A DNA stretch of 64,000 bases from positions 1,726,001 through 1,790,000 of the forward strand of contig NZ_CP128650.1 of assembly GCF_030644225.1 (NCBI RefSeq), given 5' to 3'. The position numbers were made by a program, and so were the translations under genes. This DNA is from Selenomonas dianae (GTDB lineage: Bacteria; Bacillota; Negativicutes; Selenomonadales; Selenomonadaceae). Below the pieces are notes generated by a model, which did not search any database, was not told the origin of the DNA, and saw only the letters and a program-made list of their open reading frames with translations. This document shows, piece after piece, positions 1 to 64,000 of the stretch (position 1 is the first letter of the stretch; every line of letters starts with the position of its first letter).

Positions 1-137
1 TCAGCTGCCGCGCACAGGCAGCGCAAAAACTGCCCCTGCGCTCGACATAGACAGAGCAGCTCGGACAGCGCGGCGGAAAGAGGAAATCAAACAAAAATGA
101 AAACAACACACGCCCTCCCCCACATCGCAAAAAACTA

Positions 138-166
138 TTGCATGAAATTTTGATTTATGATATGAT
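138..166 (+). promoter_or_regulatory. Sigma-70-type promoter of an orphan plus-strand unit
   Basis: The -35 box TTGCAT (138-143) and -10 box TATGAT (161-166) are separated by exactly 17 bases. Transcription would start near 173. No plus-strand protein gene follows before the terminator at 556-597, so this promoter appears to serve a non-coding or leader RNA. Confidence 0.7.
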
Positions 167-172
167 AAACGC

Positions 173-597
173 AAGAAAGAGATATATCTCCGATAAACGT
201 GTATAACGAGAGAAAGGAGAATGTCTATTGACACAAATTTTCCAGCGTGGTGACCATTTCTCCTGATGGGAATGCATCTTTGAAGAAGCGCGGGACAACG
301 GGTTATGTTGATCTCATATGGCATTGCATGAGCAAGGAATGGCTGCAGCGCCGTCGTCCCTGATCGACGGGGTATGACAACGTTCTCTGTACGATTCGTT
401 TTTCGAAAACCTGGCGCGCAAATTGGATGATATTTGAGATCTCCAAACGGTTTCAGCTGAACGTACAATACACGTTCGCGCGGACACAGAGGGTGTTCGT
501 GCGACACCAAACAACTGAATAAGGACGTGTTTCATTTTTATGCGAATAGCAGTATAACCGGCAGCTTGCTCGAAACAGAGCGGCTGTCGGTTTTTTG
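173..597 (+). ncRNA. Putative structured RNA of about 425 nt, family not recognised
   Basis: This stretch lies between a strong promoter and a strong intrinsic terminator and holds no protein I can recognise. It contains several stem-loops: 215-221 with 258-264 (AGGAGAA/TTCTCCT), CCGTCG/CGACGG near 351-370, GAACGT (459-464) with ACGTTC (472-477), and an 11-bp stem 477-487 with 493-503 closed by a 5-nt loop. A minimal ORF starts at TTG 229 behind a good ribosome site and ends after 12 codons. I looked for hallmarks of RNase P RNA, tmRNA, SRP RNA and T-box leaders and found none. It may be a long leader with short peptides, a regulatory RNA, or a new RNA class; the function is unknown. Confidence 0.45.
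556..597 (+). terminator. Intrinsic terminator of the orphan unit
   Basis: AACCGGCAGC (556-565) pairs over 10 bp with GCTGTCGGTT (583-592, one G-U). An inner GCTC/GAGC helix lies in the loop, and the stem runs straight into TTTTTT. The minus-strand reading has no T-run, so it works for plus-strand transcription only. Confidence 0.8.
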
Positions 598-645
598 TGT
601 CCCCCCACCTGCGCAGGGGAGAGATCTGCATGGAGCACACGCGGT

Positions 646-1698
646 TCACACAAAACGAATATCCCCGCCGCTCGCCTTGCGCAGACGGTTCATAATCGCA
701 AGCCCAAGCCCAAGAGAACCTGTTCCCTCGGCGAGAAGGGAGGTCACGGGCAGATCATCAAAGTGACGGAGCGCATCGTAGAGGCAGGATGCAAATGCGC
801 TGTGATTGCCACGCGCCCCGCAGTGATATGTGTCATCTGCATGGATGATGTCGGAGAGTGCCATGATGGTCTCACTGCTTGCGATGAGTGCAGGCCGCTG
901 CCCTGCCGCACTGCGGCGCAAGATCTCCTCCCGCAGTGCCGCCACAACATCTGTTCCCGCCCCCACATAGACGGTGAGCGGGACGCGCGGGGCGTAGTGC
1001 GTATACTTCATCCCCGGCGCACGCGGCACTGCATCCTCTGCCGTAAGAGCTGCATCCATGCGCACCTCGATATGCGGCAGTTCCGCCGCAATCATCTCAC
1101 GCGTGACAGCACCGGGACGCAGGATCGTGACAGTGCCCTCCTCCGTGCAGTCCACGATGGTGGACTCCACGCCCCACCGACAACTCCCGCCGTCGAGGAT
1201 GAGCGGGATACGCCCCTCCATGTCCGCAAAGACCATTGCCGCCGAGGTTGGGCTCGGACGCCCCGAGGTGTTCGCAGACGGCGCGGCGATCGGCACACCT
1301 GCCGCACGGATCAGGCGGCGGGCAATATCGTGGTCAGGACAGCGCACGCCGACCGTCGGCAGCCCGCCCGTGACAATGTCGGGGATGTTCTCTGCTTTCG
1401 GCAGGATAACGGTGAGAGGACCGGGCGCAAATGCGGTGAAAAGGTGCGCGGCGACAAATGGAACGTCATGCGCGACGGTATGTGCCATCGCAAGGTCAGC
1501 GATATGGAGGATGAGCGGATTGTCGGCGGGTCTCCCCTTCGCCGCATAAATTCGTGCGCACGCCGCCGCATCCAGTCCGTTCGCGCCAAGCCCATAGACC
1601 GTCTCCGTTGGAAACGCGACGAGCGCACCGCTGCGGATCATCGCAGCGGCGCACTCAAAATCTGTGGGCGATGTCGGACGAAGTATCTCCGTATCCAT
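646..1698 (-). CDS. ywlC: L-threonylcarbamoyladenylate synthase (Sua5/YwlC type)
   Basis: The enzyme makes threonylcarbamoyl-AMP from threonine, bicarbonate and ATP for the t6A37 modification of ANN-decoding tRNAs. The N-terminal YrdC fold shows PTETVYGLGAN (about residues 30-40), KGRPADNPL (54-62) and a downstream APSANTSG motif. At 350 aa it is the long Sua5 form with an extra C-terminal Sua5 domain, not the short TsaC form. I chose the ATG at 1698 because AGGGAGG lies just upstream. A longer reading to 1746 overlaps prmC and has no ribosome site. It is the last gene of the yqhQ-prfA-prmC-ywlC run, 10 bp after prmC. Confidence 0.93.
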   Translation of the reverse strand: MDTEILRPTSPTDFECAAAMIRSGALVAFPTETVYGLGANGLDAAACARIYAAKGRPADNPLILHIADLAMAHTVAHDVPFVAAHLFTAFAPGPLTVILPKAENIPDIVTGGLPTVGVRCPDHDIARRLIRAAGVPIAAPSANTSGRPSPTSAAMVFADMEGRIPLILDGGSCRWGVESTIVDCTEEGTVTILRPGAVTREMIAAELPHIEVRMDAALTAEDAVPRAPGMKYTHYAPRVPLTVYVGAGTDVVAALREEILRRSAAGQRPALIASSETIMALSDIIHADDTYHCGARGNHSAFASCLYDALRHFDDLPVTSLLAEGTGSLGLGLAIMNRLRKASGGDIRFV

Positions 1699-1708
1699 TG
1701 TATCCTCC

Positions 1709-2587
1709 CTACTCCGTATATCCCACCACAACGCGCTCAATCCCACCGAGATCCTTCAAGATCTCGGTTCGCACAATGCGCGGATGCGCCAAGGCGAGTG
1801 CCGCGACTGCCGCAGCCTCATGGATTCCCACCTCAACGGCAATTGCGCCGCCGTCCTTGAGCATTGCAGGAGCGTCTGCCATCAGGCGGCGGTAGAGATC
1901 CAGTCCATCCACACCTCCGTCGAGTGCGCGATGCGGCTCATAGCTGCGCACCTCGGGCATGAGTTTCGCAATATCCGCTGTGGGGATGTACGGCGGATTT
2001 GATAGGATCATATCGTAGCTGCGCCCCGCAAGCGGCGCAGTGAGATCGCCCACGGAAACAGCAACGCGCTCCGAAAGTCCGAGTGTCGCCGCATTTTCGC
2101 GTGCCACCTCTGCCGCCGCAGGCGAGATGTCCACAGCATCGGCACGCGTCCCCTCCGTATGATGCAGCACGGACAGGGCAATCGCGCCCGTACCCGTTCC
2201 AATGTCGGCGATCCACAGATCGTCTGTCCTCTCCTTTGCACGTGTACGCAAAAAATCGACGGCATACCCTGCAAGAATCTCTGTATCGGGGCGCGGGATG
2301 AGCGTATCGCGCGTCACACGAAAGTCCAGTCCCATGAACTCGCGCCGCCCGAGCACATACGCGAGCGGCGTGTGCGCTGCCCGCTCCTTCACATAGCCGC
2401 GAAAACGCGCAAGCTCCTCCGGCTCAAGCGGCTCATCGAAATGCACATAAAGATACATCCGATCCTTCCCAAGCACAGCAGAGAGCAGAACCTCCGCATC
2501 AAGACGCGGGCTCTCGATCCCGCGCTCCCGAAAGAAATCCGTCGTCCACGCGAGAAGCCGCTGAATCGTCCAAACCGCATCCGTCAT
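1709..2587 (-). CDS. prmC: Peptide chain release factor glutamine methyltransferase
   Basis: PrmC transfers a methyl group from S-adenosylmethionine to the glutamine of the GGQ motif in RF1 and RF2, which is needed for efficient termination. The 292-aa protein has the N-terminal helical RF-binding domain, a SAM-binding motif ADIGTGTGAIAL (127-138) and the catalytic NPPY (197-200). Its start codon overlaps the prfA stop by one base (TGATG), so translation is probably coupled to that of its own substrate. Confidence 0.96.
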   Translation of the reverse strand: MTDAVWTIQRLLAWTTDFFRERGIESPRLDAEVLLSAVLGKDRMYLYVHFDEPLEPEELARFRGYVKERAAHTPLAYVLGRREFMGLDFRVTRDTLIPRPDTEILAGYAVDFLRTRAKERTDDLWIADIGTGTGAIALSVLHHTEGTRADAVDISPAAAEVARENAATLGLSERVAVSVGDLTAPLAGRSYDMILSNPPYIPTADIAKLMPEVRSYEPHRALDGGVDGLDLYRRLMADAPAMLKDGGAIAVEVGIHEAAAVAALALAHPRIVRTEILKDLGGIERVVVGYTE

Positions 2588-3651
2588 CAGTTCACCTGTT
2601 TCAGACGTTCCGCTTGATCCGCTGTGATGAGCCCCGCAAGGATCTCATCCAGTTCACCGTCGAGCACAGCGTCGATCTTATAGAGGGTCAGCCCGATGCG
2701 GTGATCGGTCACGCGCCCCTGCGGGAAATTATAGGTGCGGATGCGCTCGCTGCGGTCGCCCGAGCCGACCTGACTGCGGCGGTCGGCGGCGACGGCATCC
2801 GCCTGTTCCTGCTGCGCACGGTCATAGAGGCGCGCACGCAGCACCTTCATCGCCTTCTCGCGGTTCTTGAGCTGCGACTTCTCATCCTGACACTGCACAA
2901 CAATGCCCGTCGGGATGTGTGTGATGCGGATCGCCGTCTCCGTGCGGTTGACGTACTGCCCACCCGCGCCCGACGCGCAGTAGGTGTCGATCCGCAGATC
3001 ATTTGCGTCAATCGTAACCTCGACCTCCTCCGCCTCGGGCAGGACGGCGACGGTGACCGCCGACGTGTGAATGCGCCCGCCCGACTCCGTGACGGGGACG
3101 CGCTGCACGCGGTGCGTGCCGCTCTCGTATTTCAGACGGCTGTATGCGCCCACACCGTTCACAAGGAACGAGATCTCCTTAAACCCGCCGATCTCCGTCG
3201 GGTTGCTGCTCAGAATCTCCGTCCGCCAGCCCTGCCGCTCGGCGTAACGCGCATACATACGGAAAAGGCTCGCCGCAAAAAGAGCCGCCTCCTCCCCGCC
3301 GACACCGCCGCGAATCTCAACAATCACATTCTTATCGTCGTTCGGGTCGCGCGGCAGGAGGAGGATTGGCAGCTCCGCCGCGCGTGCGTCACGGCGTGCC
3401 TCCGCCGCAGCGATCTCCTCGGTGAGCATTTCCTTCATCTCGGCATCCGCCTCGGCAAGCATTTCCTTGTCCTCGTCGATGGTCGCAAGCGCCTTCTGAT
3501 AGTCGGCATACGCCTCGATGATCGGCGTAAGCGACGCGTGCTCCCGTGTGTACCGCTGCCACTTTTCCATATCCGCCATCACGTCCGGATCACTGAGGAG
3601 TGCCTCAAGCTCGCGGTACTTATCCGCAACAGCATTCAGTTTGCTTAACAC
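2587..3651 (-). CDS. prfA: Peptide chain release factor 1
   Basis: RF1 reads UAA and UAG in the ribosomal A site and triggers peptide release. The 354-aa protein has the GGQ loop at 230-232 within [13 protein letters not shown]. Its tripeptide anticodon is PVT (186-188), whereas E. coli has PAT; PxT is the RF1 class signature. The start is GTG at 3651 behind AAGGAAG. It overlaps the end of yqhQ by 7 bases and the start of prmC by one, so the three genes are tightly coupled. Confidence 0.97.
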
Positions 3652-4559
3652 GTTACTTCCTTTCGATAGTTCCCGCTCCCTGCGGGAATATCCTCGGGCG
3701 GCAGCACCGCCTTGAGACTTTCAATGGCGACCTCCACCATCTCATCCTCGGGCGGGCGCGTCGTCAAGTATTGCAGCCAGAGCCCGGGCGTAATCAAAAT
3801 ATGAACCATCCGATTTTCGCTGCGTCCCGCAAAGCGGATGATCTCGTACGAAACCCCCGCGACCACAGGCAGGATGGCAAGGCGGCTCAAGATGCGCAGC
3901 CAGAGATCGGGCCATCCGAAAAATACATGAAAGACAATGGCAACGACCATGACGATGAGGAGGAAGTTCGTCCCGCAGCGCGGGTGCAGACGCGGGAATT
4001 TCTGCACGTTCTCCACCGTCAGAGCCTCACCTGCCTCATAGCAGTGGATCGTCTTATGCTCCGCACCATGGTACTGAAAGACGCGACGAATCCCGCCCAT
4101 AAACGAGATCCCCCAGATATAGAGCAGGAATACGGCAAGTCGGATGCCGCCCTCGATCAAATTGAACACAATCGGGTCGTCCGTATACCCCGCCGCGAGA
4201 TGCGCCGCACCCGTCGGAATGACAATGAAGAGCACGCTCGCAAGGACGAGCGCAAAGAGGATCGTCATCGCGACCTCCTTCTTCGTCATCTGCTCCTCCT
4301 CCTCACCCGCCGCCTGTGCGGAGAACGAGAGCGCACGCATACCGATAACGAGGGACTCGATCATGATGACAGAGCCGCGGATGAGCGGCAGATTGAGAAT
4401 CGGATAGCGGTCGCGGATCGATGTGACATCGTGCGTCTCCACCTCGATGTTTCCATTCGGGAGGCGCACAGCGGTCGCGGTCTTTGCCGCGTCGCGCATC
4501 ATGACCCCCTCGATGACCGCCTGTCCGCCGACCGCAAGGTCGGTAATTTTCTTTGGCAT
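3645..4559 (-). CDS. yqhQ: DUF1385 membrane protein (YqhQ family)
   Basis: The protein has 304 aa and starts [20 protein letters not shown], the family hallmark. Hydrophobic segments lie at about 97-120, 140-160, 200-220 and 225-245. The conserved block around [13 protein letters not shown] (about 165-177) is rich in possible metal ligands. Its biochemical role is not established. Placement directly before prfA is common in Firmicutes and Negativicutes. The start is supported by AAGGAA five bases upstream. Confidence 0.85.
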
Positions 4560-4578
4560 AAAATTTCCTTACTGTATC

Positions 4579-4606
4579 AAAAAAGAGACCGTTGCACGAT
4601 CTCTCG
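4579..4606 (-). terminator. Intrinsic terminator after rpmE
   Basis: On the minus strand AGAGATCG pairs with CGGTCTCT (one G-U) around a 5-base loop, followed by TTTTTT. It separates the short rpmE transcript from yqhQ, although some read-through into yqhQ is likely because no separate promoter is visible. Confidence 0.75.
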
Positions 4607-4671
4607 TACAACAGCCTCTTCCTGTTTTCGTGCGGCGAAGAGGCAAGGCGCAGTACACCTCACCCACGCTG

Positions 4672-4872
4672 CTATTTCCGTGCGTAACGCTTCTGGAACT
4701 TCTCGATGCGTCCGCCCGCCTGAACATCGCGCTGACGCCCCGTGAAGAACGGATGACACTTCGAGCACACGTCAACACGCAGATCCTGCTTCGTCGAACC
4801 CGTTGTGAACGTGTTGCCACAGCCGCACGTCACCGTTGCCTCGAAGAACTCGGGATGAATGCCCTCTTTCAT
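4672..4872 (-). CDS. rpmE: 50S ribosomal protein L31, zinc-binding form
   Basis: L31 sits at the central protuberance and bridges the subunits. The 66-aa reading begins [20 protein letters not shown] and ends in a basic tail. Cysteines 16, 18, 36 and 39 form the zinc site, so this is the C+ paralogue rather than the zinc-independent form. The ATG at 4872 is preceded by GAGGTG; the longer reading to 4911 has no ribosome site and extends beyond family length. The gene has its own promoter and terminator. Confidence 0.96.
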
Positions 4873-4990
4873 GTAAATACACCTCGTTTCTTTTGCCGGA
4901 TACAAGCGCACTTGTGTACGCTTGGTTGAACTCGACTGTCTCGCCGAGAACGAGTTAGGTCAACAAACGCCCTGCGTTTATTACCGCGTC

Positions 4991-5019
4991 AGTATAGCAT
5001 AAATCGGCACGATACGCAA
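4991..5019 (-). promoter_or_regulatory. rpmE promoter with a leader of about 110 nt
   Basis: On the minus strand the -35 TTGCGT (5019-5014) and -10 TATACT (4996-4991) have a 17-base spacer. Transcription from about 4984 leaves a leader of about 110 nt that contains an AAACGC-AGG-GCGTTT hairpin (4966-4980). L31 leaders in Firmicutes are known to carry autoregulatory structures; whether this is one is inference. Confidence 0.7.
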
Positions 5020-5022
5020 GCA

Positions 5023-6309
5023 TTACTCCATTTTGCTGAGAATGATGCGTGCTACGCGCGTCCCAAAGAAGAAATTCCAGATCCACTTGACAGAAACGGT
5101 GAAATCCGAATACTTGCCCGCAAGACGGATGAGATGAACGAACATCCATGCGATCCACGCGAAGAAGCCGCTCGCCTTGAGGTTGAAGCCGAGCACGGGC
5201 ATAGGACCGTTCATTACTGCCTCGCCCTTGCCGATGGTCGCCATCGCACCGAGATCATGATAGACGAATTTGCCGAGCTGATCGGGCGTCTTGCCCGCAA
5301 TCAGTGCCATGATATTCTGCTTGACCTGCACCGCTTCCTGTGTCGCCACAGGTGCGACCGTCGGAAGCGGACGCTTCATGTCGCCATGCATGAAACTCGC
5401 ACAGTCACCAATCGCAAAGACGCGATCACTGCCCTTGACGAGCAGGTTCTCCTCGACAATAACGCGTCCGGCGCGATCCACCTCCCCGCCGCAGTCCTTG
5501 ATAAAGTCCTGCGCACGCACACCCGCCGCCCAGATCACCGTCTTTGTCGGAATAACCTCGCCGTCTTTGAGCGTCAAATCATTGCCGTCATAGCCCGTGA
5601 CCGCCGTGTTAAGGCGTACGTTCACCCCCTTCTTGCGCAGCACATCGATGGTGTGCTGCTGCAAATCGGGCGGCACCATCGGCAGAACGGATCCCATCGC
5701 CTCAAGCAGGGTTACATTCACCTCGTTGAAATCCAGCGAGTGGAACTCTTTTTTGAAGATCGAGAAGAGCTCCACCATCGCCCCCGCCATCTCGATGCCC
5801 GTCGCACCGCCGCCGACAATGACGAAGTTGAGGTGACGCCGGCGCTCGTCCGTCTGCGCCGGTGCAGTCTTTTTCGAGGCGCGCTCAAACTCATGAACAA
5901 TGTGGCTGCGCAGCGTAATTGCCTCCTGCAGCGTCTTCATCGCATAGGAATTTCGCTCTACGCTCGCGTTTCCGAAGAAATTCGTCGTACCGCCCGCAGA
6001 GAGCACAAGATAGTCATAGGAAATCTCACCGTGATCCGTCTGCAATACGCGGCGTGCCTGATCCACCCCCGTCGCTTTCGCGAGGAAAAACTCCACATTT
6101 TTGAAGTTCTTAAAAAACTCGCGCGTCGGGTAGGCAATCTCGGCAGGAGAAAGCACCGCTGTCGTCACCTGATAGAGGAGCGGCTGAAACAGATGATAAT
6201 TATGACGGTCAACGAGCGTAATCCGCACATTTTCCTTGGCAAGTTCCTTCGCGAGGCGTACGCCGCCAAAACCTGCACCAACAATGACAACGTGTTTCCG
6301 GTCTGCCAT
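5023..6309 (-). CDS. ndh: Type II NADH dehydrogenase (non-proton-pumping)
   Basis: NDH-2 is a peripheral membrane flavoprotein that passes electrons from NADH to quinone without pumping protons. The 428-aa protein has an N-terminal FAD site VIVGAGFGG (8-16), a second nucleotide-binding motif VIVGGGATG (about 165), a third conserved DCASF segment for FAD, and an amphipathic C-terminus rich in Trp and Phe (WIAWMFVH, WIWNFFFG) that would anchor it to the membrane. The ATG at 6309 follows AAGGAG by 8 bases. It is monocistronic, with its own promoter and a perfect 13-bp palindrome downstream of it. Confidence 0.92.
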   Translation of the reverse strand: MADRKHVVIVGAGFGGVRLAKELAKENVRITLVDRHNYHLFQPLLYQVTTAVLSPAEIAYPTREFFKNFKNVEFFLAKATGVDQARRVLQTDHGEISYDYLVLSAGGTTNFFGNASVERNSYAMKTLQEAITLRSHIVHEFERASKKTAPAQTDERRRHLNFVIVGGGATGIEMAGAMVELFSIFKKEFHSLDFNEVNVTLLEAMGSVLPMVPPDLQQHTIDVLRKKGVNVRLNTAVTGYDGNDLTLKDGEVIPTKTVIWAAGVRAQDFIKDCGGEVDRAGRVIVEENLLVKGSDRVFAIGDCASFMHGDMKRPLPTVAPVATQEAVQVKQNIMALIAGKTPDQLGKFVYHDLGAMATIGKGEAVMNGPMPVLGFNLKASGFFAWIAWMFVHLIRLAGKYSDFTVSVKWIWNFFFGTRVARIILSKME

Positions 6310-6379
6310 ACTTCCCACTCCTTGTCCCAATAGTGAAAAAAATCACATATTGGATTGCTCTTGCTCTAAAAAATTTTTC

Positions 6380-6392
6380 GGACAACTTGTCC
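6380..6392. promoter_or_regulatory. Perfect 13-bp palindrome in the ndh leader, possible operator
   Basis: GGACAA-C-TTGTCC lies just after the predicted ndh start of transcription (about 6397). It does not match the Rex consensus. The position fits a repressor site, but the regulator is unknown. Confidence 0.4.
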
Positions 6393-6403
6393 CCATGAGT
6401 TAC

Positions 6404-6431
6404 ATAATATCACGTTTCTAGGGAAATTCAA
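6404..6431 (-). promoter_or_regulatory. ndh promoter
   Basis: On the minus strand the -35 TTGAAT (6431-6426), a 16-base spacer and the -10 TATTAT (6409-6404) form a good sigma-70 promoter about 95 bases before the ndh start codon. Confidence 0.6.
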
Positions 6432-6496
6432 TAGGATTTTTAGAAGCGCGTCACAAAATACAATACGGGTCTTTTTTCATTGATAGGAGAAAACTA

Positions 6497-7867
6497 TCAC
6501 AATTTTTCTGCAAGCTTTGCATTCCGCATCCGCTGCTCAATGATCCTCAGGCGGATCATGAGCAGCACCGCACCGACGAGAATACCGCCGTTCATACCCG
6601 CCCAGTAGCCATAGGGGCCGAGCTCTGTCCACACTGCGAGTACATAGCCGGCGGGCAGGCCGATGCCCCAGAACGAGAGCACAGCGAGCCAGAACGTAAC
6701 GGTGACATCCTTGTAGCCGCGCAGCGCCCCCTGCAGCGGCGCGTTCACGCAGTCACAGAACTGCATGACGAGCGCGTAGAGCAGAAAGACGCGCAGGAGT
6801 TCCTGCACCTCGGGATTCGTCGTATAAAGCGCCGCCACGCTGTCACGCATTGCCGCAAGTACAAGCGCAATGACGCCAACAAAGAGGAGTGTCAGCACGC
6901 GGCTGAGACGGATGTAGGCACGCGCCCCATTCTCACGCCCGCCGCCGACCTCAAATCCGACAAGAATGGTGATTGCCATAGAAACCGAAAGCGGCAGCAT
7001 ATAGACAATGGTGGTGAAATTCATCGCCGCCTGATGCGCGGCAAGCACAGTTGTTCCGTACGCTGCCATGAGAAGTCCGACCGCACCGAAGATGCTCTGC
7101 TCGCAGAACACCGTGAGCCCGATGGGAACGCAGATCGCGAGCAGCGCCCACCAATCGTGGAGGACGGGCTTCGGCAGACGCGCAAGCACATGATACCGCG
7201 CAAACTGCGGAATCCACAGAACTGCAATGACGTTGAGAACAAAAAAGACAGCATAGCTCAACGCCGCCCCCAACCCTGCGCCCGGGCCGCCAAAGGCAGG
7301 AACGCCAAACGCCCCGTACATGAAGATATAGTTGAGGACAATGTTGATCGGAATGGTCGTCATCGTGATATACATGGTGAGCCGTGTCCGCCCGTGCGCG
7401 TCGATAAAATTTCTGAGAACGATCGCAGGTGCAACAGGGATAAGCCCAAGCGCAATATAGGACAGATACTCCATCGTAATGCGTTCCACCACGGGTTCAA
7501 GTGCAAGAGCGCGGACGAGTGCAGGCACAGTCAAGACACCGCATATGAGCAGGAGCACAGAAAGAAGCATCGACCAGTAGAAACTCTGCTGAACAACGCG
7601 GCGGATCTCAAGTGGGCGACGCGCACCATAGTGTTGTGCAATGACGGGGGTCAGCCCCGAAACAAGCCCCATGAAAGCGCCGAAAACGGGGAAAAATATG
7701 CTCGCCCCAACGGCAATCCCCGCGAGATCCTCCTTGCTGATATGCCCCGCCATAACTGTATTGAAAAACCCCGGCGCAATCAGCGAAACCTGCGTGACGA
7801 GAATCGGGAGAAGCACGACAAAGAACTGCCGCGCACGCGCCGGATAACCGTGAACTTCCTTGAGCAC
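6497..7867 (-). CDS. MATE family multidrug efflux transporter
   Basis: MATE proteins export cationic compounds using sodium or proton gradients. The 456-aa protein has about 12 hydrophobic segments in two six-helix halves. The first half carries QVSLIAPGFFNTVMAGHIS and the second FFCEQ-type and GFEVGGG motifs, as in NorM proteins. It starts with GTG at 7867 (GAGGGAGAAG before it). It follows the amidase by 21 bases on the same strand, so the two may be co-transcribed. The substrate cannot be told from sequence. Confidence 0.9.
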   Translation of the reverse strand: MLKEVHGYPARARQFFVVLLPILVTQVSLIAPGFFNTVMAGHISKEDLAGIAVGASIFFPVFGAFMGLVSGLTPVIAQHYGARRPLEIRRVVQQSFYWSMLLSVLLLICGVLTVPALVRALALEPVVERITMEYLSYIALGLIPVAPAIVLRNFIDAHGRTRLTMYITMTTIPINIVLNYIFMYGAFGVPAFGGPGAGLGAALSYAVFFVLNVIAVLWIPQFARYHVLARLPKPVLHDWWALLAICVPIGLTVFCEQSIFGAVGLLMAAYGTTVLAAHQAAMNFTTIVYMLPLSVSMAITILVGFEVGGGRENGARAYIRLSRVLTLLFVGVIALVLAAMRDSVAALYTTNPEVQELLRVFLLYALVMQFCDCVNAPLQGALRGYKDVTVTFWLAVLSFWGIGLPAGYVLAVWTELGPYGYWAGMNGGILVGAVLLMIRLRIIEQRMRNAKLAEKL

Positions 7868-7888
7868 CTTCTCTCCCTCTCTCTCACC

Positions 7889-9031
7889 TCATCCAAAGTA
7901 GTCTGCGATGCCGTCGGCAATGCCCCGAGCAATCTTCTTGACCCCCGCCTCGCTGTTCATCATCTTTTCCTCATCGGGATTGGAAATAAAGGAAATCTCC
8001 ACGAGAATGGCGGGCATATTCGTATGTTTCACCACATAGAAATTGCACGTCTGCGTCCCGCGATCCACTGTGCCAATACTGTCGATGAGCGCCGTACGCA
8101 CGCTGTCGGCGAGCAGCCGCGACTGCTTTGTCCCCTTTTCGTAATAGTATGCCGTCGTCCCCTTCACCTCGCGGTTTGTAAACGCATCCGCGTGAATGGA
8201 GAGAAAGATGTCCGCATTTGCCTTATTCGCAACATCGCAGCGCGCTTGAAGCTCCTCCACCGATGTCGCAGCCGCCCCTTTCTCGGAAACCTCCGTATCG
8301 CCCGTCCGTGTGAGGACGACCTGCGCCCCCTCCGCTTCGAGGAGGCGTTTCAGCTCACGGCTGACACGCATCGTCACGGACTTCTCCATGATGCCCGTCG
8401 GACCGATCGCCCCCGAGTCACTGCCGCCATGTCCCGGATCAATGGCGATCCTTCGCCCCTTCATTCCCGTGATCTCCGAGAGGTCGCGCTCCAGCTGATC
8501 CTGCGCCGTATCTCCCTCTTCCTCCGACTCATCCTCATCCGACGCAGAGGGGAGGGGGTCGGGCTTCCACGTTTCCTGCGGAGGGTTCACCGCCGCCCCA
8601 CCCGCAGGAGTGCCAAAGTCCATGACAACACGCGGCTTTTCCCCATCGATGGAAAAGATTTTCCAGCCGCCCTTCTGCACCGTCGTTTCCAGTACAACGC
8701 GAACCGTCGTGGGGTCAAACTGCGCGATACGTACCCGCGAGAGGAGCGGCGAATCCACCGCTATATCCTTCTTCGCTTCGGGGGCAATCCACGCATTCTG
8801 AATGTCCAAAACAACGCGCGTCGGATGCGACAGAACACTTTGCCGGTAGGAAACGGGACGATCCGAATCTACAACAACACGAACATTTCCATCCGTACGC
8901 CCGATACGAATACCGGTGACCTTTGCCATGTCTTTTGCGCGGTCACTGAATGCCGCCTCCGCCGTTCCGGCAGAGATGACGGCGAGCATGCCGACGAGGA
9001 TCACGATGAGCAATGAAATGATGCGGCGCAC
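7889..9031 (-). CDS. Secreted N-acetylmuramoyl-L-alanine amidase with AMIN domain
   Basis: The protein cleaves the bond between MurNAc and the peptide stem of peptidoglycan. It has 380 aa: a signal peptide (1-26, ending TAEA), an AMIN targeting domain (about 38-145), an acidic linker (about 160-185) and a zinc-dependent Amidase_3 domain (about 193-378). The zinc ligands are visible in IDPGHGG, EKSVTM and SIHAD, and the catalytic Glu in ILVEISFISN. The start is GTG behind GGGAGGGTGG. It lies right after the terminator of flagellar cluster A, which may be incidental. Confidence 0.92.
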   Translation of the reverse strand: MRRIISLLIVILVGMLAVISAGTAEAAFSDRAKDMAKVTGIRIGRTDGNVRVVVDSDRPVSYRQSVLSHPTRVVLDIQNAWIAPEAKKDIAVDSPLLSRVRIAQFDPTTVRVVLETTVQKGGWKIFSIDGEKPRVVMDFGTPAGGAAVNPPQETWKPDPLPSASDEDESEEEGDTAQDQLERDLSEITGMKGRRIAIDPGHGGSDSGAIGPTGIMEKSVTMRVSRELKRLLEAEGAQVVLTRTGDTEVSEKGAAATSVEELQARCDVANKANADIFLSIHADAFTNREVKGTTAYYYEKGTKQSRLLADSVRTALIDSIGTVDRGTQTCNFYVVKHTNMPAILVEISFISNPDEEKMMNSEAGVKKIARGIADGIADYFG

Positions 9032-9060
9032 AAGTCCACCCTCCCAAACAATGAACGGAT

Positions 9061-9099
9061 AAAAACCTGCGAAGTATGCTTCTCAGCTGCTTCGCAGGC
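9061..9099 (-). terminator. Terminator of flagellar cluster A
   Basis: On the minus strand CCTGCGAAG pairs perfectly with CTTCGCAGG around a 15-base loop and is followed by TTTTTA. It closes the flgB-to-motE-like run 25 bases after the last stop codon. Confidence 0.85.
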
Positions 9100-9123
9100 T
9101 CTTGATCGTTATGGTTCGATTCT

Positions 9124-9738
9124 CTATTGTATCTCTGCAGAACCTTCCCCCGGCTCCGTCCCGGGTGCTCCTGCACTGCGGTCTGCACTCCGCGCTTTTT
9201 TCGCCTTCTGTGACACACCGTTATAGATGAGCTGCGTAATCTCAGCTGCACGTGCCGGGTCAAAGGAAGCCAGAATCTTTGCCGCCTTGCTCTCGTCCAT
9301 CCCCTGCAGGATGGCAGCACAGAGATCGGTATCCAGTGTCTCCATGACTTGTGCCGCATTCTCCGCCTTCATGTCATTGTAGAGATGTACGAGCTTGGTC
9401 ACACGCTTTTTGTCCGCCGCCTCACGCTCCGCCTGCTGCTTTTTGATCTCCTCTTTCGAGATCTTCACCGTCTCAGGAGCTTTCTTCCCGGCTGCCGCAC
9501 TTGGCGCTCCGCTCCCTGCAGGCTGTGCTGCAGTCGATGCCGCAGCAGTTTCCGTATGCTCCTTCCCCGCTGTCGGCGGTACAAAGTATTCACCGACCAC
9601 GGGAAGCTGATGAAGCCCGTATGCATCATTGAGCGCCTGTGTGTCAAAGAGTCGGAGATAGACACCGAGAGCGAATCCGCCAATAACCAAGACGAGAAGC
9701 AGGATCAGTCCGAACAGGATCTTCAATATCTTCCGCAT
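9124..9738 (-). CDS. MotE/YlxF-like flagellar protein
   Basis: The 204-aa protein has an N-terminal membrane anchor (about 5-28), an Ala/Pro-rich linker, a coiled coil (about 92-120) and an MgtE-N-like helical domain (about 118-165; LYNDMKAENAAQVMETLD). This matches MotE-family proteins and occupies the same place as ylxF, after fliJ, in the Bacillus fla/che operon. MotE acts as a stator chaperone for MotC in Alphaproteobacteria; the role here is not known. ATG at 9738 follows GGAAGGG. The tail after residue 170 is low complexity. Confidence 0.75.
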   Translation of the reverse strand: MRKILKILFGLILLLVLVIGGFALGVYLRLFDTQALNDAYGLHQLPVVGEYFVPPTAGKEHTETAAASTAAQPAGSGAPSAAAGKKAPETVKISKEEIKKQQAEREAADKKRVTKLVHLYNDMKAENAAQVMETLDTDLCAAILQGMDESKAAKILASFDPARAAEITQLIYNGVSQKAKKARSADRSAGAPGTEPGEGSAEIQ

Positions 9739-9788
9739 GGGATACCCTTCCCTCTTTCTCTTCCCCTGAAAATACTCGTTTTACGCAC

Positions 9789-10385
9789 TCAACGATAGAT
9801 GTCCAAGACATTGTTCACATAGTTCTGCGTTTCTGCATAGGGAGGAATGCCGCCATACGCCTTGACCGCATTCGGCCCTGCGTTATAGGCGGCAACCGCC
9901 TTCTTGACATCGCCGTCAAAGGTATCCAGCATCTCACGCAGATACTTCGTGCCGCCCTCAACATTGCTCTTCATGTCGTACGGATTCACCCCGAGCCCTG
10001 CGGCGGTCTCCGGCATCAGCTGCATAACTCCGACCGCTCCGGCAGACGATACAGCGCTTTGATCGCCGCCGGACTCCACCTCCGCAACAGCGGAAACGAG
10101 CTTCGGGTCGACGGCGTATTTCGCTGCCGCCGCACGAATCGTGCGCGCAAGCTCCGGATTGGAAACATCTGAACGGGATTTTTCTGCCTGCTGTACCGCA
10201 GTTGCGCCCTGTGCGCTCTGAACCGTGTGCGCCTTCCCCGCTGCCGACACAACGTTCTTGTCCATTTCCTGCTGCAATTTCGCGGCGAATTCCATGCCCG
10301 GCATCTGCTGCGCAGGTAGGGAAAACTGCCCCTCGATCTCCGCAATACGCGCCTGTATCTGCCGAATTGCCGAAAGATCCATCAT
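9789..10385 (-). CDS. Flagellar-cluster lytic transglycosylase
   Basis: The 198-aa protein ends in an SLT goose-type lysozyme fold (about 88-198). It shows the catalytic Glu in AEVESGG, the GAVGVMQLMPETA signature and AAYNAGPNAVKAYGG. Such enzymes open peptidoglycan so that the flagellar rod can pass. There is no signal peptide; the first 80 residues are helical and may guide export through the flagellar apparatus, which is inference. The start ATGATG overlaps the fliJ stop and is preceded by GGAGG. Confidence 0.85.
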   Translation of the reverse strand: MMDLSAIRQIQARIAEIEGQFSLPAQQMPGMEFAAKLQQEMDKNVVSAAGKAHTVQSAQGATAVQQAEKSRSDVSNPELARTIRAAAAKYAVDPKLVSAVAEVESGGDQSAVSSAGAVGVMQLMPETAAGLGVNPYDMKSNVEGGTKYLREMLDTFDGDVKKAVAAYNAGPNAVKAYGGIPPYAETQNYVNNVLDIYR

Positions 10386-10849
10386 ACTGCTTCCTCCAAT
10401 TCCCGATTACGCATGGTCAGCTGCAGTCCGATCTCGTCGAGCATCTTCTGCTCCTCCTGCAAGACCTCAGCCTTGTACTCGGCAAGGCGTTTCTCCTTTA
10501 ATTTCTCGATGCTTTTCAGCGCACGCACCTGTTCCATGAGTACTTTGAGGCGCTTCTGCCGCTCCGCACTCGCCGCAAGGATGACCTGCTGCTGATCCTC
10601 GATCTGCTGACGCTTCCACCCAAAAAAGCGGTTAAAGCTCATGAGCGTCCCGATCTTGATGCGCGTCCCTTCCTTGGACAGATTCTCATAGTCCATCTGC
10701 CCCCGGTGCATCTCCTCAAGCAGGCGGTGCTGATAGGCACGTGCATCCTCCAGCTGACGCACCGCTTTGGCAAAGGCGACCTCCGCCTCCTCCTTCTTCA
10801 TACGCGTCACCTTGAGCAGCGTCTCCAGCTGAAATTTGAATTTCTTCAT
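10382..10849 (-). CDS. fliJ: Flagellar export chaperone FliJ
   Basis: FliJ is a coiled-coil protein that fits into the FliI hexamer and links the ATPase to the FlhA export gate. The 155-aa protein starts MKKFKFQLETLLKVTRMKKE and is an almost continuous antiparallel coiled coil, as expected. It overlaps fliI by 4 bases and the transglycosylase gene by 4. Confidence 0.9.
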   Translation of the reverse strand: MKKFKFQLETLLKVTRMKKEEAEVAFAKAVRQLEDARAYQHRLLEEMHRGQMDYENLSKEGTRIKIGTLMSFNRFFGWKRQQIEDQQQVILAASAERQKRLKVLMEQVRALKSIEKLKEKRLAEYKAEVLQEEQKMLDEIGLQLTMRNRELEEAV

Positions 10850-12243
10850 GACGTTTCCTCAGCGGACGACTCCGGAGATGCCGCGGGGGCGGCAGTCTTG
10901 CCCACAGCCGCGAGCAGTCGCTGCTCCGTCTCCTCGTAGGAGGTCACTTCGTAAATATCCTGACAGAGGAACGTGTTGATCCCGTCAATCCGCTGAATCG
11001 CCGCGTCGATCTTCGGACTTGAGCCCTTGACATATGCGCCGATGTGGATAAGATCCTCCGCCTCTGCATAGACCGCCATCAGCTGACGCATCTCCTGCGC
11101 CGCCTCCAAATGACTTTTGTCCACGACCTCATACATAACGCGGCTGACACTGCCAAGCACGTCAATCGCAGGGAAGTGGTTCTGCGCCGCAATCCGCCGC
11201 GAGAGGACGATGTGACCGTCAAGAATGGAGCGCACGGCATCCGCAATCGGTTCGTTCATATCGTCGCCGTCCACCAGAACGGTATAGATCCCCGTGATCG
11301 AGCCCTTTTCGCTCGTGCCCGCACGCTCCAAAAGGCGCGGGAGCATTGCAAAGACGGACGGCGTATAGCCGCGTGTCGCAGGCGGCTCGCCGATCGTCAG
11401 TCCGACTTCGCGCTGCGCCATTGCAAAACGGGTCACGGAGTCCATCATGAGTACGACCTTGTTCCCCTGATCGCGAAAATACTCCGCAATCGCCGTCCCC
11501 GTCATTGCTCCCTTGATGCGCACGAGTGCGGGCTGATCGGAGGTCGCGACAACCACGACGGAACGTTTCAGTCCCTCCTCGCCGAGATCGCGCTCGATAA
11601 AGTCACGCACCTCACGGCCGCGCTCCCCGACGAGCGTGATGACGCTGATGTCCGCCTCCGTGTTGCGTGCGACCATGGAGAGCAGCGTGGACTTTCCAAC
11701 CCCCGAGCCCGCCATAATGCCGATGCGCTGCCCGTCGCCGAGCGTTATCAGCCCATCGATCGCACGCACACCGACATAGAGATTGTCGTGAATACGCGGA
11801 CGCGTGAGCGGCGGCGGCGGCGGTGCCTGCAAGGGATATTCTTCCTTGGCAAGGATCGGACCCTTGCCGTCGATCGGATTGCCCAACCCGTCGAGCACAC
11901 GTCCGAGGAGTTCAGGACCTACCTTGACGCGCAGACGCCGCCCCGTGGCGATAACCTCACAGCCGGGACCGATGCCCTGCATCTCCCCGACCGGCATGAG
12001 CAGGACACGACCCTCACGAAAGCCCACCACCTCGGCGGGGATCGGCGGCTGTCCCACGAAATGCGAGCTCACATAGCAAAGCTCGCCCACCGTGACCGTC
12101 GGTCCCTGCGACTCAATGACAAGTCCGATGATCTGCGTCACCTTTCCCGTCAGCTTCATCGGGGAGGCGGTGCGCAGGGCATCCTGAAATTTATGGATAT
12201 CTATGGAAAATGGGGGATTCCCCCCCGTTTCACTCATATTCAT
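10846..12243 (-). CDS. fliI: Flagellum-specific ATPase FliI
   Basis: FliI is the F1-like ATPase that energises the flagellar type III export system. With the ATG at 12243 it has 465 aa, with Walker A GSGVGKST (179-186), a Walker B region VVLMMDSVTRFA and the ALVRIKGA/EPPATRGYTPSVFA signatures. That ATG overlaps the fliH stop (ATGA); an in-frame upstream extension lies entirely inside fliH and is not credible. The N-terminal domain that binds FliH is present. Confidence 0.95.
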   Translation of the reverse strand: MNMSETGGNPPFSIDIHKFQDALRTASPMKLTGKVTQIIGLVIESQGPTVTVGELCYVSSHFVGQPPIPAEVVGFREGRVLLMPVGEMQGIGPGCEVIATGRRLRVKVGPELLGRVLDGLGNPIDGKGPILAKEEYPLQAPPPPPLTRPRIHDNLYVGVRAIDGLITLGDGQRIGIMAGSGVGKSTLLSMVARNTEADISVITLVGERGREVRDFIERDLGEEGLKRSVVVVATSDQPALVRIKGAMTGTAIAEYFRDQGNKVVLMMDSVTRFAMAQREVGLTIGEPPATRGYTPSVFAMLPRLLERAGTSEKGSITGIYTVLVDGDDMNEPIADAVRSILDGHIVLSRRIAAQNHFPAIDVLGSVSRVMYEVVDKSHLEAAQEMRQLMAVYAEAEDLIHIGAYVKGSSPKIDAAIQRIDGINTFLCQDIYEVTSYEETEQRLLAAVGKTAAPAASPESSAEETS

Positions 12244-13031
12244 AACATTACTTCCCGCACAGCCTTCTTGAGCTGTTCGATCTGTGTCTGAAGGCGCGCA
12301 TCCACGCTGCCATTGGGAGTTTCCACGAGGCAATCGCCCGGCTTCAGCCCCTCATCGGAGGTAATCGTGAGGTTCGTATCCCCTGCCGTCAAAACGGAGC
12401 GCAACTCATCCCGCGCCATGAGCACAAAGTCATAGCTTGCGGGCGGAACATGGACGAGAATTTCCTTCTGATCCTTGACGCGCAGAATGGCATCGCGTAC
12501 GACGGGCAGAACCATCTGCGGCACATCGATGAAGTGCTGCGGCAGCACGCGCTCGACTGCCGTCATGGCAATCGAAACAATATCCTGCTCGGCATTCACC
12601 ACATAGTCGCGTATGGCATCATGCGCATCACGCAGGGTTTTCTCCGCCTGTGCGTTCGTTTGGCGGATCTGCTCCGCCATCTCCTCACGCACAGCGGCCT
12701 CGCCCTCCGCATGACCTGCAGCAAAGCCCTCCGCATGGCCACGGGCGCGTGCAGCCTCGCATTCCTCTTCGATTTTTGTATGCGCCTCGGCGAGAAGCCG
12801 CTCCCGCTCCTCCTCTGCTTCCCCGCGAAGGACGGCGATGCGGATCTCCGTCTCCTTGACGCGCTCGTCCATCGCCTGCTCACGCTCTGCAATGCGCGCC
12901 AGCAGATTCTGAACAGCCTCCTCGGTGAGCCCTTCCTCCTCGCCTTCCGCACGGGGCGGCGGGGGAGGCGGCGGTGCGTCGATGAGATGCGGATTTTCTT
13001 CCCAGACGGCTGCCTTGATAACCCTAGACAA
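12240..13031 (-). CDS. fliH: Flagellar assembly protein FliH
   Basis: FliH dimers hold FliI and dock it to the C-ring. The 263-aa protein has a proline-rich N-terminus (seven prolines around residue 23), a long charged coiled coil with repeated AEG/HAEG patterns (about 95-115) and a C-terminal V-ATPase-E-like domain. The start is TTG at 13031, eight bases inside the end of fliG, with GGGAG nine bases upstream; no better start exists in frame. Confidence 0.9.
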   Translation of the reverse strand: MSRVIKAAVWEENPHLIDAPPPPPPPRAEGEEEGLTEEAVQNLLARIAEREQAMDERVKETEIRIAVLRGEAEEERERLLAEAHTKIEEECEAARARGHAEGFAAGHAEGEAAVREEMAEQIRQTNAQAEKTLRDAHDAIRDYVVNAEQDIVSIAMTAVERVLPQHFIDVPQMVLPVVRDAILRVKDQKEILVHVPPASYDFVLMARDELRSVLTAGDTNLTITSDEGLKPGDCLVETPNGSVDARLQTQIEQLKKAVREVML

Positions 13032-14043
13032 TCATCTCGTCTCCCTTGCCACGCGAAATCACGATCTCGCCCTTGTCCTCAAGTGAGCGGATAACGCCAA
13101 CAACTTTCTGCTGCGCCTCCTCCACATCGCGAATCTTCACAGGACCCATGAACTCGATTTCCTCACGCAGCATATCGGCCGCACGCGTGGACATATTCTT
13201 GAACACCTTCTCGGCGACCTCCTGCGGCGTTGCCTTGAGCGCGAGGGAGAGATCCTTGGTCTCCACCTGACGCAGGACGAGCTGCAGGGAACGGTCGTCG
13301 ATCTGAACGATGTCCTCGAACACGAACATGAGCTTCTTGATTTCCTCGGCAAGCTCCGGATTGTCGACCTCAAGGGTTTCCACAATCGCCTTTTCTGTTG
13401 TACGATCGACGCGATTGAGCACCTCGACAATCGCCTTGATGCCGCCCGCCGTCGTGAAGTCCTGCGTCACCATGGACGACAGCTTCCTCTCCAGCACGCG
13501 CTCGACCTCGCGGATGAAGTCCGGCGAGGTGCGATCCATCATCGCCACACGCTTCGTCACCTCAACCTGTGACTCCGGCGGCAGTGAACCGAGGACAATC
13601 GCCGCCTGATCCGGTTCGAGATACGCCATAATGAGCGCAATGGTCTGCGGATGCTCGTTCTGAATGAAGTTGAGCAACTGCGCGGGATCGGTTTTCCGCA
13701 GAAAATCGAAGGGGCGTACTTGTAGGCTCGTCGTAAGACGATTGATGATCTCAAGCGCCTTATCGGGTCCAAGCGCCTTCTCAAGGACATTCTGCGCGTA
13801 TTGCAGACCGCCCGAGGAAATGTAATCCTGTGCCATGCACATGGAGTAGAACTCGGCAATGACCTCTGCCTTGAGTGCGGAGGAAACTTGTTTTTGGTTC
13901 GCAATTTCAAGCGTCAGCTGCTCGATTTCATCGTCATCCATATGCTGAAACAGCTTCGCCGAGTACTCAGGACCAATGGCGATGAAGAGGATGGCTGCCT
14001 TCTGCTGATTGCTGAGATCACCGCCGCCATACATATCCGGCAT
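13024..14043 (-). CDS. fliG: Flagellar motor switch protein FliG
   Basis: FliG forms the rotor ring that meets the stator and sets rotation. From the ATG at 14043 (GGAGGAGG upstream) it has 339 aa, with the N-terminal FliF-binding domain, the armadillo middle domain containing EHPQTIA, and the C-terminal charged torque helix with alternating Arg, Asp and Glu residues. The fliF stop codon lies two bases before the start. Confidence 0.96.
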   Translation of the reverse strand: MPDMYGGGDLSNQQKAAILFIAIGPEYSAKLFQHMDDDEIEQLTLEIANQKQVSSALKAEVIAEFYSMCMAQDYISSGGLQYAQNVLEKALGPDKALEIINRLTTSLQVRPFDFLRKTDPAQLLNFIQNEHPQTIALIMAYLEPDQAAIVLGSLPPESQVEVTKRVAMMDRTSPDFIREVERVLERKLSSMVTQDFTTAGGIKAIVEVLNRVDRTTEKAIVETLEVDNPELAEEIKKLMFVFEDIVQIDDRSLQLVLRQVETKDLSLALKATPQEVAEKVFKNMSTRAADMLREEIEFMGPVKIRDVEEAQQKVVGVIRSLEDKGEIVISRGKGDEMIV

Positions 14044-14045
14044 AC

Positions 14046-15626
14046 TTACTCCTCCTCCGAAAGCCACGTCTTAACGAGGAGAGCGACCTCTTCGGGCTTC
14101 GTTTCGATGAGGCCGAGCAGTGCCGCCTTCTGGTTCAGCTGCTGCTGCTCCTCCTCGGAGAGTTCCTCTTCCTCGACCTCGCCTGCTGCAATCGCTGCGG
14201 CACGCTCTTCCGCAAGACGTTCTTCTTCCGCACGCTGCGCCTCCTCGGCAGCCTCGCGTTCGAGCCGCTTCTTACGGCGGTACATGAGAACGCCGCCGAC
14301 GATGAGTGCGATCACGAGAAGTGCAAGACCAACCTGCGTATAGAAGATACGATCCTCGCGATCCTTCTCCGCCTGTTCCTCCGCAGCGCGGCGCTCTGCC
14401 GCCTCGGTGCTGAACGGCAGCGGCTCGACGGAGATCGTATCGCCGCGCTGCGGGTTGATGCCCGCCGCACTGCTCACCGTGCGCAGGATACTCTCCTGCT
14501 GGGGCTGCGTCACATCCTCATTGACAAGAACGGCGACGGTCAGACGACGGATGGATCCCGGAGAGGCGACGACGTGCTGACGCTCCTCATTGATCTCGTA
14601 GTTCTTCGTCGATTCCTGCTTTTCATATTCGGCATTCGCATTCGATTCCTGCGCAATATATCCGGGAACATTGCTCTGCACGCCCGCAGGGCCGCCGGGG
14701 TTCGTCGAGCTGCCGACATAGCTCTCGGAGATGTCCTGCTGACTGCGGATGATGCCCGCATCATCGACAACGGGCGTAAAGGTCTGGCGATCCGTCAGAC
14801 GATCATCGAAGTCCAACTCCACGCTGACGCGTGCAAATGCGCGGCCATCACCGAGCGTCTGGTCGAGCAGGGACTGCACCTTCTTCTCGATGTTGTCCTG
14901 CACCTTGCGCGTCATGTCAAGCTGCGTGAGCGTCTTGACACCGATGGAGTTCTCGTCCTGATCATCCGGATCGTTCATGATCTTCCCGGTATCATCAACA
15001 ATTGTGATATTCTCAGGGGTCAGCCCCTTGACACTGTGCGCCGCAAGGTTGACAATGCCCTTGACTTCTTTCTTTGTCAGCTCTGCATGGGGCTTCAGGC
15101 GCAGCATGATGGATGCCGTTGCCGGCTTCTCCTCTTTCTTATAGAGGCTGTCCTCAGGCAGCACAATGTGAACACGCGCCTTCTCAACCGCCTCAAGCTG
15201 CTCAATGGTGCGCGTCAGTTCTCCCTGAAGTGCCTGCAGATAGTTGACGCGGTTCTGGAACTCCGTTACGCCAAGCTTGCTGTCGTCAAAGATCTCAAAC
15301 CCCTTATTCCCACGCGGGAGTCCCTGTGTGGCGAGGTTCAGCCGCGCCTCATGGACATTCGTCGTTGGGACAAGGATAGTCGTCCCCGATTTATTTTCCT
15401 GCACCTCATAGCTGATGTTCGCTTCACGCAGCTGATTCGCAACCTCGCCGGCATCCTTGGTTTCCATGTCGGTGAACAGCGGCACCATATCGGGCTTTCC
15501 GCCATACCAGAAGCTCACACCAAAGATGAGGACGAGAATCGCGAGTGCCGAACCGAGCATGATGTAGCGCTGACGCTTGTCAAAGCGTTCCCACATGGCA
15601 AGACCGCGCTCTTTCCACTCTCCCAT
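14046..15626 (-). CDS. fliF: Flagellar MS-ring protein FliF
   Basis: FliF builds the inner-membrane ring on which the motor and export gate assemble. The 526-aa protein has two membrane spans (about 25-45 and 430-450), the YscJ-like ring-building motifs between them (VPLFTDME, ANISYEV, RVHIVLPEDSLY) and an acidic C-terminal tail ending in SEEE that binds FliG. ATG at 15626 follows AAGGGAAG. Confidence 0.96.
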   Translation of the reverse strand: MGEWKERGLAMWERFDKRQRYIMLGSALAILVLIFGVSFWYGGKPDMVPLFTDMETKDAGEVANQLREANISYEVQENKSGTTILVPTTNVHEARLNLATQGLPRGNKGFEIFDDSKLGVTEFQNRVNYLQALQGELTRTIEQLEAVEKARVHIVLPEDSLYKKEEKPATASIMLRLKPHAELTKKEVKGIVNLAAHSVKGLTPENITIVDDTGKIMNDPDDQDENSIGVKTLTQLDMTRKVQDNIEKKVQSLLDQTLGDGRAFARVSVELDFDDRLTDRQTFTPVVDDAGIIRSQQDISESYVGSSTNPGGPAGVQSNVPGYIAQESNANAEYEKQESTKNYEINEERQHVVASPGSIRRLTVAVLVNEDVTQPQQESILRTVSSAAGINPQRGDTISVEPLPFSTEAAERRAAEEQAEKDREDRIFYTQVGLALLVIALIVGGVLMYRRKKRLEREAAEEAQRAEEERLAEERAAAIAAGEVEEEELSEEEQQQLNQKAALLGLIETKPEEVALLVKTWLSEEE

Positions 15627-15696
15627 AATCTCTTCCCTTCAAGTCATCACGGTTATGTGACACCGACAGGCGCACACGAAAACGGCAGGTGATTTC

Positions 15697-16005
15697 TTAT
15701 ACCTGCATCCGCATGATTTCCTGATAGGCAGCGACGGCGCGGTTGCGCAGCTGCAGCGTCAGCTGCAGGGCGATCTCCGCCTTCTGCCCTGCCACAACGA
15801 CCTGAGAGACATCCTGCACTTCACCGGCTGCAAGCAGCTTGTTCTGCTCATCCGATGCCAGCTGCAGCTTGTTTACCTCGGAGAGCGCATCCTGCAAATA
15901 TGTGCCAAAGCTCTTGGACGGCTCTTTCGCGACGGTCTCACCCAGATGGCTGGTCGCACGCATCGTCACAGGGGTCATTTGCAGTGCTTGTACTTCCATA
16001 TACAT
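15697..16005 (-). CDS. fliE: Flagellar hook-basal body protein FliE
   Basis: FliE joins the MS ring to the rod. The 102-aa protein has the conserved C-terminal half with VVVAGQKAEIALQLTLQLRN and AYQEIMRMQV. Two starts are possible (16005, with a short gap to AAGGGAG, or 15999); I keep the first. A 70-base gap separates it from fliF. Confidence 0.93.
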   Translation of the reverse strand: MYMEVQALQMTPVTMRATSHLGETVAKEPSKSFGTYLQDALSEVNKLQLASDEQNKLLAAGEVQDVSQVVVAGQKAEIALQLTLQLRNRAVAAYQEIMRMQV

Positions 16006-16032
16006 TGATCTCCCTTAAAATGTGCGCAAAAA

Positions 16033-16488
16033 TCAGTTGCCGCCGCCAATGCGAAGTGCTGCGGTCACCATGGACTTCGCCGCATTGATCGTCGTTGTGT
16101 TCGCTTCATAGGCACGGGATGCCGAGATCATGTCCACCATCTCGGAGACGATGTTGACGTTCGGTCGCTCTACATACCCCTGTGCGTTGGCATCCGGATG
16201 TCCCGGCTCATAGACGAGAGTTCCCTGCGTACGATCCGTCTCAATCGACACCGCACGCACACCATCTCCCGGACGCATACGATCCGAAGCACGCGCAAGG
16301 AAGGACTCAAAGCCGATGCCCGCCCCCTTCTCGCGCGGCTGAAACACAACATAGCGGCGGTGATAGGCACCTCCGCCCTGTGCACGCGTCGTGTTCGCGT
16401 TTGCGATATTATTGGAGATCACGTCCATGCGCAGCCGCTCAGCCGTAAGTCCGGAAGCCGCCGCATCAATTCCCAAAAACATTCCCAT
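16033..16488 (-). CDS. flgC: Flagellar basal-body rod protein FlgC
   Basis: FlgC is a proximal rod subunit. The 151-aa protein has the rod signature near the N-terminus (ERLRMDVISNNIANANT) and the C-terminal VNIVSEMVDMISASRAYEAN helix shared by axial proteins. It lies between flgB and fliE in the standard order. Confidence 0.95.
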   Translation of the reverse strand: MGMFLGIDAAASGLTAERLRMDVISNNIANANTTRAQGGGAYHRRYVVFQPREKGAGIGFESFLARASDRMRPGDGVRAVSIETDRTQGTLVYEPGHPDANAQGYVERPNVNIVSEMVDMISASRAYEANTTTINAAKSMVTAALRIGGGN

Positions 16489-16505
16489 ATCGTGCCCTCC
16501 TGCGA

Positions 16506-16928
16506 TCAGCCGCCCTGACCGCTCGTAATGACACTTTTCAGTCTGCCGATGTGTCCTCCGAGCGCCGTTGCCAGTGCACTGTAATAAAGCTGATTCTTTG
16601 CTACCTCTGCCATCTCAATATCAATATCGACATTGTTCCCGTCCAGGCGCATATTCGTATGTTCATCCTGCTCGATGACACCATGTGCCTTGCCGCGCGG
16701 AGCAATCGGGAGATGCCGGTCGTGCGTCCGCACAACCTTCATCAGCGGCTCACGTGCAAGCCCCAACTCCTGCTTCAGCAAATCCTCAAAGCGTACATGA
16801 CTCCGCTTGAAGTTCGGTGTGTTCACGTTGGCGATGTTATTGCTGAGCACCTCGTGGCGCAGAGAAGCCGCCGCCATTGCGCGGCTGCCAATATCCAGCA
16901 TCGAGGTATTTACCAACTGCTCAAGCAT
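16506..16928 (-). CDS. flgB: Flagellar basal-body rod protein FlgB
   Basis: FlgB is the first rod subunit. The 140-aa protein shows LRHEVLSNNIANVNTPNFKR (about 24-43) and a C-terminal helix. It is the first gene of cluster A. A GGGA sequence lies 11 bases before ATG 16928, a rather long spacing. The upstream 175 bases must hold the operon promoter, but I see no convincing sigma-70 or sigma-28 match there. Confidence 0.93.
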   Translation of the reverse strand: MLEQLVNTSMLDIGSRAMAAASLRHEVLSNNIANVNTPNFKRSHVRFEDLLKQELGLAREPLMKVVRTHDRHLPIAPRGKAHGVIEQDEHTNMRLDGNNVDIDIEMAEVAKNQLYYSALATALGGHIGRLKSVITSGQGG

Positions 16929-17066
16929 GAAATGTCACATCCCTTTCCCGCATTTTAGGAAACATTTATTTTCATAACGTCCCCTTTAATGTGTACAGAG
17001 AAAACTGCACACAAAACAGATATATATTTAGTTCTACGTTTCTAAAAAAAATCCTTTTCATTCTAG

Positions 17067-17086
17067 CACTTTTTCCCCAAAAAGTG
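17067..17086. repeat. Perfect 8+4+8 inverted repeat between the P-loop/Gls24 gene and flgB
   Basis: CACTTTTT-CCCC-AAAAAGTG is a perfect dyad 18 bases after the stop codon of the upstream gene. It could be a terminator stem, although no T-run follows directly, or an operator in the flgB promoter region. Confidence 0.5.
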
Positions 17087-17103
17087 AAGAATCCGTTTTT
17101 CTC

Positions 17104-17979
17104 TCAGCCGGAGGGGGATACAGCCGTCCGAGCGTGTGTGCGTGCTCCCCGCTCAACGTGAATACTCTTGACCAGAATGTCAATTTCGTGTACAACCATG
17201 CCCGTCATACGCTCGATCTCTGTCCGAAGGCGGCGGCGCAGGGTCGCCATGGCCTCGGTGATCGCATGACCGTAGGAAAAGACCACCTCAAAGGAAACCA
17301 TAATGCCAAGATCATCATCCCCGTTGACAAGATGCTTCACATGCGTATGTCCGACGCGGTACACTTCCTCAAGCGCCTCAGCGACAATGTGTACGATGTT
17401 CTTTATGACCGAATCGTCAATGACAAGTTTTCCGTAGTAACTGAACACGGGATGTACAATGGAACGCTCTCCGAGGCGGCGCCGTTTTGCCGAGGAGGTC
17501 TTAAAGAAGCTCTTGATCGGATCGATAAGATACCCGGAGAAATGCGGTTTCAGCTCAATCGTCGGCACGGGAATGATGTGCTCGCCGCGCTTCAAACGAT
17601 GGTACTGTGCCAGTTCCATGTCCTTTTTCGAAGCGATGTCCTCAATGCGGATGATCTTGCTCACAGGTCCGATCCTGAGCGCCTTTGCGATCTTCTGCAC
17701 CATATTCTCCGACGTGCCGAGCAGAAGGATACGCCGAGGAAGGGACTCCGCAATGGCACGACGCACATCGGAGGCGTGTCCCGGTAGGACGAAAATCGCA
17801 CGGCGTACAGCCATAATGCGGTTCTTCTCCTTTTTTGCGGAACTGCCGCCGATCACCTTTCCATCCTTGATCAGAATACCGTCGTCAATGATGGCATCTG
17901 CACCGTTCTGCTGAGCAACCCACAGGGCGCGGTGGCTTTTGCCGGTTCCGCTCGGTCCGACAAGGGCGATCACATCCAT
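17104..17979 (-). CDS. P-loop ATP-binding protein fused to an Asp23/Gls24-like domain
   Basis: The 291-aa protein starts MDVIALVGPSGTGKSH, a Walker A motif at 8-15, and continues as an ATPase-like domain to about 150. A basic linker (SSAKRRRLG) leads to a C-terminal domain (about 200-285) with the Asp23/Gls24 pattern: ALEEVYRVGHTHVKHLV, then VSFEVVFSYG, ending MTGMVVHEIDILVKSIHVE. Gls24 proteins are usually small envelope-stress proteins; a fusion to a P-loop domain is unusual and its function is unknown to me. ATG at 17979 follows AAGGAGG. It lies between the PHP gene and flagellar cluster A. Confidence 0.7.
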   Translation of the reverse strand: MDVIALVGPSGTGKSHRALWVAQQNGADAIIDDGILIKDGKVIGGSSAKKEKNRIMAVRRAIFVLPGHASDVRRAIAESLPRRILLLGTSENMVQKIAKALRIGPVSKIIRIEDIASKKDMELAQYHRLKRGEHIIPVPTIELKPHFSGYLIDPIKSFFKTSSAKRRRLGERSIVHPVFSYYGKLVIDDSVIKNIVHIVAEALEEVYRVGHTHVKHLVNGDDDLGIMVSFEVVFSYGHAITEAMATLRRRLRTEIERMTGMVVHEIDILVKSIHVERGARTHARTAVSPSG

Positions 17980-17998
17980 CGTCTTCCTCCTTTTCCTG

Positions 17999-18829
17999 TC
18001 AGCTGATATGCGGCGGCCGATAGAAGTTCTCGGCGTAGATGTCCTCAATCGTAAATTTCCCGATCATATCCGGCTCCCGTCCCGCAAAACCGCGATAGTC
18101 CGAACCGCCGGAAACGAGCAACCCATGTTTTTGTGCCACGTCCATATAATGCTGCGTATCGGCGTGGTCGTAAGTCGGATAAAACACCTCAAGCCCCTCA
18201 ATGCCGAGCGCAATGAGCTGCTCCACATAGGCCTCATCGTCCAACACTTTCGGATTTCCGAGCACGGGAATCCCACCTGCGCCCTTGATGACATGGATGA
18301 TCTCCTCCGGCGAAATGCGAAAGTGCGGCACATAGGCAGGCTGCCCACGCCGCAGCAGCTGATCGAAGCATATGCGTATGGAGTCAAAATACCCCTTCTT
18401 GACAAGCACACGTGCCACATGGGAGCGTCCGACCGCCTTGCACATCCCCTCGTCCGTCAGCACTTCCGTCTCACCGATCTCATAGCCGAGATTTTTCAGA
18501 CGCTCGACAATCTCCGTAAAACGAATCCAGCGCGCCTCACTGATCTCCTCAAGTTTCTCCTGAAGTCCGGCGTTGTAAATATCAATGTTATAGCCCAGTA
18601 TATGAGCCTCGTGCTGCCCATCCCCTGTACTGAACCCCACGCCCGGGATGATGCGCAGGCTCCCTGCGGGGTAATGTCCGCTCTCATACAGCTCCGTGAC
18701 CGCCTCGACACTGTCGTGATCGGTGATGGAGATATAGCGCAGCCCCGCAGCCTTTGCCGCTTCCACGATCTCCACGGGAGTGTTCCGTCCGTCGGAAAAG
18801 ATCGAATGGATATGCAAATCGCTTGGCAT
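17999..18829 (-). CDS. PHP-domain protein with altered metal site
   Basis: The 276-aa protein aligns along its length with the YciV/TrpH (RNase AM, nucleoside-bisphosphate phosphatase) family. It keeps DLHIHSIFSDG, TDHD, EAHILGYNID and RSHVARVLV. Three positions that normally bind metal differ: the usual PGVE reads PGVG, the usual AHP reads GNP (about 190), and the usual GSDFH reads GSDYR (about 240). The fold is clear but the standard trinuclear site is not complete, so classic phosphatase activity is doubtful. ATG follows AAGGAG. It lies 14 bases after the ymdB gene. Confidence 0.8.
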   Translation of the reverse strand: MPSDLHIHSIFSDGRNTPVEIVEAAKAAGLRYISITDHDSVEAVTELYESGHYPAGSLRIIPGVGFSTGDGQHEAHILGYNIDIYNAGLQEKLEEISEARWIRFTEIVERLKNLGYEIGETEVLTDEGMCKAVGRSHVARVLVKKGYFDSIRICFDQLLRRGQPAYVPHFRISPEEIIHVIKGAGGIPVLGNPKVLDDEAYVEQLIALGIEGLEVFYPTYDHADTQHYMDVAQKHGLLVSGGSDYRGFAGREPDMIGKFTIEDIYAENFYRPPHIS

Positions 18830-18843
18830 AGTATGCTCCTTGC

Positions 18844-19626
18844 TCAGTCCTGTTCACGCAGGAGTACACGCTCGATCTGCGGTGTCCTGCCACCGGAGGG
18901 ATCAATATCTACAATTACGGCAGCATACTCCGCCGCTCCCTCCGCCATATCGAAACGCGCGGGCATCCCCGTCCGAAACTTTTGAATCACAGCATCCTTG
19001 CGCACCCCCAGAATCGAATCATAGGGGCCGACCATGCCGAGATCCGTAATATACGCCGTTCCACCGGGCAGGATACGCTCATCCGCTGTCTGCACGTGCG
19101 TATGCGTACCGACAACGATGGAGGCACGCCCATCCAGATAGTATCCCATGGCAAGTTTTTCCGACGTGGTCTCCGCGTGGAAGTCCAGCACGACCAGATC
19201 CACCTTACCCATAATCTCCGCCAAGATCTCATCCGCCTTTTGAAAGGGGCAGTCCAGTGCCGGCATGAAGGAACGTCCCGACAAATTCATCACAGCAATA
19301 TGCGCGGTACGAAACGGGAAGATGCAGTAGCCATGCCCCGGCGTCCCCTCCGGATAGTTCGCGGGGCGCACGAGAAACGGCTCGTCATCGACGAAATCAA
19401 AGACCTCCTTCTTGTCCCAGACGTGATTGCCGGAAGTCACAACATCCGCACCGCCCGCATAGAGTTCATCCAGTGCTTTGCGTGTATAGCCCTTGCCGCC
19501 GGCGGAGTTTTCACCGTTGACAATGACGACATCAATGCCGCGCTCCGTGCGCAGACGCGGGGTGATCGTACGAAACGCACGTCGTCCCGCACGACCGACA
19601 ACGTCACCGACCAACATAATGCGCAC
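18844..19626 (-). CDS. ymdB: YmdB-type metallophosphoesterase (TIGR00282)
   Basis: YmdB of Bacillus is a 2',3'-cyclic nucleotide phosphodiesterase that affects biofilm and motility gene expression. The 260-aa protein has the full calcineurin-like metal set: GDVVG, NGENSAGGKG, SGNHVWDKKE, LDFHAE and VGTHTHVQTAD. I chose GTG at 19626 because GGAGG lies seven bases upstream; an ATG at 19650 overlaps the previous stop but lacks a site. Its neighbourhood with rny repeats the Bacillus linkage. Confidence 0.92.
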   Translation of the reverse strand: MRIMLVGDVVGRAGRRAFRTITPRLRTERGIDVVIVNGENSAGGKGYTRKALDELYAGGADVVTSGNHVWDKKEVFDFVDDEPFLVRPANYPEGTPGHGYCIFPFRTAHIAVMNLSGRSFMPALDCPFQKADEILAEIMGKVDLVVLDFHAETTSEKLAMGYYLDGRASIVVGTHTHVQTADERILPGGTAYITDLGMVGPYDSILGVRKDAVIQKFRTGMPARFDMAEGAAEYAAVIVDIDPSGGRTPQIERVLLREQD

Positions 19627-19646
19627 AGCGCGTCCTCCCATCCTTC

Positions 19647-20201
19647 TCATCGGTTGTAGACCACAACCTGATCGCGTTCACGAATCCCCACCAAACGCTC
19701 GCGCAGGGGGATCTCACGCACTGCCATCAGCATCCGTTCCAACGTCTCATGCTGAATCATCCGAAACTCTGCGTCAAGCATCTCCGCCCCATGTGGGTCA
19801 ACGAGAAGGCTGTCACCAAAGCGTTCCTTCAAAAGCAGAACAATAAGACTCAGCTCACGTTCCGACAGTTCATCCATACGCCGTGCAAGATGCAGCATCG
19901 TGAGTTCGCCATGCTGCTCATAGGAGAAGTCCATGACGCTCGCCGCACTGTCCTCGATCACATGATAGGTCTCAATGCTCTCGGTAAGAAACGCCGCAAA
20001 CGCCGCAATCTCCGCGGGTTCAACCTGTTTGCGCACGATGAAATCCATCGTCAAAAGAGCCTTGCGCGGCTCGTAGGAAACCGCCTCGATCTCCGGGAAA
20101 CACACCAGCACAGAGGCGAGCAGCTGCACACCGGGACGCGCCTGTTCGCTTTTGGTGCGACCGGACCCCCCTCCCGTAAATCTGCGCAAAAAGTCAAACA
20201 T
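19647..20201 (-). CDS. Protein of unknown function
   Basis: I do not recognise this 184-aa soluble protein. It has a Gly/Ser-rich start (RRFTGGGSGRTKSE), then a mixed alpha/beta body, and a charged helical segment LARRMDELSERELSLIVLLL (about 107-126). There is no signal peptide or membrane span. Start ATG is preceded by GGAGG. It overlaps or touches ymdB on one side and lies 20 bases from the FIST-GGDEF gene on the other, so it is probably in the same operon. Confidence 0.65.
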   Translation of the reverse strand: MFDFLRRFTGGGSGRTKSEQARPGVQLLASVLVCFPEIEAVSYEPRKALLTMDFIVRKQVEPAEIAAFAAFLTESIETYHVIEDSAASVMDFSYEQHGELTMLHLARRMDELSERELSLIVLLLKERFGDSLLVDPHGAEMLDAEFRMIQHETLERMLMAVREIPLRERLVGIRERDQVVVYNR

Positions 20202-20221
20202 AGCACCGCCTCCCCCGCAGC

Positions 20222-21997
20222 CTAGTCAACACCGCTTACACGTCCAAGGCCAAGTGCATAGACCGCATTGCGCCCGGCCTTCTTTGCCTGATAGAGTGCT
20301 TCATCCGCATTCTTGAACAGCTGGAGCTCATTGTCCCGTTCCACATCGAATGCAGCGACACCGACGCTGACGGTAACACTCCGATCAAACGGCATCTTCG
20401 AACTCTCCACCGTCCGGCGGATGCGTTCCCCGACCCGTCCCGCAACCGCAAGCGACGCTCCTGCGAGAATGATAAAGAACTCATCGCCGCCCCAGCGGCA
20501 GCCGGAATCCGATCCGCGAATCGTATGGGAAATGGCATCTGCCACCGTGAGGATCACCTTGTCCCCCATATCGTGTCCATAGGTGTCATTGACGCCTTTG
20601 AAATGGTCAATATCCATGAGGATGACCGAAAGTGGTGTCTTATTCTCCTGCGCATACGCAACCGCTTCCTTCAAAACGCGCTCCATCTCGCGGCGGTTCA
20701 GAAGATTCGTCAGCGCATCACGGCTCGCAAGCTGACTGAGGCGCTGATTTGCCGTATAGAGTTCCTCCTCTGAAACACGTATGAAGTGCGACATGAAGGC
20801 GAGCATCTTCCGGTTATAGGAGAGATGCGCCACACGCTTCGTCTGGAGCGAAATGTTCCTGACGTAACCGGGATCCTCCTTCATCCCAACGAGCAGGACG
20901 TTCAGGTGTGCCGTAGACACGCGCTTCCCTATGCGGCGCACCTCACCGAAGATAAACACCGTGGAGGAAGGACATCCCGCACACGGTGTCATCTCCGTCA
21001 CGACATCATCGCCGAGCAGGAGATAGTGTCCGACGCACGCCGTCCCCAGAATCGCCTGAGGGGAGAACGCCGTCATTCCACGCGTATTCTCCGCAGCCTT
21101 CGACAGAATCCCATAGGGATCGCCATAGGAAAGGCGAAACTTGGTTCCCTTCTGGATGGGAATGCCGAAAATCAGAGCACCCGTCCCCTCCTCAATCTTG
21201 ATTGGAACACGTGCCGAAATTGACCCGTCCGCCTCTATAAAGCACAGAGGAAAGAGCGCGGCATCCGAACTGAAGTCCCCATCTCCCTTGATACCGAAAT
21301 AGCGTTCATAGATCTTGAGCGGCGTATCTCCGTCGAGTTCCATGATCTTACAGCCATCGACACGAGTGGCGACGATCTCGCGCCCCAGTACATTCCAACC
21401 AAAATTGCGGACGACGTGCACATCCAGTGTCTCTCCATAAAACACAATGGCGACCATGCCGAGTTCCGTCACCACATCATCGGCAACAAGATAACCGTGC
21501 TCATTCACCGGTTCTGCATCCACAAACGCGCCAAACACCTCGATGGACGCATCCATAACGGAAATCCCATCGAACAGATCATCAATCTGATCCATGAGCC
21601 CGACGACAAAGAACTCGATGAGCTTCGTCGTCGGACGCTCCGCAACAAAATCAACAACCTTCTGCGTCGATGCCGCATCTGCCGTATTCCCGTTCACGAT
21701 GACAAAGTCCGCCTGCGATTCCTCAAACGCCGTAATAGTCAACATGACCCCCGCCGTATCAAGACGCAGATCCGCCATCTTGAGTGCACATGTATGTACC
21801 AGAATACGTGCGTGCGGAAAGAGCTCCCGAAGGGCATCACGCATTTGTAGTGCCTTTTCAAGCGCCATCTCACAGGGCGCTGCAACCGTAATGAGCAGCG
21901 AAGCAATGTACGGGATGCGATCCAGTTTTTCCTTTGCCTGTTCCGCCTGGCGCTGCGCGTCTGCGGTGCCGGAAACAATGTAAGTCAGCTGTTGCAT
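20222..21997 (-). CDS. FIST sensor-diguanylate cyclase
   Basis: The 591-aa protein has FIST-N and FIST-C domains (about 30-400), which are proposed small-ligand sensors, followed by a short linker helix and a GGDEF domain (about 425-585). The active site reads RWGGDEFF, and an RxxD inhibitory site (RGSD) lies exactly five residues upstream, so it should make c-di-GMP with product inhibition. There are no membrane spans. FIST_C keeps a CAGCPSS cysteine cluster (about 338-344), as in other FIST proteins. Start ATG follows GAGGAG. It probably heads the run ending in the P-loop/Gls24 gene. Confidence 0.88.
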   Translation of the reverse strand: MQQLTYIVSGTADAQRQAEQAKEKLDRIPYIASLLITVAAPCEMALEKALQMRDALRELFPHARILVHTCALKMADLRLDTAGVMLTITAFEESQADFVIVNGNTADAASTQKVVDFVAERPTTKLIEFFVVGLMDQIDDLFDGISVMDASIEVFGAFVDAEPVNEHGYLVADDVVTELGMVAIVFYGETLDVHVVRNFGWNVLGREIVATRVDGCKIMELDGDTPLKIYERYFGIKGDGDFSSDAALFPLCFIEADGSISARVPIKIEEGTGALIFGIPIQKGTKFRLSYGDPYGILSKAAENTRGMTAFSPQAILGTACVGHYLLLGDDVVTEMTPCAGCPSSTVFIFGEVRRIGKRVSTAHLNVLLVGMKEDPGYVRNISLQTKRVAHLSYNRKMLAFMSHFIRVSEEELYTANQRLSQLASRDALTNLLNRREMERVLKEAVAYAQENKTPLSVILMDIDHFKGVNDTYGHDMGDKVILTVADAISHTIRGSDSGCRWGGDEFFIILAGASLAVAGRVGERIRRTVESSKMPFDRSVTVSVGVAAFDVERDNELQLFKNADEALYQAKKAGRNAVYALGLGRVSGVD

Positions 21998-22032
21998 AGG
22001 CTCTCCTCGATATGCGGAAACACACCTGCCCC

Positions 22033-22050
22033 CCTACGGCATGACGTAGG
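22033..22050. repeat. Small dyad downstream of rny
   Basis: CCTACG-GCATGA-CGTAGG is a 6-bp perfect inverted repeat just before the FIST-GGDEF start. It may be part of that gene's control region. It is too short to assign. Confidence 0.3.
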
Positions 22051-22065
22051 CTCCACATTTTCCAG

Positions 22066-22091
22066 AAATAGGGGGCCGACGCCCCCTATTT
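22066..22091 (-). terminator. Strong stem-loop after rny
   Basis: AAATAGGGGGC and GCCCCCTATTT form a perfect 11-bp stem with a CGAC loop. It lies between the rny stop and the FIST-GGDEF gene. T-runs are short on both strands, so termination may be partial or the stem may protect the rny mRNA end. Confidence 0.6.
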
Positions 22092-22115
22092 TATGTTTAT
22101 TTGGAATTTCATTGC

Positions 22116-22142
22116 TTAGGGAATCACTGATAAATCGACGAC
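22116..22142 (+). repeat. Copy 1 of a dispersed repeat of about 20 bp
   Basis: CTTAGGGAATCACTGATAAAT here resembles CTTAGGAAGCACTGATAAAT at 30318. Both copies lie just downstream of a minus-strand stop codon, in the same orientation. In this copy CACTGA also pairs with TCAGTG (22149-22154). Confidence 0.4.
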
Positions 22143-22164
22143 CATCCGGTCAGTGCGGCTTTTT

Positions 22165-23709
22165 CTACTTGGCGTAATCAACAACGCGGGTTTCGCGGAT
22201 GACCGTCGCCTTGATCTGTCCCGGATACTCAAGATCGCCCTCGATCTTCTTTACAATATCATGGACAAGCACGGCGGCTCCCGCATCATCCACCTTATCC
22301 GGCTTCACCATGACACGGATCTCACGCCCCGCCTGAATGGCAAAACAGCGCTCCACCCCTTCAAAAGATTCCGCAATCTCCTCCAGAGCCTTAAGTCGTT
22401 TAATGTAGGACTCCAGACTCTCCCGACGCGCTCCCGGGCGAGCCGCCGACACTGCATCTGCGGCGGCAACAAGCACCGCCTCAATCGTCGTCGCCTCCTC
22501 ATCGCCGTGATGCGAAGCGATGATATTGATGACCTCCTTCGACTCACGGTACTTGCGCGCGAGATCGGCGCCGACCGTCACATGGGGACCCTCAATCTCA
22601 TGGCTGACCGCCTTTCCGATGTCATGCAGGAGACCGCCGCGCTTGGCGAGCATGACATCACAGTCAAGCTCCGCTGCCATGAGCCCCGCCAGATGTGCGA
22701 CCTCGATGGAGTGTGCAAGGACGTTCTGCCCATAACTCGTACGATAACGCATACGCCCGAGGAGACGCACGAGTTCCGGATGAATGCCGTGCACCCCCGT
22801 CTCGAATGTCGCCTGCTCGCCCGCCTCCTTGATCCGCTGCTCGACCTCGCGCCGTGCCTTTTCGATCATCTCCTCAATGCGTGCGGGATGGATGCGTCCG
22901 TCCTGAATCAGCTTTTCAAGCGCAATGCGTGCGATCTCACGCCGCACGGGGTCAAACCCTGAGAGGATGACCGCCTCCGGCGTATCGTCGATGATGAGAT
23001 CAATGCCCGTCAATGTCTCAAGCGTACGGATGTTGCGCCCCTCACGCCCGATGATGCGACCCTTCATCTCATCGTTCGGCAGAGCAACGACCGAAACCGT
23101 CGTCTCCGCCACATGATCGGCAGCGCAGCGCTGAATCGCAACGCTCAAAATCTCGCGTGCCGCCTTGTCCGCCTCATCCTTCGTCTGCTGTATGTACTCC
23201 TTGATCTTGCGCGCCTTTTCGTGCTTCAGCTCCTCCTCGGCTTCTGCCATGAGGATCGTACGCGCCTCCTCATTCGAAAGTCCGGAGATACGCGCAAGCT
23301 CCTGCTTCTGGCTCTCATAGAGCGCTGTTACCTCCGCCTGCGTCTTGTCGATGCGTGCTTCCTTGCGCTGCAGCCCCTCCTCTTTCTTTTCGATGGATTC
23401 GAGCTTACGGTCGAGATTCTCCTCCTTTTGAATCGTGCGGCGTTCGAGCCGCTGAATCTCATTGCGGCGTTCCTTGGAATCCCGCTCGAACTCCTGCCGC
23501 TGACGCTGGATCTCCTCCTTCGCCTCAAGCAGGGCTTCCTTCTGCTTGGTTTCCGCCCTCTTGCCGGCCTCCTCGACAATGCGCTTCGCCTCATCCTCGG
23601 CTGATCCTATCTGAGCTTCCGCCGTGCGTTTGCGTGCGACATAGCCCGCAGCAGCACCGACGGCAGCAGCAATAACCACCATTAGTAATTCAGTAATGAT
23701 AACGGCCAC
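22165..23709 (-). CDS. rny: Ribonuclease Y
   Basis: RNase Y is the membrane-anchored endoribonuclease that starts mRNA decay in many Firmicutes. The 514-aa protein has an N-terminal membrane helix (about 8-25), a long charged coiled coil (to about 200), a KH domain with [11 protein letters not shown], and an HD domain with [10 protein letters not shown] and LLHDIGKA. The GTG at 23709 matches family length but its Shine-Dalgarno sequence touches the start. An ATG at 23682 would also be possible by coupling to a leader ORF. Confidence 0.94.
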
Positions 23710-23738
23710 CTCCTCGTTTCATGGTTCAAACAACCCAT
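23682..23738 (-). CDS. Possible 18-residue leader ORF overlapping the rny start
   Basis: ATG at 23738 has an ideal AGGAG six bases upstream and lies about 9 bases from the predicted transcript start. The frame encodes [18 protein letters not shown] and stops in TAATG, which shares its A with the in-frame rny ATG at 23682. It overlaps the likely rny GTG start in another frame. It may be a leader peptide that couples or restrains rny translation; this is inference. Confidence 0.45.
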
Positions 23739-23753
23739 AAAATTCTCCTATCC

Positions 23754-23782
23754 ATTTTAATGTTTTTTCTCTATAGTGTCAA
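23754..23782 (-). promoter_or_regulatory. rny promoter
   Basis: On the minus strand a perfect -35 TTGACA (23782-23777) is followed by a 17-base spacer and -10 TAAAAT (23759-23754). The start would be near 23747. Confidence 0.8.
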
Positions 23783-23831
23783 GAATTCTATGCACACCTT
23801 CCGCTTTTCAGATCTCAAATTTCCCCATAAG

Positions 23832-23860
23832 AAAAAGGCCTGCCGCACATGGCAAGCCTT
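23832..23860 (-). terminator. Terminator of the nfeD-floA operon
   Basis: On the minus strand AAGGCTTGCC pairs with GGCAGGCCTT (one G-U) around ATGTGC, followed by TTTC. It begins just after the stop of the 150-aa gene. Confidence 0.85.
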
Positions 23861-23864
23861 CCCA

Positions 23865-24317
23865 TTATCTTCTCGGAAATTTTTGAAGGGCGCGCGGCTT
23901 CCCGAGGATTTCGGACAGCACGACCGCCTGTTTCATCGTATCCGCCGTCAGATGCGGCAGAAGTGCCGACGGCGCGGACGCACGCGGAAGATCTGCAGCC
24001 GCCTGTTCTGCAGCAAGACGTTCCCTGCGCTCCCGCGCACGCTTTTCTTGCTGTGCAGCGCGCCGCGCTTCCTCCCATTTCGCCCGCAGTTCCTGTGCGC
24101 GCAGCACCTCTGCCTCCACGGTGATCTCCGCTTGTCCCGGAACACCGCGCATCGGCGGAATCTCAAAACGCTCCTGCGTCTGCGTTTTCTTTGTACGCCT
24201 GCGCGGACGCGGAACCTCCTGCGGAACCGTTGGCGGCGGGACTTTCTTCTTACCGCCGAAACGGTCGTCGAGGATGGAAATCCCTATAGCAAGGATGATG
24301 AGGATAAGGTATTCCAT
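23865..24317 (-). CDS. Membrane-anchored protein of unknown function
   Basis: The 150-aa protein starts MEYLILIILAIGISILDD, one membrane helix, followed by a basic proline-rich linker (KKKVPPP, RPRRRTKK) and a charged helical stretch rich in Arg, Glu and Ala (about 75-115). I do not recognise a family. ATG follows GAGGG. It lies 10 bases after floA, so its product may act with the flotillin. Confidence 0.65.
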   Translation of the reverse strand: MEYLILIILAIGISILDDRFGGKKKVPPPTVPQEVPRPRRRTKKTQTQERFEIPPMRGVPGQAEITVEAEVLRAQELRAKWEEARRAAQQEKRARERRERLAAEQAAADLPRASAPSALLPHLTADTMKQAVVLSEILGKPRALQKFPRR

Positions 24318-24327
24318 ACCGTATCCC

Positions 24328-25326
24328 TCACTTGACCGGCGGTGTCGGGTGCTTTTCATCCGTCTTGCCCGATGCACTGATGGCGTGGCGCATATCTGTA
24401 TCGGACTGAATATTGTTCAGCTGGTAGTAGTCCATCACGCCGAGTTTTCCCTCACGCAGCGCCTGTGCCATCGCGTGCGGCACCTCCGCCTGCGCCTCGA
24501 CCACCTTTGCCTCCATCTCCTGCGTGTACGCCTTCATCTCCTGCTCGCGTGCAACCGCCATGGCGCGGCGTTCCTCCGCCTTTGCCTGTGCAATGCGCTT
24601 GTCCGCCTCCGCCTGATCGGTCTGGAGCTCCGCGCCGATGTTGCGCCCGACATCCACGTCCGCAATATCAATGGAAAGAATCTCAAACGCCGTCCCTGCA
24701 TCAAGCCCCTTGCCAAGTACTGTCTTTGAAATGTCGTCCGGATTTGCAAGCACATCCGTATGGCTCTGCGAGGATCCGACCGTCGTGACAATACCCTCAC
24801 CGACACGAGCAATGATCGTCGGCTCGCCCGCACCGCCGACAAGACGGTCAATGTTCGCACGCACCGTAACACGCGCCTTGATTTTAAGCTCAATACCGTT
24901 CGCCGCGACGGCAGACACAATCGGCGTCTCAATCACCTTTGGATTGACACTCATCTGCACCGCATCGAGCACATCACGTCCCGCGAGATCAATCGCCGCC
25001 GCACGCTCAAACGGCAAGGCAATCTGTGCGCGATGCGAAGCGATCAGCGCATCGACCACCTTGTCCACGTTGCCGCCCGCAAGATAATGCGCCTCAAGCT
25101 GATTGACACCCACATCCAATCCCGCCTTGTTCGCCTTAATCAGCGGCAGCACAATCCGACTGGGTGGAACGCGGCGCAGCCGCATACCGATGAGCGAGAT
25201 AATACTCACCGAAACATTTGCCGAAATCGCAGATACCCACAGCCCAATCGGCACAAAATGCAAAAAAATCGACACTGCAAGAATGACGACAATAACGAGG
25301 AATGCTCCCCCGAACAGAGTACCCAT
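24328..25326 (-). CDS. floA: Flotillin-like protein FloA
   Basis: FloA organises membrane microdomains in Firmicutes. The 332-aa protein has an N-terminal hairpin membrane region (about 5-50), an SPFH/PHB domain ([20 protein letters not shown] onward) and a C-terminal helical part with [17 protein letters not shown] repeats. It follows nfeD by 28 bases; the NfeD-flotillin pairing is standard. Confidence 0.94.
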
Positions 25327-25354
25327 AAAAACCTCCTATCATAAATTCAAAAAT

Positions 25355-25987
25355 CTACATCTCACGAACAACAACACGGCTGCCGTTCACGGACAGAACA
25401 ACAACGCTTTTCCCTTTGGAGATAAACGCCCCTTCCGAGATCACATCCACGGGGCGGCCGTCGATCCGTGCCGTCCCCGACGGGCGCAGTTCTGTGAGCA
25501 CCTCGCCCGATTTCCCTACAAGATCCGACTGCTCCGCCGCGCTCACATAGCCCTCCTCCGTGCGCGAGCTCTTTTGCAGAACAATCTTATTCCAGAGCCT
25601 GCTCGACGGCAGACGCGAAACAATGAGCAAAAAGAGGGCAACAGAAATGACAAGTGCAATCCCAAGCGCCGCAAGCGCACCAATATCCCCGCCGAGAGCC
25701 AGCACAATGCTGTAGAGCATCGCTGCAACGCCAAGCCCGGCAAGCAGCCCCACCGTCGGCAGCAGGATCTCCACAATAATCATCAGAACGCCCGCAAGAA
25801 AGACCGCGATATGATAGAGCTCCACGAGCCCCTGCGTATACTGACTGCCCCAGAACACCGCTGCCGCGACAATGCCAAGCAGCACCCCCACACCGAGACC
25901 GCCCGTCTTGATCTCCACCATGATGGAGAGAAACATAACGGCAAGTAAGAGAACTTGCAGGACAGAATTATCTACGATCAGGTTCAC
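25355..25987 (-). CDS. NfeD-family membrane protein (short form)
   Basis: The 210-aa protein has four or five hydrophobic helices (about 10-125) and a C-terminal OB-fold NfeD domain (about 150-210; VGKSGEVLTELRPSGTARIDG). The ClpP-like protease domain of long NfeD proteins is absent. I chose GTG at 25987 because GAGGAGG lies six bases upstream; the longer reading to 26002 contains that site. It precedes floA, its usual partner. No clear promoter is visible upstream, where the tRNA fragment lies. Confidence 0.85.
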   Translation of the reverse strand: MNLIVDNSVLQVLLLAVMFLSIMVEIKTGGLGVGVLLGIVAAAVFWGSQYTQGLVELYHIAVFLAGVLMIIVEILLPTVGLLAGLGVAAMLYSIVLALGGDIGALAALGIALVISVALFLLIVSRLPSSRLWNKIVLQKSSRTEEGYVSAAEQSDLVGKSGEVLTELRPSGTARIDGRPVDVISEGAFISKGKSVVVLSVNGSRVVVREM

Positions 25988-26049
25988 AAAATCCCTCCTC
26001 ACTCACGCGAAAATCCTCCGTACTCCCGCACGGAAATCCCTATGCCGAA

Positions 26050-26096
26050 AATGATCGGAATAACGGGATTCGAACGCACGACCTCTTCCACCTCAA
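26050..26096 (-). pseudogene. Decayed 3' fragment of a tRNA-Pro gene
   Basis: This stretch matches the 3' end of the intact tRNA-Pro at 27368 at about 40 of 47 positions, from the anticodon loop through the T-arm to the CCA end (here TCA). The match stops in the anticodon loop, and there is no 5' half. Both copies lie on the minus strand 1.3 kb apart. This is the pattern left by an element that integrates at a tRNA 3' end, but the sequence divergence shows it is old or imported. Confidence 0.7.
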
Positions 26097-26164
26097 AACG
26101 CGCCGAAAACCTAAATGAAGCAACTGCAATCAATAGGACGCACACATTAACAACTCTTTCTATA

Positions 26165-26189
26165 CCTCTCAAGAGTACATTTTGAGGGG
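26165..26189. repeat. Inverted repeat downstream of the toxin gene
   Basis: CCTCTCAA and TTGAGGGG can pair over 8 bp (one G-U) around a 9-base loop, about 50 bases after the YoeB stop. It may be a weak terminator; no T-run follows. Confidence 0.4.
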
Positions 26190-26237
26190 CTTATAAAGCG
26201 TTGCTCATATCGTGGCCTTAACCCGCCCTGCAAGAAC

Positions 26238-26501
26238 TTATGTATCCCCATAATGCGCCCCACACTGAGCGATTTCTATGACATCATCCGTAATCTGAAA
26301 GATAAGCCTATTTTTAGAATCAATACGCACACTATAAAAGCCTGTCCAATTCCCACGCAAAGCCTCCGGCTTTCCCGTACAGTTATACCCGTTACGGTCA
26401 ATATCCCGCAAAAGAGCGTTTATTTTCTTTAGCGTTTTCTTGTCCTTCGTCTGCCACTCTATATATTCCTCCCATGCCTCATCATGCCATATCTTTTGCA
26501 C
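26238..26501 (-). CDS. yoeB: YoeB/Txe-family mRNA interferase toxin
   Basis: YoeB cleaves mRNA in the ribosomal A site during stress. From GTG at 26501 the protein has 87 aa and keeps the catalytic residues at the same numbers as E. coli YoeB: E46 (KPEAL), R65 (NRLIF), H83 and Y84 (AHY). I chose this start because GAGG lies six bases upstream and the family begins just before the KIWHDEAW motif. It starts one base after the antitoxin stop. Confidence 0.9.
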   Translation of the reverse strand: MQKIWHDEAWEEYIEWQTKDKKTLKKINALLRDIDRNGYNCTGKPEALRGNWTGFYSVRIDSKNRLIFQITDDVIEIAQCGAHYGDT

Positions 26502-26502
26502 A

Positions 26503-26754
26503 TCACACCTCAATCAACTCATGCGCTGCCACATTTCTACCCGCCCTTATATCTGCGATACGCCTGTCAAGAACGGCAATATTTTCCCGCGAGTAAAATG
26601 GATCCGCAGACACATCAAACGGGATACGCCCTTCACGCCCCAATCGTTTGAGATAAATATTAATCGCGGTAGATACGGACATCCCAATATCCTCACAAAC
26701 CTGCTCCGCATTTCTTTTCACATCGTCCGAAATTCGTACACTAAGCTGTGCCAT
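26503..26754 (-). CDS. RelB/DinJ-family antitoxin
   Basis: The 83-aa protein starts MAQLSVRISDDVKRNAEQVC, a ribbon-helix-helix DNA-binding domain of the RelB/DinJ type, and its charged C-terminus would wrap the toxin. ATG at 26754 has GGGAG eight bases upstream. It forms an operon with yoeB and, as is known for the family, probably represses its own promoter. Confidence 0.88.
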   Translation of the reverse strand: MAQLSVRISDDVKRNAEQVCEDIGMSVSTAINIYLKRLGREGRIPFDVSADPFYSRENIAVLDRRIADIRAGRNVAAHELIEV

Positions 26755-26804
26755 GGTATCAACTCCCTTCTAAACGGTTTCATTGTAGCACACAAGGCAT
26801 TACT

Positions 26805-26832
26805 TGTATAGCAAACGCAGCGTATTTTTCAA
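26805..26832 (-). promoter_or_regulatory. Likely promoter of the antitoxin-toxin operon
   Basis: On the minus strand -35 TTGAAA (26832-26827), a 16-base spacer and -10 TATACA (26810-26805) lie about 50 bases before the antitoxin start. A second -10-like TACAAT lies closer to the gene. Confidence 0.5.
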
Positions 26833-26864
26833 GACTTTATCAACACTGAATTTTGCAAAATATT

Positions 26865-26938
26865 TGTGAGCAGGTATATATTTTCCCCGTGTGTGTCATT
26901 TCCCCGTGCCACCATCCGCGTAGGCGCTGTGAGCAGGT
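26865..26938 (+). repeat. Short direct repeats in the islet
   Basis: TGTGAGCAGGT occurs at 26865-26875 and again at 26928-26938. Between them TTTCCCCGTG occurs twice (from about 26882 and 26899). This stretch between the two toxin loci holds no gene. The repeats may be remnants or binding sites; I cannot say which. Confidence 0.45.
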
Positions 26939-27005
26939 GTAGGGGGACACATCCCTACCATTCATTTCACAGAGAGCAGACACATAGCAAGACAACGCCG
27001 CCCAC

Positions 27006-27034
27006 TTGCGCTTTTCATTCTACACCTGTATAAT
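27006..27034 (+). promoter_or_regulatory. Promoter of the type I toxin mRNA
   Basis: -35 TTGCGC (27006-27011), a 17-base spacer and a perfect -10 TATAAT (27029-27034). The transcript would start near 27041, exactly at the left arm of a long inverted repeat. Confidence 0.8.
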
Positions 27035-27107
27035 GCAAAAGAACCCCTATAGGCACAGGCGGCTACTTCTTCATCTCTCCAACTCTATAAAGGGGAGGTG
27101 ATGCAAC

Positions 27108-27179
27108 ATGAGTTATTACGAGTTCATCCTAATTCTGGTGCTCGTCACAGGCTTCATCGTTGCCATAAAAAAGAAATAA
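27108..27179 (+). CDS. Small hydrophobic peptide, putative type I toxin
   Basis: The 23-residue peptide has a polar start (MSYYE), one hydrophobic span of about 15 residues (FILILVLVTGFIVAI) and a KKK end, like the holin-like toxins of Firmicutes (TxpA/Fst type). ATG at 27108 follows GGGGAGGTG. The mRNA would run from about 27041 to about 27255. Its 5' region (27044-27072) is complementary to its 3' region (27223-27246) over 24 bp with one bulge, which would block translation in the full-length RNA, as in other type I systems. A convergent antisense RNA overlaps the 3' half. Confidence 0.75.
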   Translation: MSYYEFILILVLVTGFIVAIKKK

Positions 27180-27259
27180 CCGCCCTACTTTGACACGGTA
27201 AGCGGTTATTCCGTCTTCTTGTGAAGGAGTAGCCGCCCTATAGGGGCTTTCCCTTTTGT
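27165..27259 (-). ncRNA. Putative antisense RNA antitoxin
   Basis: A promoter at 27294-27266 would start an RNA near 27259 that reads back over the toxin 3' UTR and ends at the stem-loop 27175-27210, followed on this strand by TTTCTTTTTT. The RNA would be about 95 nt and complementary to the last 80 or so bases of the toxin mRNA, the same layout as Bacillus txpA/RatA. This is inferred from promoter and terminator only. Confidence 0.65.
27175..27210 (-). terminator. Stem-loop ending the antisense RNA
   Basis: AATAACCGC (27175-27183) and GCGGTTATT (27202-27210) form a perfect 9-bp stem. On the minus strand it is followed by a T-rich tract. It overlaps the last codons of the toxin gene. Confidence 0.8.
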
Positions 27260-27265
27260 GTTCCC

Positions 27266-27294
27266 ATCATAGCAGAAACAGCATATTTTTTCAA
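27266..27294 (-). promoter_or_regulatory. Promoter of the antisense RNA
   Basis: On the minus strand -35 TTGAAA (27294-27289), 17-base spacer, -10 TATGAT (27271-27266). It is as strong as or stronger than the toxin promoter, as expected for a type I antitoxin. Confidence 0.75.
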
Positions 27295-27305
27295 GGCAGA
27301 CAAAC

Positions 27306-27344
27306 AAAAAAATGGAGCTTTCAGTATGCGACACTGAAAACCCC
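27306..27344 (-). terminator. Terminator after tRNA-Pro
   Basis: On the minus strand GGGGTTTTCAGT pairs with ACTGAAAGCTCC over 12 bp (two G-U) around GTCGCAT, followed by ATTTTTTT. It lies 24 bases after the tRNA 3' end. Confidence 0.85.
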
Positions 27345-27367
27345 GAAAGCCTTTTAACTCTAAGTAA

Positions 27368-27444
27368 TGGTCGGAACGACGAGATTTGAACTCACGACCT
27401 CTTCCACCCCAAGGAAGCGCTCTACCAAGCTGAGCTACGTCCCG
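27368..27444 (-). tRNA. tRNA-Pro (anticodon GGG)
   Basis: A complete cloverleaf of 77 nt. The acceptor CGGGACG pairs with CGTTCCG, followed by A and an encoded CCA. The D-arm is TAGCTCAGCTTGGTAGAGCG, the anticodon stem CTTCC/GGAAG with loop TTGGGGT, and the T-loop TTCAAAT. It lies 35 bases after the last gene of flagellar cluster B on the same strand. Confidence 0.95.
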
Positions 27445-27479
27445 AACAAAAGGTATTATACCGATATTTTCCCCTTTTG

Positions 27480-28286
27480 TCAATCCCTTTGTGTCATTTG
27501 CTTCATGAGGCGAAGTGCACCGATTTCGACACCTGTTTCACGTGCGACTTGCTCAATCGTGCGGCCTGCACGGAGAAGGGCGCGTGCCTTGATGATGGTT
27601 TCATCTTCTCGTACCGGCTGTTCTTCCGCTGCGGAGCGTTCCATCGGATGCGCAGGGGGCGGGACAGGCATTGCTGTGGTTGTTCCATGCGCCTGCGGAT
27701 AGTGGGGCTGCACACGTTCCTGTGGCATCCCTGCCCGCCTCCGAACAAGCGGCGACTGCATCTCCTGTACCATTGATCCGAGCTGCGGGGTCTGCACATA
27801 GACTTGCTGCACAGGTGCCGCACTTGTACGTTCATGTTCACGCAAAATCGACTGATGCAGCACGGCGGCAAATTCATCGCCGTCGGTACGGCGTGCCTCC
27901 GTCACCGGCAGCGGGGCGGGCTGACCTTCCCGCACAGCAACAGGAGCAGAAGACAGCGGCTGCCCCATATCGCGGAGACGACGCTCCAGTTCCTCAATGC
28001 GCTGACGCAGCGCCCACTCCAGACGCTGTGCATCCGCAACGCGCGTTTCAAGGCGCACACGGCGATCATCCGCCTCGCGCAGAAGTCCCTCCAATTTCGT
28101 CACATGAGAGCCGAGCCGTTTGATGATGGTATCGGCGGACTGCTGGAGTTCTTTTTTTAACTTCTCTATGGATGTCGCCAGATCTTCATCCTCTTCCTCG
28201 CTGCGCTGACGTCGGTGGATGATGTACCGCACGATGAGCAGCAGAACAGCGCCGAGGATGATAAGTGCGCCCAAAATTTCGGTCAC
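27480..28286 (-). CDS. Membrane coiled-coil protein, DUF6115/SwrB-like
   Basis: The 268-aa protein has one N-terminal membrane helix (about 4-22), a charged coiled coil (about 30-110), a Pro/Gln-rich middle and a C-terminal helix-turn-helix-like segment (KARALLRAGRTIEQVARETG, about 233-252). This layout and the place at the end of the fla/che operon after the sigma-28 gene match SwrB of Bacillus, which activates flagellar export. Sequence similarity to SwrB is not obvious by eye, so the link rests on architecture and position. Confidence 0.6.
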   Translation of the reverse strand: MTEILGALIILGAVLLLIVRYIIHRRQRSEEEDEDLATSIEKLKKELQQSADTIIKRLGSHVTKLEGLLREADDRRVRLETRVADAQRLEWALRQRIEELERRLRDMGQPLSSAPVAVREGQPAPLPVTEARRTDGDEFAAVLHQSILREHERTSAAPVQQVYVQTPQLGSMVQEMQSPLVRRRAGMPQERVQPHYPQAHGTTTAMPVPPPAHPMERSAAEEQPVREDETIIKARALLRAGRTIEQVARETGVEIGALRLMKQMTQRD

Positions 28287-28317
28287 AGAAATAATGACAG
28301 GAAGCCTCCTTTAGGCA

Positions 28318-28653
28318 TCATAGGCTGATGTCGAGATGAACGCCGCGATTCGGATCTCTGGCAAGTCGCTGCAGAAGTTCGAGGCCGCGATCCTGCGTGT
28401 CGCCTCTGCGGCTCTCTCCGCCATTGCCGCGCCCCTGTCTGCGTTCACGCTCGGGATCGTCCTTCACGCGTGAATCCTCGCTCGCCTGTTCCTTGGCGCG
28501 TACCTGCTGTCGTGCAAGCTCCGCATCCTGTTTCTGTCGAACGGATTCAAAGCTCTGCTGGATGTTGACCTGATTCTGCATATTGCTCTGAACGTTTCCC
28601 GCCTCGTTGGACTGCGGGAACATCATCTGCATACTGATTGGCGTGACATTCAT
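28318..28653 (-). CDS. Small protein of unknown function in the flagellar operon
   Basis: The 110-aa protein from ATG 28653 is hydrophilic, rich in Gln and Met at the start (MNVTPISMQMMF) and in Arg, Glu and Gly from residue 50 on. It has no membrane span and is probably partly disordered. It lies between fapA and the SwrB-like gene, with short gaps on both sides. No family recognised. Confidence 0.6.
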   Translation of the reverse strand: MNVTPISMQMMFPQSNEAGNVQSNMQNQVNIQQSFESVRQKQDAELARQQVRAKEQASEDSRVKDDPERERRQGRGNGGESRRGDTQDRGLELLQRLARDPNRGVHLDISL

Positions 28654-28670
28654 GACGAACCTGCCTCTCT

Positions 28671-30269
28671 TCAAAGAACTCCTACGGCAATTTTCCCATC
28701 CAAAACGCGGAGGCTTGCATGATGCAGTACCTCCTCCACCGATTTTTTCACGCCGTTGATCGTTGCATTGACCCCGGGGTAAATCACATCAGATGCAGCG
28801 ACACTCCCCTTCTGCATCTGTTCCAGTTCCTCCTGCATCCGATTGAGGTCTTCCTGCATTTCCTTAATCTTACAGGCAAGAGGGAACTGTTCATGTGTCA
28901 TCTCCACAAGCTGCTCCCTGCGCCGCTCAGACAGGCTCATGAGCGGTTTTTTCTTAAGTGTCGCAAGGGAGAAACGCACCTCGGTCAGTCGTTTGATTGC
29001 CGTCTGACACTCCTTGAACAGGGTATCATAGCGGTGTTTCAAGTTCGGATCGACACCGACATCCAGATTGGTCTGCACATAAAAGGTATTGCCAAAAATC
29101 TTGGCCCGAATGGATTCCCCCGCGCCAACGTTGCCGCCGGTGATGATACCACGCCGTCCCTCGACGAGAACGTGATGCCCCGCACGGATCTCCGAATGCA
29201 AAATGACATCGTTGACAAATATATCGCGCCCCGCCTCGATATTGGCGTGTTCAACAAAGGAGATGCTGACATCCTCGGCGGCACGGATCTTTCCGATGTT
29301 CATGCCGCGAATGCCACCGTGAACGATAACATTTCGCCCCTCGACCTGTGCGCCGCCGATCATCCCTTGGATCTCTATATCCCCCGTCGCTTTGACGATA
29401 AATCCGCTCTCCACGTCGCCCTTGATCTCGATACTGCCGGCAAAGTCAATGTTGCCCGTTCCGACATCGACCCCGGAATCAATGACGAGATGCGGATCTA
29501 CGCTGATTTTTTTCCCTTCATCGACAATTTGACCGTCGATAAGTGCAACGAGTTCATTGGAGTTGACGATCTTTGTGTTTTTTCCCTGCGGCAGTTGTGC
29601 AGGTTTCCCCGGGCGGGGCGGTACCGCCGCCCCCAAAACGTTCGTCCCCGGCGTCCCCGGGGTTTCGGGGGTGCGCACGGCAAGTACATCCCCCGCATGT
29701 GTCTTGAGAAAGATGTTCAGATCTTTATAGTCGACGCGGTCATATGCACGCACAGCAGGACGTCCCTTGATCGACGGATCGTAGGATCTTTCAATGCGTG
29801 CGTTCTCTCCCGGAATCGCCGGCGTACCGCGCGCAGCAAGAAATGGGGTCAGACGTGCAGCACCGCGCTCGATGGCGGCGTGGTCGATGCCATAGACAAC
29901 CTCCTTCTCCGCCAGTGCCGCCAGAATGTCCGCAGCGGTAGGAGGCAGATTCCCCTTCGCATCATCGAAACGCACGGCTGCGGACATCTTGTCGCGTGCG
30001 ATCTCAATGCGAAAGGGAACAATCTTGTTCTCCTCACCGTCCTCCGGTGCCGATTCGAGCTTCTCCCGCACGCCATCCGCAGCACGCACCATGCGTGCCA
30101 CCTGAAGGAGATCATAGTCCGTGACATTCTCCTTTGCGAGGTGTTCCCGCAGCGATGTCAAATCGACGAGAGTCCGCCCTTCCTCCTCCGAATAGACGGT
30201 GAGATAGTTGCCGTCTTCTTTGATTTCCAGCAGAAATCCATCGCGCATCCCCCCAACGGTTCGATCCAC
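28671..30269 (-). CDS. fapA: FapA family protein (DUF342)
   Basis: The 532-aa protein has an N-terminal alpha/beta region, a central right-handed beta-helix (about 250-390) of repeated hexapeptide-like turns such as GDVESGFIVKATGDIEIQG, and a C-terminal coiled coil (about 420-490). FapA of Vibrio affects flagellar assembly; a general role is not settled. It starts with GTG at 30269 behind GGGAG. It follows fliA after an 82-base gap that contains the repeat at 30318. Confidence 0.85.
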   Translation of the reverse strand: MDRTVGGMRDGFLLEIKEDGNYLTVYSEEEGRTLVDLTSLREHLAKENVTDYDLLQVARMVRAADGVREKLESAPEDGEENKIVPFRIEIARDKMSAAVRFDDAKGNLPPTAADILAALAEKEVVYGIDHAAIERGAARLTPFLAARGTPAIPGENARIERSYDPSIKGRPAVRAYDRVDYKDLNIFLKTHAGDVLAVRTPETPGTPGTNVLGAAVPPRPGKPAQLPQGKNTKIVNSNELVALIDGQIVDEGKKISVDPHLVIDSGVDVGTGNIDFAGSIEIKGDVESGFIVKATGDIEIQGMIGGAQVEGRNVIVHGGIRGMNIGKIRAAEDVSISFVEHANIEAGRDIFVNDVILHSEIRAGHHVLVEGRRGIITGGNVGAGESIRAKIFGNTFYVQTNLDVGVDPNLKHRYDTLFKECQTAIKRLTEVRFSLATLKKKPLMSLSERRREQLVEMTHEQFPLACKIKEMQEDLNRMQEELEQMQKGSVAASDVIYPGVNATINGVKKSVEEVLHHASLRVLDGKIAVGVL

Positions 30270-30317
30270 AATATCACTCCCGATCCGTCACAATTCCCAC
30301 CATTGGGTCTGTCCCTT

Positions 30318-30344
30318 TTCTTAGGAAGCACTGATAAATTCAGC
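30318..30344 (+). repeat. Copy 2 of a dispersed repeat of about 20 bp
   Basis: CTTAGGAAGCACTGATAAAT is the partner of the copy at 22116. It lies in the only sizeable gap of the flhA-to-SwrB-like operon, just after the fliA stop. Confidence 0.4.
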
Positions 30345-30351
30345 GATTCCT

Positions 30352-31095
30352 TTATTCCTCATTCATGCGCGAAAGGGAGCCGCGCATACGGAAAATTGCC
30401 TTCGTGTGGAGCTGAGAAATGCGCGCCTCCGAAAGATGCAGAATCGCAGCGATCTCCTTGAGTGTCATTTCGTCATAGTAGTAGAGCGCGACAACTGTGC
30501 GCTCCTTTTCGGGCAGTTTTTCAATTGCAGCCGCAAGGGTCTCCTTGACCTCCGTCCATTCTGCGTGCTCAACCGGACCGTCCTCCATGGATACGGGGGC
30601 ATCCGTACGCAGATATTCTTCCAATGGAATGATGGTCGCCGCACTGACCTGTCCTTCCAGATGGTGGAGCCCCTCGATCGACAGATCCAATGCTGCGGCG
30701 AGTTCTTCATCCGTCGCAGTACGCCCAAGTTCCCCCTCAAGGCGCGCAACCACTTTCTCGTATTTTTTAATATTCTGACGTACGCTGACAGGAATCCAGT
30801 CCTTCGCACGCAGATGATCTAGCATCGCACCGCGTACACGCACTCCTGCATAGGTTTCGAATTTATTGCCGCGTGTCAGTTCATAGCGCTCAATCGCATC
30901 GAGCAGTCCAAAAAAACCGCTGCTCAGGAGATCCTCGCGGTCAACATGCTGCGGCAGGCTGATCGCAATGCGTCCTGCAATGAGGCGGACGAGCGGAAGA
31001 TAGTGCTCGGCGATACGGTTGCGTACGTCTACGGTTTTTTCCATCTCGTATGCACGCCACAGAGCATCAATGTCCTCCGCCGGCTGTGTCGCCAT
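30352..31095 (-). CDS. fliA: RNA polymerase sigma-28 factor (FliA/SigD/WhiG family)
   Basis: This sigma factor directs transcription of late flagellar and chemotaxis genes. The 247-aa protein has region 2 (EHYLPLVRLIAGRIA, REDLLSSGFFGLLDAIERY, RGAMLDHLRAKDW), region 3 and region 4 (LPEKERTVVALYYYDEMTLKEIA, then SEARISQLH). I use ATG 31095, nine bases after GAGGAG; an ATG three codons upstream sits on that site. No anti-sigma FlgM gene is in the window. Confidence 0.94.
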   Translation of the reverse strand: MATQPAEDIDALWRAYEMEKTVDVRNRIAEHYLPLVRLIAGRIAISLPQHVDREDLLSSGFFGLLDAIERYELTRGNKFETYAGVRVRGAMLDHLRAKDWIPVSVRQNIKKYEKVVARLEGELGRTATDEELAAALDLSIEGLHHLEGQVSAATIIPLEEYLRTDAPVSMEDGPVEHAEWTEVKETLAAAIEKLPEKERTVVALYYYDEMTLKEIAAILHLSEARISQLHTKAIFRMRGSLSRMNEE

Positions 31096-31124
31096 CGCAC
31101 CCATCTCCTCTCATTTCCTCGCGC

Positions 31125-31508
31125 TCAGACCGCAGCGGGGGTCTGTTCTCCCTCCGGCGATCTCATATGGATAAAGGAGTCCTCCGATAGGGGCTGAAAA
31201 TTCGTCGGTGCAGCAAATTCCTCCGCCGCATGGTCTCCCGTCTCCACTGCGTCAAAATCAATATCGTCGGGGGCATAAAGCTGTGCCTGCATATCCCGCA
31301 TCCGCTCATCGAGTCCGGTATCAAAGGCAGTCCACCCCTTTGCATCCAGGATAAAGACAACGAGATATGTGAATGCTCCCGCACACAAAAATGCGATACA
31401 GCTGCGTAGAAATGCCGTTCCCACACGTGCGTCACTAAGCATCCCCGTAAGAAATACGACGAGTGCGGCAACCACGGAAAACACAAGGGACATACCGAGT
31501 TTGAACAT
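31125..31508 (-). CDS. Small membrane protein of unknown function
   Basis: The 127-aa protein has two membrane helices (about 5-24 and 35-55) and an acidic cytoplasmic tail (about 65-127) rich in Asp and Glu. It lies between cheD and fliA in the operon. GGGGGAGG precedes the ATG. I do not recognise it; position suggests a motility role. Confidence 0.65.
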   Translation of the reverse strand: MFKLGMSLVFSVVAALVVFLTGMLSDARVGTAFLRSCIAFLCAGAFTYLVVFILDAKGWTAFDTGLDERMRDMQAQLYAPDDIDFDAVETGDHAAEEFAAPTNFQPLSEDSFIHMRSPEGEQTPAAV

Positions 31509-31522
31509 TTTCCTCCCCCTCT

Positions 31523-32007
31523 CTATATTGTTTTATCTCCCTTGCTGACCGTTTTTACGGTATAAACGCCGTTATTGAGATCAATCGAAACCGTGCGCCC
31601 GTAGTTGAGACCCGTGTCCTCTGCGATGAGGCGGATGCCGTGCTGGGCGAGCAGTTCTTTGCCGCCTGTGCATTGCGTTCCCCCACGCGCATGACACTTG
31701 TCGTGTTGGAGAACGCAAACATCTGCGCTCCGCCCGCGATCTTTGCCACAAGTCTGGATTTGAGCGCACCAAGCCGCAGAACATCTGCAAGCATCAGCGG
31801 AAATCCCGTGTCAATAAACTTCGCCGGTGTATCCGAGGGGCGTGCCTGTTTGCTGTCCGGCAGCATATAGTGAAGAAGCCCCCCCACCTGAGCTTTGGGG
31901 TCATAGAGTGAAAGTCCGATACACGAACCCAGTCCATAGCTGATGAGTGTGGACGGAGCTGTGCCGACTTTGTAGTCGGCCATACCGACTTTTATCAAAT
32001 CCGGCAT
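31523..32007 (-). pseudogene. cheD: Chemoreceptor glutamine deamidase CheD, interrupted by a frameshift
   Basis: CheD deamidates receptor glutamines and partners CheC. The first part is intact, with the catalytic Cys in LGSCIGLSLYDP, His in GGLLHYMLP and Thr in IDTGFP. After GERNAQAAK (about 31670) the frame runs into nonsense and stops at 31555. Shifting by one base restores the family C-terminus (KELLAQHG, then LNYGRTVSIDL) to a TAG at 31523. One base appears to be missing at an AAA run (31667-31673). ATG 32007 follows TAGGAG. A sequencing error, a true mutation or slippage are all possible. Confidence 0.8.
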
Positions 32008-32008
32008 A

Positions 32009-32632
32009 TCATCCAACTCCTACCGCATTCATGATGCTGCTGAGAGAACCGGGATCCGGGACGAGGAAGAAATGTCCGTTGATGCTCCGATCCTCCGCGA
32101 CAAAATTCGTTTCGATGAGGAGCGCATGATCCCCCATCTCACCAAGCTGAACCAAAACGACGTTGAGGATGGCACCCGCCATATCCACGGCAAGTGCCGG
32201 AATGGAGGGAAGCATACTCATGCCCGTGAATGTGTAAAACGCATTCAAATAGGAACCGGCAAGAATATTGCCGATTTCCATCAGAGCAGATTCATCCATG
32301 GCATCCAGTTCATCCGTTGCTCCGCGTTCGCGTCCAAGGAGTGTGTCTACGAGTGCAAAAGCGCTTTCACGCGGAATGAGAAAGAGGATGTTGCTCGGAG
32401 CCTTGCCATAGACGCGCAGAAAAATACCGACGACCACCAGCTCCGGTCCACCGACAAATTCAGGTACATCCTCGATTGGAACAAGTGCCACATGCGGCAC
32501 ATTCATCTCGATGCGGCGCTGAATGAGACGGGAAAGTGCCGTTGCGGAGTTTCCTGCGCCGACATTTCCGATCTCCTTGAGCACGTCCATCTGCAGTTCT
32601 GACAGCTCAGTCAGATTCTCATCTTCGGTCAT
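32009..32632 (-). CDS. cheC: CheY-P phosphatase CheC
   Basis: CheC removes phosphate from CheY-P and binds CheD. The 207-aa protein has both active-site motifs with Glu and Asn: EIGNVGAGNS (E20, N23) and EIGNILAGS (E119, N122). It ends one base before the cheD ATG. The partner is damaged by a frameshift here. Confidence 0.94.
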   Translation of the reverse strand: MTEDENLTELSELQMDVLKEIGNVGAGNSATALSRLIQRRIEMNVPHVALVPIEDVPEFVGGPELVVVGIFLRVYGKAPSNILFLIPRESAFALVDTLLGRERGATDELDAMDESALMEIGNILAGSYLNAFYTFTGMSMLPSIPALAVDMAGAILNVVLVQLGEMGDHALLIETNFVAEDRSINGHFFLVPDPGSLSSIMNAVGVG

Positions 32633-32680
32633 AGACCCTACCTCATATCCCAGTGCGACGAAGCAAAAACCATCTGCACC

Positions 32681-33148
32681 TTATTTTGCCTCTTTCGGCA
32701 GTCCGACGATCTCCTCCAGATTGAGAAGGACAATGAGTCTGCCGTTGATGTTGCCGATGCCGCTGAGGAACTTGCTGCTCTCGCGGGCATTCGTCGCCTT
32801 CTTCGTATCGACGGGCGCATTTTCAAGGCTCAGCACCTCGGTCACGGCATCGACCAGCATTCCAACGTGAACGTCTTCAACGGAAACCGTGACAATACGC
32901 GTGCGATCCGTATACGGCGTCTCTGCAAGCCCAAGACGTTTCTTGAGATCAATGACGGGAAGCACCGAGCCCCGCAGATTGATGACGCCCTTGATAAAGT
33001 CTGCCGCAAACGGGACGCGTGTGATGTCCGTGAGATTGCGGATTTCCTGCACGTTCAAAATGCTGACACCGTATTCCTCATCGCGAAGATTGAATGCCAC
33101 ATACTGCGAGTTCTGCGGCACATTTCCCTGATTCATATCATCTGCCAT
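32681..33148 (-). CDS. cheW: Chemotaxis coupling protein CheW
   Basis: CheW links receptors to CheA. The 155-aa protein has the two-barrel fold with EYGVSILNVQEI, the receptor-binding VPFAADFIKGVINLRGSVLP segment and VSVEDVHVGMLVDAVTEVL. It lies 19 bases after cheA. Confidence 0.95.
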   Translation of the reverse strand: MADDMNQGNVPQNSQYVAFNLRDEEYGVSILNVQEIRNLTDITRVPFAADFIKGVINLRGSVLPVIDLKKRLGLAETPYTDRTRIVTVSVEDVHVGMLVDAVTEVLSLENAPVDTKKATNARESSKFLSGIGNINGRLIVLLNLEEIVGLPKEAK

Positions 33149-33166
33149 CTTCTTTGCCCTCCCCTT

Positions 33167-35212
33167 TTACTGCTGCAACATCGTCGCTACGTCAAGAATC
33201 AGTGCAACCTTGCCGTCGCCAAGCACAGTTGCCCCGCCAAAGAGTTTGAGCCCGGCGAAGAGATTGCCGAGTGTCTTGATAACGATTTCCTGCTGTCCGA
33301 TCAGATTGTCGACGACAATGCCCGCCTTCGCTTCGCCCGCATGAACAACGACGACGAAGAGCTCGTCGGAGTCCTTCGTGTGAGGAACCTGAAGCGCCTC
33401 CTCCATGCGGATGATCGGGATGATCTCTCCGCGCAGGACGATGACTTCCTTGTTCTGGACAGTCTGAATATCGGTTGGTTCAATGTTGATCGTGCTGTCA
33501 ATGGAGCCGAGTGGAATAGCGTACATCTCGTCCTGCACCTGCACGAGCATCGCCTGAATGATGGCAAGCGTAAGCGGCAGCTTGATCTTGAAAATAGAGC
33601 CCTCGTCGATATGTGTCTCGACATCGACGTGTCCCGAAAGCGCCTCGATCTTGCTGCGCACAACGTCCATACCGACGCCGCGGCCGGAGATGTCCGTGAT
33701 CTTCTCCGCCGTCGAGAAACCGGGAAGGAAGATCAGGCGCACGGCATCCGCATCGTCAAGACGATCTGCCTCGTCCTGCGAAATCATGCCCTTTTCAACC
33801 GCCTTGCGGCGAATCTTATCTGCGTCGATCCCCGCGCCGTCATCTGTGATCATAATGACGACATTGTTGCCCTCGTGACGTGCGATGAGTCCGACCTCGC
33901 CCACGCGTGGCTTGCCCTTTGCTTCGCGCTTGTCGGGGCTTTCAACACCGTGATCGAGCGAGTTGCGCAGCAGGTGCATGATCGGATCGCCGATCTCGTC
34001 GATAACGGTACGGTCGAGCTCGGTCTCCTCGCCCTCGATCGTGAGGTTGATGTCCTTGCCGAGTTCCTTCGACACATCGCGTACCATGCGTGGGAAGCGG
34101 TTGAACACGGCACTGACCGGAACCATGCGCACCTTCATAACGATGTTCTGCAGATCGCCCGTCACACGATCCATCTGCTCCAGTGTCTCCATGAGGTCGC
34201 TCATGCGATGCGTCTGACCGATCTGCTCCAGACGCACCTTGTTGATGACAAGCTCGCCCATGAGGTTCATGAGCGTATCGAGTTTTTCGATGTCCACGCG
34301 GACGCTCTGGCTCTGGTGCTGCTTTTTCGCAGGAGCCGACTTTGCCGCCTCTTTCTTGTGTGCGGGTTCCGCCTTTGCCGCAGGTGCAGCTGCTGCGGGA
34401 GCTGCCGCAGCAGCGGGAGCAGCCTCCTTGCCGACCTTGTCGGGATCAACCGCCTGTACGGCGATATCTTCGATCTCGGAGACCGTATCCACGGCATTCT
34501 GTACCGCCTCGGCATCGCCGGACGTGGCGATAAGTACATCAAAGCTGCGCTCAAACTTCTCCTGCTCAAGATCTTCAGCGGGAGGGATACTCTTGATGAC
34601 ATCGCCAATCTCATCGAGCGCATTCATGACCATGACCGAACGCGCCGCCTTGAGGACACAGGTCTCCATCAAGGTAACCTTGATATGGAACAGATTCATG
34701 CCGGCTTCTTTTGCCTTTTTCATGACATCGAGATCAATGTCATCAAGATCAAGGCTCGATCCTTCAGCGGCAGGGGCAGCGGCGGGAGCTGCTGCAGGAG
34801 CAGGAGTAGCTCCCGCTGCCGCAGGTGCAGGAGTTCCCTTGGAGATGGAACTGAGCTTTGCGACAAGATCCGAAACATCGACAACATCTTCCGCCTCGCC
34901 GTTGCCGACACTGTCCACCATCTGTTCCAATGAATCCAGACATTTGAACAGTGTATCCATGATGTCCTCATTGAGCTTGATCTGCTCTTTGCGGACGAGA
35001 TCCAGAACGTCCTCCATCTCATGTGTGAGTTCGGCGATCTTGGCAAATCCCATGGTTGCCGACATGCCCTTGAGGGTGTGTGCATTGCGGAAGATGTCGT
35101 TGACGGCGCTGATCTCCTCCATGTTCTCCTCAAGGCGCAGAAGCCCCTCGTTGAGTGACTGCAAATGCTCATGCGACTCATCCAGGAACATGTCCATATA
35201 CTGGTTATCCAT
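33167..35212 (-). CDS. cheA: Chemotaxis histidine kinase CheA
   Basis: CheA autophosphorylates and passes phosphate to CheY and CheB. The 681-aa protein has P1 with H45 (NAHTLKGM), a P2-like CheY-binding domain (about 165-265) flanked by Ala/Pro-rich linkers, the P3 dimer helix (LDTLMNLMGELVINKVRLEQ), the P4 kinase (N-box RNSLDHGVE, DDGAGID, GRGVGMDVV) and the P5 CheW-like domain. All domains appear intact. Confidence 0.96.
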   Translation of the reverse strand: MDNQYMDMFLDESHEHLQSLNEGLLRLEENMEEISAVNDIFRNAHTLKGMSATMGFAKIAELTHEMEDVLDLVRKEQIKLNEDIMDTLFKCLDSLEQMVDSVGNGEAEDVVDVSDLVAKLSSISKGTPAPAAAGATPAPAAAPAAAPAAEGSSLDLDDIDLDVMKKAKEAGMNLFHIKVTLMETCVLKAARSVMVMNALDEIGDVIKSIPPAEDLEQEKFERSFDVLIATSGDAEAVQNAVDTVSEIEDIAVQAVDPDKVGKEAAPAAAAAPAAAAPAAKAEPAHKKEAAKSAPAKKQHQSQSVRVDIEKLDTLMNLMGELVINKVRLEQIGQTHRMSDLMETLEQMDRVTGDLQNIVMKVRMVPVSAVFNRFPRMVRDVSKELGKDINLTIEGEETELDRTVIDEIGDPIMHLLRNSLDHGVESPDKREAKGKPRVGEVGLIARHEGNNVVIMITDDGAGIDADKIRRKAVEKGMISQDEADRLDDADAVRLIFLPGFSTAEKITDISGRGVGMDVVRSKIEALSGHVDVETHIDEGSIFKIKLPLTLAIIQAMLVQVQDEMYAIPLGSIDSTINIEPTDIQTVQNKEVIVLRGEIIPIIRMEEALQVPHTKDSDELFVVVVHAGEAKAGIVVDNLIGQQEIVIKTLGNLFAGLKLFGGATVLGDGKVALILDVATMLQQ

Positions 35213-35230
35213 TGATATTCCCCCTATTTC

Positions 35231-35851
35231 CTATCTTCTCACAGCCGCCTCAATCGCATCTGCGATCTGCGACAATGGGCATATCTCATCGGCCAGCCCT
35301 GCGTCGATCACGGACTTTGGCATTCCGTAGACGACACAGGTCGCTTCATCCTGCGCAATGCAGTAGCCGCCATTTTCCTTGATTTTGCGCATTCCTTCAC
35401 GTCCGTCACTGCCCATCCCCGTGAGAATCACGGCGACGACATCCTTTCCCAGATGCGCGACGGAATCGTACATCACATTGACGGCAGGACGGTGATTGCC
35501 AACGGGCGGTTCATTGCTGAGGGCAATGCGGCGTACACCTGCTTCATTCAGAATCCGCAAATGATAATTTCCCGGTGCTATGTAGACGCAGCCGGGCGCA
35601 AGCAGTTCACCATCCTTTGCCTCACGCACATCCACCTTGGCGATGTTGTGCAGACGCGTGGCGAGGGCGTTGGTAAAGCCTGCCGGCATATGCTGGACAA
35701 TGACGACCGGGCAAGGAAAGTGCTCGGAGAGCCCCGTAATAACGGTTTGCAGTGCCTGCGGCCCCCCGGTTGAGGAACCGATAACGACAAGCCGCGAGCG
35801 GGGCGATCCCCTGCCGCCTGAGGCTAATGCAGTTTTCCTTGGCTCAGTCAT
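35231..35851 (-). CDS. cheB: CheB methylesterase lacking the receiver domain
   Basis: CheB removes methyl groups from receptors and can deamidate glutamines. The 206-aa protein is only the C-terminal catalytic domain, with the triad in GSSTGG (S27), VQHMPAGFT and TGMGSDG. The usual N-terminal receiver (about 120 aa) is absent; only a short basic tail (1-20) precedes the domain. The upstream gene is intact and overlaps by 8 bases, so the receiver has not simply split off into a neighbouring frame. Regulation by CheA phosphorylation is therefore not expected. Confidence 0.88.
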   Translation of the reverse strand: MTEPRKTALASGGRGSPRSRLVVIGSSTGGPQALQTVITGLSEHFPCPVVIVQHMPAGFTNALATRLHNIAKVDVREAKDGELLAPGCVYIAPGNYHLRILNEAGVRRIALSNEPPVGNHRPAVNVMYDSVAHLGKDVVAVILTGMGSDGREGMRKIKENGGYCIAQDEATCVVYGMPKSVIDAGLADEICPLSQIADAIEAAVRR

Positions 35852-36536
35852 GTTTCACGCGCTCCACCTGGGCACGCTGCACCTGGAACAGATAGCGGAT
35901 GATCTTATCCCTCATGCTGCGCGAAATTGCCTGAAACTGAACGCCGATGTGATAGATCGTCGGACTGCCCTCACGCTCGACACGCGTGCAGCGCATGACA
36001 CGTGTCATCAGCTCGATTGTTCCAATCCCCGGAATGTCATTGATCTCAAGTGCTGCGTCCGAATCCAGCGCCACCTTCTTCGGCCACGCAAAGGCGAGAC
36101 CGCTTCCGCTCAGATCCACGACAGGAGTCCGCTTGGGGGCATCGATCTTCCCTTCGTTGTCAACGAGGCGTACCGTCGCGGTGAGATTCACCTTGATGCG
36201 AAAGAGCCCGCGCTTTTGGAAACGCTCCGCAACCTCCGGAATGGAGATGTGCAGCACGGGAATCCGACCTTCGTGCATACCGTGACTGCGATGTACGCTG
36301 AAAAAGCGAAAATGACAGCCTTCTCCGCCGGCAAGTACATAGAGGTTCTCTCCGACGCGCGGGATGACCGGAACGCGTCGTTCATCAAGCGGCATAGCGA
36401 CAACGAGTTCGTCCTTGATAATATCCTCCACACGGCTCGTATAGCCGGAGGTTCCCTCCTCGTTGTTTTCAAAGAATATTTCCAGCCTCTGCCCGATCGC
36501 TAAAACACTCCTTGCCTGTACCAATTCGCCCGCCAT
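35844..36536 (-). CDS. PilZ-domain protein, YcgR/YpfA-like flagellar brake
   Basis: The 230-aa protein has an N-terminal YcgR-like domain (about 10-100) and a C-terminal PilZ domain (about 108-225). It has the c-di-GMP-binding motifs RGLFR (RxxxR) and DLSGSG (DxSxxG). Such proteins slow the motor when c-di-GMP rises. Its place between flhG and cheB supports this role. Confidence 0.85.
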   Translation of the reverse strand: MAGELVQARSVLAIGQRLEIFFENNEEGTSGYTSRVEDIIKDELVVAMPLDERRVPVIPRVGENLYVLAGGEGCHFRFFSVHRSHGMHEGRIPVLHISIPEVAERFQKRGLFRIKVNLTATVRLVDNEGKIDAPKRTPVVDLSGSGLAFAWPKKVALDSDAALEINDIPGIGTIELMTRVMRCTRVEREGSPTIYHIGVQFQAISRSMRDKIIRYLFQVQRAQVERVKHD

Positions 36537-36560
36537 CTGAAATATCCTCCTTGGTAATGC

Positions 36561-37445
36561 TCAAAACTTGAAAATTTGCTGTAAAAAACCTTTCCAGCCA
36601 CGTTTGACGTTCATTTCCCCGCCCGTGAGCAGAGATTCCGCCAACGCATCAATGCACCGTGCCGCAGCCGCCCCCGGCTCTGCCCGAAGAAGCGGCATCT
36701 GTCTGCGCACCGCCTTGGTCACTGCTGTATCCTCGAACACATAGCCAAGGCAGTCCACCGGCATATGCAGGAACTTGTCGGCAGCGCGCCGGAGTTTCTG
36801 TGCCACCTCATGACTTTCCTTCACCTCATAGACCCGATTGATGATGAGGCGCAGATTCTTCTGTGCGGCATAGATGCTGTATGCCTTCATCACGGCATAG
36901 GCATCGGTGAGCGAGGTCGGCTCCGGTGTCGTCACGAGGAGCACCTCATCTGCTGCGAGAATAAAGTCCATGACATTGCGTCCAAGTCCCGCACCTGTAT
37001 CCACGAGGATCAAATCGGCACGCGCCGCACAATCGGCGAGCTTCTGCTGCAGGAGCAGTTTTTCCGCATGATCGTATTCGAGTGCCTTCTCAATACCGGA
37101 TCCGCCAGAGATATACTGTATCCCGTGCGGGGTTTGGGCGATGACATCGTCCAGCTTGACCTCCGGACGCAGAAGGTCAAGCAGATGCTTGCGGGAGGCT
37201 GCACCGAGCAGAATATCGACGTTCGCCATGCCGAGATCGGCATCAATGATAAGCACCCGCCGCCCTCGTTTTTGCAGTGCAAGCGCGAGATTGACGGCGA
37301 GGTTCGTCTTTCCAACGCCTCCTTTGCCGCTCGTGATTGCGATGACGCGGACATTCGTCCAAGCCTCCGCCTGTGCGGGTGTGATCGGTGGTGCCGCGCT
37401 CTCAGACCCGACCATCTGACGCAGCCGCGTTGCCTGATCTGTCAT
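36561..37445 (-). CDS. flhG: Flagellar number regulator FlhG (MinD-like ATPase)
   Basis: FlhG works with FlhF to set flagellar number and placement. The 294-aa protein has a deviant Walker A KGGVGKT (41-47), the switch IDADLGMANVDILLG and DTGAGLG, and the C-terminal amphipathic helix of MinD-like proteins. The N-terminus (1-30) carries a DQATRLRQM motif, the FlhF-activating helix seen in the family. It starts at 37445, two bases after flhF ends. Confidence 0.93.
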   Translation of the reverse strand: MTDQATRLRQMVGSESAAPPITPAQAEAWTNVRVIAITSGKGGVGKTNLAVNLALALQKRGRRVLIIDADLGMANVDILLGAASRKHLLDLLRPEVKLDDVIAQTPHGIQYISGGSGIEKALEYDHAEKLLLQQKLADCAARADLILVDTGAGLGRNVMDFILAADEVLLVTTPEPTSLTDAYAVMKAYSIYAAQKNLRLIINRVYEVKESHEVAQKLRRAADKFLHMPVDCLGYVFEDTAVTKAVRRQMPLLRAEPGAAAARCIDALAESLLTGGEMNVKRGWKGFLQQIFKF

Positions 37446-37446
37446 A

Positions 37447-38853
37447 TCATTTCCTCAATAGCAGCTCTGCCAACCGCTCCGCCGTCGCAGGGATGATGTC
37501 ATCCGGTACGCTCTGTCCGTTGGAGAGGAAGGAAAGCGGCAGCGACCCGCCCGCGAGAAGGTTGACCACCATGCCGACCGTTCGTGTTTCATCCGTCTTG
37601 GTAAAGATGATGCGGTCGGGCTTGCACGCAGAGAACCGCGCCATAATCTCCCCCACATCCTCTTCCTTTGTGGTGGCACTGACGACAAGGTGTTTCTCCA
37701 TGCGCGGATGTGCGGCAAGCAGTTCCTTGAGCTCGTCCATCTGGAACTCGTTGTACTGACTGCGCCCCGCCGTATCCACAAGAATGAAATCCTTGCTCCT
37801 GTGGCGCGCAATCGCCTTTCTGAGATCGGCGGCAGAGTAAACGACCTCAACGGGAAGCCCGAGGATCTCCGCATATTTTTTCAGCTGTTCCACCGCCGAA
37901 ATACGATAGGTATCTGCAGTGATGAGAGCCCCCTTGAGGTTCTGTTCGAGAACGAAATGCGCCGCCACCTTGGCAAGTGTTGTGGTCTTGCCAACCCCTG
38001 TCGTTCCGATAAAGGCAACCACACGCGAGCCATGTGCGCCGACGTGCAGTCCGTCGGTGAATTTCATCACCTGTGCGAGGTAGCCGGAGAGGACGCTCGC
38101 TGCACGCGGGTCAAGACTGTCGAGATTCACATCCGCGACCGGAACTTTGCTCGCAAGATCCTCGCAGAGTTCCGCACGAACATCCTGCCGCCGCAGCGTG
38201 TCCTGTATGGAAACGATCTCCTTCGGCTGATTGGCTGCCATCATGGAGGCAAGCATCGTCTTCATCTGCGCCAGCTCATCCTCAAGGAGGCGTATACGCT
38301 CTGCCGAACCATCCGTCGGCACATCTTCCACCGGCTCGTCCAATCCCTGCACCACAGGAGACACAGGCTCAGATGCATACAGGGATGCGGCGGGCGTTTC
38401 CTGCACCTGCGGCGCAGACGGGGGGACGGGTGGAATCGCTGCCGTCTGCGGGGGAACGGACGGAGCGGTCGGCACATACCCATCCGCCGCATACGCCGGC
38501 ATCTCATGCGCCGAATAGGCAGGAGGCTCGCCGGCATAGCTGTCATACGCGGGCATAGCACTCCGTGCCGGCATCGCCGTATCATACGGTACCTGTTCGT
38601 TCATGCGATATTGATTGAGTACATTGGACGGGAGGATCGGCGCAGCCGGTGGTACATATGCCGACGGTGCATGAGGCACACGCGCCTGTGTTTCATCCAC
38701 GGCAGCCGTCACCTCGATCATCTCAGCACCGCCGAGGACTCCGCCCTCCCGATATTTCTTTGTATGAAGCAGCACGGCATCACTGCCGAGCTCATCCTTG
38801 ATCTGTTCCATGGCTTCCTTCACCGAGGACGCACGCACCGTTCGCACCTGCAC
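37447..38853 (-). CDS. flhF: Flagellar biosynthesis GTPase FlhF
   Basis: FlhF is an SRP-like GTPase that guides flagellar placement. The 468-aa protein has a short B domain (1-60, MQVRTVRASSVKEAMEQI), a long low-complexity middle rich in Pro, Ala and Tyr (about 65-165), and the NG GTPase (from about 230) with GTTGVGKTTTLAK, DTYRISAVEQL, DTAGRSQ and TKTDE. Start GTG at 38853 abuts the flhA stop. Confidence 0.94.
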   Translation of the reverse strand: MQVRTVRASSVKEAMEQIKDELGSDAVLLHTKKYREGGVLGGAEMIEVTAAVDETQARVPHAPSAYVPPAAPILPSNVLNQYRMNEQVPYDTAMPARSAMPAYDSYAGEPPAYSAHEMPAYAADGYVPTAPSVPPQTAAIPPVPPSAPQVQETPAASLYASEPVSPVVQGLDEPVEDVPTDGSAERIRLLEDELAQMKTMLASMMAANQPKEIVSIQDTLRRQDVRAELCEDLASKVPVADVNLDSLDPRAASVLSGYLAQVMKFTDGLHVGAHGSRVVAFIGTTGVGKTTTLAKVAAHFVLEQNLKGALITADTYRISAVEQLKKYAEILGLPVEVVYSAADLRKAIARHRSKDFILVDTAGRSQYNEFQMDELKELLAAHPRMEKHLVVSATTKEEDVGEIMARFSACKPDRIIFTKTDETRTVGMVVNLLAGGSLPLSFLSNGQSVPDDIIPATAERLAELLLRK

Positions 38854-40938
38854 TTAGATTCTCACCACCCCGAGGATTTGAATTTCAACATTTTGTTCGA
38901 TTTCCGCGTGTGAAAGGACGATAATCCCTGCAATGGACCGTTCGACCAAATTGCGGAAATAGGGACGTACCGTCGGGCTCGTGAGCACAATGGGCTGATA
39001 GCCCTGATCGGTCAGCTTCTTCAGTTCCTCCTGCAATGCCAGCAGCAGTTTCTGCATCGAATCCGGATCGAGGCTGACGTAGGAGCCGTGCTCCGTCCGC
39101 TGCACACCGCCCGCAATCTTGTTCTCAATTGCGGGATCGAGCGTAATGCACGGCAGAACACCATTTTGGACATTCTGCTGCGTAATGTGGCGTGCCATTG
39201 CATGACGCACATACTCCGTCAGGATGTCCGTATCCTTCGTCGCCGTGGCGTAGTCGGCAAGCACCTCAAGGATCGTACTCATATCGCGGATGGAAATGCG
39301 TTCGTGCAGGAGATTCGCAAGTACCTTCTGTACCTCGCCCACACTGAGGAGATTCGGAACCACTTCGTCCACCAGAGCGCCGTTGGTCTTGCGCAGATTG
39401 TCGAGCAGGTTCTGCGTTTCCTGACGGCCGAGAATCTCATCGGCGTGCTGTTTGATGATCTCCGTAAGATGGGTTGCAAGGACGGACACGGCATCGACAA
39501 CCGTATAGCCGTTCAGCTCCGCCTGCTCGCGCTCGTTCTCCGAAATCCAGAGCGCGGGCAGCCCAAATGCCGGCTCTGTCGTCTCGATCCCCGGAACTTC
39601 CTCAAACACCGTCCCCGAATTCATTGCAAGGTAGTGATCGAGCATCAGCTCACCGCGTGCGATCTCAATGCCCTTGAGCTTGATGATATACGCATTCGGC
39701 TTGATCTGGATGTTATCGCGGATACGAATGGTCGGCACGACCAGACCGAGTTCCAAGGCGCATTGCCGACGGATCATCACGATGCGGTCGAGCAGATCGC
39801 CGCCCTGCCCCGTATCGACAAGGGGGATCAGACTGTATCCGATTTCGAGTTCCATCGGGTCAACCTGCAGGAGTGACACGATATTCTCGGGTGTCGTCGC
39901 TTCCTTTTTCGCCTTCGCCTTCTGTTCGACCTGCTGCACCTCCTGCTCCACCACCTGACCACGCCGAAGATTCCATGCGATGAGCCCGCAGATCACGGCG
40001 AGCACCGTGAACGGAACGCCCGGCAGTCCCGGCATGACGGCGAGGAAGAGCAGAACTCCCGTGAGGATCATAAAGATGCGGGCGTTGCGGAAGAGCTGCT
40101 TCACGAGATCGCCGCCGAGATTCCCCTCCGCCGCCGAACGCGTGACGATAATGCCCGTCGCCGTCGAGATGAGGAGCGCAGGGATCTGCGCCACAAGTCC
40201 CTCGCCGACCGTCAGAAGGGTATAGGTCTGAAGTGCCTGCGACGCATCCATATCGCGCTGTAACATACCGATGACAAAGCCGCCGCCAATGTTGATGATC
40301 ATAATGACAATCGCGGCAATCGCATCGCCCTTGACAAACTTCGAAGCACCGTCCATTGCGCCAAAGAAGTCCGACTCTCGCTGCACCTTCTCGCGGCGGC
40401 GCTTTGCCTCCGCATCCGTGATCGCCCCCTGATTGAGATCCGCATCAATCGCCATCTGCTTGCCGGGCATCGCGTCGAGGGTAAATCGAGCCGAAACCTC
40501 CGCCACACGCTCCGAGCCCTTCGTGATAACAATGAAGTTGACAATAACAAGGATCACGAACACGATGAATCCGACCACCGCATTACCACCGACAACAAAG
40601 TTGCCGAACGCAGTAATAACCTCACCGGCGTAGCCGTTGAGGAGGATAAGGCGCGTCGATGAAATGTTCAGCGCAAGCCGGAACAGCGTCGTTATGAGCA
40701 GCAGTGAAGGAAAGACCGACAGATCCAGAGCCTCCACATTGTAGATCGCCGACATCACAACGAGCAGTGCAATCGTAATATTCAGGCAGATCAATATATC
40801 AAGCACGATCGTCGGCAACGGGATAATCATCATAATGACGATTGTCACGATGGCAACGGCGATCAACACGTCACTGTACCGTTGTATGAGATTGCCGGAT
40901 GCAAGAGGATTTACACTGCTTGTCTGCGGTGCTGCCAT
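38854..40938 (-). CDS. flhA: Flagellar export gate protein FlhA
   Basis: FlhA is the export gate that receives substrates. The 694-aa protein has eight membrane helices (about 20-320) including the conserved FHIPEP-like loop region VSARFTLDAMPGKQMAIDAD, and a large cytoplasmic domain. I use ATG 40938 (GAGGGAG upstream). An ATG at 40974 also has AGGAG, but that site lies at the predicted transcript start and would be cut off. Confidence 0.95.
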   Translation of the reverse strand: MAAPQTSSVNPLASGNLIQRYSDVLIAVAIVTIVIMMIIPLPTIVLDILICLNITIALLVVMSAIYNVEALDLSVFPSLLLITTLFRLALNISSTRLILLNGYAGEVITAFGNFVVGGNAVVGFIVFVILVIVNFIVITKGSERVAEVSARFTLDAMPGKQMAIDADLNQGAITDAEAKRRREKVQRESDFFGAMDGASKFVKGDAIAAIVIMIINIGGGFVIGMLQRDMDASQALQTYTLLTVGEGLVAQIPALLISTATGIIVTRSAAEGNLGGDLVKQLFRNARIFMILTGVLLFLAVMPGLPGVPFTVLAVICGLIAWNLRRGQVVEQEVQQVEQKAKAKKEATTPENIVSLLQVDPMELEIGYSLIPLVDTGQGGDLLDRIVMIRRQCALELGLVVPTIRIRDNIQIKPNAYIIKLKGIEIARGELMLDHYLAMNSGTVFEEVPGIETTEPAFGLPALWISENEREQAELNGYTVVDAVSVLATHLTEIIKQHADEILGRQETQNLLDNLRKTNGALVDEVVPNLLSVGEVQKVLANLLHERISIRDMSTILEVLADYATATKDTDILTEYVRHAMARHITQQNVQNGVLPCITLDPAIENKIAGGVQRTEHGSYVSLDPDSMQKLLLALQEELKKLTDQGYQPIVLTSPTVRPYFRNLVERSIAGIIVLSHAEIEQNVEIQILGVVRI

Positions 40939-40991
40939 ACGCTCACTCCCTCGTTCCCCTCGGAGCACGAACATTTTTCGCTCTCCTAAAT

Positions 40992-41019
40992 ATTATATCA
41001 AATAATGCAGGTACGTCAA
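40992..41019 (-). promoter_or_regulatory. Sigma-70 promoter before flhA
   Basis: On the minus strand -35 TTGACG (41019-41014), 16-base spacer, perfect -10 TATAAT (40997-40992). It would drive flhA through the SwrB-like gene as a housekeeping-sigma transcript. Confidence 0.8.
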
Positions 41020-41087
41020 ATATTAAATAAGACTTTCGTCATGGACTGAAATTTTTTGAAGCATCCGGATAAAATGGCGTGCGGACA

Positions 41088-42212
41088 TCACGCACCGCGC
41101 CGCCCATGCTTCAAGCGATAGACATAGGCGAGCACCTCGGCGACCGCCTGATAGAGTTCCTGCGGCACGCTGCCGCCGATCTCAACGGCGGCATACAGCG
41201 TCCGCGCAAGCGGCTTGTTCTCAACGATCGGCACACGCGCCTCACGCCCGATCTCCTTGATGCGCTGTGCGACAAGATCCTGCCCCTTGGCGATGACCGT
41301 CGGCGCAATCATTCCCTGCTCATAGGCAAGCGCGATAGCGTAGTGGGTCGGGTTCGTGATGATGACATCCGCCTTGGGGACTTCCTTCATCATGCGCGCC
41401 ATTGCCATCTGCCGCTGTTTCTGGCGAATCTTGCCCTTGATCTGCGGGTCGCCCTCCGTCTGCTTCATTTCATCCTTGACTTCCTGCTTGGTCATCTTGA
41501 GATCCTGCGTCGTCTGCCATTTCTGGTATCCGTAATCCATAAATGCCATAATCATAATGACACCGATGACGATAAACGCCATCTGAAAGATGATCTCCGC
41601 TACGAGCGTCAGGCTTGTTGTGAGGTCAAAGAACATGAACTGCGGCATCGCAAGAATCTGTTCGTGAATAAACCGATAGAGAAAGAACCCAATGACAAGT
41701 ATTTTGAAGAAGGACTTCACCAGCTCCACAAGCGCACGTTTTGAAAAAATGCGCCCGAATCCGTTGATCGGATTCAGCTTGTCCAGTTTGAACTCAATGG
41801 ACTCCGTATTGAAGTTCAGCCCCACTTGGAAGAAGTTGACCGCAAGTCCGATCAGCATAATGAAGATCATGATGGGAAACGCGGTCTTTGCAAGCACAAT
41901 GACAATACCGATAAAGATGCGGAGAATGTTCTCCGTATCAATCGTCTGATTCAGATTGCTGAAGACATACGTCGCATAGGACGCGATGGAAAAGTAGATC
42001 GAGTCCCACAGCAGTTTCAGCCCAAAGAATCCAACCAGCAGAACGAACGCACTGTTGATCTCCTGACTGCGTCCGACCTGCCCCTTCTTGCGTGCGTCGG
42101 CACGTTTTTTCGCCGTCGGTTCTTCCGTCTTTTCCCCGCCCGCGAAACGCTGGAGGTCAAAGACGAACGGCGCTCTATTGGAGGGCGCGGATCGCAAGCG
42201 ATATATTTCCAT
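41088..42212 (-). CDS. flhB: Flagellar export switch protein FlhB
   Basis: FlhB switches export from rod/hook to filament proteins after self-cleavage. The protein has the N-terminal FDLQRFAGGEKTEEPTAKK motif, four membrane helices and the NPTH autocleavage site in the C-terminal domain. The start is uncertain: ATG 42212 overlaps fliR by 38 bases and has a weak ribosome site; no better start exists after the fliR stop. Length is 374 aa with this start. Confidence 0.92.
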   Translation of the reverse strand: MEIYRLRSAPSNRAPFVFDLQRFAGGEKTEEPTAKKRADARKKGQVGRSQEINSAFVLLVGFFGLKLLWDSIYFSIASYATYVFSNLNQTIDTENILRIFIGIVIVLAKTAFPIMIFIMLIGLAVNFFQVGLNFNTESIEFKLDKLNPINGFGRIFSKRALVELVKSFFKILVIGFFLYRFIHEQILAMPQFMFFDLTTSLTLVAEIIFQMAFIVIGVIMIMAFMDYGYQKWQTTQDLKMTKQEVKDEMKQTEGDPQIKGKIRQKQRQMAMARMMKEVPKADVIITNPTHYAIALAYEQGMIAPTVIAKGQDLVAQRIKEIGREARVPIVENKPLARTLYAAVEIGGSVPQELYQAVAEVLAYVYRLKHGRRGA

Positions 42213-42957
42213 ACATTTCATGAAAGAGCACATCCAAAAACAGGACATAGAACGGAATCACCATCGACAGCACCGTGATGCCGATCATCAGCTGCATGGG
42301 GATGCCGACGACAAAGATGTTCATCTGCGGCATCGTCCGTGCAAGAATCCCCAGCCCCACATTTGTCAGCAGCAGAGCAAAGGTGATCGGCATGGCGATC
42401 TTCATCCCCGTCAAAAAAATGCCGTTTGTGAAATTCGCAATGAGAAGCGCCATCGAGATATTCGGCTCAAGCCCTGCCGGCGGAACGGCACGAAAGCTCT
42501 CCACAAGAGCGGCAATGATCATATGGTGCCCATTGGTGACGAGCAGGACAATGATCGCCAAATTATAAAGAAAACTTCCGATGAGCGGTATCTGCTGACC
42601 GGAAGTCGGATCGACAACATTGACGATGGCAAATCCCACCTGCATATCCATAACCTTTCCCGCCATCGTAATGGCAGCAAAGGAGATGTACGCCACGAAG
42701 CCGATCAGCCAGCCGATAAAGAGTTCACCGACCGCAGCGGCGGCGAACATGATAATCGTCTCAGGTGCTGCGGGTGTCCCGGTCACATCAATCGCAGGAA
42801 AGAGCACAACGGTCATCGCAAGAGCCAGACCCACGCGAAAATACGAGGGAATGTTCATACTGCCGAAAAACGGGGACACAAGAAAGATTCCGCTGATGCG
42901 CGTGAGCGCGAGCAGAAACACGGCGATATGCCCTTGCAGGAGTTCATACAAATCCAT
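42175..42957 (-). CDS. fliR: Flagellar export protein FliR
   Basis: FliR is a channel subunit of the export gate. The 260-aa protein starts MDLYELLQGHIAVFLLALTR and has six hydrophobic helices. ATG 42957 follows AAAGGGG. The long upstream extension is out of frame with fliQ and not coding. Confidence 0.95.
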   Translation of the reverse strand: MDLYELLQGHIAVFLLALTRISGIFLVSPFFGSMNIPSYFRVGLALAMTVVLFPAIDVTGTPAAPETIIMFAAAAVGELFIGWLIGFVAYISFAAITMAGKVMDMQVGFAIVNVVDPTSGQQIPLIGSFLYNLAIIVLLVTNGHHMIIAALVESFRAVPPAGLEPNISMALLIANFTNGIFLTGMKIAMPITFALLLTNVGLGILARTMPQMNIFVVGIPMQLMIGITVLSMVIPFYVLFLDVLFHEMYGNISLAIRALQ

Positions 42958-42971
42958 GCGCCGAACCCCTT

Positions 42972-43241
42972 TCAGCGCAGATACAGCGGAAGATTGACAA
43001 ACACATTGGTCACATATTCGACCATAATGCGCAGCATCCACGGACCAAAGATCAGAATGGCAACAAAGACTGCAATAATCTTCGGAATGAACGCAAGGGT
43101 CTGCTCCTGAATCGACGTGGTAGCCTGAAAAACAGCCACCAGAAGTCCTACAATCAGTCCAAGTCCCAGCATGGGAGCAGACACCAGAAGCACAATCATA
43201 AGTGCTTCCTGGGCAAGCTGGATGACCACATCTCCGGACAT
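42972..43241 (-). CDS. fliQ: Flagellar export protein FliQ
   Basis: A small channel subunit. The 89-aa protein has two membrane helices joined by TTSIQEQTLAFIPK, the family signature. Confidence 0.95.
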   Translation of the reverse strand: MSGDVVIQLAQEALMIVLLVSAPMLGLGLIVGLLVAVFQATTSIQEQTLAFIPKIIAVFVAILIFGPWMLRIMVEYVTNVFVNLPLYLR

Positions 43242-43256
43242 CGCTCCGCCTCCCTG

Positions 43257-44039
43257 CTACCGGAAACTCATGATGAGCGACTGGATCAGGAGATGCCACC
43301 CATCGACCATGACGAACAGGAGAATCTTAAACGGCAGCGAGATCATGACCGGCGGCAGCATCATCATACCCATGGACATGAGGGTGCTCGCGACGATCAT
43401 ATCAATGACAATGAACGGGATATAGATCATGAAGCCGATCTGAAACGCCGTCTTTAGTTCACTGATGATAAACGCCGGGATGAGGGTAAACGTTGACACA
43501 TCCTCCGGGCCGTCGGGACGCGGTGCTTCCGAGAGATTGACAAAGAGCGCGAGATCCGCCTCCCGCGTCTGGCGGAACATGAACTCACGCATAGGGTCAA
43601 CAACACGCTCCAACGCCTGCTCCTGAGAGATCTGTCCCGCAAGGTAGGGCTGTATGCCGTTCTCATTCGCCTGCCCCCAGTAGGGTGCCATAATGTAGAA
43701 CGACAAGAAAAGAGAAAGTGCAATGACGACCTGATTCGGCGGCACATTCTGTGTCGAAAGTGCATTCCGCAAAAAACCGATGACGACGACAATCCGCACA
43801 AAGGATGTCGTCATGACAAGAATCGCAGGAGCCAGAGAAACAATCGTCAGCACCGCCAGGAGCTGCATACTCGTTGCGACCTGCTGCGGATTCTCCGATG
43901 TCCCTACGTCAAGACTGACCGTCGGAATGAGCGGAGCTGCCCCCGCATGACCCATCCCCAAGAGCAGGAGGAGCGCCGCACTCCCCAAAACAAGCATTTT
44001 GCGCTCCACTCCCGTCCCCCCATTTCTCTCCGCCGCCAT
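43257..44039 (-). CDS. fliP: Flagellar export protein FliP
   Basis: FliP forms the core of the export channel with FliQ and FliR. The protein has a signal-like N-terminus (ending GHAGAA), the FVRIVVVIGFLRNALSTQN motif and GMMMLPPVMISLPFKILLF near the C-terminus. ATG 44039 overlaps the fliO stop (TGATG); a GTG at 44009 with a G-rich site is an alternative and would give a more typical signal peptide. Length is 260 aa. Confidence 0.95.
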   Translation of the reverse strand: MAAERNGGTGVERKMLVLGSAALLLLLGMGHAGAAPLIPTVSLDVGTSENPQQVATSMQLLAVLTIVSLAPAILVMTTSFVRIVVVIGFLRNALSTQNVPPNQVVIALSLFLSFYIMAPYWGQANENGIQPYLAGQISQEQALERVVDPMREFMFRQTREADLALFVNLSEAPRPDGPEDVSTFTLIPAFIISELKTAFQIGFMIYIPFIVIDMIVASTLMSMGMMMLPPVMISLPFKILLFVMVDGWHLLIQSLIMSFR

Positions 44040-44551
44040 CACTTTCGGAACAGCGGCGGTATTTTCTGAACAAAATCTGACAGAGAGCCGAACTGTTCCC
44101 GGAACACGCCGGCCTCCATCGGAGCGGCACTGCGAATCTCCTCCAGTGTCTCCGGATCATCAATCTCCGTAATCAGTCGGACATTCGCATCCGTCACCCC
44201 GAGCACAAGCACACGACCAAAAAGCTCCACCACGCAGACCGAACGGTTCGGACCGAGCGGCAGCTGCAGATAGACCTGTCCCCCGCGTGCCGCAAGCCTC
44301 TGCATGGAATTCTTGCCAAAGGCACGTGCAACGACGTACGCCAGCACGACCACAAATGCAAAGACAGCAAAAAGGCTGACCACATAGGCGACCGTCGACC
44401 ACCATGACACGGCCGACGGGCGCGGGTCAGCCTCTTGATATCCGGCTAAATATCCGCCGCCCGTCTCACCTGCGGCAGATACATCTCCCATGCACAACAA
44501 AAGAAGGAAGCATCCGAGCAGCAGGGACAGTGAAAAGATCCGTCCGTTCAT
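44039..44551 (-). CDS. fliO: Flagellar export protein FliO/FliZ
   Basis: FliO helps FliP to assemble. The 170-aa protein has a signal peptide (1-27), an outer linker, one membrane helix (about 50-75) and a cytoplasmic domain with RSVCVVELFGRVLVLGVTD. Start and stop overlap cheY and fliP by a few bases. Confidence 0.9.
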   Translation of the reverse strand: MNGRIFSLSLLLGCFLLLLCMGDVSAAGETGGGYLAGYQEADPRPSAVSWWSTVAYVVSLFAVFAFVVVLAYVVARAFGKNSMQRLAARGGQVYLQLPLGPNRSVCVVELFGRVLVLGVTDANVRLITEIDDPETLEEIRSAAPMEAGVFREQFGSLSDFVQKIPPLFRK

Positions 44552-44913
44552 CAGCCGACGGCTTTGCGAATGGCCTCCAGCACGCGATCCGCCTGGAACG
44601 GCTTCACGATAAAGTCACGCGCGCCTGCCTGAATCGCTTCGATAACCATTGCCTGCTGCCCCATCGCGCTGCACATAACAACCTTTGCAGCGGGATCGAC
44701 CTTCTTGATCTCCTTGACTGCGGTGATGCCGTCCATCTCCGGCATCGTGATATCCATCGTTACGAGATCGGGCTTCAGCTCCTGATACTTCTCCAGAGCT
44801 TTCATGCCATTCTCAGCCTCGCCGACGATTTCATAACCGTTCTTCGACAGGATGTCCTTCACCATCATTCGCATAAAAGCTGCATCATCTACGACCAGAA
44901 CGCGAGTTGCCAT
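44551..44913 (-). CDS. cheY: Chemotaxis response regulator CheY
   Basis: CheY-P binds the motor switch. The 120-aa receiver has D9 and D10, the phosphorylated D54 (LVTMDITMPEMDG), the conserved Ser in VMCSAMG and Lys in VKPF. It is the first gene after its own promoter at 45003-45031; in Bacillus it has the same place between fliY and fliO. Confidence 0.96.
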   Translation of the reverse strand: MATRVLVVDDAAFMRMMVKDILSKNGYEIVGEAENGMKALEKYQELKPDLVTMDITMPEMDGITAVKEIKKVDPAAKVVMCSAMGQQAMVIEAIQAGARDFIVKPFQADRVLEAIRKAVG

Positions 44914-45002
44914 TTTCTCATCTCTCCTTAATCCGACAGAATATCCTTATCCAAAAGGGACATCAAACACACACATAGAGTATGTGCTTTTTTTCGTTAT
45001 TC

Positions 45003-45031
45003 ATTATAACGAAATCTGCCCTCTGTGACAA
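45003..45031 (-). promoter_or_regulatory. Sigma-70 promoter before cheY
   Basis: On the minus strand -35 TTGTCA (45031-45026), 17-base spacer, -10 TATAAT (45008-45003). It leaves an 80-base leader with a CACATA/TATGTG hairpin (about 44970-44985). Confidence 0.8.
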
Positions 45032-45073
45032 GGATTTTCTACAACGACTCCCAAAACTTCCATATGCCTTCCG

Positions 45074-46261
45074 TTATTGGAGACGCGCTGCACGCTCCAA
45101 CGGGCTGACGATTTCCGTGATGCGAACGCCAAAGTTCTCATCAATGACAACGACTTCGCCCTTTGCCAGATATTTCCCGTTGACCATAATATCCACGGGC
45201 TCACCGGCGAGTTTATCCAACTCCACAATGGATCCCTTCGTCAGATCGAGGATATCCTTGATCGACTTCTTCGTCCGACCAAGCTCCACATTGACCTGGA
45301 GAGGCACATCGAGAATAAGACCGATATTCGCATCATTTACCTGTACCGGCGCGGTACTCAGCGGTGTAAACTGTGCCGACTGTACCGGTACATTCGATGC
45401 CACGTGTGGCTGCATAGGCGGTGCTCCATATCCATAGTTTGCAGGCGCTGCGGCGGCTGCGGGCATCGCAGGAGCCGGTGCCGGCGCAGGTGCGGCGGCA
45501 GGCGGCGGGGGCGGAGCGGCAGCAGCTGCAATAGCCTCTTCCTCGTTGTCGACATCGTTCTGCTGATTCATCAGCGCATCGACCATGTCCTTCGCGACAT
45601 CCACCGGCAGGAGCTGCATGATCTCACTGTCGATCAGACCATCCACCTCCATGCGGAAGGATGCCTGGATGATCGGGTCAACCTTGTCGAGCAGCTTGGA
45701 AACAACTTCCTCTGTCCCGAGGTCAACCAGCGTGACCACAGGAGGAGTAATGTCCACTTTTTTGCTGAACATCGAGGAAAGCGAGGTCGCGACGCTGCCC
45801 ATCATCTGGTTCATGCACTCGCTGACCGCGCTCATATGCAGTTCGCTCAGTTCCTGATCCGGATTCGTGCCGTCATTGCCCATCATCAGATCGGCAATGA
45901 TCGCAGCATCCTTTGCCTGGATACAGAGAACATTGTTCCCCTCAATGCCGATACTGTAGCCCACCTCGACGACGAGGAAGGGCAGGGGATACTTTTCCTT
46001 GAGCACACGCAAATTCGACACCGAAACCGTCGGTGTCGTGATCGACACCTTTCGCCCAAGGAGGACGGACAGCGTCGTTGCGGCGCCGCCCATCGAAATA
46101 TTGCCGATCTCACCGAGCGCGTCGCGCTCCAGATCGGTAATACCGGAAACACTACCGGAAGGAGACGAATCGGCTGCGGGTTCTTCCGCAGGCGAATCGC
46201 TTGCCGCCCCACCGCTCAGGAGGGCATCAATCTCCTCCTGCGAGATCATATCATCACTCAT
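45074..46261 (-). CDS. fliY: Flagellar motor switch phosphatase FliY
   Basis: FliY replaces FliN in the C-ring and dephosphorylates CheY-P. The protein has an N-terminal CheY-binding peptide (MISQEEIDALL), a CheC-like domain with EIGNISMGG and SECMNQMMG motifs, a Pro/Ala-rich linker (about 240-285) and a C-terminal FliN/SpoA domain ending TEIVSPLERAARLQ. In the second motif the usual EIGN reads ECMN, keeping Glu and Asn. I use ATG 46261; starts at 46273 and 46249 are possible. Confidence 0.94.
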   Translation of the reverse strand: MSDDMISQEEIDALLSGGAASDSPAEEPAADSSPSGSVSGITDLERDALGEIGNISMGGAATTLSVLLGRKVSITTPTVSVSNLRVLKEKYPLPFLVVEVGYSIGIEGNNVLCIQAKDAAIIADLMMGNDGTNPDQELSELHMSAVSECMNQMMGSVATSLSSMFSKKVDITPPVVTLVDLGTEEVVSKLLDKVDPIIQASFRMEVDGLIDSEIMQLLPVDVAKDMVDALMNQQNDVDNEEEAIAAAAAPPPPPAAAPAPAPAPAMPAAAAAPANYGYGAPPMQPHVASNVPVQSAQFTPLSTAPVQVNDANIGLILDVPLQVNVELGRTKKSIKDILDLTKGSIVELDKLAGEPVDIMVNGKYLAKGEVVVIDENFGVRITEIVSPLERAARLQ

Positions 46262-47255
46262 TCGCGTCGTCATCTCCTTCTATAATGCCGGATATTTGCA
46301 CAGCCATACGTTTTCCGGATGTTCCCGGACGCGCACGGAACTTTGCATTGGAACCAACGTAACAGACAAGCTCATCCTTCGTCATGGTATCGAGTTGGAG
46401 TACATCGCCAAACCCGAGGGTAAGGAACTCGTTGACCGTGATGTCGACCGAACCGAGTTCCACGGAGAACGACACCTTCGTACGCTCGATTTTGCGCTGA
46501 AGCTCCGCCACCTGTTCGGGCGAACTCTCCTTATCCACAGAGGACGCCACCCAGAACGATGTCGTGAGTTTCGACATAACAGGTTCAAGAACCAGATAGG
46601 GAATACAGATGTTCATCATACCGTCCACTTCGCCCATCTTGATGTGGATGGTAACAAGCACGACCATGTCGCTGGGCGGAACAATCTGCGCAAACTGCGG
46701 ATTTGTTTCCATTGATTCGAAGTTTGGGCGGAACTCCACCACGTTGCTCCATGCTTCCCTGAAATAATTCGTCACGGTATCAATGAAACGGCGCATCACC
46801 GCCGTTTCAATATCCGTCAGCGCACGCGATTTGATGCCGGATTTCCCTTCTCCTCCAAAGACGCGGTCGATGTAGGAAAATGCCACATCCGTACCGACCT
46901 CGACGATGATATTCCCCTTCAGCGGCGGCAGCGCAAGGATACCAATGACCGCAGGATTCACCATCGACTGAACAAACTCCTGATAGGTCATCTGCTCGAC
47001 CGATACCACCTCGATCTCGACCATCGTGCGCAAACTTGCCGAAAGATAGGTGTTCAGGAGACGCGAGAAACTCTCATGCAGCATGAAGAGCGTTCGAATC
47101 TGATCCTTTGAGAACCTGTCCGGCCGCTTGAAGTCATAGACCTTGACCTTGCGTCCCTCTTCTTCTGCCTTGACTTCCTCGGCGGAAACCGAGCCATCTG
47201 AAAGAGCCGAGAGGAGCTTATCTATTTCGGATTGAGACAGTACGTCCTCAGCCAA
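46254..47255 (-). CDS. fliM: Flagellar motor switch protein FliM
   Basis: FliM links FliG to FliY and binds CheY-P. The 333-aa protein has the N-terminal LSQSEIDKLLSAL peptide, a CheC-like middle with YDFKRPDRFSKDQIRTL and the C-terminal SpoA domain. It overlaps fliY by 8 bases. Confidence 0.96.
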   Translation of the reverse strand: MAEDVLSQSEIDKLLSALSDGSVSAEEVKAEEEGRKVKVYDFKRPDRFSKDQIRTLFMLHESFSRLLNTYLSASLRTMVEIEVVSVEQMTYQEFVQSMVNPAVIGILALPPLKGNIIVEVGTDVAFSYIDRVFGGEGKSGIKSRALTDIETAVMRRFIDTVTNYFREAWSNVVEFRPNFESMETNPQFAQIVPPSDMVVLVTIHIKMGEVDGMMNICIPYLVLEPVMSKLTTSFWVASSVDKESSPEQVAELQRKIERTKVSFSVELGSVDITVNEFLTLGFGDVLQLDTMTKDELVCYVGSNAKFRARPGTSGKRMAVQISGIIEGDDDANE

Positions 47256-47294
47256 GACTCTTCCCCCTTCCCATTGTGCAGTGATTCATCTTAC

Positions 47295-47816
47295 TTACTG
47301 CAGCAGGAAGCTCGTGATGTAAACATCATAAACGGAGCCCTGACCCAGACGCTCATTGAGTGCATCCTTCAGCTGCTTCTTGAGTTCATCCTGCTTGGAG
47401 GCGTCAAACTCTTCGAGTGGCGCTGCGCGCAGGAACTGCATCGTTGTGTCGAGAATCTTCGTCTCCGCGACCGAGGCAACCTTGCCGTCCACGACATTAT
47501 CCGACTTGCCCGGGTTCAGTTCAAGGACGATGCCCGCCTTCAGGAACTTGCCTGCCCGGCCGCCGCCGACGTTGACGAGAACGCCTTCCTTCGGGTCGCC
47601 GAGCTTGTAGAACACCCCGGGGTCGTGATTCGCCTTGCTCCCGCCGCCATCGTCGGCATGTGACGATGTCTCCGTCTGCGAGAAGATGTAGTACGAGATG
47701 CCGCCGGCTGCCGCCACTGCGACAAGAACCGCCACAACAACGACGACGATCATCATGAGCATGGGCGATTTCTGCTTTGGCTGCTCCGTCCCCTGCTCTT
47801 CCTTTTCCTCCGCCAT
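47295..47816 (-). CDS. fliL: Flagellar basal body protein FliL
   Basis: FliL supports stator function. The 173-aa protein has one membrane helix (about 20-43), a linker and a periplasmic stomatin-like domain (about 70-173) ending in VYDVYITSFLLQ. Confidence 0.92.
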   Translation of the reverse strand: MAEEKEEQGTEQPKQKSPMLMMIVVVVVAVLVAVAAAGGISYYIFSQTETSSHADDGGGSKANHDPGVFYKLGDPKEGVLVNVGGGRAGKFLKAGIVLELNPGKSDNVVDGKVASVAETKILDTTMQFLRAAPLEEFDASKQDELKKQLKDALNERLGQGSVYDVYITSFLLQ

Positions 47817-47936
47817 GAGTTTATTCCCTCCCTAAAAATGACCACGAAGCCGCAGCGGCTCCACACACAGGCACTCCCTTGCCATGTAGAGGAACACCGT
47901 TCTCTCCATTATACCAAAGGAATGGAATTTCGCCAA

Positions 47937-48137
47937 CTAATTTTGATGAAGTGCACGTCGATACTTAATCGTGCGGCGCACGATCTCCTCCATCGGCTCC
48001 TCGACGATCAGCTTCTTCCCGTTTGTAAGCGTTACCACCGTGTCCGGCGTCTCCTCAATGCTCTCGATGATCTCGGCGTTGAGGACAAACTCTCCTTTTT
48101 TGTTCGTCTTGGAGTTGAACTTCGTCAGCATGATCAT
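47937..48137 (-). CDS. flbD: FlbD/SwrD family flagellar protein
   Basis: The 66-aa protein has the family pattern MLTKFN, EFVLNAEIIESIEETPDTVV, NGKKLIVEE and EEIVRRTIKYRR. SwrD of Bacillus raises motor torque. I use ATG 48137, which follows GGAGGGA; the longer reading to 48176 lacks a site. It is the first gene of cluster B; the promoter is not clear in the 140 bases upstream. Confidence 0.9.
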   Translation of the reverse strand: MIMLTKFNSKTNKKGEFVLNAEIIESIEETPDTVVTLTNGKKLIVEEPMEEIVRRTIKYRRALHQN

Positions 48138-48280
48138 GACAGACTTTCCCTCCGTTCCCTGTTCTTCATGCAGCAAAAACTTACGCGCATATGACTACCT
48201 GTTATATTTTCGCCGTCATCATCACTTTTCCTTTTTTTTTAGGACTATTTTTTCATCGTATGCTAAATCTTTCACAAAAA

Positions 48281-49012
48281 CTATTCCAGTTGGGATAAAA
48301 AGGAGAGTGAACGCAGGGGATGGCCGACCAGTTCCTGCACATGTGCAAGCACGATGGACTCCGCCCTCATCAGTATACCGCCGCGCAGCTGCAGGGTGGG
48401 CGGATGATCCCAATCGAGCTGCTCCAATGCGACGAGCAGCGCACGCAGTTCGGCGGGAAACTCTGCCGCCTCCGCCGTACGGCAGTCTGCACAGAGCACG
48501 CCGCCCTCGCGGGCGAGAAAGAACGCGTTGCCCGTAATCTGTCTGCCGCAGTGCAGACAGTGCTCATAGCTCTGCCGCAACCCCGCCGCCGCGAGTGTCT
48601 GGAGGACGGCGGCAAGAGCCGTCACACGCGGGTTGCGCGTCTCGAATGCCGTCAGGATTGCCGCAAGCCGATCAAAGAACGCCGCATCTGCAACGCCCTC
48701 GGGCATAAACTCACGAATGACCTCCGCAGCGAACGTTGCATAGGCGAGCGCCGTGAGATCGAGTGAGAGCTTTGCATGATGGGCGCGCACGCTCGCCGTT
48801 TTGACGGTTTCGAGCCGCCCGCCTTCGGCAAACTGCAAATCGGCATGGACAAACATCTGCATAGCCCCCGCCAACGGGCTTCGCGGGCGACGGCAGCCGA
48901 ACGCAGCAGCGCGCACAATCCCGTGTTCACGCGTAAAGATTGTCATGACCTTGTCCGCCTCGCCCCAGCTGCGTGCGCCGAGCACGATGCCCTCCGCCCC
49001 ATAGAGCGCCAT
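48281..49012 (-). CDS. recO: DNA repair protein RecO
   Basis: RecO loads RecA at gaps with RecR. The 243-aa protein has an N-terminal OB fold (GIVLGARSWGEADKVMTIF), a helical domain and a zinc knuckle (CLHCGR and CADC, about 153-178). Start is one base after the DUF502 stop. Confidence 0.95.
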   Translation of the reverse strand: MALYGAEGIVLGARSWGEADKVMTIFTREHGIVRAAAFGCRRPRSPLAGAMQMFVHADLQFAEGGRLETVKTASVRAHHAKLSLDLTALAYATFAAEVIREFMPEGVADAAFFDRLAAILTAFETRNPRVTALAAVLQTLAAAGLRQSYEHCLHCGRQITGNAFFLAREGGVLCADCRTAEAAEFPAELRALLVALEQLDWDHPPTLQLRGGILMRAESIVLAHVQELVGHPLRSLSFLSQLE

Positions 49013-49684
49013 CTACGCCTCCGTCGCCTTGGCAGGATCGGGAAATACCTCCTTGGAGCGGTTCTTTGCCGCCTTTTTTTTCACCTCGGCGAGCGGCATG
49101 ACCGCGCCCGCCGTCAGCATATACTGGAGCGCCTCCTCCTTCGGAATGTCGATGGTCACCGCATCCTCCTCCTTGACAAGGATGGTCGTCCCCGAGGTCA
49201 TGTTGAGACTCCACGGCACAAAGACGCAGACATAGCCGCCGCCCATCGCCGCCTGAAAGCGCGGCGGCAGATCCGCCATGACAAAGCCGAGCGCCCGCCC
49301 GCCCTGATAGGGTACATGAACAACACGCTTGAAGTTGCTGCTTGAGTCGAGCACCGCCTCCGAGAGGCGTTTGACACTTGTGTAGATAAACTTCACGAAC
49401 GGGATCGTCCCGATCAGATATTCACCAAACGAAATGATCCGCGCAAGAGCCCAATTCGTCGATGCCCAGCCGACAACATAGATCACCAGAACGAGCGTGA
49501 TAATGCCCATCCCCGGGAAATAAAACGGGAGATACTGACCGAGAACCCCCTCGGTAAAGCGCAGCGTCCACTCGATGACAAGCAGGGTGATGATAACAGG
49601 CACGAGAACGAGCAGCCCGTTGACAAAGCTGCGCGATACTTCTTTCATCGTACGCCGATAAATTTTATTCATCCGCAGCGTCAC
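49013..49684 (-). CDS. DUF502 membrane protein
   Basis: The 223-aa protein has two membrane helices (about 20-40 and 58-78) and a cytoplasmic domain with GTIPFVKFIYTSVKRLSEA and GRALGFVMADLP typical of DUF502. Function unknown. Start GTG 49684 follows GGAGGGGG. It lies between era and recO. Confidence 0.85.
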   Translation of the reverse strand: MTLRMNKIYRRTMKEVSRSFVNGLLVLVPVIITLLVIEWTLRFTEGVLGQYLPFYFPGMGIITLVLVIYVVGWASTNWALARIISFGEYLIGTIPFVKFIYTSVKRLSEAVLDSSSNFKRVVHVPYQGGRALGFVMADLPPRFQAAMGGGYVCVFVPWSLNMTSGTTILVKEEDAVTIDIPKEEALQYMLTAGAVMPLAEVKKKAAKNRSKEVFPDPAKATEA

Positions 49685-49699
49685 GGCACGTCCCCCTCC

Positions 49700-50596
49700 T
49701 CATTCATCTCCGTCAAACCCGAACTCTCTCAGGGCGTTTGCCCGATTGCGCCAGTCCCTGCGCGTCTTGACCCAGAGGTCGAGATAGACCTTTGCGCCGA
49801 GCAGCGTCTCCACATCCGCCCGCGCACGCTCCCCAATGCTTCTGAGGAGCGCACCGCGTGCGCCGATCACAATGCCCTTCTGCGACTCGCGTTCCACATA
49901 GATTACAGCGCGGATGTAGACATCCTCCTTGGGGCGCGTCGTCATCTCCTCGATGTCAACGGCGACGGCATGGGGGATCTCATCCCGCGTCAGTTCGAGC
50001 ACCTTCTCGCGCACGAGTTCGGCGACAATGAGCCGCTCGGGCTGATCCGTCACCATGTCAGGGGGATAGTACTGCGGTCCTGCGGGCAGATGTGTCTTGA
50101 TCTCCGCGAGAAGCCCGTCCAGATTTTCCCCGTCGCGCGCCGAGATCGGGACGATCCCCGCAAAGTCATACGCCTTCGCATAATGCGCGAGGATCGGCAG
50201 CACCTGCTGACGCGGAATGCAGTCCACCTTGTTCACGGCGAGCAGGACGGGTACACGGATGTTTGCGAGCTGTTTCAAAATGTATTGCTCGCCCGCCCCC
50301 ATCTTCTCCGTCGCATCCACGACAAAGACGACGACATCGACACCGTGCAGCGCCCCCTCCGCCGCCTTTGCCATATAGTCGCCGAGCTTGTGCTTCGGCC
50401 TATGCACGCCCGGTGTATCGAGCAGGATGATCTGCGCATCTTCCTCCGTCAAAATGCAGAGGATACGGCTGCGCGTCGTCTGCGGCTTGTCGCTCATAAT
50501 GGCGATCTTTTGCCCGATGAGCGCATTAATCAATGTGGATTTGCCGACATTCGGCCGCCCGATCACGGCAACGAATCCGGATTTATGTGCATTCAT
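49700..50596 (-). CDS. era: GTPase Era
   Basis: Era matures the 30S subunit. The 298-aa protein has G1 [10 protein letters not shown]3 DTPG, G4 NKVD and a C-terminal KH domain with [16 protein letters not shown]. It overlaps ybeY by 4 bases. Confidence 0.97.
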
Positions 50597-51054
50597 CGCG
50601 AAATCCCCAGTTCCCCCATCACTATGCGCTGCTCCTCCTCCATCTCCCGTCGATCCGCCTCCTCCATATGGTCATAGCCAAGGAGGTGCAGCATCCCATG
50701 GACGGTGAGGAAGGAGAGTTCGCGCAGCGGGCTGTGTCCGTATTCGTCCGCCTGCGCCGCCACGCGCTCAAGCGATATGACGAGGTCGCCGAGCACCTCA
50801 TCCCCCCTGCCTCCGACAATCTCTGGTTCCTCGCTCTCCGTGAGGGCAAAGGAGAGCACGTCCGTCGGGCGGTCGACGCTGCGGTACGCGCGGTTGAGCA
50901 CATGAATATGTGCGTCATCCGTGAGCGTCACACTGACCTCCGTTTTCTCCGCATCGTAAAGCCGCCCGACCGTCAAAATCGCACGGCGCACTGCCGCCAT
51001 TTCCTCTTCGGACACCGCCAGCGTCTCCGGCTCCGTCCGAATCTCAATCTCCAT
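50593..51054 (-). CDS. ybeY: Endoribonuclease YbeY
   Basis: YbeY processes 16S rRNA ends and works with Era. The 153-aa protein from ATG 51054 has the zinc motif [11 protein letters not shown] and the [12 protein letters not shown] segment. The start lies inside the end of phoH by 11 bases. Confidence 0.95.
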
Positions 51055-52024
51055 GTGCGTGCCCCCGCTTCTTCTCCCACGTACCGTATGCCTCGACAAT
51101 GCGCGTCACGACCTCGTGGCGGATGATGTCGACGGGTTCGAGCCGCACAATACCCACGCCCTTCACACCGCGCAGGATCTGACACGCCTGCTTCAGTCCC
51201 GACACCGTGCCGCGCGGGAGATCCACCTGTTCGAGATCTCCCGTCACCACCATGCGCGAGCCGAAGCCGAGACGCGTGAGGAACATCTTCATCTGCGCTC
51301 CCGTCGTGTTCTGTGCCTCATCGAGAATGATGAACGCATCTTCCAGTGTGCGCCCTCGGATATAGGCAAGCGGAGCCACCTCGATGAGCTGTCGGCTCAT
51401 CATCTTCTGGTAGCCCTCCGCGCCGAGGATGTCCTGCAGGGCATCGTAGAGCGGGCGCAGATAGGGATTGATCTTCTCCGTGAGATCTCCGGGCAGAAAG
51501 CCCAGATGCTCGCCCGCCTCGACAGCGGGACGTGTCAGAATGATGCGGCTTACCTCACGACTGCGGAGCGCCGCGACTGCCATCACAACCGCGAGGTAGG
51601 TCTTTCCTGTCCCTGCAGGTCCTACGCCAAGCGTCACGGCATTGCGCCGAATCTTTGCGAGGTAGTCACGCTGACCGAGTGTCTTGGCACGCACCTCCTT
51701 CCCCTTTGCCGTCACGAGCAGCACCTCGGCAAAGAGCGCGTGCAGCTCCTCCGTCCGCCCCGCACGCACGAGCTGTGCACCGTAGCGCACCTCATGCGTC
51801 GTCAGCTTTGCCCCCTGCCGCTGATAAAAGAGAAGTTCCCGCACCAGTGTACGCACATCGCTGACATCCGCCTCCGCACCCGTCACGGAAAGAGCCGTTC
51901 CACGGCTCACCATACAGCAGGAAAACACCTCCTGCATACATTGGAGCAGCATATCACGCTCCCCAAGGATGGCAGCCGCCTCGTACATATCCCTCAGTTC
52001 AATGATCTCCGTCGTCTCCTGCAA
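51044..52024 (-). CDS. phoH: PhoH-family ATPase
   Basis: PhoH-like proteins are ATPases with RNA-related functions. The 326-aa protein has an N-terminal region, Walker [12 protein letters not shown] and Walker [12 protein letters not shown] use TTG 52024 because GGGGGAGG lies seven bases upstream; the ATG at 52054 has none and contains that site. It precedes ybeY, as in most Firmicutes. Confidence 0.9.
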
Positions 52025-52087
52025 AAACAAACCTCCCCCAAATGAATCATCCACCGTGCGGCGCGTCCGTTCGTCAAAGCAGAATCT

Positions 52088-52993
52088 TCATGTATGTCCA
52101 CATTTCCGCAATACATTCGGCGTCAAAATTGCCGCAATGACGAGTGCGACCCCAACCATCTGCATCGCAACAAAATGTGTATCGAAAACGAGCCACGCAA
52201 AGACAACGCTCGCGACCGGCTCGACCGTCGCCGTAATCGCCGTTTCCTCGGGGCTCAGCCAACGCAGCCCCGCATTGAACGCAAAAAACGCGACAATTGT
52301 CCCAAGTCCGATGATGATAAGAAGATCAAGCCACGTCGTCGGTGTAAAGAACGTCCCGACCTCCGCAATCACCTGCGTCACAGGCAGGAGTGAAATGCCC
52401 CCGAACAGCATACATACGGCAAGCAGAAAGAAGCGGTCAAAGAGGCGCAGGAGATGAACGGGGTAGATCATCGCAAAGACGAACGTCGCCCCCGAGATCA
52501 GACTCCACACAATGCAGGACATCGGCACGGAGAGCCGTCCGAGATCGCCGCCCGTAACGAGGAGGAACACCCCCGCCACCGCAGCGACAATCGTCCCTGC
52601 TTCCGCCCGTGACGGCAGCCGCTGATAGCGCACGGCAAGGTAGAGCGTCATCATCGCGGGGCTTGTATAGCAGATGACCGTCGTTGCCGCCGCATCCCCC
52701 TCCGCAATCCCCATGAAGTATGAAAACTGCACGATCATAATGCCGAGAATACCGTGCAGTACGAGTTGTCCGAGGAGGCGCGGATTCCGGCGTAAGGAAC
52801 GCACACCGCGCCGAAGCCCCCCGCTCCACCATGCAAGCAGGAAAAACAGCCCGCTTGAGAGAAAAAGGCGTACCTGCGTCAGCTCAATTGGGATGTGAAC
52901 GGACTGCGTGTAGAAATGCTGTGCCGCCGTTCCGCTCGCCGCCCATGCCGTCCCTGCGAGGAGCACGAGCAGCACGGCGGAGAGATGTGACAT
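52088..52993 (-). CDS. EamA/DMT-family transporter
   Basis: The 301-aa protein has ten hydrophobic helices in two EamA repeats (AGTAWAASGTAAQHFY; SLISGATFVFAMIYPVHLL) and ends in the TVEPVASVVFAWLVF motif of DMT exporters. The substrate is unknown. It starts on the glmM stop, so it is translationally coupled to a cell-wall precursor gene. Confidence 0.88.
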   Translation of the reverse strand: MSHLSAVLLVLLAGTAWAASGTAAQHFYTQSVHIPIELTQVRLFLSSGLFFLLAWWSGGLRRGVRSLRRNPRLLGQLVLHGILGIMIVQFSYFMGIAEGDAAATTVICYTSPAMMTLYLAVRYQRLPSRAEAGTIVAAVAGVFLLVTGGDLGRLSVPMSCIVWSLISGATFVFAMIYPVHLLRLFDRFFLLAVCMLFGGISLLPVTQVIAEVGTFFTPTTWLDLLIIIGLGTIVAFFAFNAGLRWLSPEETAITATVEPVASVVFAWLVFDTHFVAMQMVGVALVIAAILTPNVLRKCGHT

Positions 52994-54348
52994 TATGCCT
53001 CACCCTGCTCCCGCTTTACAACCTCAACGATCGCACCGCAGACCTCTTCCAGCTGCGTTTGATCGCTGCCCTCCGCCATCACGCGGATGAGCGGCTCCGT
53101 GCCGGAGGGACGCACGAGCACGCGCCCCTCGCTGCCGAGAATACGCTCCCCCTCCGCAATCGCGGCGCGGATGGCGGTATTTTCCTCCCAGCCCGCCTTC
53201 GTCTTGACGCGCACATTGACGAGAAGCTGCGGATACGTCGTCATCATTGCGTTCAGCTCCGATGCCTTCTTCCCGCTGCGGCGGAGTGCCGCAAGCACCT
53301 GCAGCGCCGTGATGAGCCCGTCGCCCGTCGTTGCGTGCGCAGCAAAGATGATATGCCCCGACTGCTCGCCGCCGATCGTATAGCCGTTCTTGCGCATGGA
53401 CTCAAGCACATAGCGGTCGCCGACCGCCGTCACATCGACGCGCCCGCCAAGCGCTGCAATCGCCTTGTGGAAGCCGATGTTTGCCATCACCGTCGTCACG
53501 ACCGTCTTGTGCGGCAAACGACCCGCACGAATCATCTCCGCCGCACACGCGACGAGAATGTGGTCGCCGTCGATCAGTTCGCCCTTTTCATCAAGACAAA
53601 GGCAGCGATCCGCATCCCCGTCATGTGCAATGCCGAGATCCGCATGGCACTCCAACACCGTACGGCGCAGCGAGTCCAGATGTGTCGAGCCGCACCCGTC
53701 GTTGATGTTCACCCCGTTCGGGAGCGCATGGATGACCTTGACCTCCGCCCCGAGACGGCGCAGCACCTTCGGCATCGCCTCGTACGCCGCACCGTTCGCA
53801 CAGTCCAGTACGATCTTCATCCCGTCGAAACGCTCCGAACACGTCCCCGCCACATAGTCGATGTACTGATTCAGAAGATCGTCGCGGTACTCCACAACGC
53901 CGATGTCTCGTCCCGTCGGACGCGCCGCATCGTCATTCGTCTGAAGGCGGCGCACGAGTGTCTCCAGCTCATCCTCCACCGCATCCGGCAGCTTGTAGCC
54001 GTCCCCGCCGAAGAACTTGATCCCGTTGTCATGAAACGGATTGTGCGAGGCAGAGATCACAATGCCCGCCTGCATCTTGTGCTCGCGCGTGAGATAGGCG
54101 ACCGCAGGAGTCGGCACAACCCCTGCGAGAAGGGCAATCCCTCCCGCCGAGCAAATGCCCGATGTCAGAGCCGCCTCGAACATCTCGCCCGAGATGCGTG
54201 TATCGCGCCCGATCAGAATGCGCGGACGCACATCCGACTTCTCACCGAAATAAAGCGTCGCTGCACGCCCAAGATAATAGGCAAGCTCCGGTGTCAGCTC
54301 CGTATTGGCCTCACCGCGTACGCCGTCCGTACCAAAAAGTCTCATCAT
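52993..54348 (-). CDS. glmM: Phosphoglucosamine mutase GlmM
   Basis: GlmM converts glucosamine-6-P to glucosamine-1-P for UDP-GlcNAc. The 451-aa protein has FGTDGVRG at the start, the phosphoserine loop SASHNPFHDNG, the metal loop DGDADRC, and the sugar loop GGEQSGH. ATG 54348 follows AGGGGG. GlmM is known to inhibit CdaA in Firmicutes, which fits its place in this operon. Confidence 0.96.
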   Translation of the reverse strand: MMRLFGTDGVRGEANTELTPELAYYLGRAATLYFGEKSDVRPRILIGRDTRISGEMFEAALTSGICSAGGIALLAGVVPTPAVAYLTREHKMQAGIVISASHNPFHDNGIKFFGGDGYKLPDAVEDELETLVRRLQTNDDAARPTGRDIGVVEYRDDLLNQYIDYVAGTCSERFDGMKIVLDCANGAAYEAMPKVLRRLGAEVKVIHALPNGVNINDGCGSTHLDSLRRTVLECHADLGIAHDGDADRCLCLDEKGELIDGDHILVACAAEMIRAGRLPHKTVVTTVMANIGFHKAIAALGGRVDVTAVGDRYVLESMRKNGYTIGGEQSGHIIFAAHATTGDGLITALQVLAALRRSGKKASELNAMMTTYPQLLVNVRVKTKAGWEENTAIRAAIAEGERILGSEGRVLVRPSGTEPLIRVMAEGSDQTQLEEVCGAIVEVVKREQGEA

Positions 54349-54386
54349 GAACAGCCCCCTATATATGATACATTCCTTATCATAAT

Positions 54387-55985
54387 CTACTGTATCTTCC
54401 CCAAAAATGCAAGCGCGGCTTTCCGTCCGTCGAGTGCGGCGCTCATGATACCGCCCGCATAGCCCGCCCCCTCGCCGATCGGATACACCCCCGCCGCCGA
54501 AACGGATTCCATCGTCGCCGCCGTACGCACAATCCGGCACGGCGCGGAGGAACGCGACTCCACCCCCGTTAGCGGGACATCCGCCGCGCCGAAGCCCGGC
54601 ACGCGCTCCTCCCAGAATCGGAGCGCACGCGCAAGCGATGCCGTACACATCTCCGGCAGTACGGCACGCAGATCCGCAGTCCGCACGCCCGGCGCATACG
54701 TCGGCGTAACAGTAAAATCCCGCGCCCCTGTTTTTCCCGCAAGGAAGTCCCCCACAGACTGCACAGGAGCACGGTAGTCCCCGCCACCCGCACGAAATGC
54801 ACGCTCCTCAATGGTTCGCTGAAAAGCAATGCCACCGAGCACCGTGCCATCCCAGTCTGCGGGACTGACCTGTACGAGGAGAGCACTGTTGGCAACGCCC
54901 GAATCCCTGTGATAGTTGCTCATCCCGTTCGTCACGAGCCGCCCCATCTCCGAAGCCGCAGCGACCACCGTGCCGCCGGGACACATACAGAACGAGTAGA
55001 CACCGCGCCCCCCCGCCTCGTCACGGTAGGTCATGGCATAGTCCGCCACAGGGAGCTGCGGACTGCCCGCCGCCGCTCCGTACTGCATCCGGTCGATCCA
55101 TGCCTGTGCGTGCTCGATGCGCACCCCCACAGCAAACGCCTTTGCCTCCATGTGAAGCCCTGCCGCACACAGCATTGCATAGGTATCGCGTGCCGAATGC
55201 CCGATGCCGAAAAAGACCGCCTCCACGGGAATCCGCTCCGCATCGTTCACCACAAGAGCCGCAACCCGTCCCGCACGCAGCTCCACACCCGTCACCTGTG
55301 CACCGAAGCGCACCGTACCGCCCATGCGGATGATGGCACGGCGCAGATTTTTCACCACATCCCGCAGAACATCCGTCCCGATGTGAGGCTTTTGCAGACA
55401 GCGGATTTCCTCGGGTGCGCCCGCCGCGATAAACGCCTCGATGATCTCGTGCATACGCGGGTCATTGCTGCGTGCCGTCAGTTTCCCATCCGAAAACGTT
55501 CCCGCACCGCCCTCACCAAACTGTACATTCGATGCGGGATCGAGCACGCCCGTCTGCCAAAACCGCGCGACATCCGCCGTACGGCGATCCACATCCTGCC
55601 CGCGTTCGAGCACGAGCGGACAGAGCCCCGCACGCGCGAGCGTCCATGCGGCAAAGATCCCCGCAGGGCCGAACCCCACAACCACGGGACGATGTGCCGG
55701 AACTGCACCCACACGGGGGATCTCCATCGGTACGGACACCGGTGCCGGCATCACATCCGCATCCCTGCGCAGACGTCCGAGCACTGCACGCTCATGGTCA
55801 AGTGCGACATCCAGCGCATAGACCCACGCAATCGGCGTCCCCTTCCTGCGCCGCGCATCCAGTGCCTTATGAACAACAATCACCCCGCGCACAGCGCAGG
55901 GTGATTGGTTCAGACGCTCCGCCGCTATTTCTGCGAGCGGACGCACGTCATCATAGGGAACGCGCAGATTTTTCACGCGAATCAT
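54387..55985 (-). CDS. FAD-dependent oxidoreductase (COG2509)
   Basis: The 532-aa protein has an N-terminal region, an FAD motif VVVGFGPAGIFAAWTLARAG (about 106-125), NVQFGEGGAGTFSDGKL and a C-terminal GEGAGYAGGI motif, the hallmarks of this uncharacterised family. It lies between cdaR and glmM and overlaps cdaR by 4 bases. Its substrate is unknown. Confidence 0.85.
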   Translation of the reverse strand: MIRVKNLRVPYDDVRPLAEIAAERLNQSPCAVRGVIVVHKALDARRRKGTPIAWVYALDVALDHERAVLGRLRRDADVMPAPVSVPMEIPRVGAVPAHRPVVVGFGPAGIFAAWTLARAGLCPLVLERGQDVDRRTADVARFWQTGVLDPASNVQFGEGGAGTFSDGKLTARSNDPRMHEIIEAFIAAGAPEEIRCLQKPHIGTDVLRDVVKNLRRAIIRMGGTVRFGAQVTGVELRAGRVAALVVNDAERIPVEAVFFGIGHSARDTYAMLCAAGLHMEAKAFAVGVRIEHAQAWIDRMQYGAAAGSPQLPVADYAMTYRDEAGGRGVYSFCMCPGGTVVAAASEMGRLVTNGMSNYHRDSGVANSALLVQVSPADWDGTVLGGIAFQRTIEERAFRAGGGDYRAPVQSVGDFLAGKTGARDFTVTPTYAPGVRTADLRAVLPEMCTASLARALRFWEERVPGFGAADVPLTGVESRSSAPCRIVRTAATMESVSAAGVYPIGEGAGYAGGIMSAALDGRKAALAFLGKIQ

Positions 55986-56914
55986 TTCATTGCTCCAACC
56001 TTGATCTCCACCGTCACATTCGGATCCGTCACCGTCACGCCCGGAGGCAGCACGAGCTTCACCGTGCGTTTCTCCGTCGTATGCACATCCGCGAGGGAGA
56101 ACTCCTCCGTCCCGATGCTTGTGATTGTGCCGATCACATCCCCCGTTCCCGCGATCTCAATGCGGGACGGCTCCACCGTGATCCCTTCGAGCTTCAGTGC
56201 AGGAGGAAGATCACTGCGCGGATGCGCCTCGACCTCCACCACCTTGCGTGAGAGACTGCGTGCAAATTTAAGGAAAACGTGCGTTGTGGACGGGTTGAGG
56301 GTGACCCCCGCCACTTCTCGTCCATCTGCATTCAACGGCACCAGTTTCACCTCTGCCGTATCGTCGCTCGAAAGCCCGTTCAAATTGATATGTCCCGTCG
56401 CTTGGGCAACCTGATCGACCAGACTGCGCGGACCCTCAATCATGACCGTTTTATATTCCTGCTCAAACTTCGCCACGGTGAACCCTTCCGCAGGAAAACC
56501 GTCCGTCGCCACAACCGCGAGAACAGGCTGTTCCACGATCCGATCCAGATTCACATTGATCTTATCCGGCGAGATCCCAACGAGATCGAACCCGTACGGG
56601 ATCGAAGCCTCCACGGCATACGCCCGCGTTCCCTCCGTGAAGTCGGCAAGGCTCATCCGTGCGTGGAAATCTCCGCGCTCCGCCGCAACGAAGAAGGAAC
56701 GCGGTCCGCGCACACGGATCGTCACCGAATCGGCATCGGCGGACATCTGATAGCCCTCCGGCGCATTCTCGATCGTCACCGGGACGGTATACGTCCCCTC
56801 CATCGCGGGATTCTGATCGTTCATCACATAGAGCCAGAGCACAACCGCAACGATGAGCGCAACAATCTTTGCCGGCAGATTGTGCTGCACCATACTCCGA
56901 AGCCTTTCCATCAT
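55982..56914 (-). CDS. cdaR: YbbR-domain protein CdaR
   Basis: CdaR sits in the membrane and regulates CdaA. The 310-aa protein has one membrane helix (about 15-32) and about three YbbR repeats outside (VTIENAPEGYQM, VTIRVRGPRS patterns). It overlaps cdaA by 4 bases (ATGA) and GGAGG precedes it. Confidence 0.9.
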   Translation of the reverse strand: MMERLRSMVQHNLPAKIVALIVAVVLWLYVMNDQNPAMEGTYTVPVTIENAPEGYQMSADADSVTIRVRGPRSFFVAAERGDFHARMSLADFTEGTRAYAVEASIPYGFDLVGISPDKINVNLDRIVEQPVLAVVATDGFPAEGFTVAKFEQEYKTVMIEGPRSLVDQVAQATGHINLNGLSSDDTAEVKLVPLNADGREVAGVTLNPSTTHVFLKFARSLSRKVVEVEAHPRSDLPPALKLEGITVEPSRIEIAGTGDVIGTITSIGTEEFSLADVHTTEKRTVKLVLPPGVTVTDPNVTVEIKVGAMK

Positions 56915-57759
56915 TTCTTCCTCCAGCTTCGAACAAGTTCCAAAATGGACGGACGCGAACTGTATGCAAATGCAGGGGTCAGGATATGCGTCAGCTGATC
57001 GGCGTCCAGATGGCGGTGAATCCGCCCGTTCTCCGCAATCGAGATCGTCCCCGTCTCCTCGCTCACCACGACGACGAGTGCATCACACTGCTCCGAGAGA
57101 CCGATGGCCGCACGGTGGCGCGTTCCAAGTTCCGTCGAGAGAGAGCGGTTCTCCGTCAAGGGCAGAAGGCAGCCCGCCGCAATCAGACGCTTGCCGCGGA
57201 TCACCGCCGCCCCGTCATGCAGCGGCGTGTTGGGAATGAACACGTTCATCAGAAAATCCGACGTAATGAGACCGTCGATCTGAATGCCCGTCGCACTGAT
57301 GTCGTTCAGCCCCATATCGCGCTCGATGACGAGCAGCGCACCGATCTTGTTCGCCGACAGGATCTTGACCGCGCTGCGGATCTCGCGGATCGTACTCTGT
57401 GCCTCCTCCTCATCGACCAGTCCGCCCGCACGGAAAAAACGCCCCTGCCCCAGATGTTCGAGCGTGCGCCGCAGCTCCGGCTGGAACACGATCGGCAGCG
57501 CGACAAAGAGCAGTGTCACAGACTTTTGAAGCAGCCACGAGATCACATGCAGCTCGAAATAGCTCGCAACAACCGTTACACCGAGGAGCACGAGAATCCC
57601 CTTGGCGAGCGTAATGGCACGCGTATCCTCCAGCATCACATAAACACGGTAGAGGATAAACGCCACAATCAGAATATCGACGACATCGAGCAGCGTAATG
57701 GTTGACAGGATACCGCGAAACTGTGTCGGTATCGTAAGATCAAGAGGCATAAGGAACAC
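56911..57759 (-). CDS. cdaA: Diadenylate cyclase CdaA
   Basis: CdaA makes c-di-AMP from two ATP. The 282-aa protein has three membrane helices (about 20-100) and a DAC domain with LHDGAAV (DGA) and GTRHRAAIG (RHR). The start is GTG 57759 or ATG 57750; ribosome sites are weak for both. Confidence 0.94.
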   Translation of the reverse strand: MFLMPLDLTIPTQFRGILSTITLLDVVDILIVAFILYRVYVMLEDTRAITLAKGILVLLGVTVVASYFELHVISWLLQKSVTLLFVALPIVFQPELRRTLEHLGQGRFFRAGGLVDEEEAQSTIREIRSAVKILSANKIGALLVIERDMGLNDISATGIQIDGLITSDFLMNVFIPNTPLHDGAAVIRGKRLIAAGCLLPLTENRSLSTELGTRHRAAIGLSEQCDALVVVVSEETGTISIAENGRIHRHLDADQLTHILTPAFAYSSRPSILELVRSWRKK

Positions 57760-57798
57760 CCACGGTCAACAAACCCTTTCGACATATTTTCAAATGAT

Positions 57799-57827
57799 AT
57801 TATATATGATTTCTCGCTCTGCCGCAA
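57799..57827 (-). promoter_or_regulatory. Promoter of the cdaA operon
   Basis: On the minus strand -35 TTGCGG (57827-57822), 17-base spacer, -10 TATAAT (57804-57799), about 40 bases before cdaA. Confidence 0.75.
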
Positions 57828-57854
57828 AAATCCTTGTGACCTGCCGCACTCTTT

Positions 57855-57926
57855 CAAAAAAATTTCGTCCCCTCAGCGAACGGATTCCACCCCCGGTGGA
57901 ACCCCCTCTCGCAAAGGAGACGAAAA
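57855..57926 (-). terminator. Large terminator of ilvE
   Basis: On the minus strand TTCGTCTCC pairs with GGGGACGAA (outer stem), GCGA with TCGC, and GGTTCCACC with GGTGGAATC (inner stem). The outer stem runs into ATTTTTTT. It starts 12 bases after the ilvE stop. Confidence 0.85.
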
Positions 57927-57937
57927 CGAATGAAAAA

Positions 57938-58963
57938 TCAGCAGATCTTGCGGATCCAGCCCTCGGGCGCCTCCACCGTGCCGAGCTGAATACCGCGCAG
58001 CGTGTCATAGAGTTTTTGCAGAACAGGACCCATGTGCTCCATCCCGCTCGGGAGGGTGATCACCTTGTCCCCGTACGTCACCGAGCCGACAGGCGAGATC
58101 ACCGCAGCGGTTCCGCACAAGCCGCACTCGGCAAACTCCGGAAGCTCCGCAAAGGGAACGGGCCGTTCCTCCACCTTCATCCCGAGAATGTGCTCCGCGA
58201 TATAGAGCAGGGAACGGCGCGTGATCGACGGCAGGATGGAATTCGACTTCGGCGTGACGACAGTACCATCCTTCGTGACAAACAGGAAGTTCGCCCCGCC
58301 CGTCTCCTCAACATAGGTGCGCGTTGCAGCATCGAGGAACATATTCTCGTCAAACCCAGCTGCGTGTGCCATCATATAGGCATGGAGACTCATCGCATAG
58401 TTCAGCCCTGCCTTGATATGCCCCGTACCGTGCGGTGCCGCACGGTCAAAATCACTCACACAGAGGCGCACGGGCTTCGCCCCGCCCTTGAAGTACGGGC
58501 CGACCGGCGTAGCAAAGAGACGGAACTGATACGCATCCGCCGGCTTTACCCCGATGACCTCGCCCGTGGCGAAAATCAGAGGGCGCAGGTAGAGCGAGGC
58601 ATCCGAACCGTACGGCGGCACATAGTCACGATTCGCAGCGACCACCGCATCCACCGCCTCCAGAAAACGCTCCTGCGGAAACGACGGCATCTCAAGATAC
58701 GCCGCCGAGTGATACATACGCGCCGCATTGAGGTCGGGACGGAACGTCACAATATCGCCATGCACCGTTTCATATGCCTTCAGCCCCTCGAACACCTCCT
58801 GACAGTAGTGCAGGATGCCCGCGCATTCACTGAGCACAACGGTCGCATCGGACGTGAGCCCGCCCGCATCCCACGCGCCGTCCGCATAGTCCGATACATA
58901 GCGCTGCGGCAGCGCACGATAGCCAAACCCCAGATTTCCCCAGTCAATATCCGCCTTTGCCAT
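57938..58963 (-). CDS. ilvE: Branched-chain amino acid aminotransferase
   Basis: IlvE catalyses the last step of Val, Leu and Ile synthesis using PLP and glutamate. The 341-aa protein (fold type IV, the longer BCAT form) has the PLP Lys in GTGHIKAGLNYA and ETGGANFLFV near the active site. It has its own promoter and terminator; no T-box or leader peptide is visible. Confidence 0.95.
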   Translation of the reverse strand: MAKADIDWGNLGFGYRALPQRYVSDYADGAWDAGGLTSDATVVLSECAGILHYCQEVFEGLKAYETVHGDIVTFRPDLNAARMYHSAAYLEMPSFPQERFLEAVDAVVAANRDYVPPYGSDASLYLRPLIFATGEVIGVKPADAYQFRLFATPVGPYFKGGAKPVRLCVSDFDRAAPHGTGHIKAGLNYAMSLHAYMMAHAAGFDENMFLDAATRTYVEETGGANFLFVTKDGTVVTPKSNSILPSITRRSLLYIAEHILGMKVEERPVPFAELPEFAECGLCGTAAVISPVGSVTYGDKVITLPSGMEHMGPVLQKLYDTLRGIQLGTVEAPEGWIRKIC

Positions 58964-58995
58964 AGCTCTTCCTCTTTCCTAAAATTTTATGTCCT

Positions 58996-59024
58996 ATCAT
59001 AGTACCGCAGGACGGACTTGTCAA
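58996..59024 (-). promoter_or_regulatory. ilvE promoter
   Basis: On the minus strand a perfect -35 TTGACA (59024-59019), 17-base spacer, -10 TATGAT (59001-58996). The -35 overlaps the end of the nnr gene. The leader is only about 25 bases long. Confidence 0.85.
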
Positions 59025-60565
59025 CCGAGTTCCCTCAGAGCCTTCGGCAAACGGCGCAGAATATCGCCCGCCACGAGGCCGTTTCCGTGTGCCTCATAGG
59101 CAAGATCCCCCGCACGACCGTGCGCATAGACCCCGACGAGCGGTGTCATCCCGCTCTCCATCTGACGCATCAGCCCCGCAATCGCCCCTGCGAGGACATC
59201 GCCCGCTCCCGCCGTCGCCATCCCCGCATTGCCGACCGTGGTAAAGAACGCATCCCCGTCGGGATAGACGACGATCGTACACGCACTTTTGACGACGAAT
59301 ACCGCCTGATGGGCGCGCGCCGCCTCCCGTGCCTCATGCAGAAGATCCGCAGCGACCTCGTCCGTATTCTTGCCCAACAGCCCCGCAAACTCACCGAGGT
59401 GCGGTGTCAGAATCGGCACCTGCGGCAAATCCCGCAGATCGCCAAGATGACTGCGGAACGCATAGATCGCATCGGCATCCATCACGAGCGGAGCCTTCAC
59501 ATCAGCGGCAAAGAGCCGGACAAACTCGCTCGTCTCTACCGCACGGCCAAGTCCCGGCCCGATCAGCACAGCGTCCGCCTGTGCCGCAAGAGCAAGCGCA
59601 GACTCAAGCGCCTTGAGCCCGCCGAAACGTCCCGTCCCCTCATCGGGCACGGGCACGACCATCGCCTCCGTCATCTTCGCCGCAAGCACAGGATAGATCC
59701 TCTCCGGCACGGCGAGTGTCACCAGTCCCGCCCCGATGCGCAGCGCCGCCTGTGCCGCGAGTGCCGCCGCCCCCGTCATACCGAGCGATCCCGCGAGGAC
59801 GAGAATGCGTCCGCACGTTCCCTTGTGTGCATCGCGTGCGCGTACGGGCAGCAGCTTCGCCGCAGTCTCCCGTGTGATGAGAGACTGGCGCAGTTCCTCC
59901 CCGTCCAACAGCGCATGAGGTATGCCAATATCGTCCACGAGCAGCTTGCCGGCGGCATTCGCTCCCTGCCCGATGAGATGCCCCACCTTCGGCAGCCCGA
60001 GTGCCAACGTCCGCTGCGCACGCACAGCCGCCGCAGCGATGCGCCCCGTATCCGCCTCCACGCCGCTCGGCAGATCAATCGCCATGACCGGTTTCCCCGC
60101 CGCATTGATCTCCTCGATGAGCCGCACCGTCTCCGCACGCAGTTCCCCGCGCGTCCCCGTACCGAGAATGCCGTCCACAACCGCATCCGCAAACCGCAGC
60201 GATACGCGCAGCCGATCCCAGTCCCGATCACTCGCAAGCGGGCGGATCTCCACCCCCATCGCACGCAGGGCATCGTACATCGCACGCGCAGCCTCGCCGA
60301 GACGTTCTTCCGTCCCCGTAAAGAACATCTTCACACGCGCCCCCATATTCATCAGATGCCGTGCCGCTGCAAACGCATCCCCGCCGTTGTTCCCGCCACC
60401 GGCAAAGACCGCAAACACCTTGTCCGCCGCGCCCCCGACCATTGCTGCCGCTTCTTCCGCCGACCGCCGTCCGGCATTTTCCATCAGGGCGACAGCGGGC
60501 AGCCCGTAGTCGCTGACCGCACGCGCATCAATCCGACGCATATCCTCTGCAAACGATACATTCAT
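59021..60565 (-). CDS. nnr: Bifunctional NAD(P)H-hydrate epimerase and dehydratase
   Basis: This enzyme repairs hydrated NAD(P)H. The 514-aa protein joins an N-terminal YjeF-N epimerase (GGGNNGGDAFAAARHL) and a C-terminal ribokinase-like dehydratase (NAGMATAGAGDVLAGAIAGL). ATG 60565 follows GGAGGG and overlaps the acpS stop. Confidence 0.95.
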   Translation of the reverse strand: MNVSFAEDMRRIDARAVSDYGLPAVALMENAGRRSAEEAAAMVGGAADKVFAVFAGGGNNGGDAFAAARHLMNMGARVKMFFTGTEERLGEAARAMYDALRAMGVEIRPLASDRDWDRLRVSLRFADAVVDGILGTGTRGELRAETVRLIEEINAAGKPVMAIDLPSGVEADTGRIAAAAVRAQRTLALGLPKVGHLIGQGANAAGKLLVDDIGIPHALLDGEELRQSLITRETAAKLLPVRARDAHKGTCGRILVLAGSLGMTGAAALAAQAALRIGAGLVTLAVPERIYPVLAAKMTEAMVVPVPDEGTGRFGGLKALESALALAAQADAVLIGPGLGRAVETSEFVRLFAADVKAPLVMDADAIYAFRSHLGDLRDLPQVPILTPHLGEFAGLLGKNTDEVAADLLHEAREAARAHQAVFVVKSACTIVVYPDGDAFFTTVGNAGMATAGAGDVLAGAIAGLMRQMESGMTPLVGVYAHGRAGDLAYEAHGNGLVAGDILRRLPKALRELG

Positions 60566-60939
60566 CGCTGACCCTCCAAAACACAATAGGCGAGCGCATA
60601 GTCACGCTCATGACTGAGCGTGATCCATACATTTGTCACACCCATCTCAGCCGCACGCGCGGCAAAATACCCGCTGAGGTGTACCTTTGGCGCGCCGAGT
60701 GTATCGGGCAGAATCTCCACATCATGCAGACAGCCGCCGCGCAGCCCTGTCCCGAACGCCTTGAGCACCGCCTCCTTGCCCGCAAAGCGCGCGGCAAGGC
60801 TCGCCGTCATCCCCTTCCCCCGCATCGCGGCATAGGCGCGTTCCCCCGCCGTATAGACGCGCTCCAAAAAATGTGGATGCTTAACAGCACGCACCACACG
60901 CGGGATATGGACAATATCACTGCCGATGCCCAAAATCAT
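60562..60939 (-). CDS. acpS: Holo-[acyl-carrier-protein] synthase
   Basis: AcpS attaches phosphopantetheine to ACP. The 125-aa protein starts MILGIGSDIVHIPRV (D8 binds metal) and has FAGKEAVLKAFGTGL. ATG 60939 follows GGAAGGG. It lies just after the motB terminator; its own promoter is not obvious. Confidence 0.95.
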   Translation of the reverse strand: MILGIGSDIVHIPRVVRAVKHPHFLERVYTAGERAYAAMRGKGMTASLAARFAGKEAVLKAFGTGLRGGCLHDVEILPDTLGAPKVHLSGYFAARAAEMGVTNVWITLSHERDYALAYCVLEGQR

Positions 60940-60966
60940 ACGGAAGACCCTTCCTGTCCCTGATAC

Positions 60967-60998
60967 AAAAAGGAGCCATTGCATACGCAACAGCCCCC
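60967..60998 (-). terminator. Terminator of motAB
   Basis: On the minus strand GGGGCTGTTGC pairs with GCAATGGCTCC (several G-U) and is followed by TTTTT. It lies about 22 bases after the motB stop. Confidence 0.75.
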
Positions 60999-61019
60999 TT
61001 GTCATTCACCTTCCTGCGC

Positions 61020-61949
61020 TCAGTGCTGCAGCGGCGCCGGTACAAGCCCGGGCGAAGAATGTGTCGGACGCATCGACGTCCCCATCTCCGGCGTTCCGCC
61101 GGATGCCGCAGACTCGGACGACGGCTTTGCCGTCGGCATTGTCGTCGAGGGAGCATTGGCACTCGTCACCACTTTACCATCCGAAGCACTGATCGAATCG
61201 TCCTGACTGAACCGCATACTTCGGGCAATGAACACCTCAACGCGCCGATTCTGGGCACGTCCCTCGTCTGTATCGTTTGAGGCGATCGGACGATACTCGC
61301 TGTAGCCGAGTGCGCTGAACCGTGCCGGGTTCAGCGACGGCTGCACCCCCATGAGACCACGCATGAGACTCACCGCACGCGCGGAACTCAGTTCCCAGTT
61401 CGACGGGAACTGCGCCGTTGAGATCGGCACATTGTCCGTATGCCCGGAGATCGTCACACGCTCCGGCAGCGCAGCGAGGAGACTCGCGATCACAGGTACG
61501 ATCTGCTCCGCCTGCCCCTCCAATGTCGCAGAGCCGGAGGCAAAGAGAGCCTTCTCCTTCAGACGGATCATCAGCCCGTCCTCAGACAGCTCCGTCGACA
61601 CCTGATCTTGGAGATTGTTCTCCTTGACATACTGCTCGATTTTCTCCTGCACCTCGCGCAGCGTCTCATTTTCCTTCATATAAGCATCGTTGGCATTGTC
61701 CTGTCCCTGCGTCGTCGCCGAGTTGATCGCCGTCGCAGGCCCCATGCCGGAGAAGAACGACGGCCCGCCCATATTAAACGCCGCCGTGAACGCCTGTGCG
61801 AGCGCCTGCATCTTTGACGCATCCGTCTGCGACATCGCGAACAGAGCGATGAAGAGCGCCAAGAGCAGCGTCATCAGATCGGAGTAGGGCAGCAGCCAAG
61901 CCTCGCCCGCTTCCTCCTCATGCGGCTTCGCATGCTTCTTACGCGCCAT
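61020..61949 (-). CDS. motB: Stator protein MotB
   Basis: MotB anchors the stator to peptidoglycan. The 309-aa protein has one membrane helix with the proton-binding Asp (PYSDLMTLLLALFIALF) and an OmpA-like domain with ISGHTDNVP and NRRVEVFI. The last 50 residues are low complexity, rich in Ser, Thr and Pro. One base separates it from motA. Confidence 0.95.
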   Translation of the reverse strand: MARKKHAKPHEEEAGEAWLLPYSDLMTLLLALFIALFAMSQTDASKMQALAQAFTAAFNMGGPSFFSGMGPATAINSATTQGQDNANDAYMKENETLREVQEKIEQYVKENNLQDQVSTELSEDGLMIRLKEKALFASGSATLEGQAEQIVPVIASLLAALPERVTISGHTDNVPISTAQFPSNWELSSARAVSLMRGLMGVQPSLNPARFSALGYSEYRPIASNDTDEGRAQNRRVEVFIARSMRFSQDDSISASDGKVVTSANAPSTTMPTAKPSSESAASGGTPEMGTSMRPTHSSPGLVPAPLQH

Positions 61950-61950
61950 A

Positions 61951-62742
61951 TCAGCCCTCTCCCTTCAGTGCCTCACGCTCCGTCTGCGGGATGAATACCA
62001 TGAGCTTTGCCTCGATCGCCGTCGGAGAATCGCCCGCCTGCAGCGACAGGATTCCCTCGATGATCATGCGCTTCTGACTGACCTCCTGCTCCGACATGAT
62101 CTTGAGCTTGTTCGCGAACGGCATCCAGAGAACGTATCCCGTAAAGATACCTAGGATCGTCGCAACGAACGCAGCAGCGATCGAATGACCGAGCTTGTCA
62201 ATATCGTTCAGGTTGCCAAGAGCCGCGATCAGACCGACGACCGCGCCCAGAACGCCCAACGTCGGCGCGTACGTCCCCGCCTGTGTGAACATCGAACGCC
62301 CTTCGGCGTGACGCTCCTGCATGATCGAGAGCTCCGCATCCAACACATCGCCCACGAAGTCGGGATCCATGCCGTCGATGACCATGCCGAGACCCGTGCG
62401 GAAGAACGGATCCTGAATCTCCTGTGCCTTACTCTCAAGTGCAAGGATGCCCTCACGGCGCGCAATCTGCGACAGCTCGATGAACTGCTGTACGAGCTGC
62501 CCCTTTTCCTGCAACTGCGGAACTTGACAGGTCTTCTTGATCAGCTTGATGAAGTTCCCCATCTGCTCCATACGGAAACCGATGAACAGACATGAGAACG
62601 TACCGCCGATGATAATGAGGAATGCCGCCGGGTTGTTGAGCGCCGACAGCGGCGCGCCCTTCAAAATCATACCGACAAAGATCGAAATGACACCCATAAT
62701 CAGCCCGATGACCGTTGATTTTTCCAAAACGAATGCCCCCAT
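61951..62742 (-). CDS. motA: Stator protein MotA
   Basis: MotA forms the ion channel with MotB. The protein has four membrane helices and the conserved PTLGVLGAVVGLIAALGN and SEGRSMFT-like loop. I use ATG 62742 (263 aa); a TTG nearby (EKSTVIGLIMG) would also fit the family. The promoter upstream is unclear. Confidence 0.94.
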   Translation of the reverse strand: MGAFVLEKSTVIGLIMGVISIFVGMILKGAPLSALNNPAAFLIIIGGTFSCLFIGFRMEQMGNFIKLIKKTCQVPQLQEKGQLVQQFIELSQIARREGILALESKAQEIQDPFFRTGLGMVIDGMDPDFVGDVLDAELSIMQERHAEGRSMFTQAGTYAPTLGVLGAVVGLIAALGNLNDIDKLGHSIAAAFVATILGIFTGYVLWMPFANKLKIMSEQEVSQKRMIIEGILSLQAGDSPTAIEAKLMVFIPQTEREALKGEG

Positions 62743-62898
62743 TCCCTTTCTCTCGATATGCAGACACACGCTTGTCTGTTCCATCAGACACACGTCCACA
62801 TCTTCCTATATTATTCCATAAGTCCCCGAAAAATCCTACCTCTTTTTGAAAAAAACTCAAGAAAAGAATCAATTTTTTTCAATAAATTTATATTATCC

Positions 62899-62925
62899 TA
62901 TCATATATTCATTGAAAATATGATA
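62899..62925. promoter_or_regulatory. LysR-type box between motA and lysR
   Basis: TATCATAT-N11-ATATGATA is a perfect dyad of the T-N11-A type. It overlaps the -10 TATAAT (62924-62929) of the lysR gene, so it is probably the site of self-control. No good -35 is visible for lysR. Confidence 0.65.
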
Positions 62926-62969
62926 TAATAGATAGCGCATAAAAGAAACTTATCAGAAGGGATGGTCTT

Positions 62970-63866
62970 ATGGAACTACGGCAATTGGAATATTTCCAAA
63001 TGGCAAGCCGCCTGAAAAACATCACACGCGCTGCCGAACGCCTCCGCGTCTCTCAACCGAACATCACCGTCGCCATCAAAAAGCTTGAGGCAGAGCTTGG
63101 CATACAGCTCTTCGACCGCAGCCAGAAGCAGCTCTCGCTCACGCCGGAGGGCGCTGTATTCCTCGCGCGCGTCGAAGTCGCTCTGCGCAACATACAGGAT
63201 GCCGTGCTCGAAGTCAACGATTACAAGCAGCTGCAGAAGGGGACGATCAAAATCGGCATTCCGCCGATGATGGGCGCGTATCTGTTCCCGCGGATCTTTT
63301 CGAGCTTTCAGCGCCGCTACTCGCATCTCGACGTATATCTGCACGAGGAGGGATCGGTCGCCATCCGCGAACAGTTGGAGCGCGACGAGCTGGACTTCGG
63401 CATCATCATCATCCCCGACTCCTCATCGAACCTCCAACTTCTCCCAATGGCACGCAGCCAGATCGTCTGCTGCATCCCGGAGGACAGCGATCTTGCCGCA
63501 CGCAAGGCAGTCACCCTACAGGACATCGAGGAGCGCAGCCTCATCATGCTCAAGGAAGGCTCGTTCCTCCGTCAGACCATGCTGCAAAAGATGAAGGCGG
63601 CGGATGTCACGCCCAACATCGTCCTTGAGTCCAATCAGGTCGTCACCATCCTTGGACTCGTCGCGAGCGGTGTCGGCAACGCCTTCCTACTGGAAATGAT
63701 CGCCCGCGACGCACCCGGCGTACGCGCGATACCGCTTGCCACACCGGTCTACGTGGATGTCGGACTCGCATGGAAACGCGACCGCTATATCTCGCGTGCC
63801 GCGCAGTCCTTCATCGAGTTCAGCAAGGACATCCTCAGCCATCAGACGGATCATGCGATCCTATAG
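62970..63866 (+). CDS. LysR-family transcriptional regulator
   Basis: The 298-aa protein has the N-terminal winged helix (ELRQLEYFQMASRLKNITRA; SQPNITVAIKKLE) and a C-terminal periplasmic-binding-like sensor domain (about 90-290). ATG 62970 follows AAGGGA. It is the only large plus-strand gene. Its targets are unknown; the next gene downstream on the minus strand (a membrane protein) or motA could be regulated. Confidence 0.93.
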   Translation: MELRQLEYFQMASRLKNITRAAERLRVSQPNITVAIKKLEAELGIQLFDRSQKQLSLTPEGAVFLARVEVALRNIQDAVLEVNDYKQLQKGTIKIGIPPMMGAYLFPRIFSSFQRRYSHLDVYLHEEGSVAIREQLERDELDFGIIIIPDSSSNLQLLPMARSQIVCCIPEDSDLAARKAVTLQDIEERSLIMLKEGSFLRQTMLQKMKAADVTPNIVLESNQVVTILGLVASGVGNAFLLEMIARDAPGVRAIPLATPVYVDVGLAWKRDRYISRAAQSFIEFSKDILSHQTDHAIL

Positions 63867-63873
63867 AAAGCAC

Positions 63874-63903
63874 AAAAGCCTCCCCCGCACGGGGGAGGCT
63901 TTT
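63874..63903. terminator. Bidirectional terminator
   Basis: GCCTCCCCC and GGGGGAGGC form a perfect 9-bp stem with AAAA before and TTTT after. It ends lysR and the convergent membrane-protein gene. Confidence 0.9.
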
Positions 63904-63914
63904 GTCATATCCGC

Positions 63915-64000
63915 TCAGAATATCAAATGTGCAACCAGATACCCGACGCAGCAGCCCGAACTGACACCGATCAGCCCGGGGATCATGAACGAGTGGTTCA
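63915..64000 (-). CDS. C-terminus of a membrane protein (cut by the window)
   Basis: Only the last 27 residues or so are in the window. They are hydrophobic with Gly and Cys (MIPGLIGVSSGCCVGYLVAH, then LIF and stop). No family can be assigned. Confidence 0.55.
   Translation of the reverse strand, partial: NHSFMIPGLIGVSSGCCVGYLVAHLIF

Follow-up and report, generated by a model that had tools for sequence, protein, structure and literature searches.

The analysed stretch of Selenomonas dianae DNA (the window, 64,000 nucleotides of a 2.39 Mb genome assembled in a single contig) very probably carries a type I toxin-antitoxin locus that would work through the mechanism proposed below. An earlier note, made from the letters of the window, had described this locus as a complete type I module, and that reading is supported by coding conservation, convergent promoters, an antisense terminator, the predicted fold of the mRNA, and related places that keep antitoxin parts where the toxin frame is broken or absent. 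The anatomy of the putative module (Table 1) is established by sequence and comparison, and transcription, pairing in the cell, decay by RNase III and toxicity would be expected by analogy with txpA/RatA and bsrG/SR4.

Table 1. Parts of the putative module and of the segment around it, in positions of the window.
Feature	Position	Strand	Basis
47-bp degenerate copy of the tRNA-Pro end (40/47 identical), probable old attachment site	26050..26096		sequence comparison
YoeB-like type II toxin gene	26238..26513	-	Pfam PF06769, E 7.2e-28
RelB/DinJ-like antitoxin gene	26503..26754	-	Pfam PF04221, E 5.9e-12
Putative toxin promoter: -35 TTGCGC (27006-27011), 17 nt, -10 TATAAT (27029-27034)	27006..27034	+	sequence; TTG and TGTATAAT identical in 11 aligned copies
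5' arm of the predicted long-range 5'-3' helix	27044..27070 (27044-27053 and 27059-27070)	+	predicted folds; compensatory changes
Segment predicted to pair with the ribosome site (27092-27101)	27071..27080	+	predicted folds
Shine-Dalgarno GGGGAGG	27092..27098	+	sequence; GGAGGTG invariant in 13 sequences
Putative toxin frame, 23 residues MSYYEFILILVLVTGFIVAIKKK, hydrophobic stretch, Lys-Lys-Lys end	27108..27179	+	translation; pN/pS
Predicted antitoxin RNA, about 95-100 nt	27160..27259	-	promoter and terminator
Terminator hairpin of the antisense RNA, covering the toxin stop codon, with T-rich tail 27174-27165	27175..27210	-	sequence, conservation
3' arm of the predicted long-range helix, also target of the 5' part of the antitoxin	27225..27246	+	predicted folds, alignment
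Candidate weak terminator for the toxin mRNA	27235..27257	+	terminator scan
Putative antitoxin promoter: TTGAAA (27294-27289), 17 nt, (TGc)TATGAT (TATGAT 27271-27266)	27266..27294	-	scan; conserved in 11-copy alignment; set-wide counts
tRNA-Pro(ggg), other edge of the probable island	27368..27444	-	Rfam

The plus-strand promoter is found as the earlier note gave it, with a weak -35 box, and from it the toxin mRNA would begin near 27041 and extend to about 27255. The 23-residue frame and its good ribosome site are likewise found, the GGGGAGG motif standing 9 nt ahead of the start codon. Across 12 copies this frame has a pN/pS of 0.31, which indicates protein-level selection on a small hydrophobic peptide, and the changes relative to the window copy (58, 38 and 88 at the first, second and third codon positions) fall most often at third positions.

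On the opposite strand, our scan recovers the convergent promoter that had been claimed and adds an extended -10 TG (TGcTATGAT), and the predicted start of the antisense RNA lies about 83 nt beyond the toxin stop codon. A lone antisense promoter match is weak evidence, because nine promoter-like sites occur in 25000-29500 where shuffles predict 3.5. The 9-bp stem-loop is present as well, formed by AATAACCGC and GCGGTTATT (27175-27183 and 27202-27210), with TCTTTTTTAT after it on the minus strand; this terminator overlaps the lysine codons and the stop codon of the toxin, and it is conserved. Since the plus strand has no T run, the hairpin would end the antisense RNA only, and a second role as terminator of the toxin mRNA is ruled out. 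Folded alone, the antisense stretch reaches z -3.0, with 3 of 200 shuffles equally stable. The gene for an antisense RNA over the toxin mRNA thus consists of conserved promoter and terminator sequences, the transcript itself being predicted.

The predicted fold of 27036-27262 is far more stable than expected for its composition (-87.5 kcal/mol, compared with -56.6, sd 4.0, in shuffles; z -7.66; none of 200 shuffles reaching this stability), with the ends of the mRNA paired and the ribosome site buried. The complementarity of 24 bp between the 5' and 3' ends described in the earlier note is present, but as 22 pairs (27044-27053 and 27059-27070 with 27225-27246 in the minimum-energy fold) broken by a 5-nt bulge and not as 24 continuous pairs. 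Each of the 13 members of the close subfamily, when folded on its own, shows pairing between its 5' and 3' ends. Covariation is modest, with two-sided changes in 4 of the 40 pairs predicted for the 13-sequence alignment, three of them within the 5'-3' helix (16 pairs) and one in the helix that holds the start codon. By prediction, the toxin mRNA would be self-inhibiting through its own fold.

In DNA searches, matches to the locus occur in 38 of 100 genomes at E <=0.1, many of them covering only a short stretch around the stop codon, and in 12 of 189 genomes in the family-wide search at E <=1e-6 (the own genome included in both counts). The promoters, ribosome site, peptide, hairpin and both arms are recognisable in 11 aligned copies. 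Kept within the close subfamily (11- and 13-copy alignments) are TTG...TGTATAAT, a GGCGGCTAC..CTTC-like leader, the ribosome site, the frame, AAAGAAATAACCGCCC...GCGGTTA (with AAAGAAATAACCGCCC at the terminator invariant in 13 sequences), the mirror of the leader past the stop, and the antisense -10 and -35 boxes. Upstream, spacer and loop sequences vary, and both promoters are conserved in the 11 copies while their spacers are not. The search in other Negativicutes that the earlier note had proposed for the peptide finds the same layout there and also in Clostridia, so that the locus is part of a widespread set. Some relatives depart from the window copy in arrangement: modules stand in tandem at two loci (two copies at L010, and three within 1.2 kb at L033), and at L016 the usual in-frame stop is absent, the frame running to 32 residues, beyond the stop position of its kin.

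The module lies within what is probably a small tRNA-Pro island, as judged from the tRNA gene at one edge and its degenerate copy at the other; no frame between the two edges looks like an integrase. The same segment holds the YoeB/RelB pair, and type I and type II modules would therefore stand side by side. In S. noxia (G003; L210 6957-11593) the same site carries a near-perfect tRNA-Pro copy (50/51), immediately inside which the module lies, together with a resolvase gene and, next to the tRNA, a tyrosine integrase gene (PF00589). Two further genomes, G010 and G012, have the module at this tRNA-Pro site, with no left tRNA copy found. The copy is unbroken in S. noxia and G010; in G012 a 1.5-kb insertion (L217 6265-7769), whose product looks like an IS3-type transposase when read from its translation, interrupts the toxin frame, and the antitoxin parts remain. 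No DNA match to the YoeB/RelB pair is found in any of the 12 compared loci (E 1e-5). We considered a joint arrival of the module with this pair, but G003, G010 and G012 have the module at the same place and no match to the pair at that threshold, so that joint transfer of the two is not required. The likely role of the module is the retention of small mobile islands such as this one, or else it is a resident left over from them. Directly upstream of the antitoxin promoter, the tRNA-Pro gene is framed by a 12/12 promoter (27483-27455, minus strand) and a 14-pair terminator (27344-27314, minus strand), and read-through from the tRNA could feed the antitoxin.

To describe the wider set, we scanned a genome collection with the exact pattern and obtained at least 123 places. 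Among the matches listed, 84 of the 123 show, directly upstream, a small frame with a ribosome site, though a few of these are doubtful; the remaining 39 lack such a frame, and the record titles are mostly those of Clostridia, with some Negativicutes; the window locus is one of three such places in its own genome. A script applied to the first 71 loci returned 52 small frames ending beside the terminator motif, of which four are plainly false (L005, L033 minus, L047 and L054). With a shorter hairpin pattern, 37 of 398 genomes of the phylum give matches, compared with 1 of 398 for the backward control, where the 37 count pattern matches regardless of frame, some strongly palindromic ones may be ordinary terminators, and the control pattern is not terminator-like. 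Peptides recovered through the shared DNA signature have 21 to about 40 residues, and the family models tested miss several of them. In a tblastn search with two relatives of the type that passes the Hol_Tox cut-off, matches fall on Bacilli plasmids and phages (E 3e-5 to 10), and several of these are annotated as 'putative holin-like toxin'. The own genome also contains a second type of short peptide (MSLYEKLSLVLAAATLVVNIIFLITK and variants), whose start resembles that of Hol_Tox, in three copies (G000:C1 115702, 137919 and 138382; L222, L223 and L199) that score under the Pfam cut-off and, by eye, are each followed by a hairpin.

For 114 loci of this set (122 less 8 with under 50% hydrophobic residues), we scored promoters on the opposite strand 60-160 nt from the stop. 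A 12/12 match occurs in 53 loci, while 78 loci reach 10/12 or better and 104 reach 9/12 or better, where the corresponding shuffle rates are 0.000 (rounded), 0.018 and 0.127, and the predicted antisense starts lie mostly 72-95 and 108-123 nt from the stop. Folding was restricted to the 86 of the 114 loci in which both promoters score at least 8/12 (28 dropped), with 10 or 20 shuffles per locus; all of these counts are over related loci, some from one genome, and the statistics ignore kinship. At least 15 pairs between the 5' and 3' ends are predicted in 82 of the 86, compared with 14.4% of shuffles, the long pairing being absent in the other 4, and the median fold z is -7.1 (10 shuffles each). 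Cognate 5' and 3' arms form duplexes with a median of -44.8 kcal/mol, more stable than those of mismatched arms (median -27.3 kcal/mol), although the cognate arm is the best partner in only 24 of the 86 loci and falls within the top five in 56.

Antitoxin parts also occur where no toxin frame is seen. Among the matches listed, 11 of the 39 frameless exact-pattern places lie at contig edges and 28 are interior, and an antisense promoter scoring 10/12 or better persists in 20 of these 28. Since 'no frame' means that no start codon with a ribosome-site-like motif was found 14-60 codons upstream, some of the 28 may hold an overlooked or partial frame, and a partial frame is indeed present in some frameless places. 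The scan pattern demands the antitoxin terminator, so toxins without an antitoxin are invisible to it and the count of orphans is biased in that direction. Two orphan-like loci, one in the own genome (G000:C1 102059, L004) and one in G010 (L042), have an antisense promoter (judged by eye) and a terminator, with no toxin frame seen. The predicted duplexes of the 102059 RNA with two toxin mRNAs of its own genome (-90.5 and -78.8 kcal/mol, values that are uncontrolled and ignore internal structure) offer a lead only towards pairing in trans with resident toxin mRNAs. A still broader view can be put forward tentatively, as one that we consider doubtful but worth stating: the loci may form one very large and mostly unannotated Bacillota-wide set of type I modules, with a terminator in the Lys-Lys-Lys-stop codons, a self-closing mRNA, and antitoxins that often outlive their toxins, the orphans maybe guarding the host in trans, as RNA anti-addiction, against the arrival of related modules. 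Through the shared signature, what orphan antitoxin RNAs do becomes directly testable.

In the mechanism that we propose, the toxin mRNA would encode the 23-residue hydrophobic peptide, and the full mRNA would be silent: its 5' leader would pair with its 3' end, a hairpin would sequester the ribosome site, and the start codon would be paired within the coding region. Complementary to the mRNA in its 3' part, the convergent antisense RNA (about 100 nt) would invade the 5'-3' helix and extend into a long duplex, presumably handing the mRNA over to RNase III. Were the antitoxin lost or outpaced, the mRNA would accumulate and open, or be trimmed at its 3' end, and the freed mRNA would yield the peptide, which would then damage the membrane.

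A chance origin of the arrangement is rejected by the fold z, the antisense-promoter counts, the 5'-3' pairing counts and pN/pS. We regard it as very improbable that the locus is a structured non-coding RNA or a self-spreading repeat in which the frame is incidental; the strong predicted structure, the several copies and the places without a frame would agree with this, but the low pN/pS (0.31) and the dominance of third-position changes (58/38/88) argue for a translated frame, as does the combination of frame and ribosome site in 84 of 123 exact-pattern places among the matches listed, a few of them doubtful. We give a small chance to the possibility that the locus encodes a small membrane protein without toxicity, for example a regulator or a subunit, which is tuned by an antisense RNA and involves neither addiction nor killing. 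Antisense-controlled small proteins exist, the peptide is very short, and its toxicity is expected by analogy. A toxin agrees better, however, with several dispersed copies next to a second peptide type within one genome, with tandem copies in relatives, with the position in a probable integrated island, with antitoxin parts at frameless places, and with relatives on plasmids and phages that are annotated as holin-like toxins.

A smaller chance goes to the case in which the ancestry is truly that of a toxin-antitoxin module and the window copy is a decayed, silent relic that is no longer expressed. The degenerate island edge (40/47), the apparent lack of an integrase among the frames between the edges, the weak -35 box of the toxin promoter and the broken same-site copy in G012 all fit with decay; set against them, the parts in the window are all intact, the arms still pair, and the copies at the same site in S. 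noxia and G010 are unbroken. A type I toxin-antitoxin locus is the reading that we retain.

Family searches with the peptide by itself were unproductive. The window peptide has no Pfam match, Hol_Tox (PF16935) giving none at E 10, and no match in PHROGs, and an NCBIfam match to Psb35 was rejected as chance-level. None of the 15 scanned peptides (the window peptide and 14 relatives) reaches the Hol_Tox cut-off, nor does anything in a six-frame search of 14 genomes of the genus. In Rfam, the tRNA alone reaches the gathering score, with otherwise weak and unrelated matches at E up to 10, and no TxpA/RatA-type antitoxin family matches 26900-27370 even at E 10; PADLOC gives nothing for the peptide or for its YoeB and RelB neighbours. 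Among 10 scanned peptides, two from distant Negativicutes (L022 and L024) pass the Hol_Tox cut-off and a third falls just below it. The stops of these two are followed by TAACCGC...GCGGTTA and TAACCGC...ACGGTTA, and the layout is nearly the same as at the window locus, so that the window peptide is linked to Hol_Tox through intermediate relatives with the same gene layout. Profile-profile comparison of the window group with Hol_Tox gives a probability of 82% (E 1.1e-5), which for a short hydrophobic sequence is weak by itself. The likeness to Hol_Tox lies in an M-x-x-Y-E start in part of the members, the hydrophobic stretch and the lysine end. An annotated Hol_Tox member on an Enterococcus plasmid (L208) resembles the window locus in its predicted 5'-3' pairing and in the hairpin that lies at its stop, but on the antisense strand its promoter scores no better than 8/12, and a phage member (L209) differs in having no TAACCGC letters at the stop.

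Silencing of a full mRNA by pairing of its 5' and 3' ends is known from AapA1/IsoA1 of Helicobacter and from Hok/Sok, in which the position of the antisense RNA and the sequences differ from those of the window locus. Our search of titles and abstract openings in the open-access literature found no earlier report of a type I module in Negativicutes. Inactive full-length toxin mRNAs appear as a general idea in PMC11228461. In Clostridium difficile, type I modules are often prophage-borne, and CD2517.1-RCd8 and similar pairs share with our locus the convergent toxin and antisense RNA, the small membrane peptide and the lysine-rich end, with toxins of 34-53 residues compared with 23 here (a comparison by description, from parts of PMC6563280). 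With TxpA/RatA and BsrG/SR4, compared by layout and not by sequence, the window locus shares convergent genes, a predicted overlap at the 3' ends and a small hydrophobic peptide; according to PMC7430163, the peptide of BsrG has 38 residues (23 here), SR4 has 180 nt (about 100 nt predicted here), and the antitoxin promoter is the stronger one in bsrG/SR4. The ribosome site is buried in the Bacillus subtilis txpA, bsrE and bsrG mRNAs (portions of PMC6562991 and PMC3531473), and txpA mRNA has a long-range helix, with RNase III cleavage at nt 96-98 and 218-220 (PMC3531473). The earlier comparison with txpA/RatA is borne out, as the convergent arrangement, the predicted 3' overlap and the buried ribosome site agree with PMC6562991 and PMC3531473, and the principle of a 5'-3' lock is not new, because the folds predicted for our set fit the txpA helix and the buried sites of txpA, bsrE and bsrG. 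From its layout and its intermediates, the window locus is a putative divergent new member of the TxpA/Hol_Tox-like kind and, as far as sequence can tell, it would operate like txpA/RatA.
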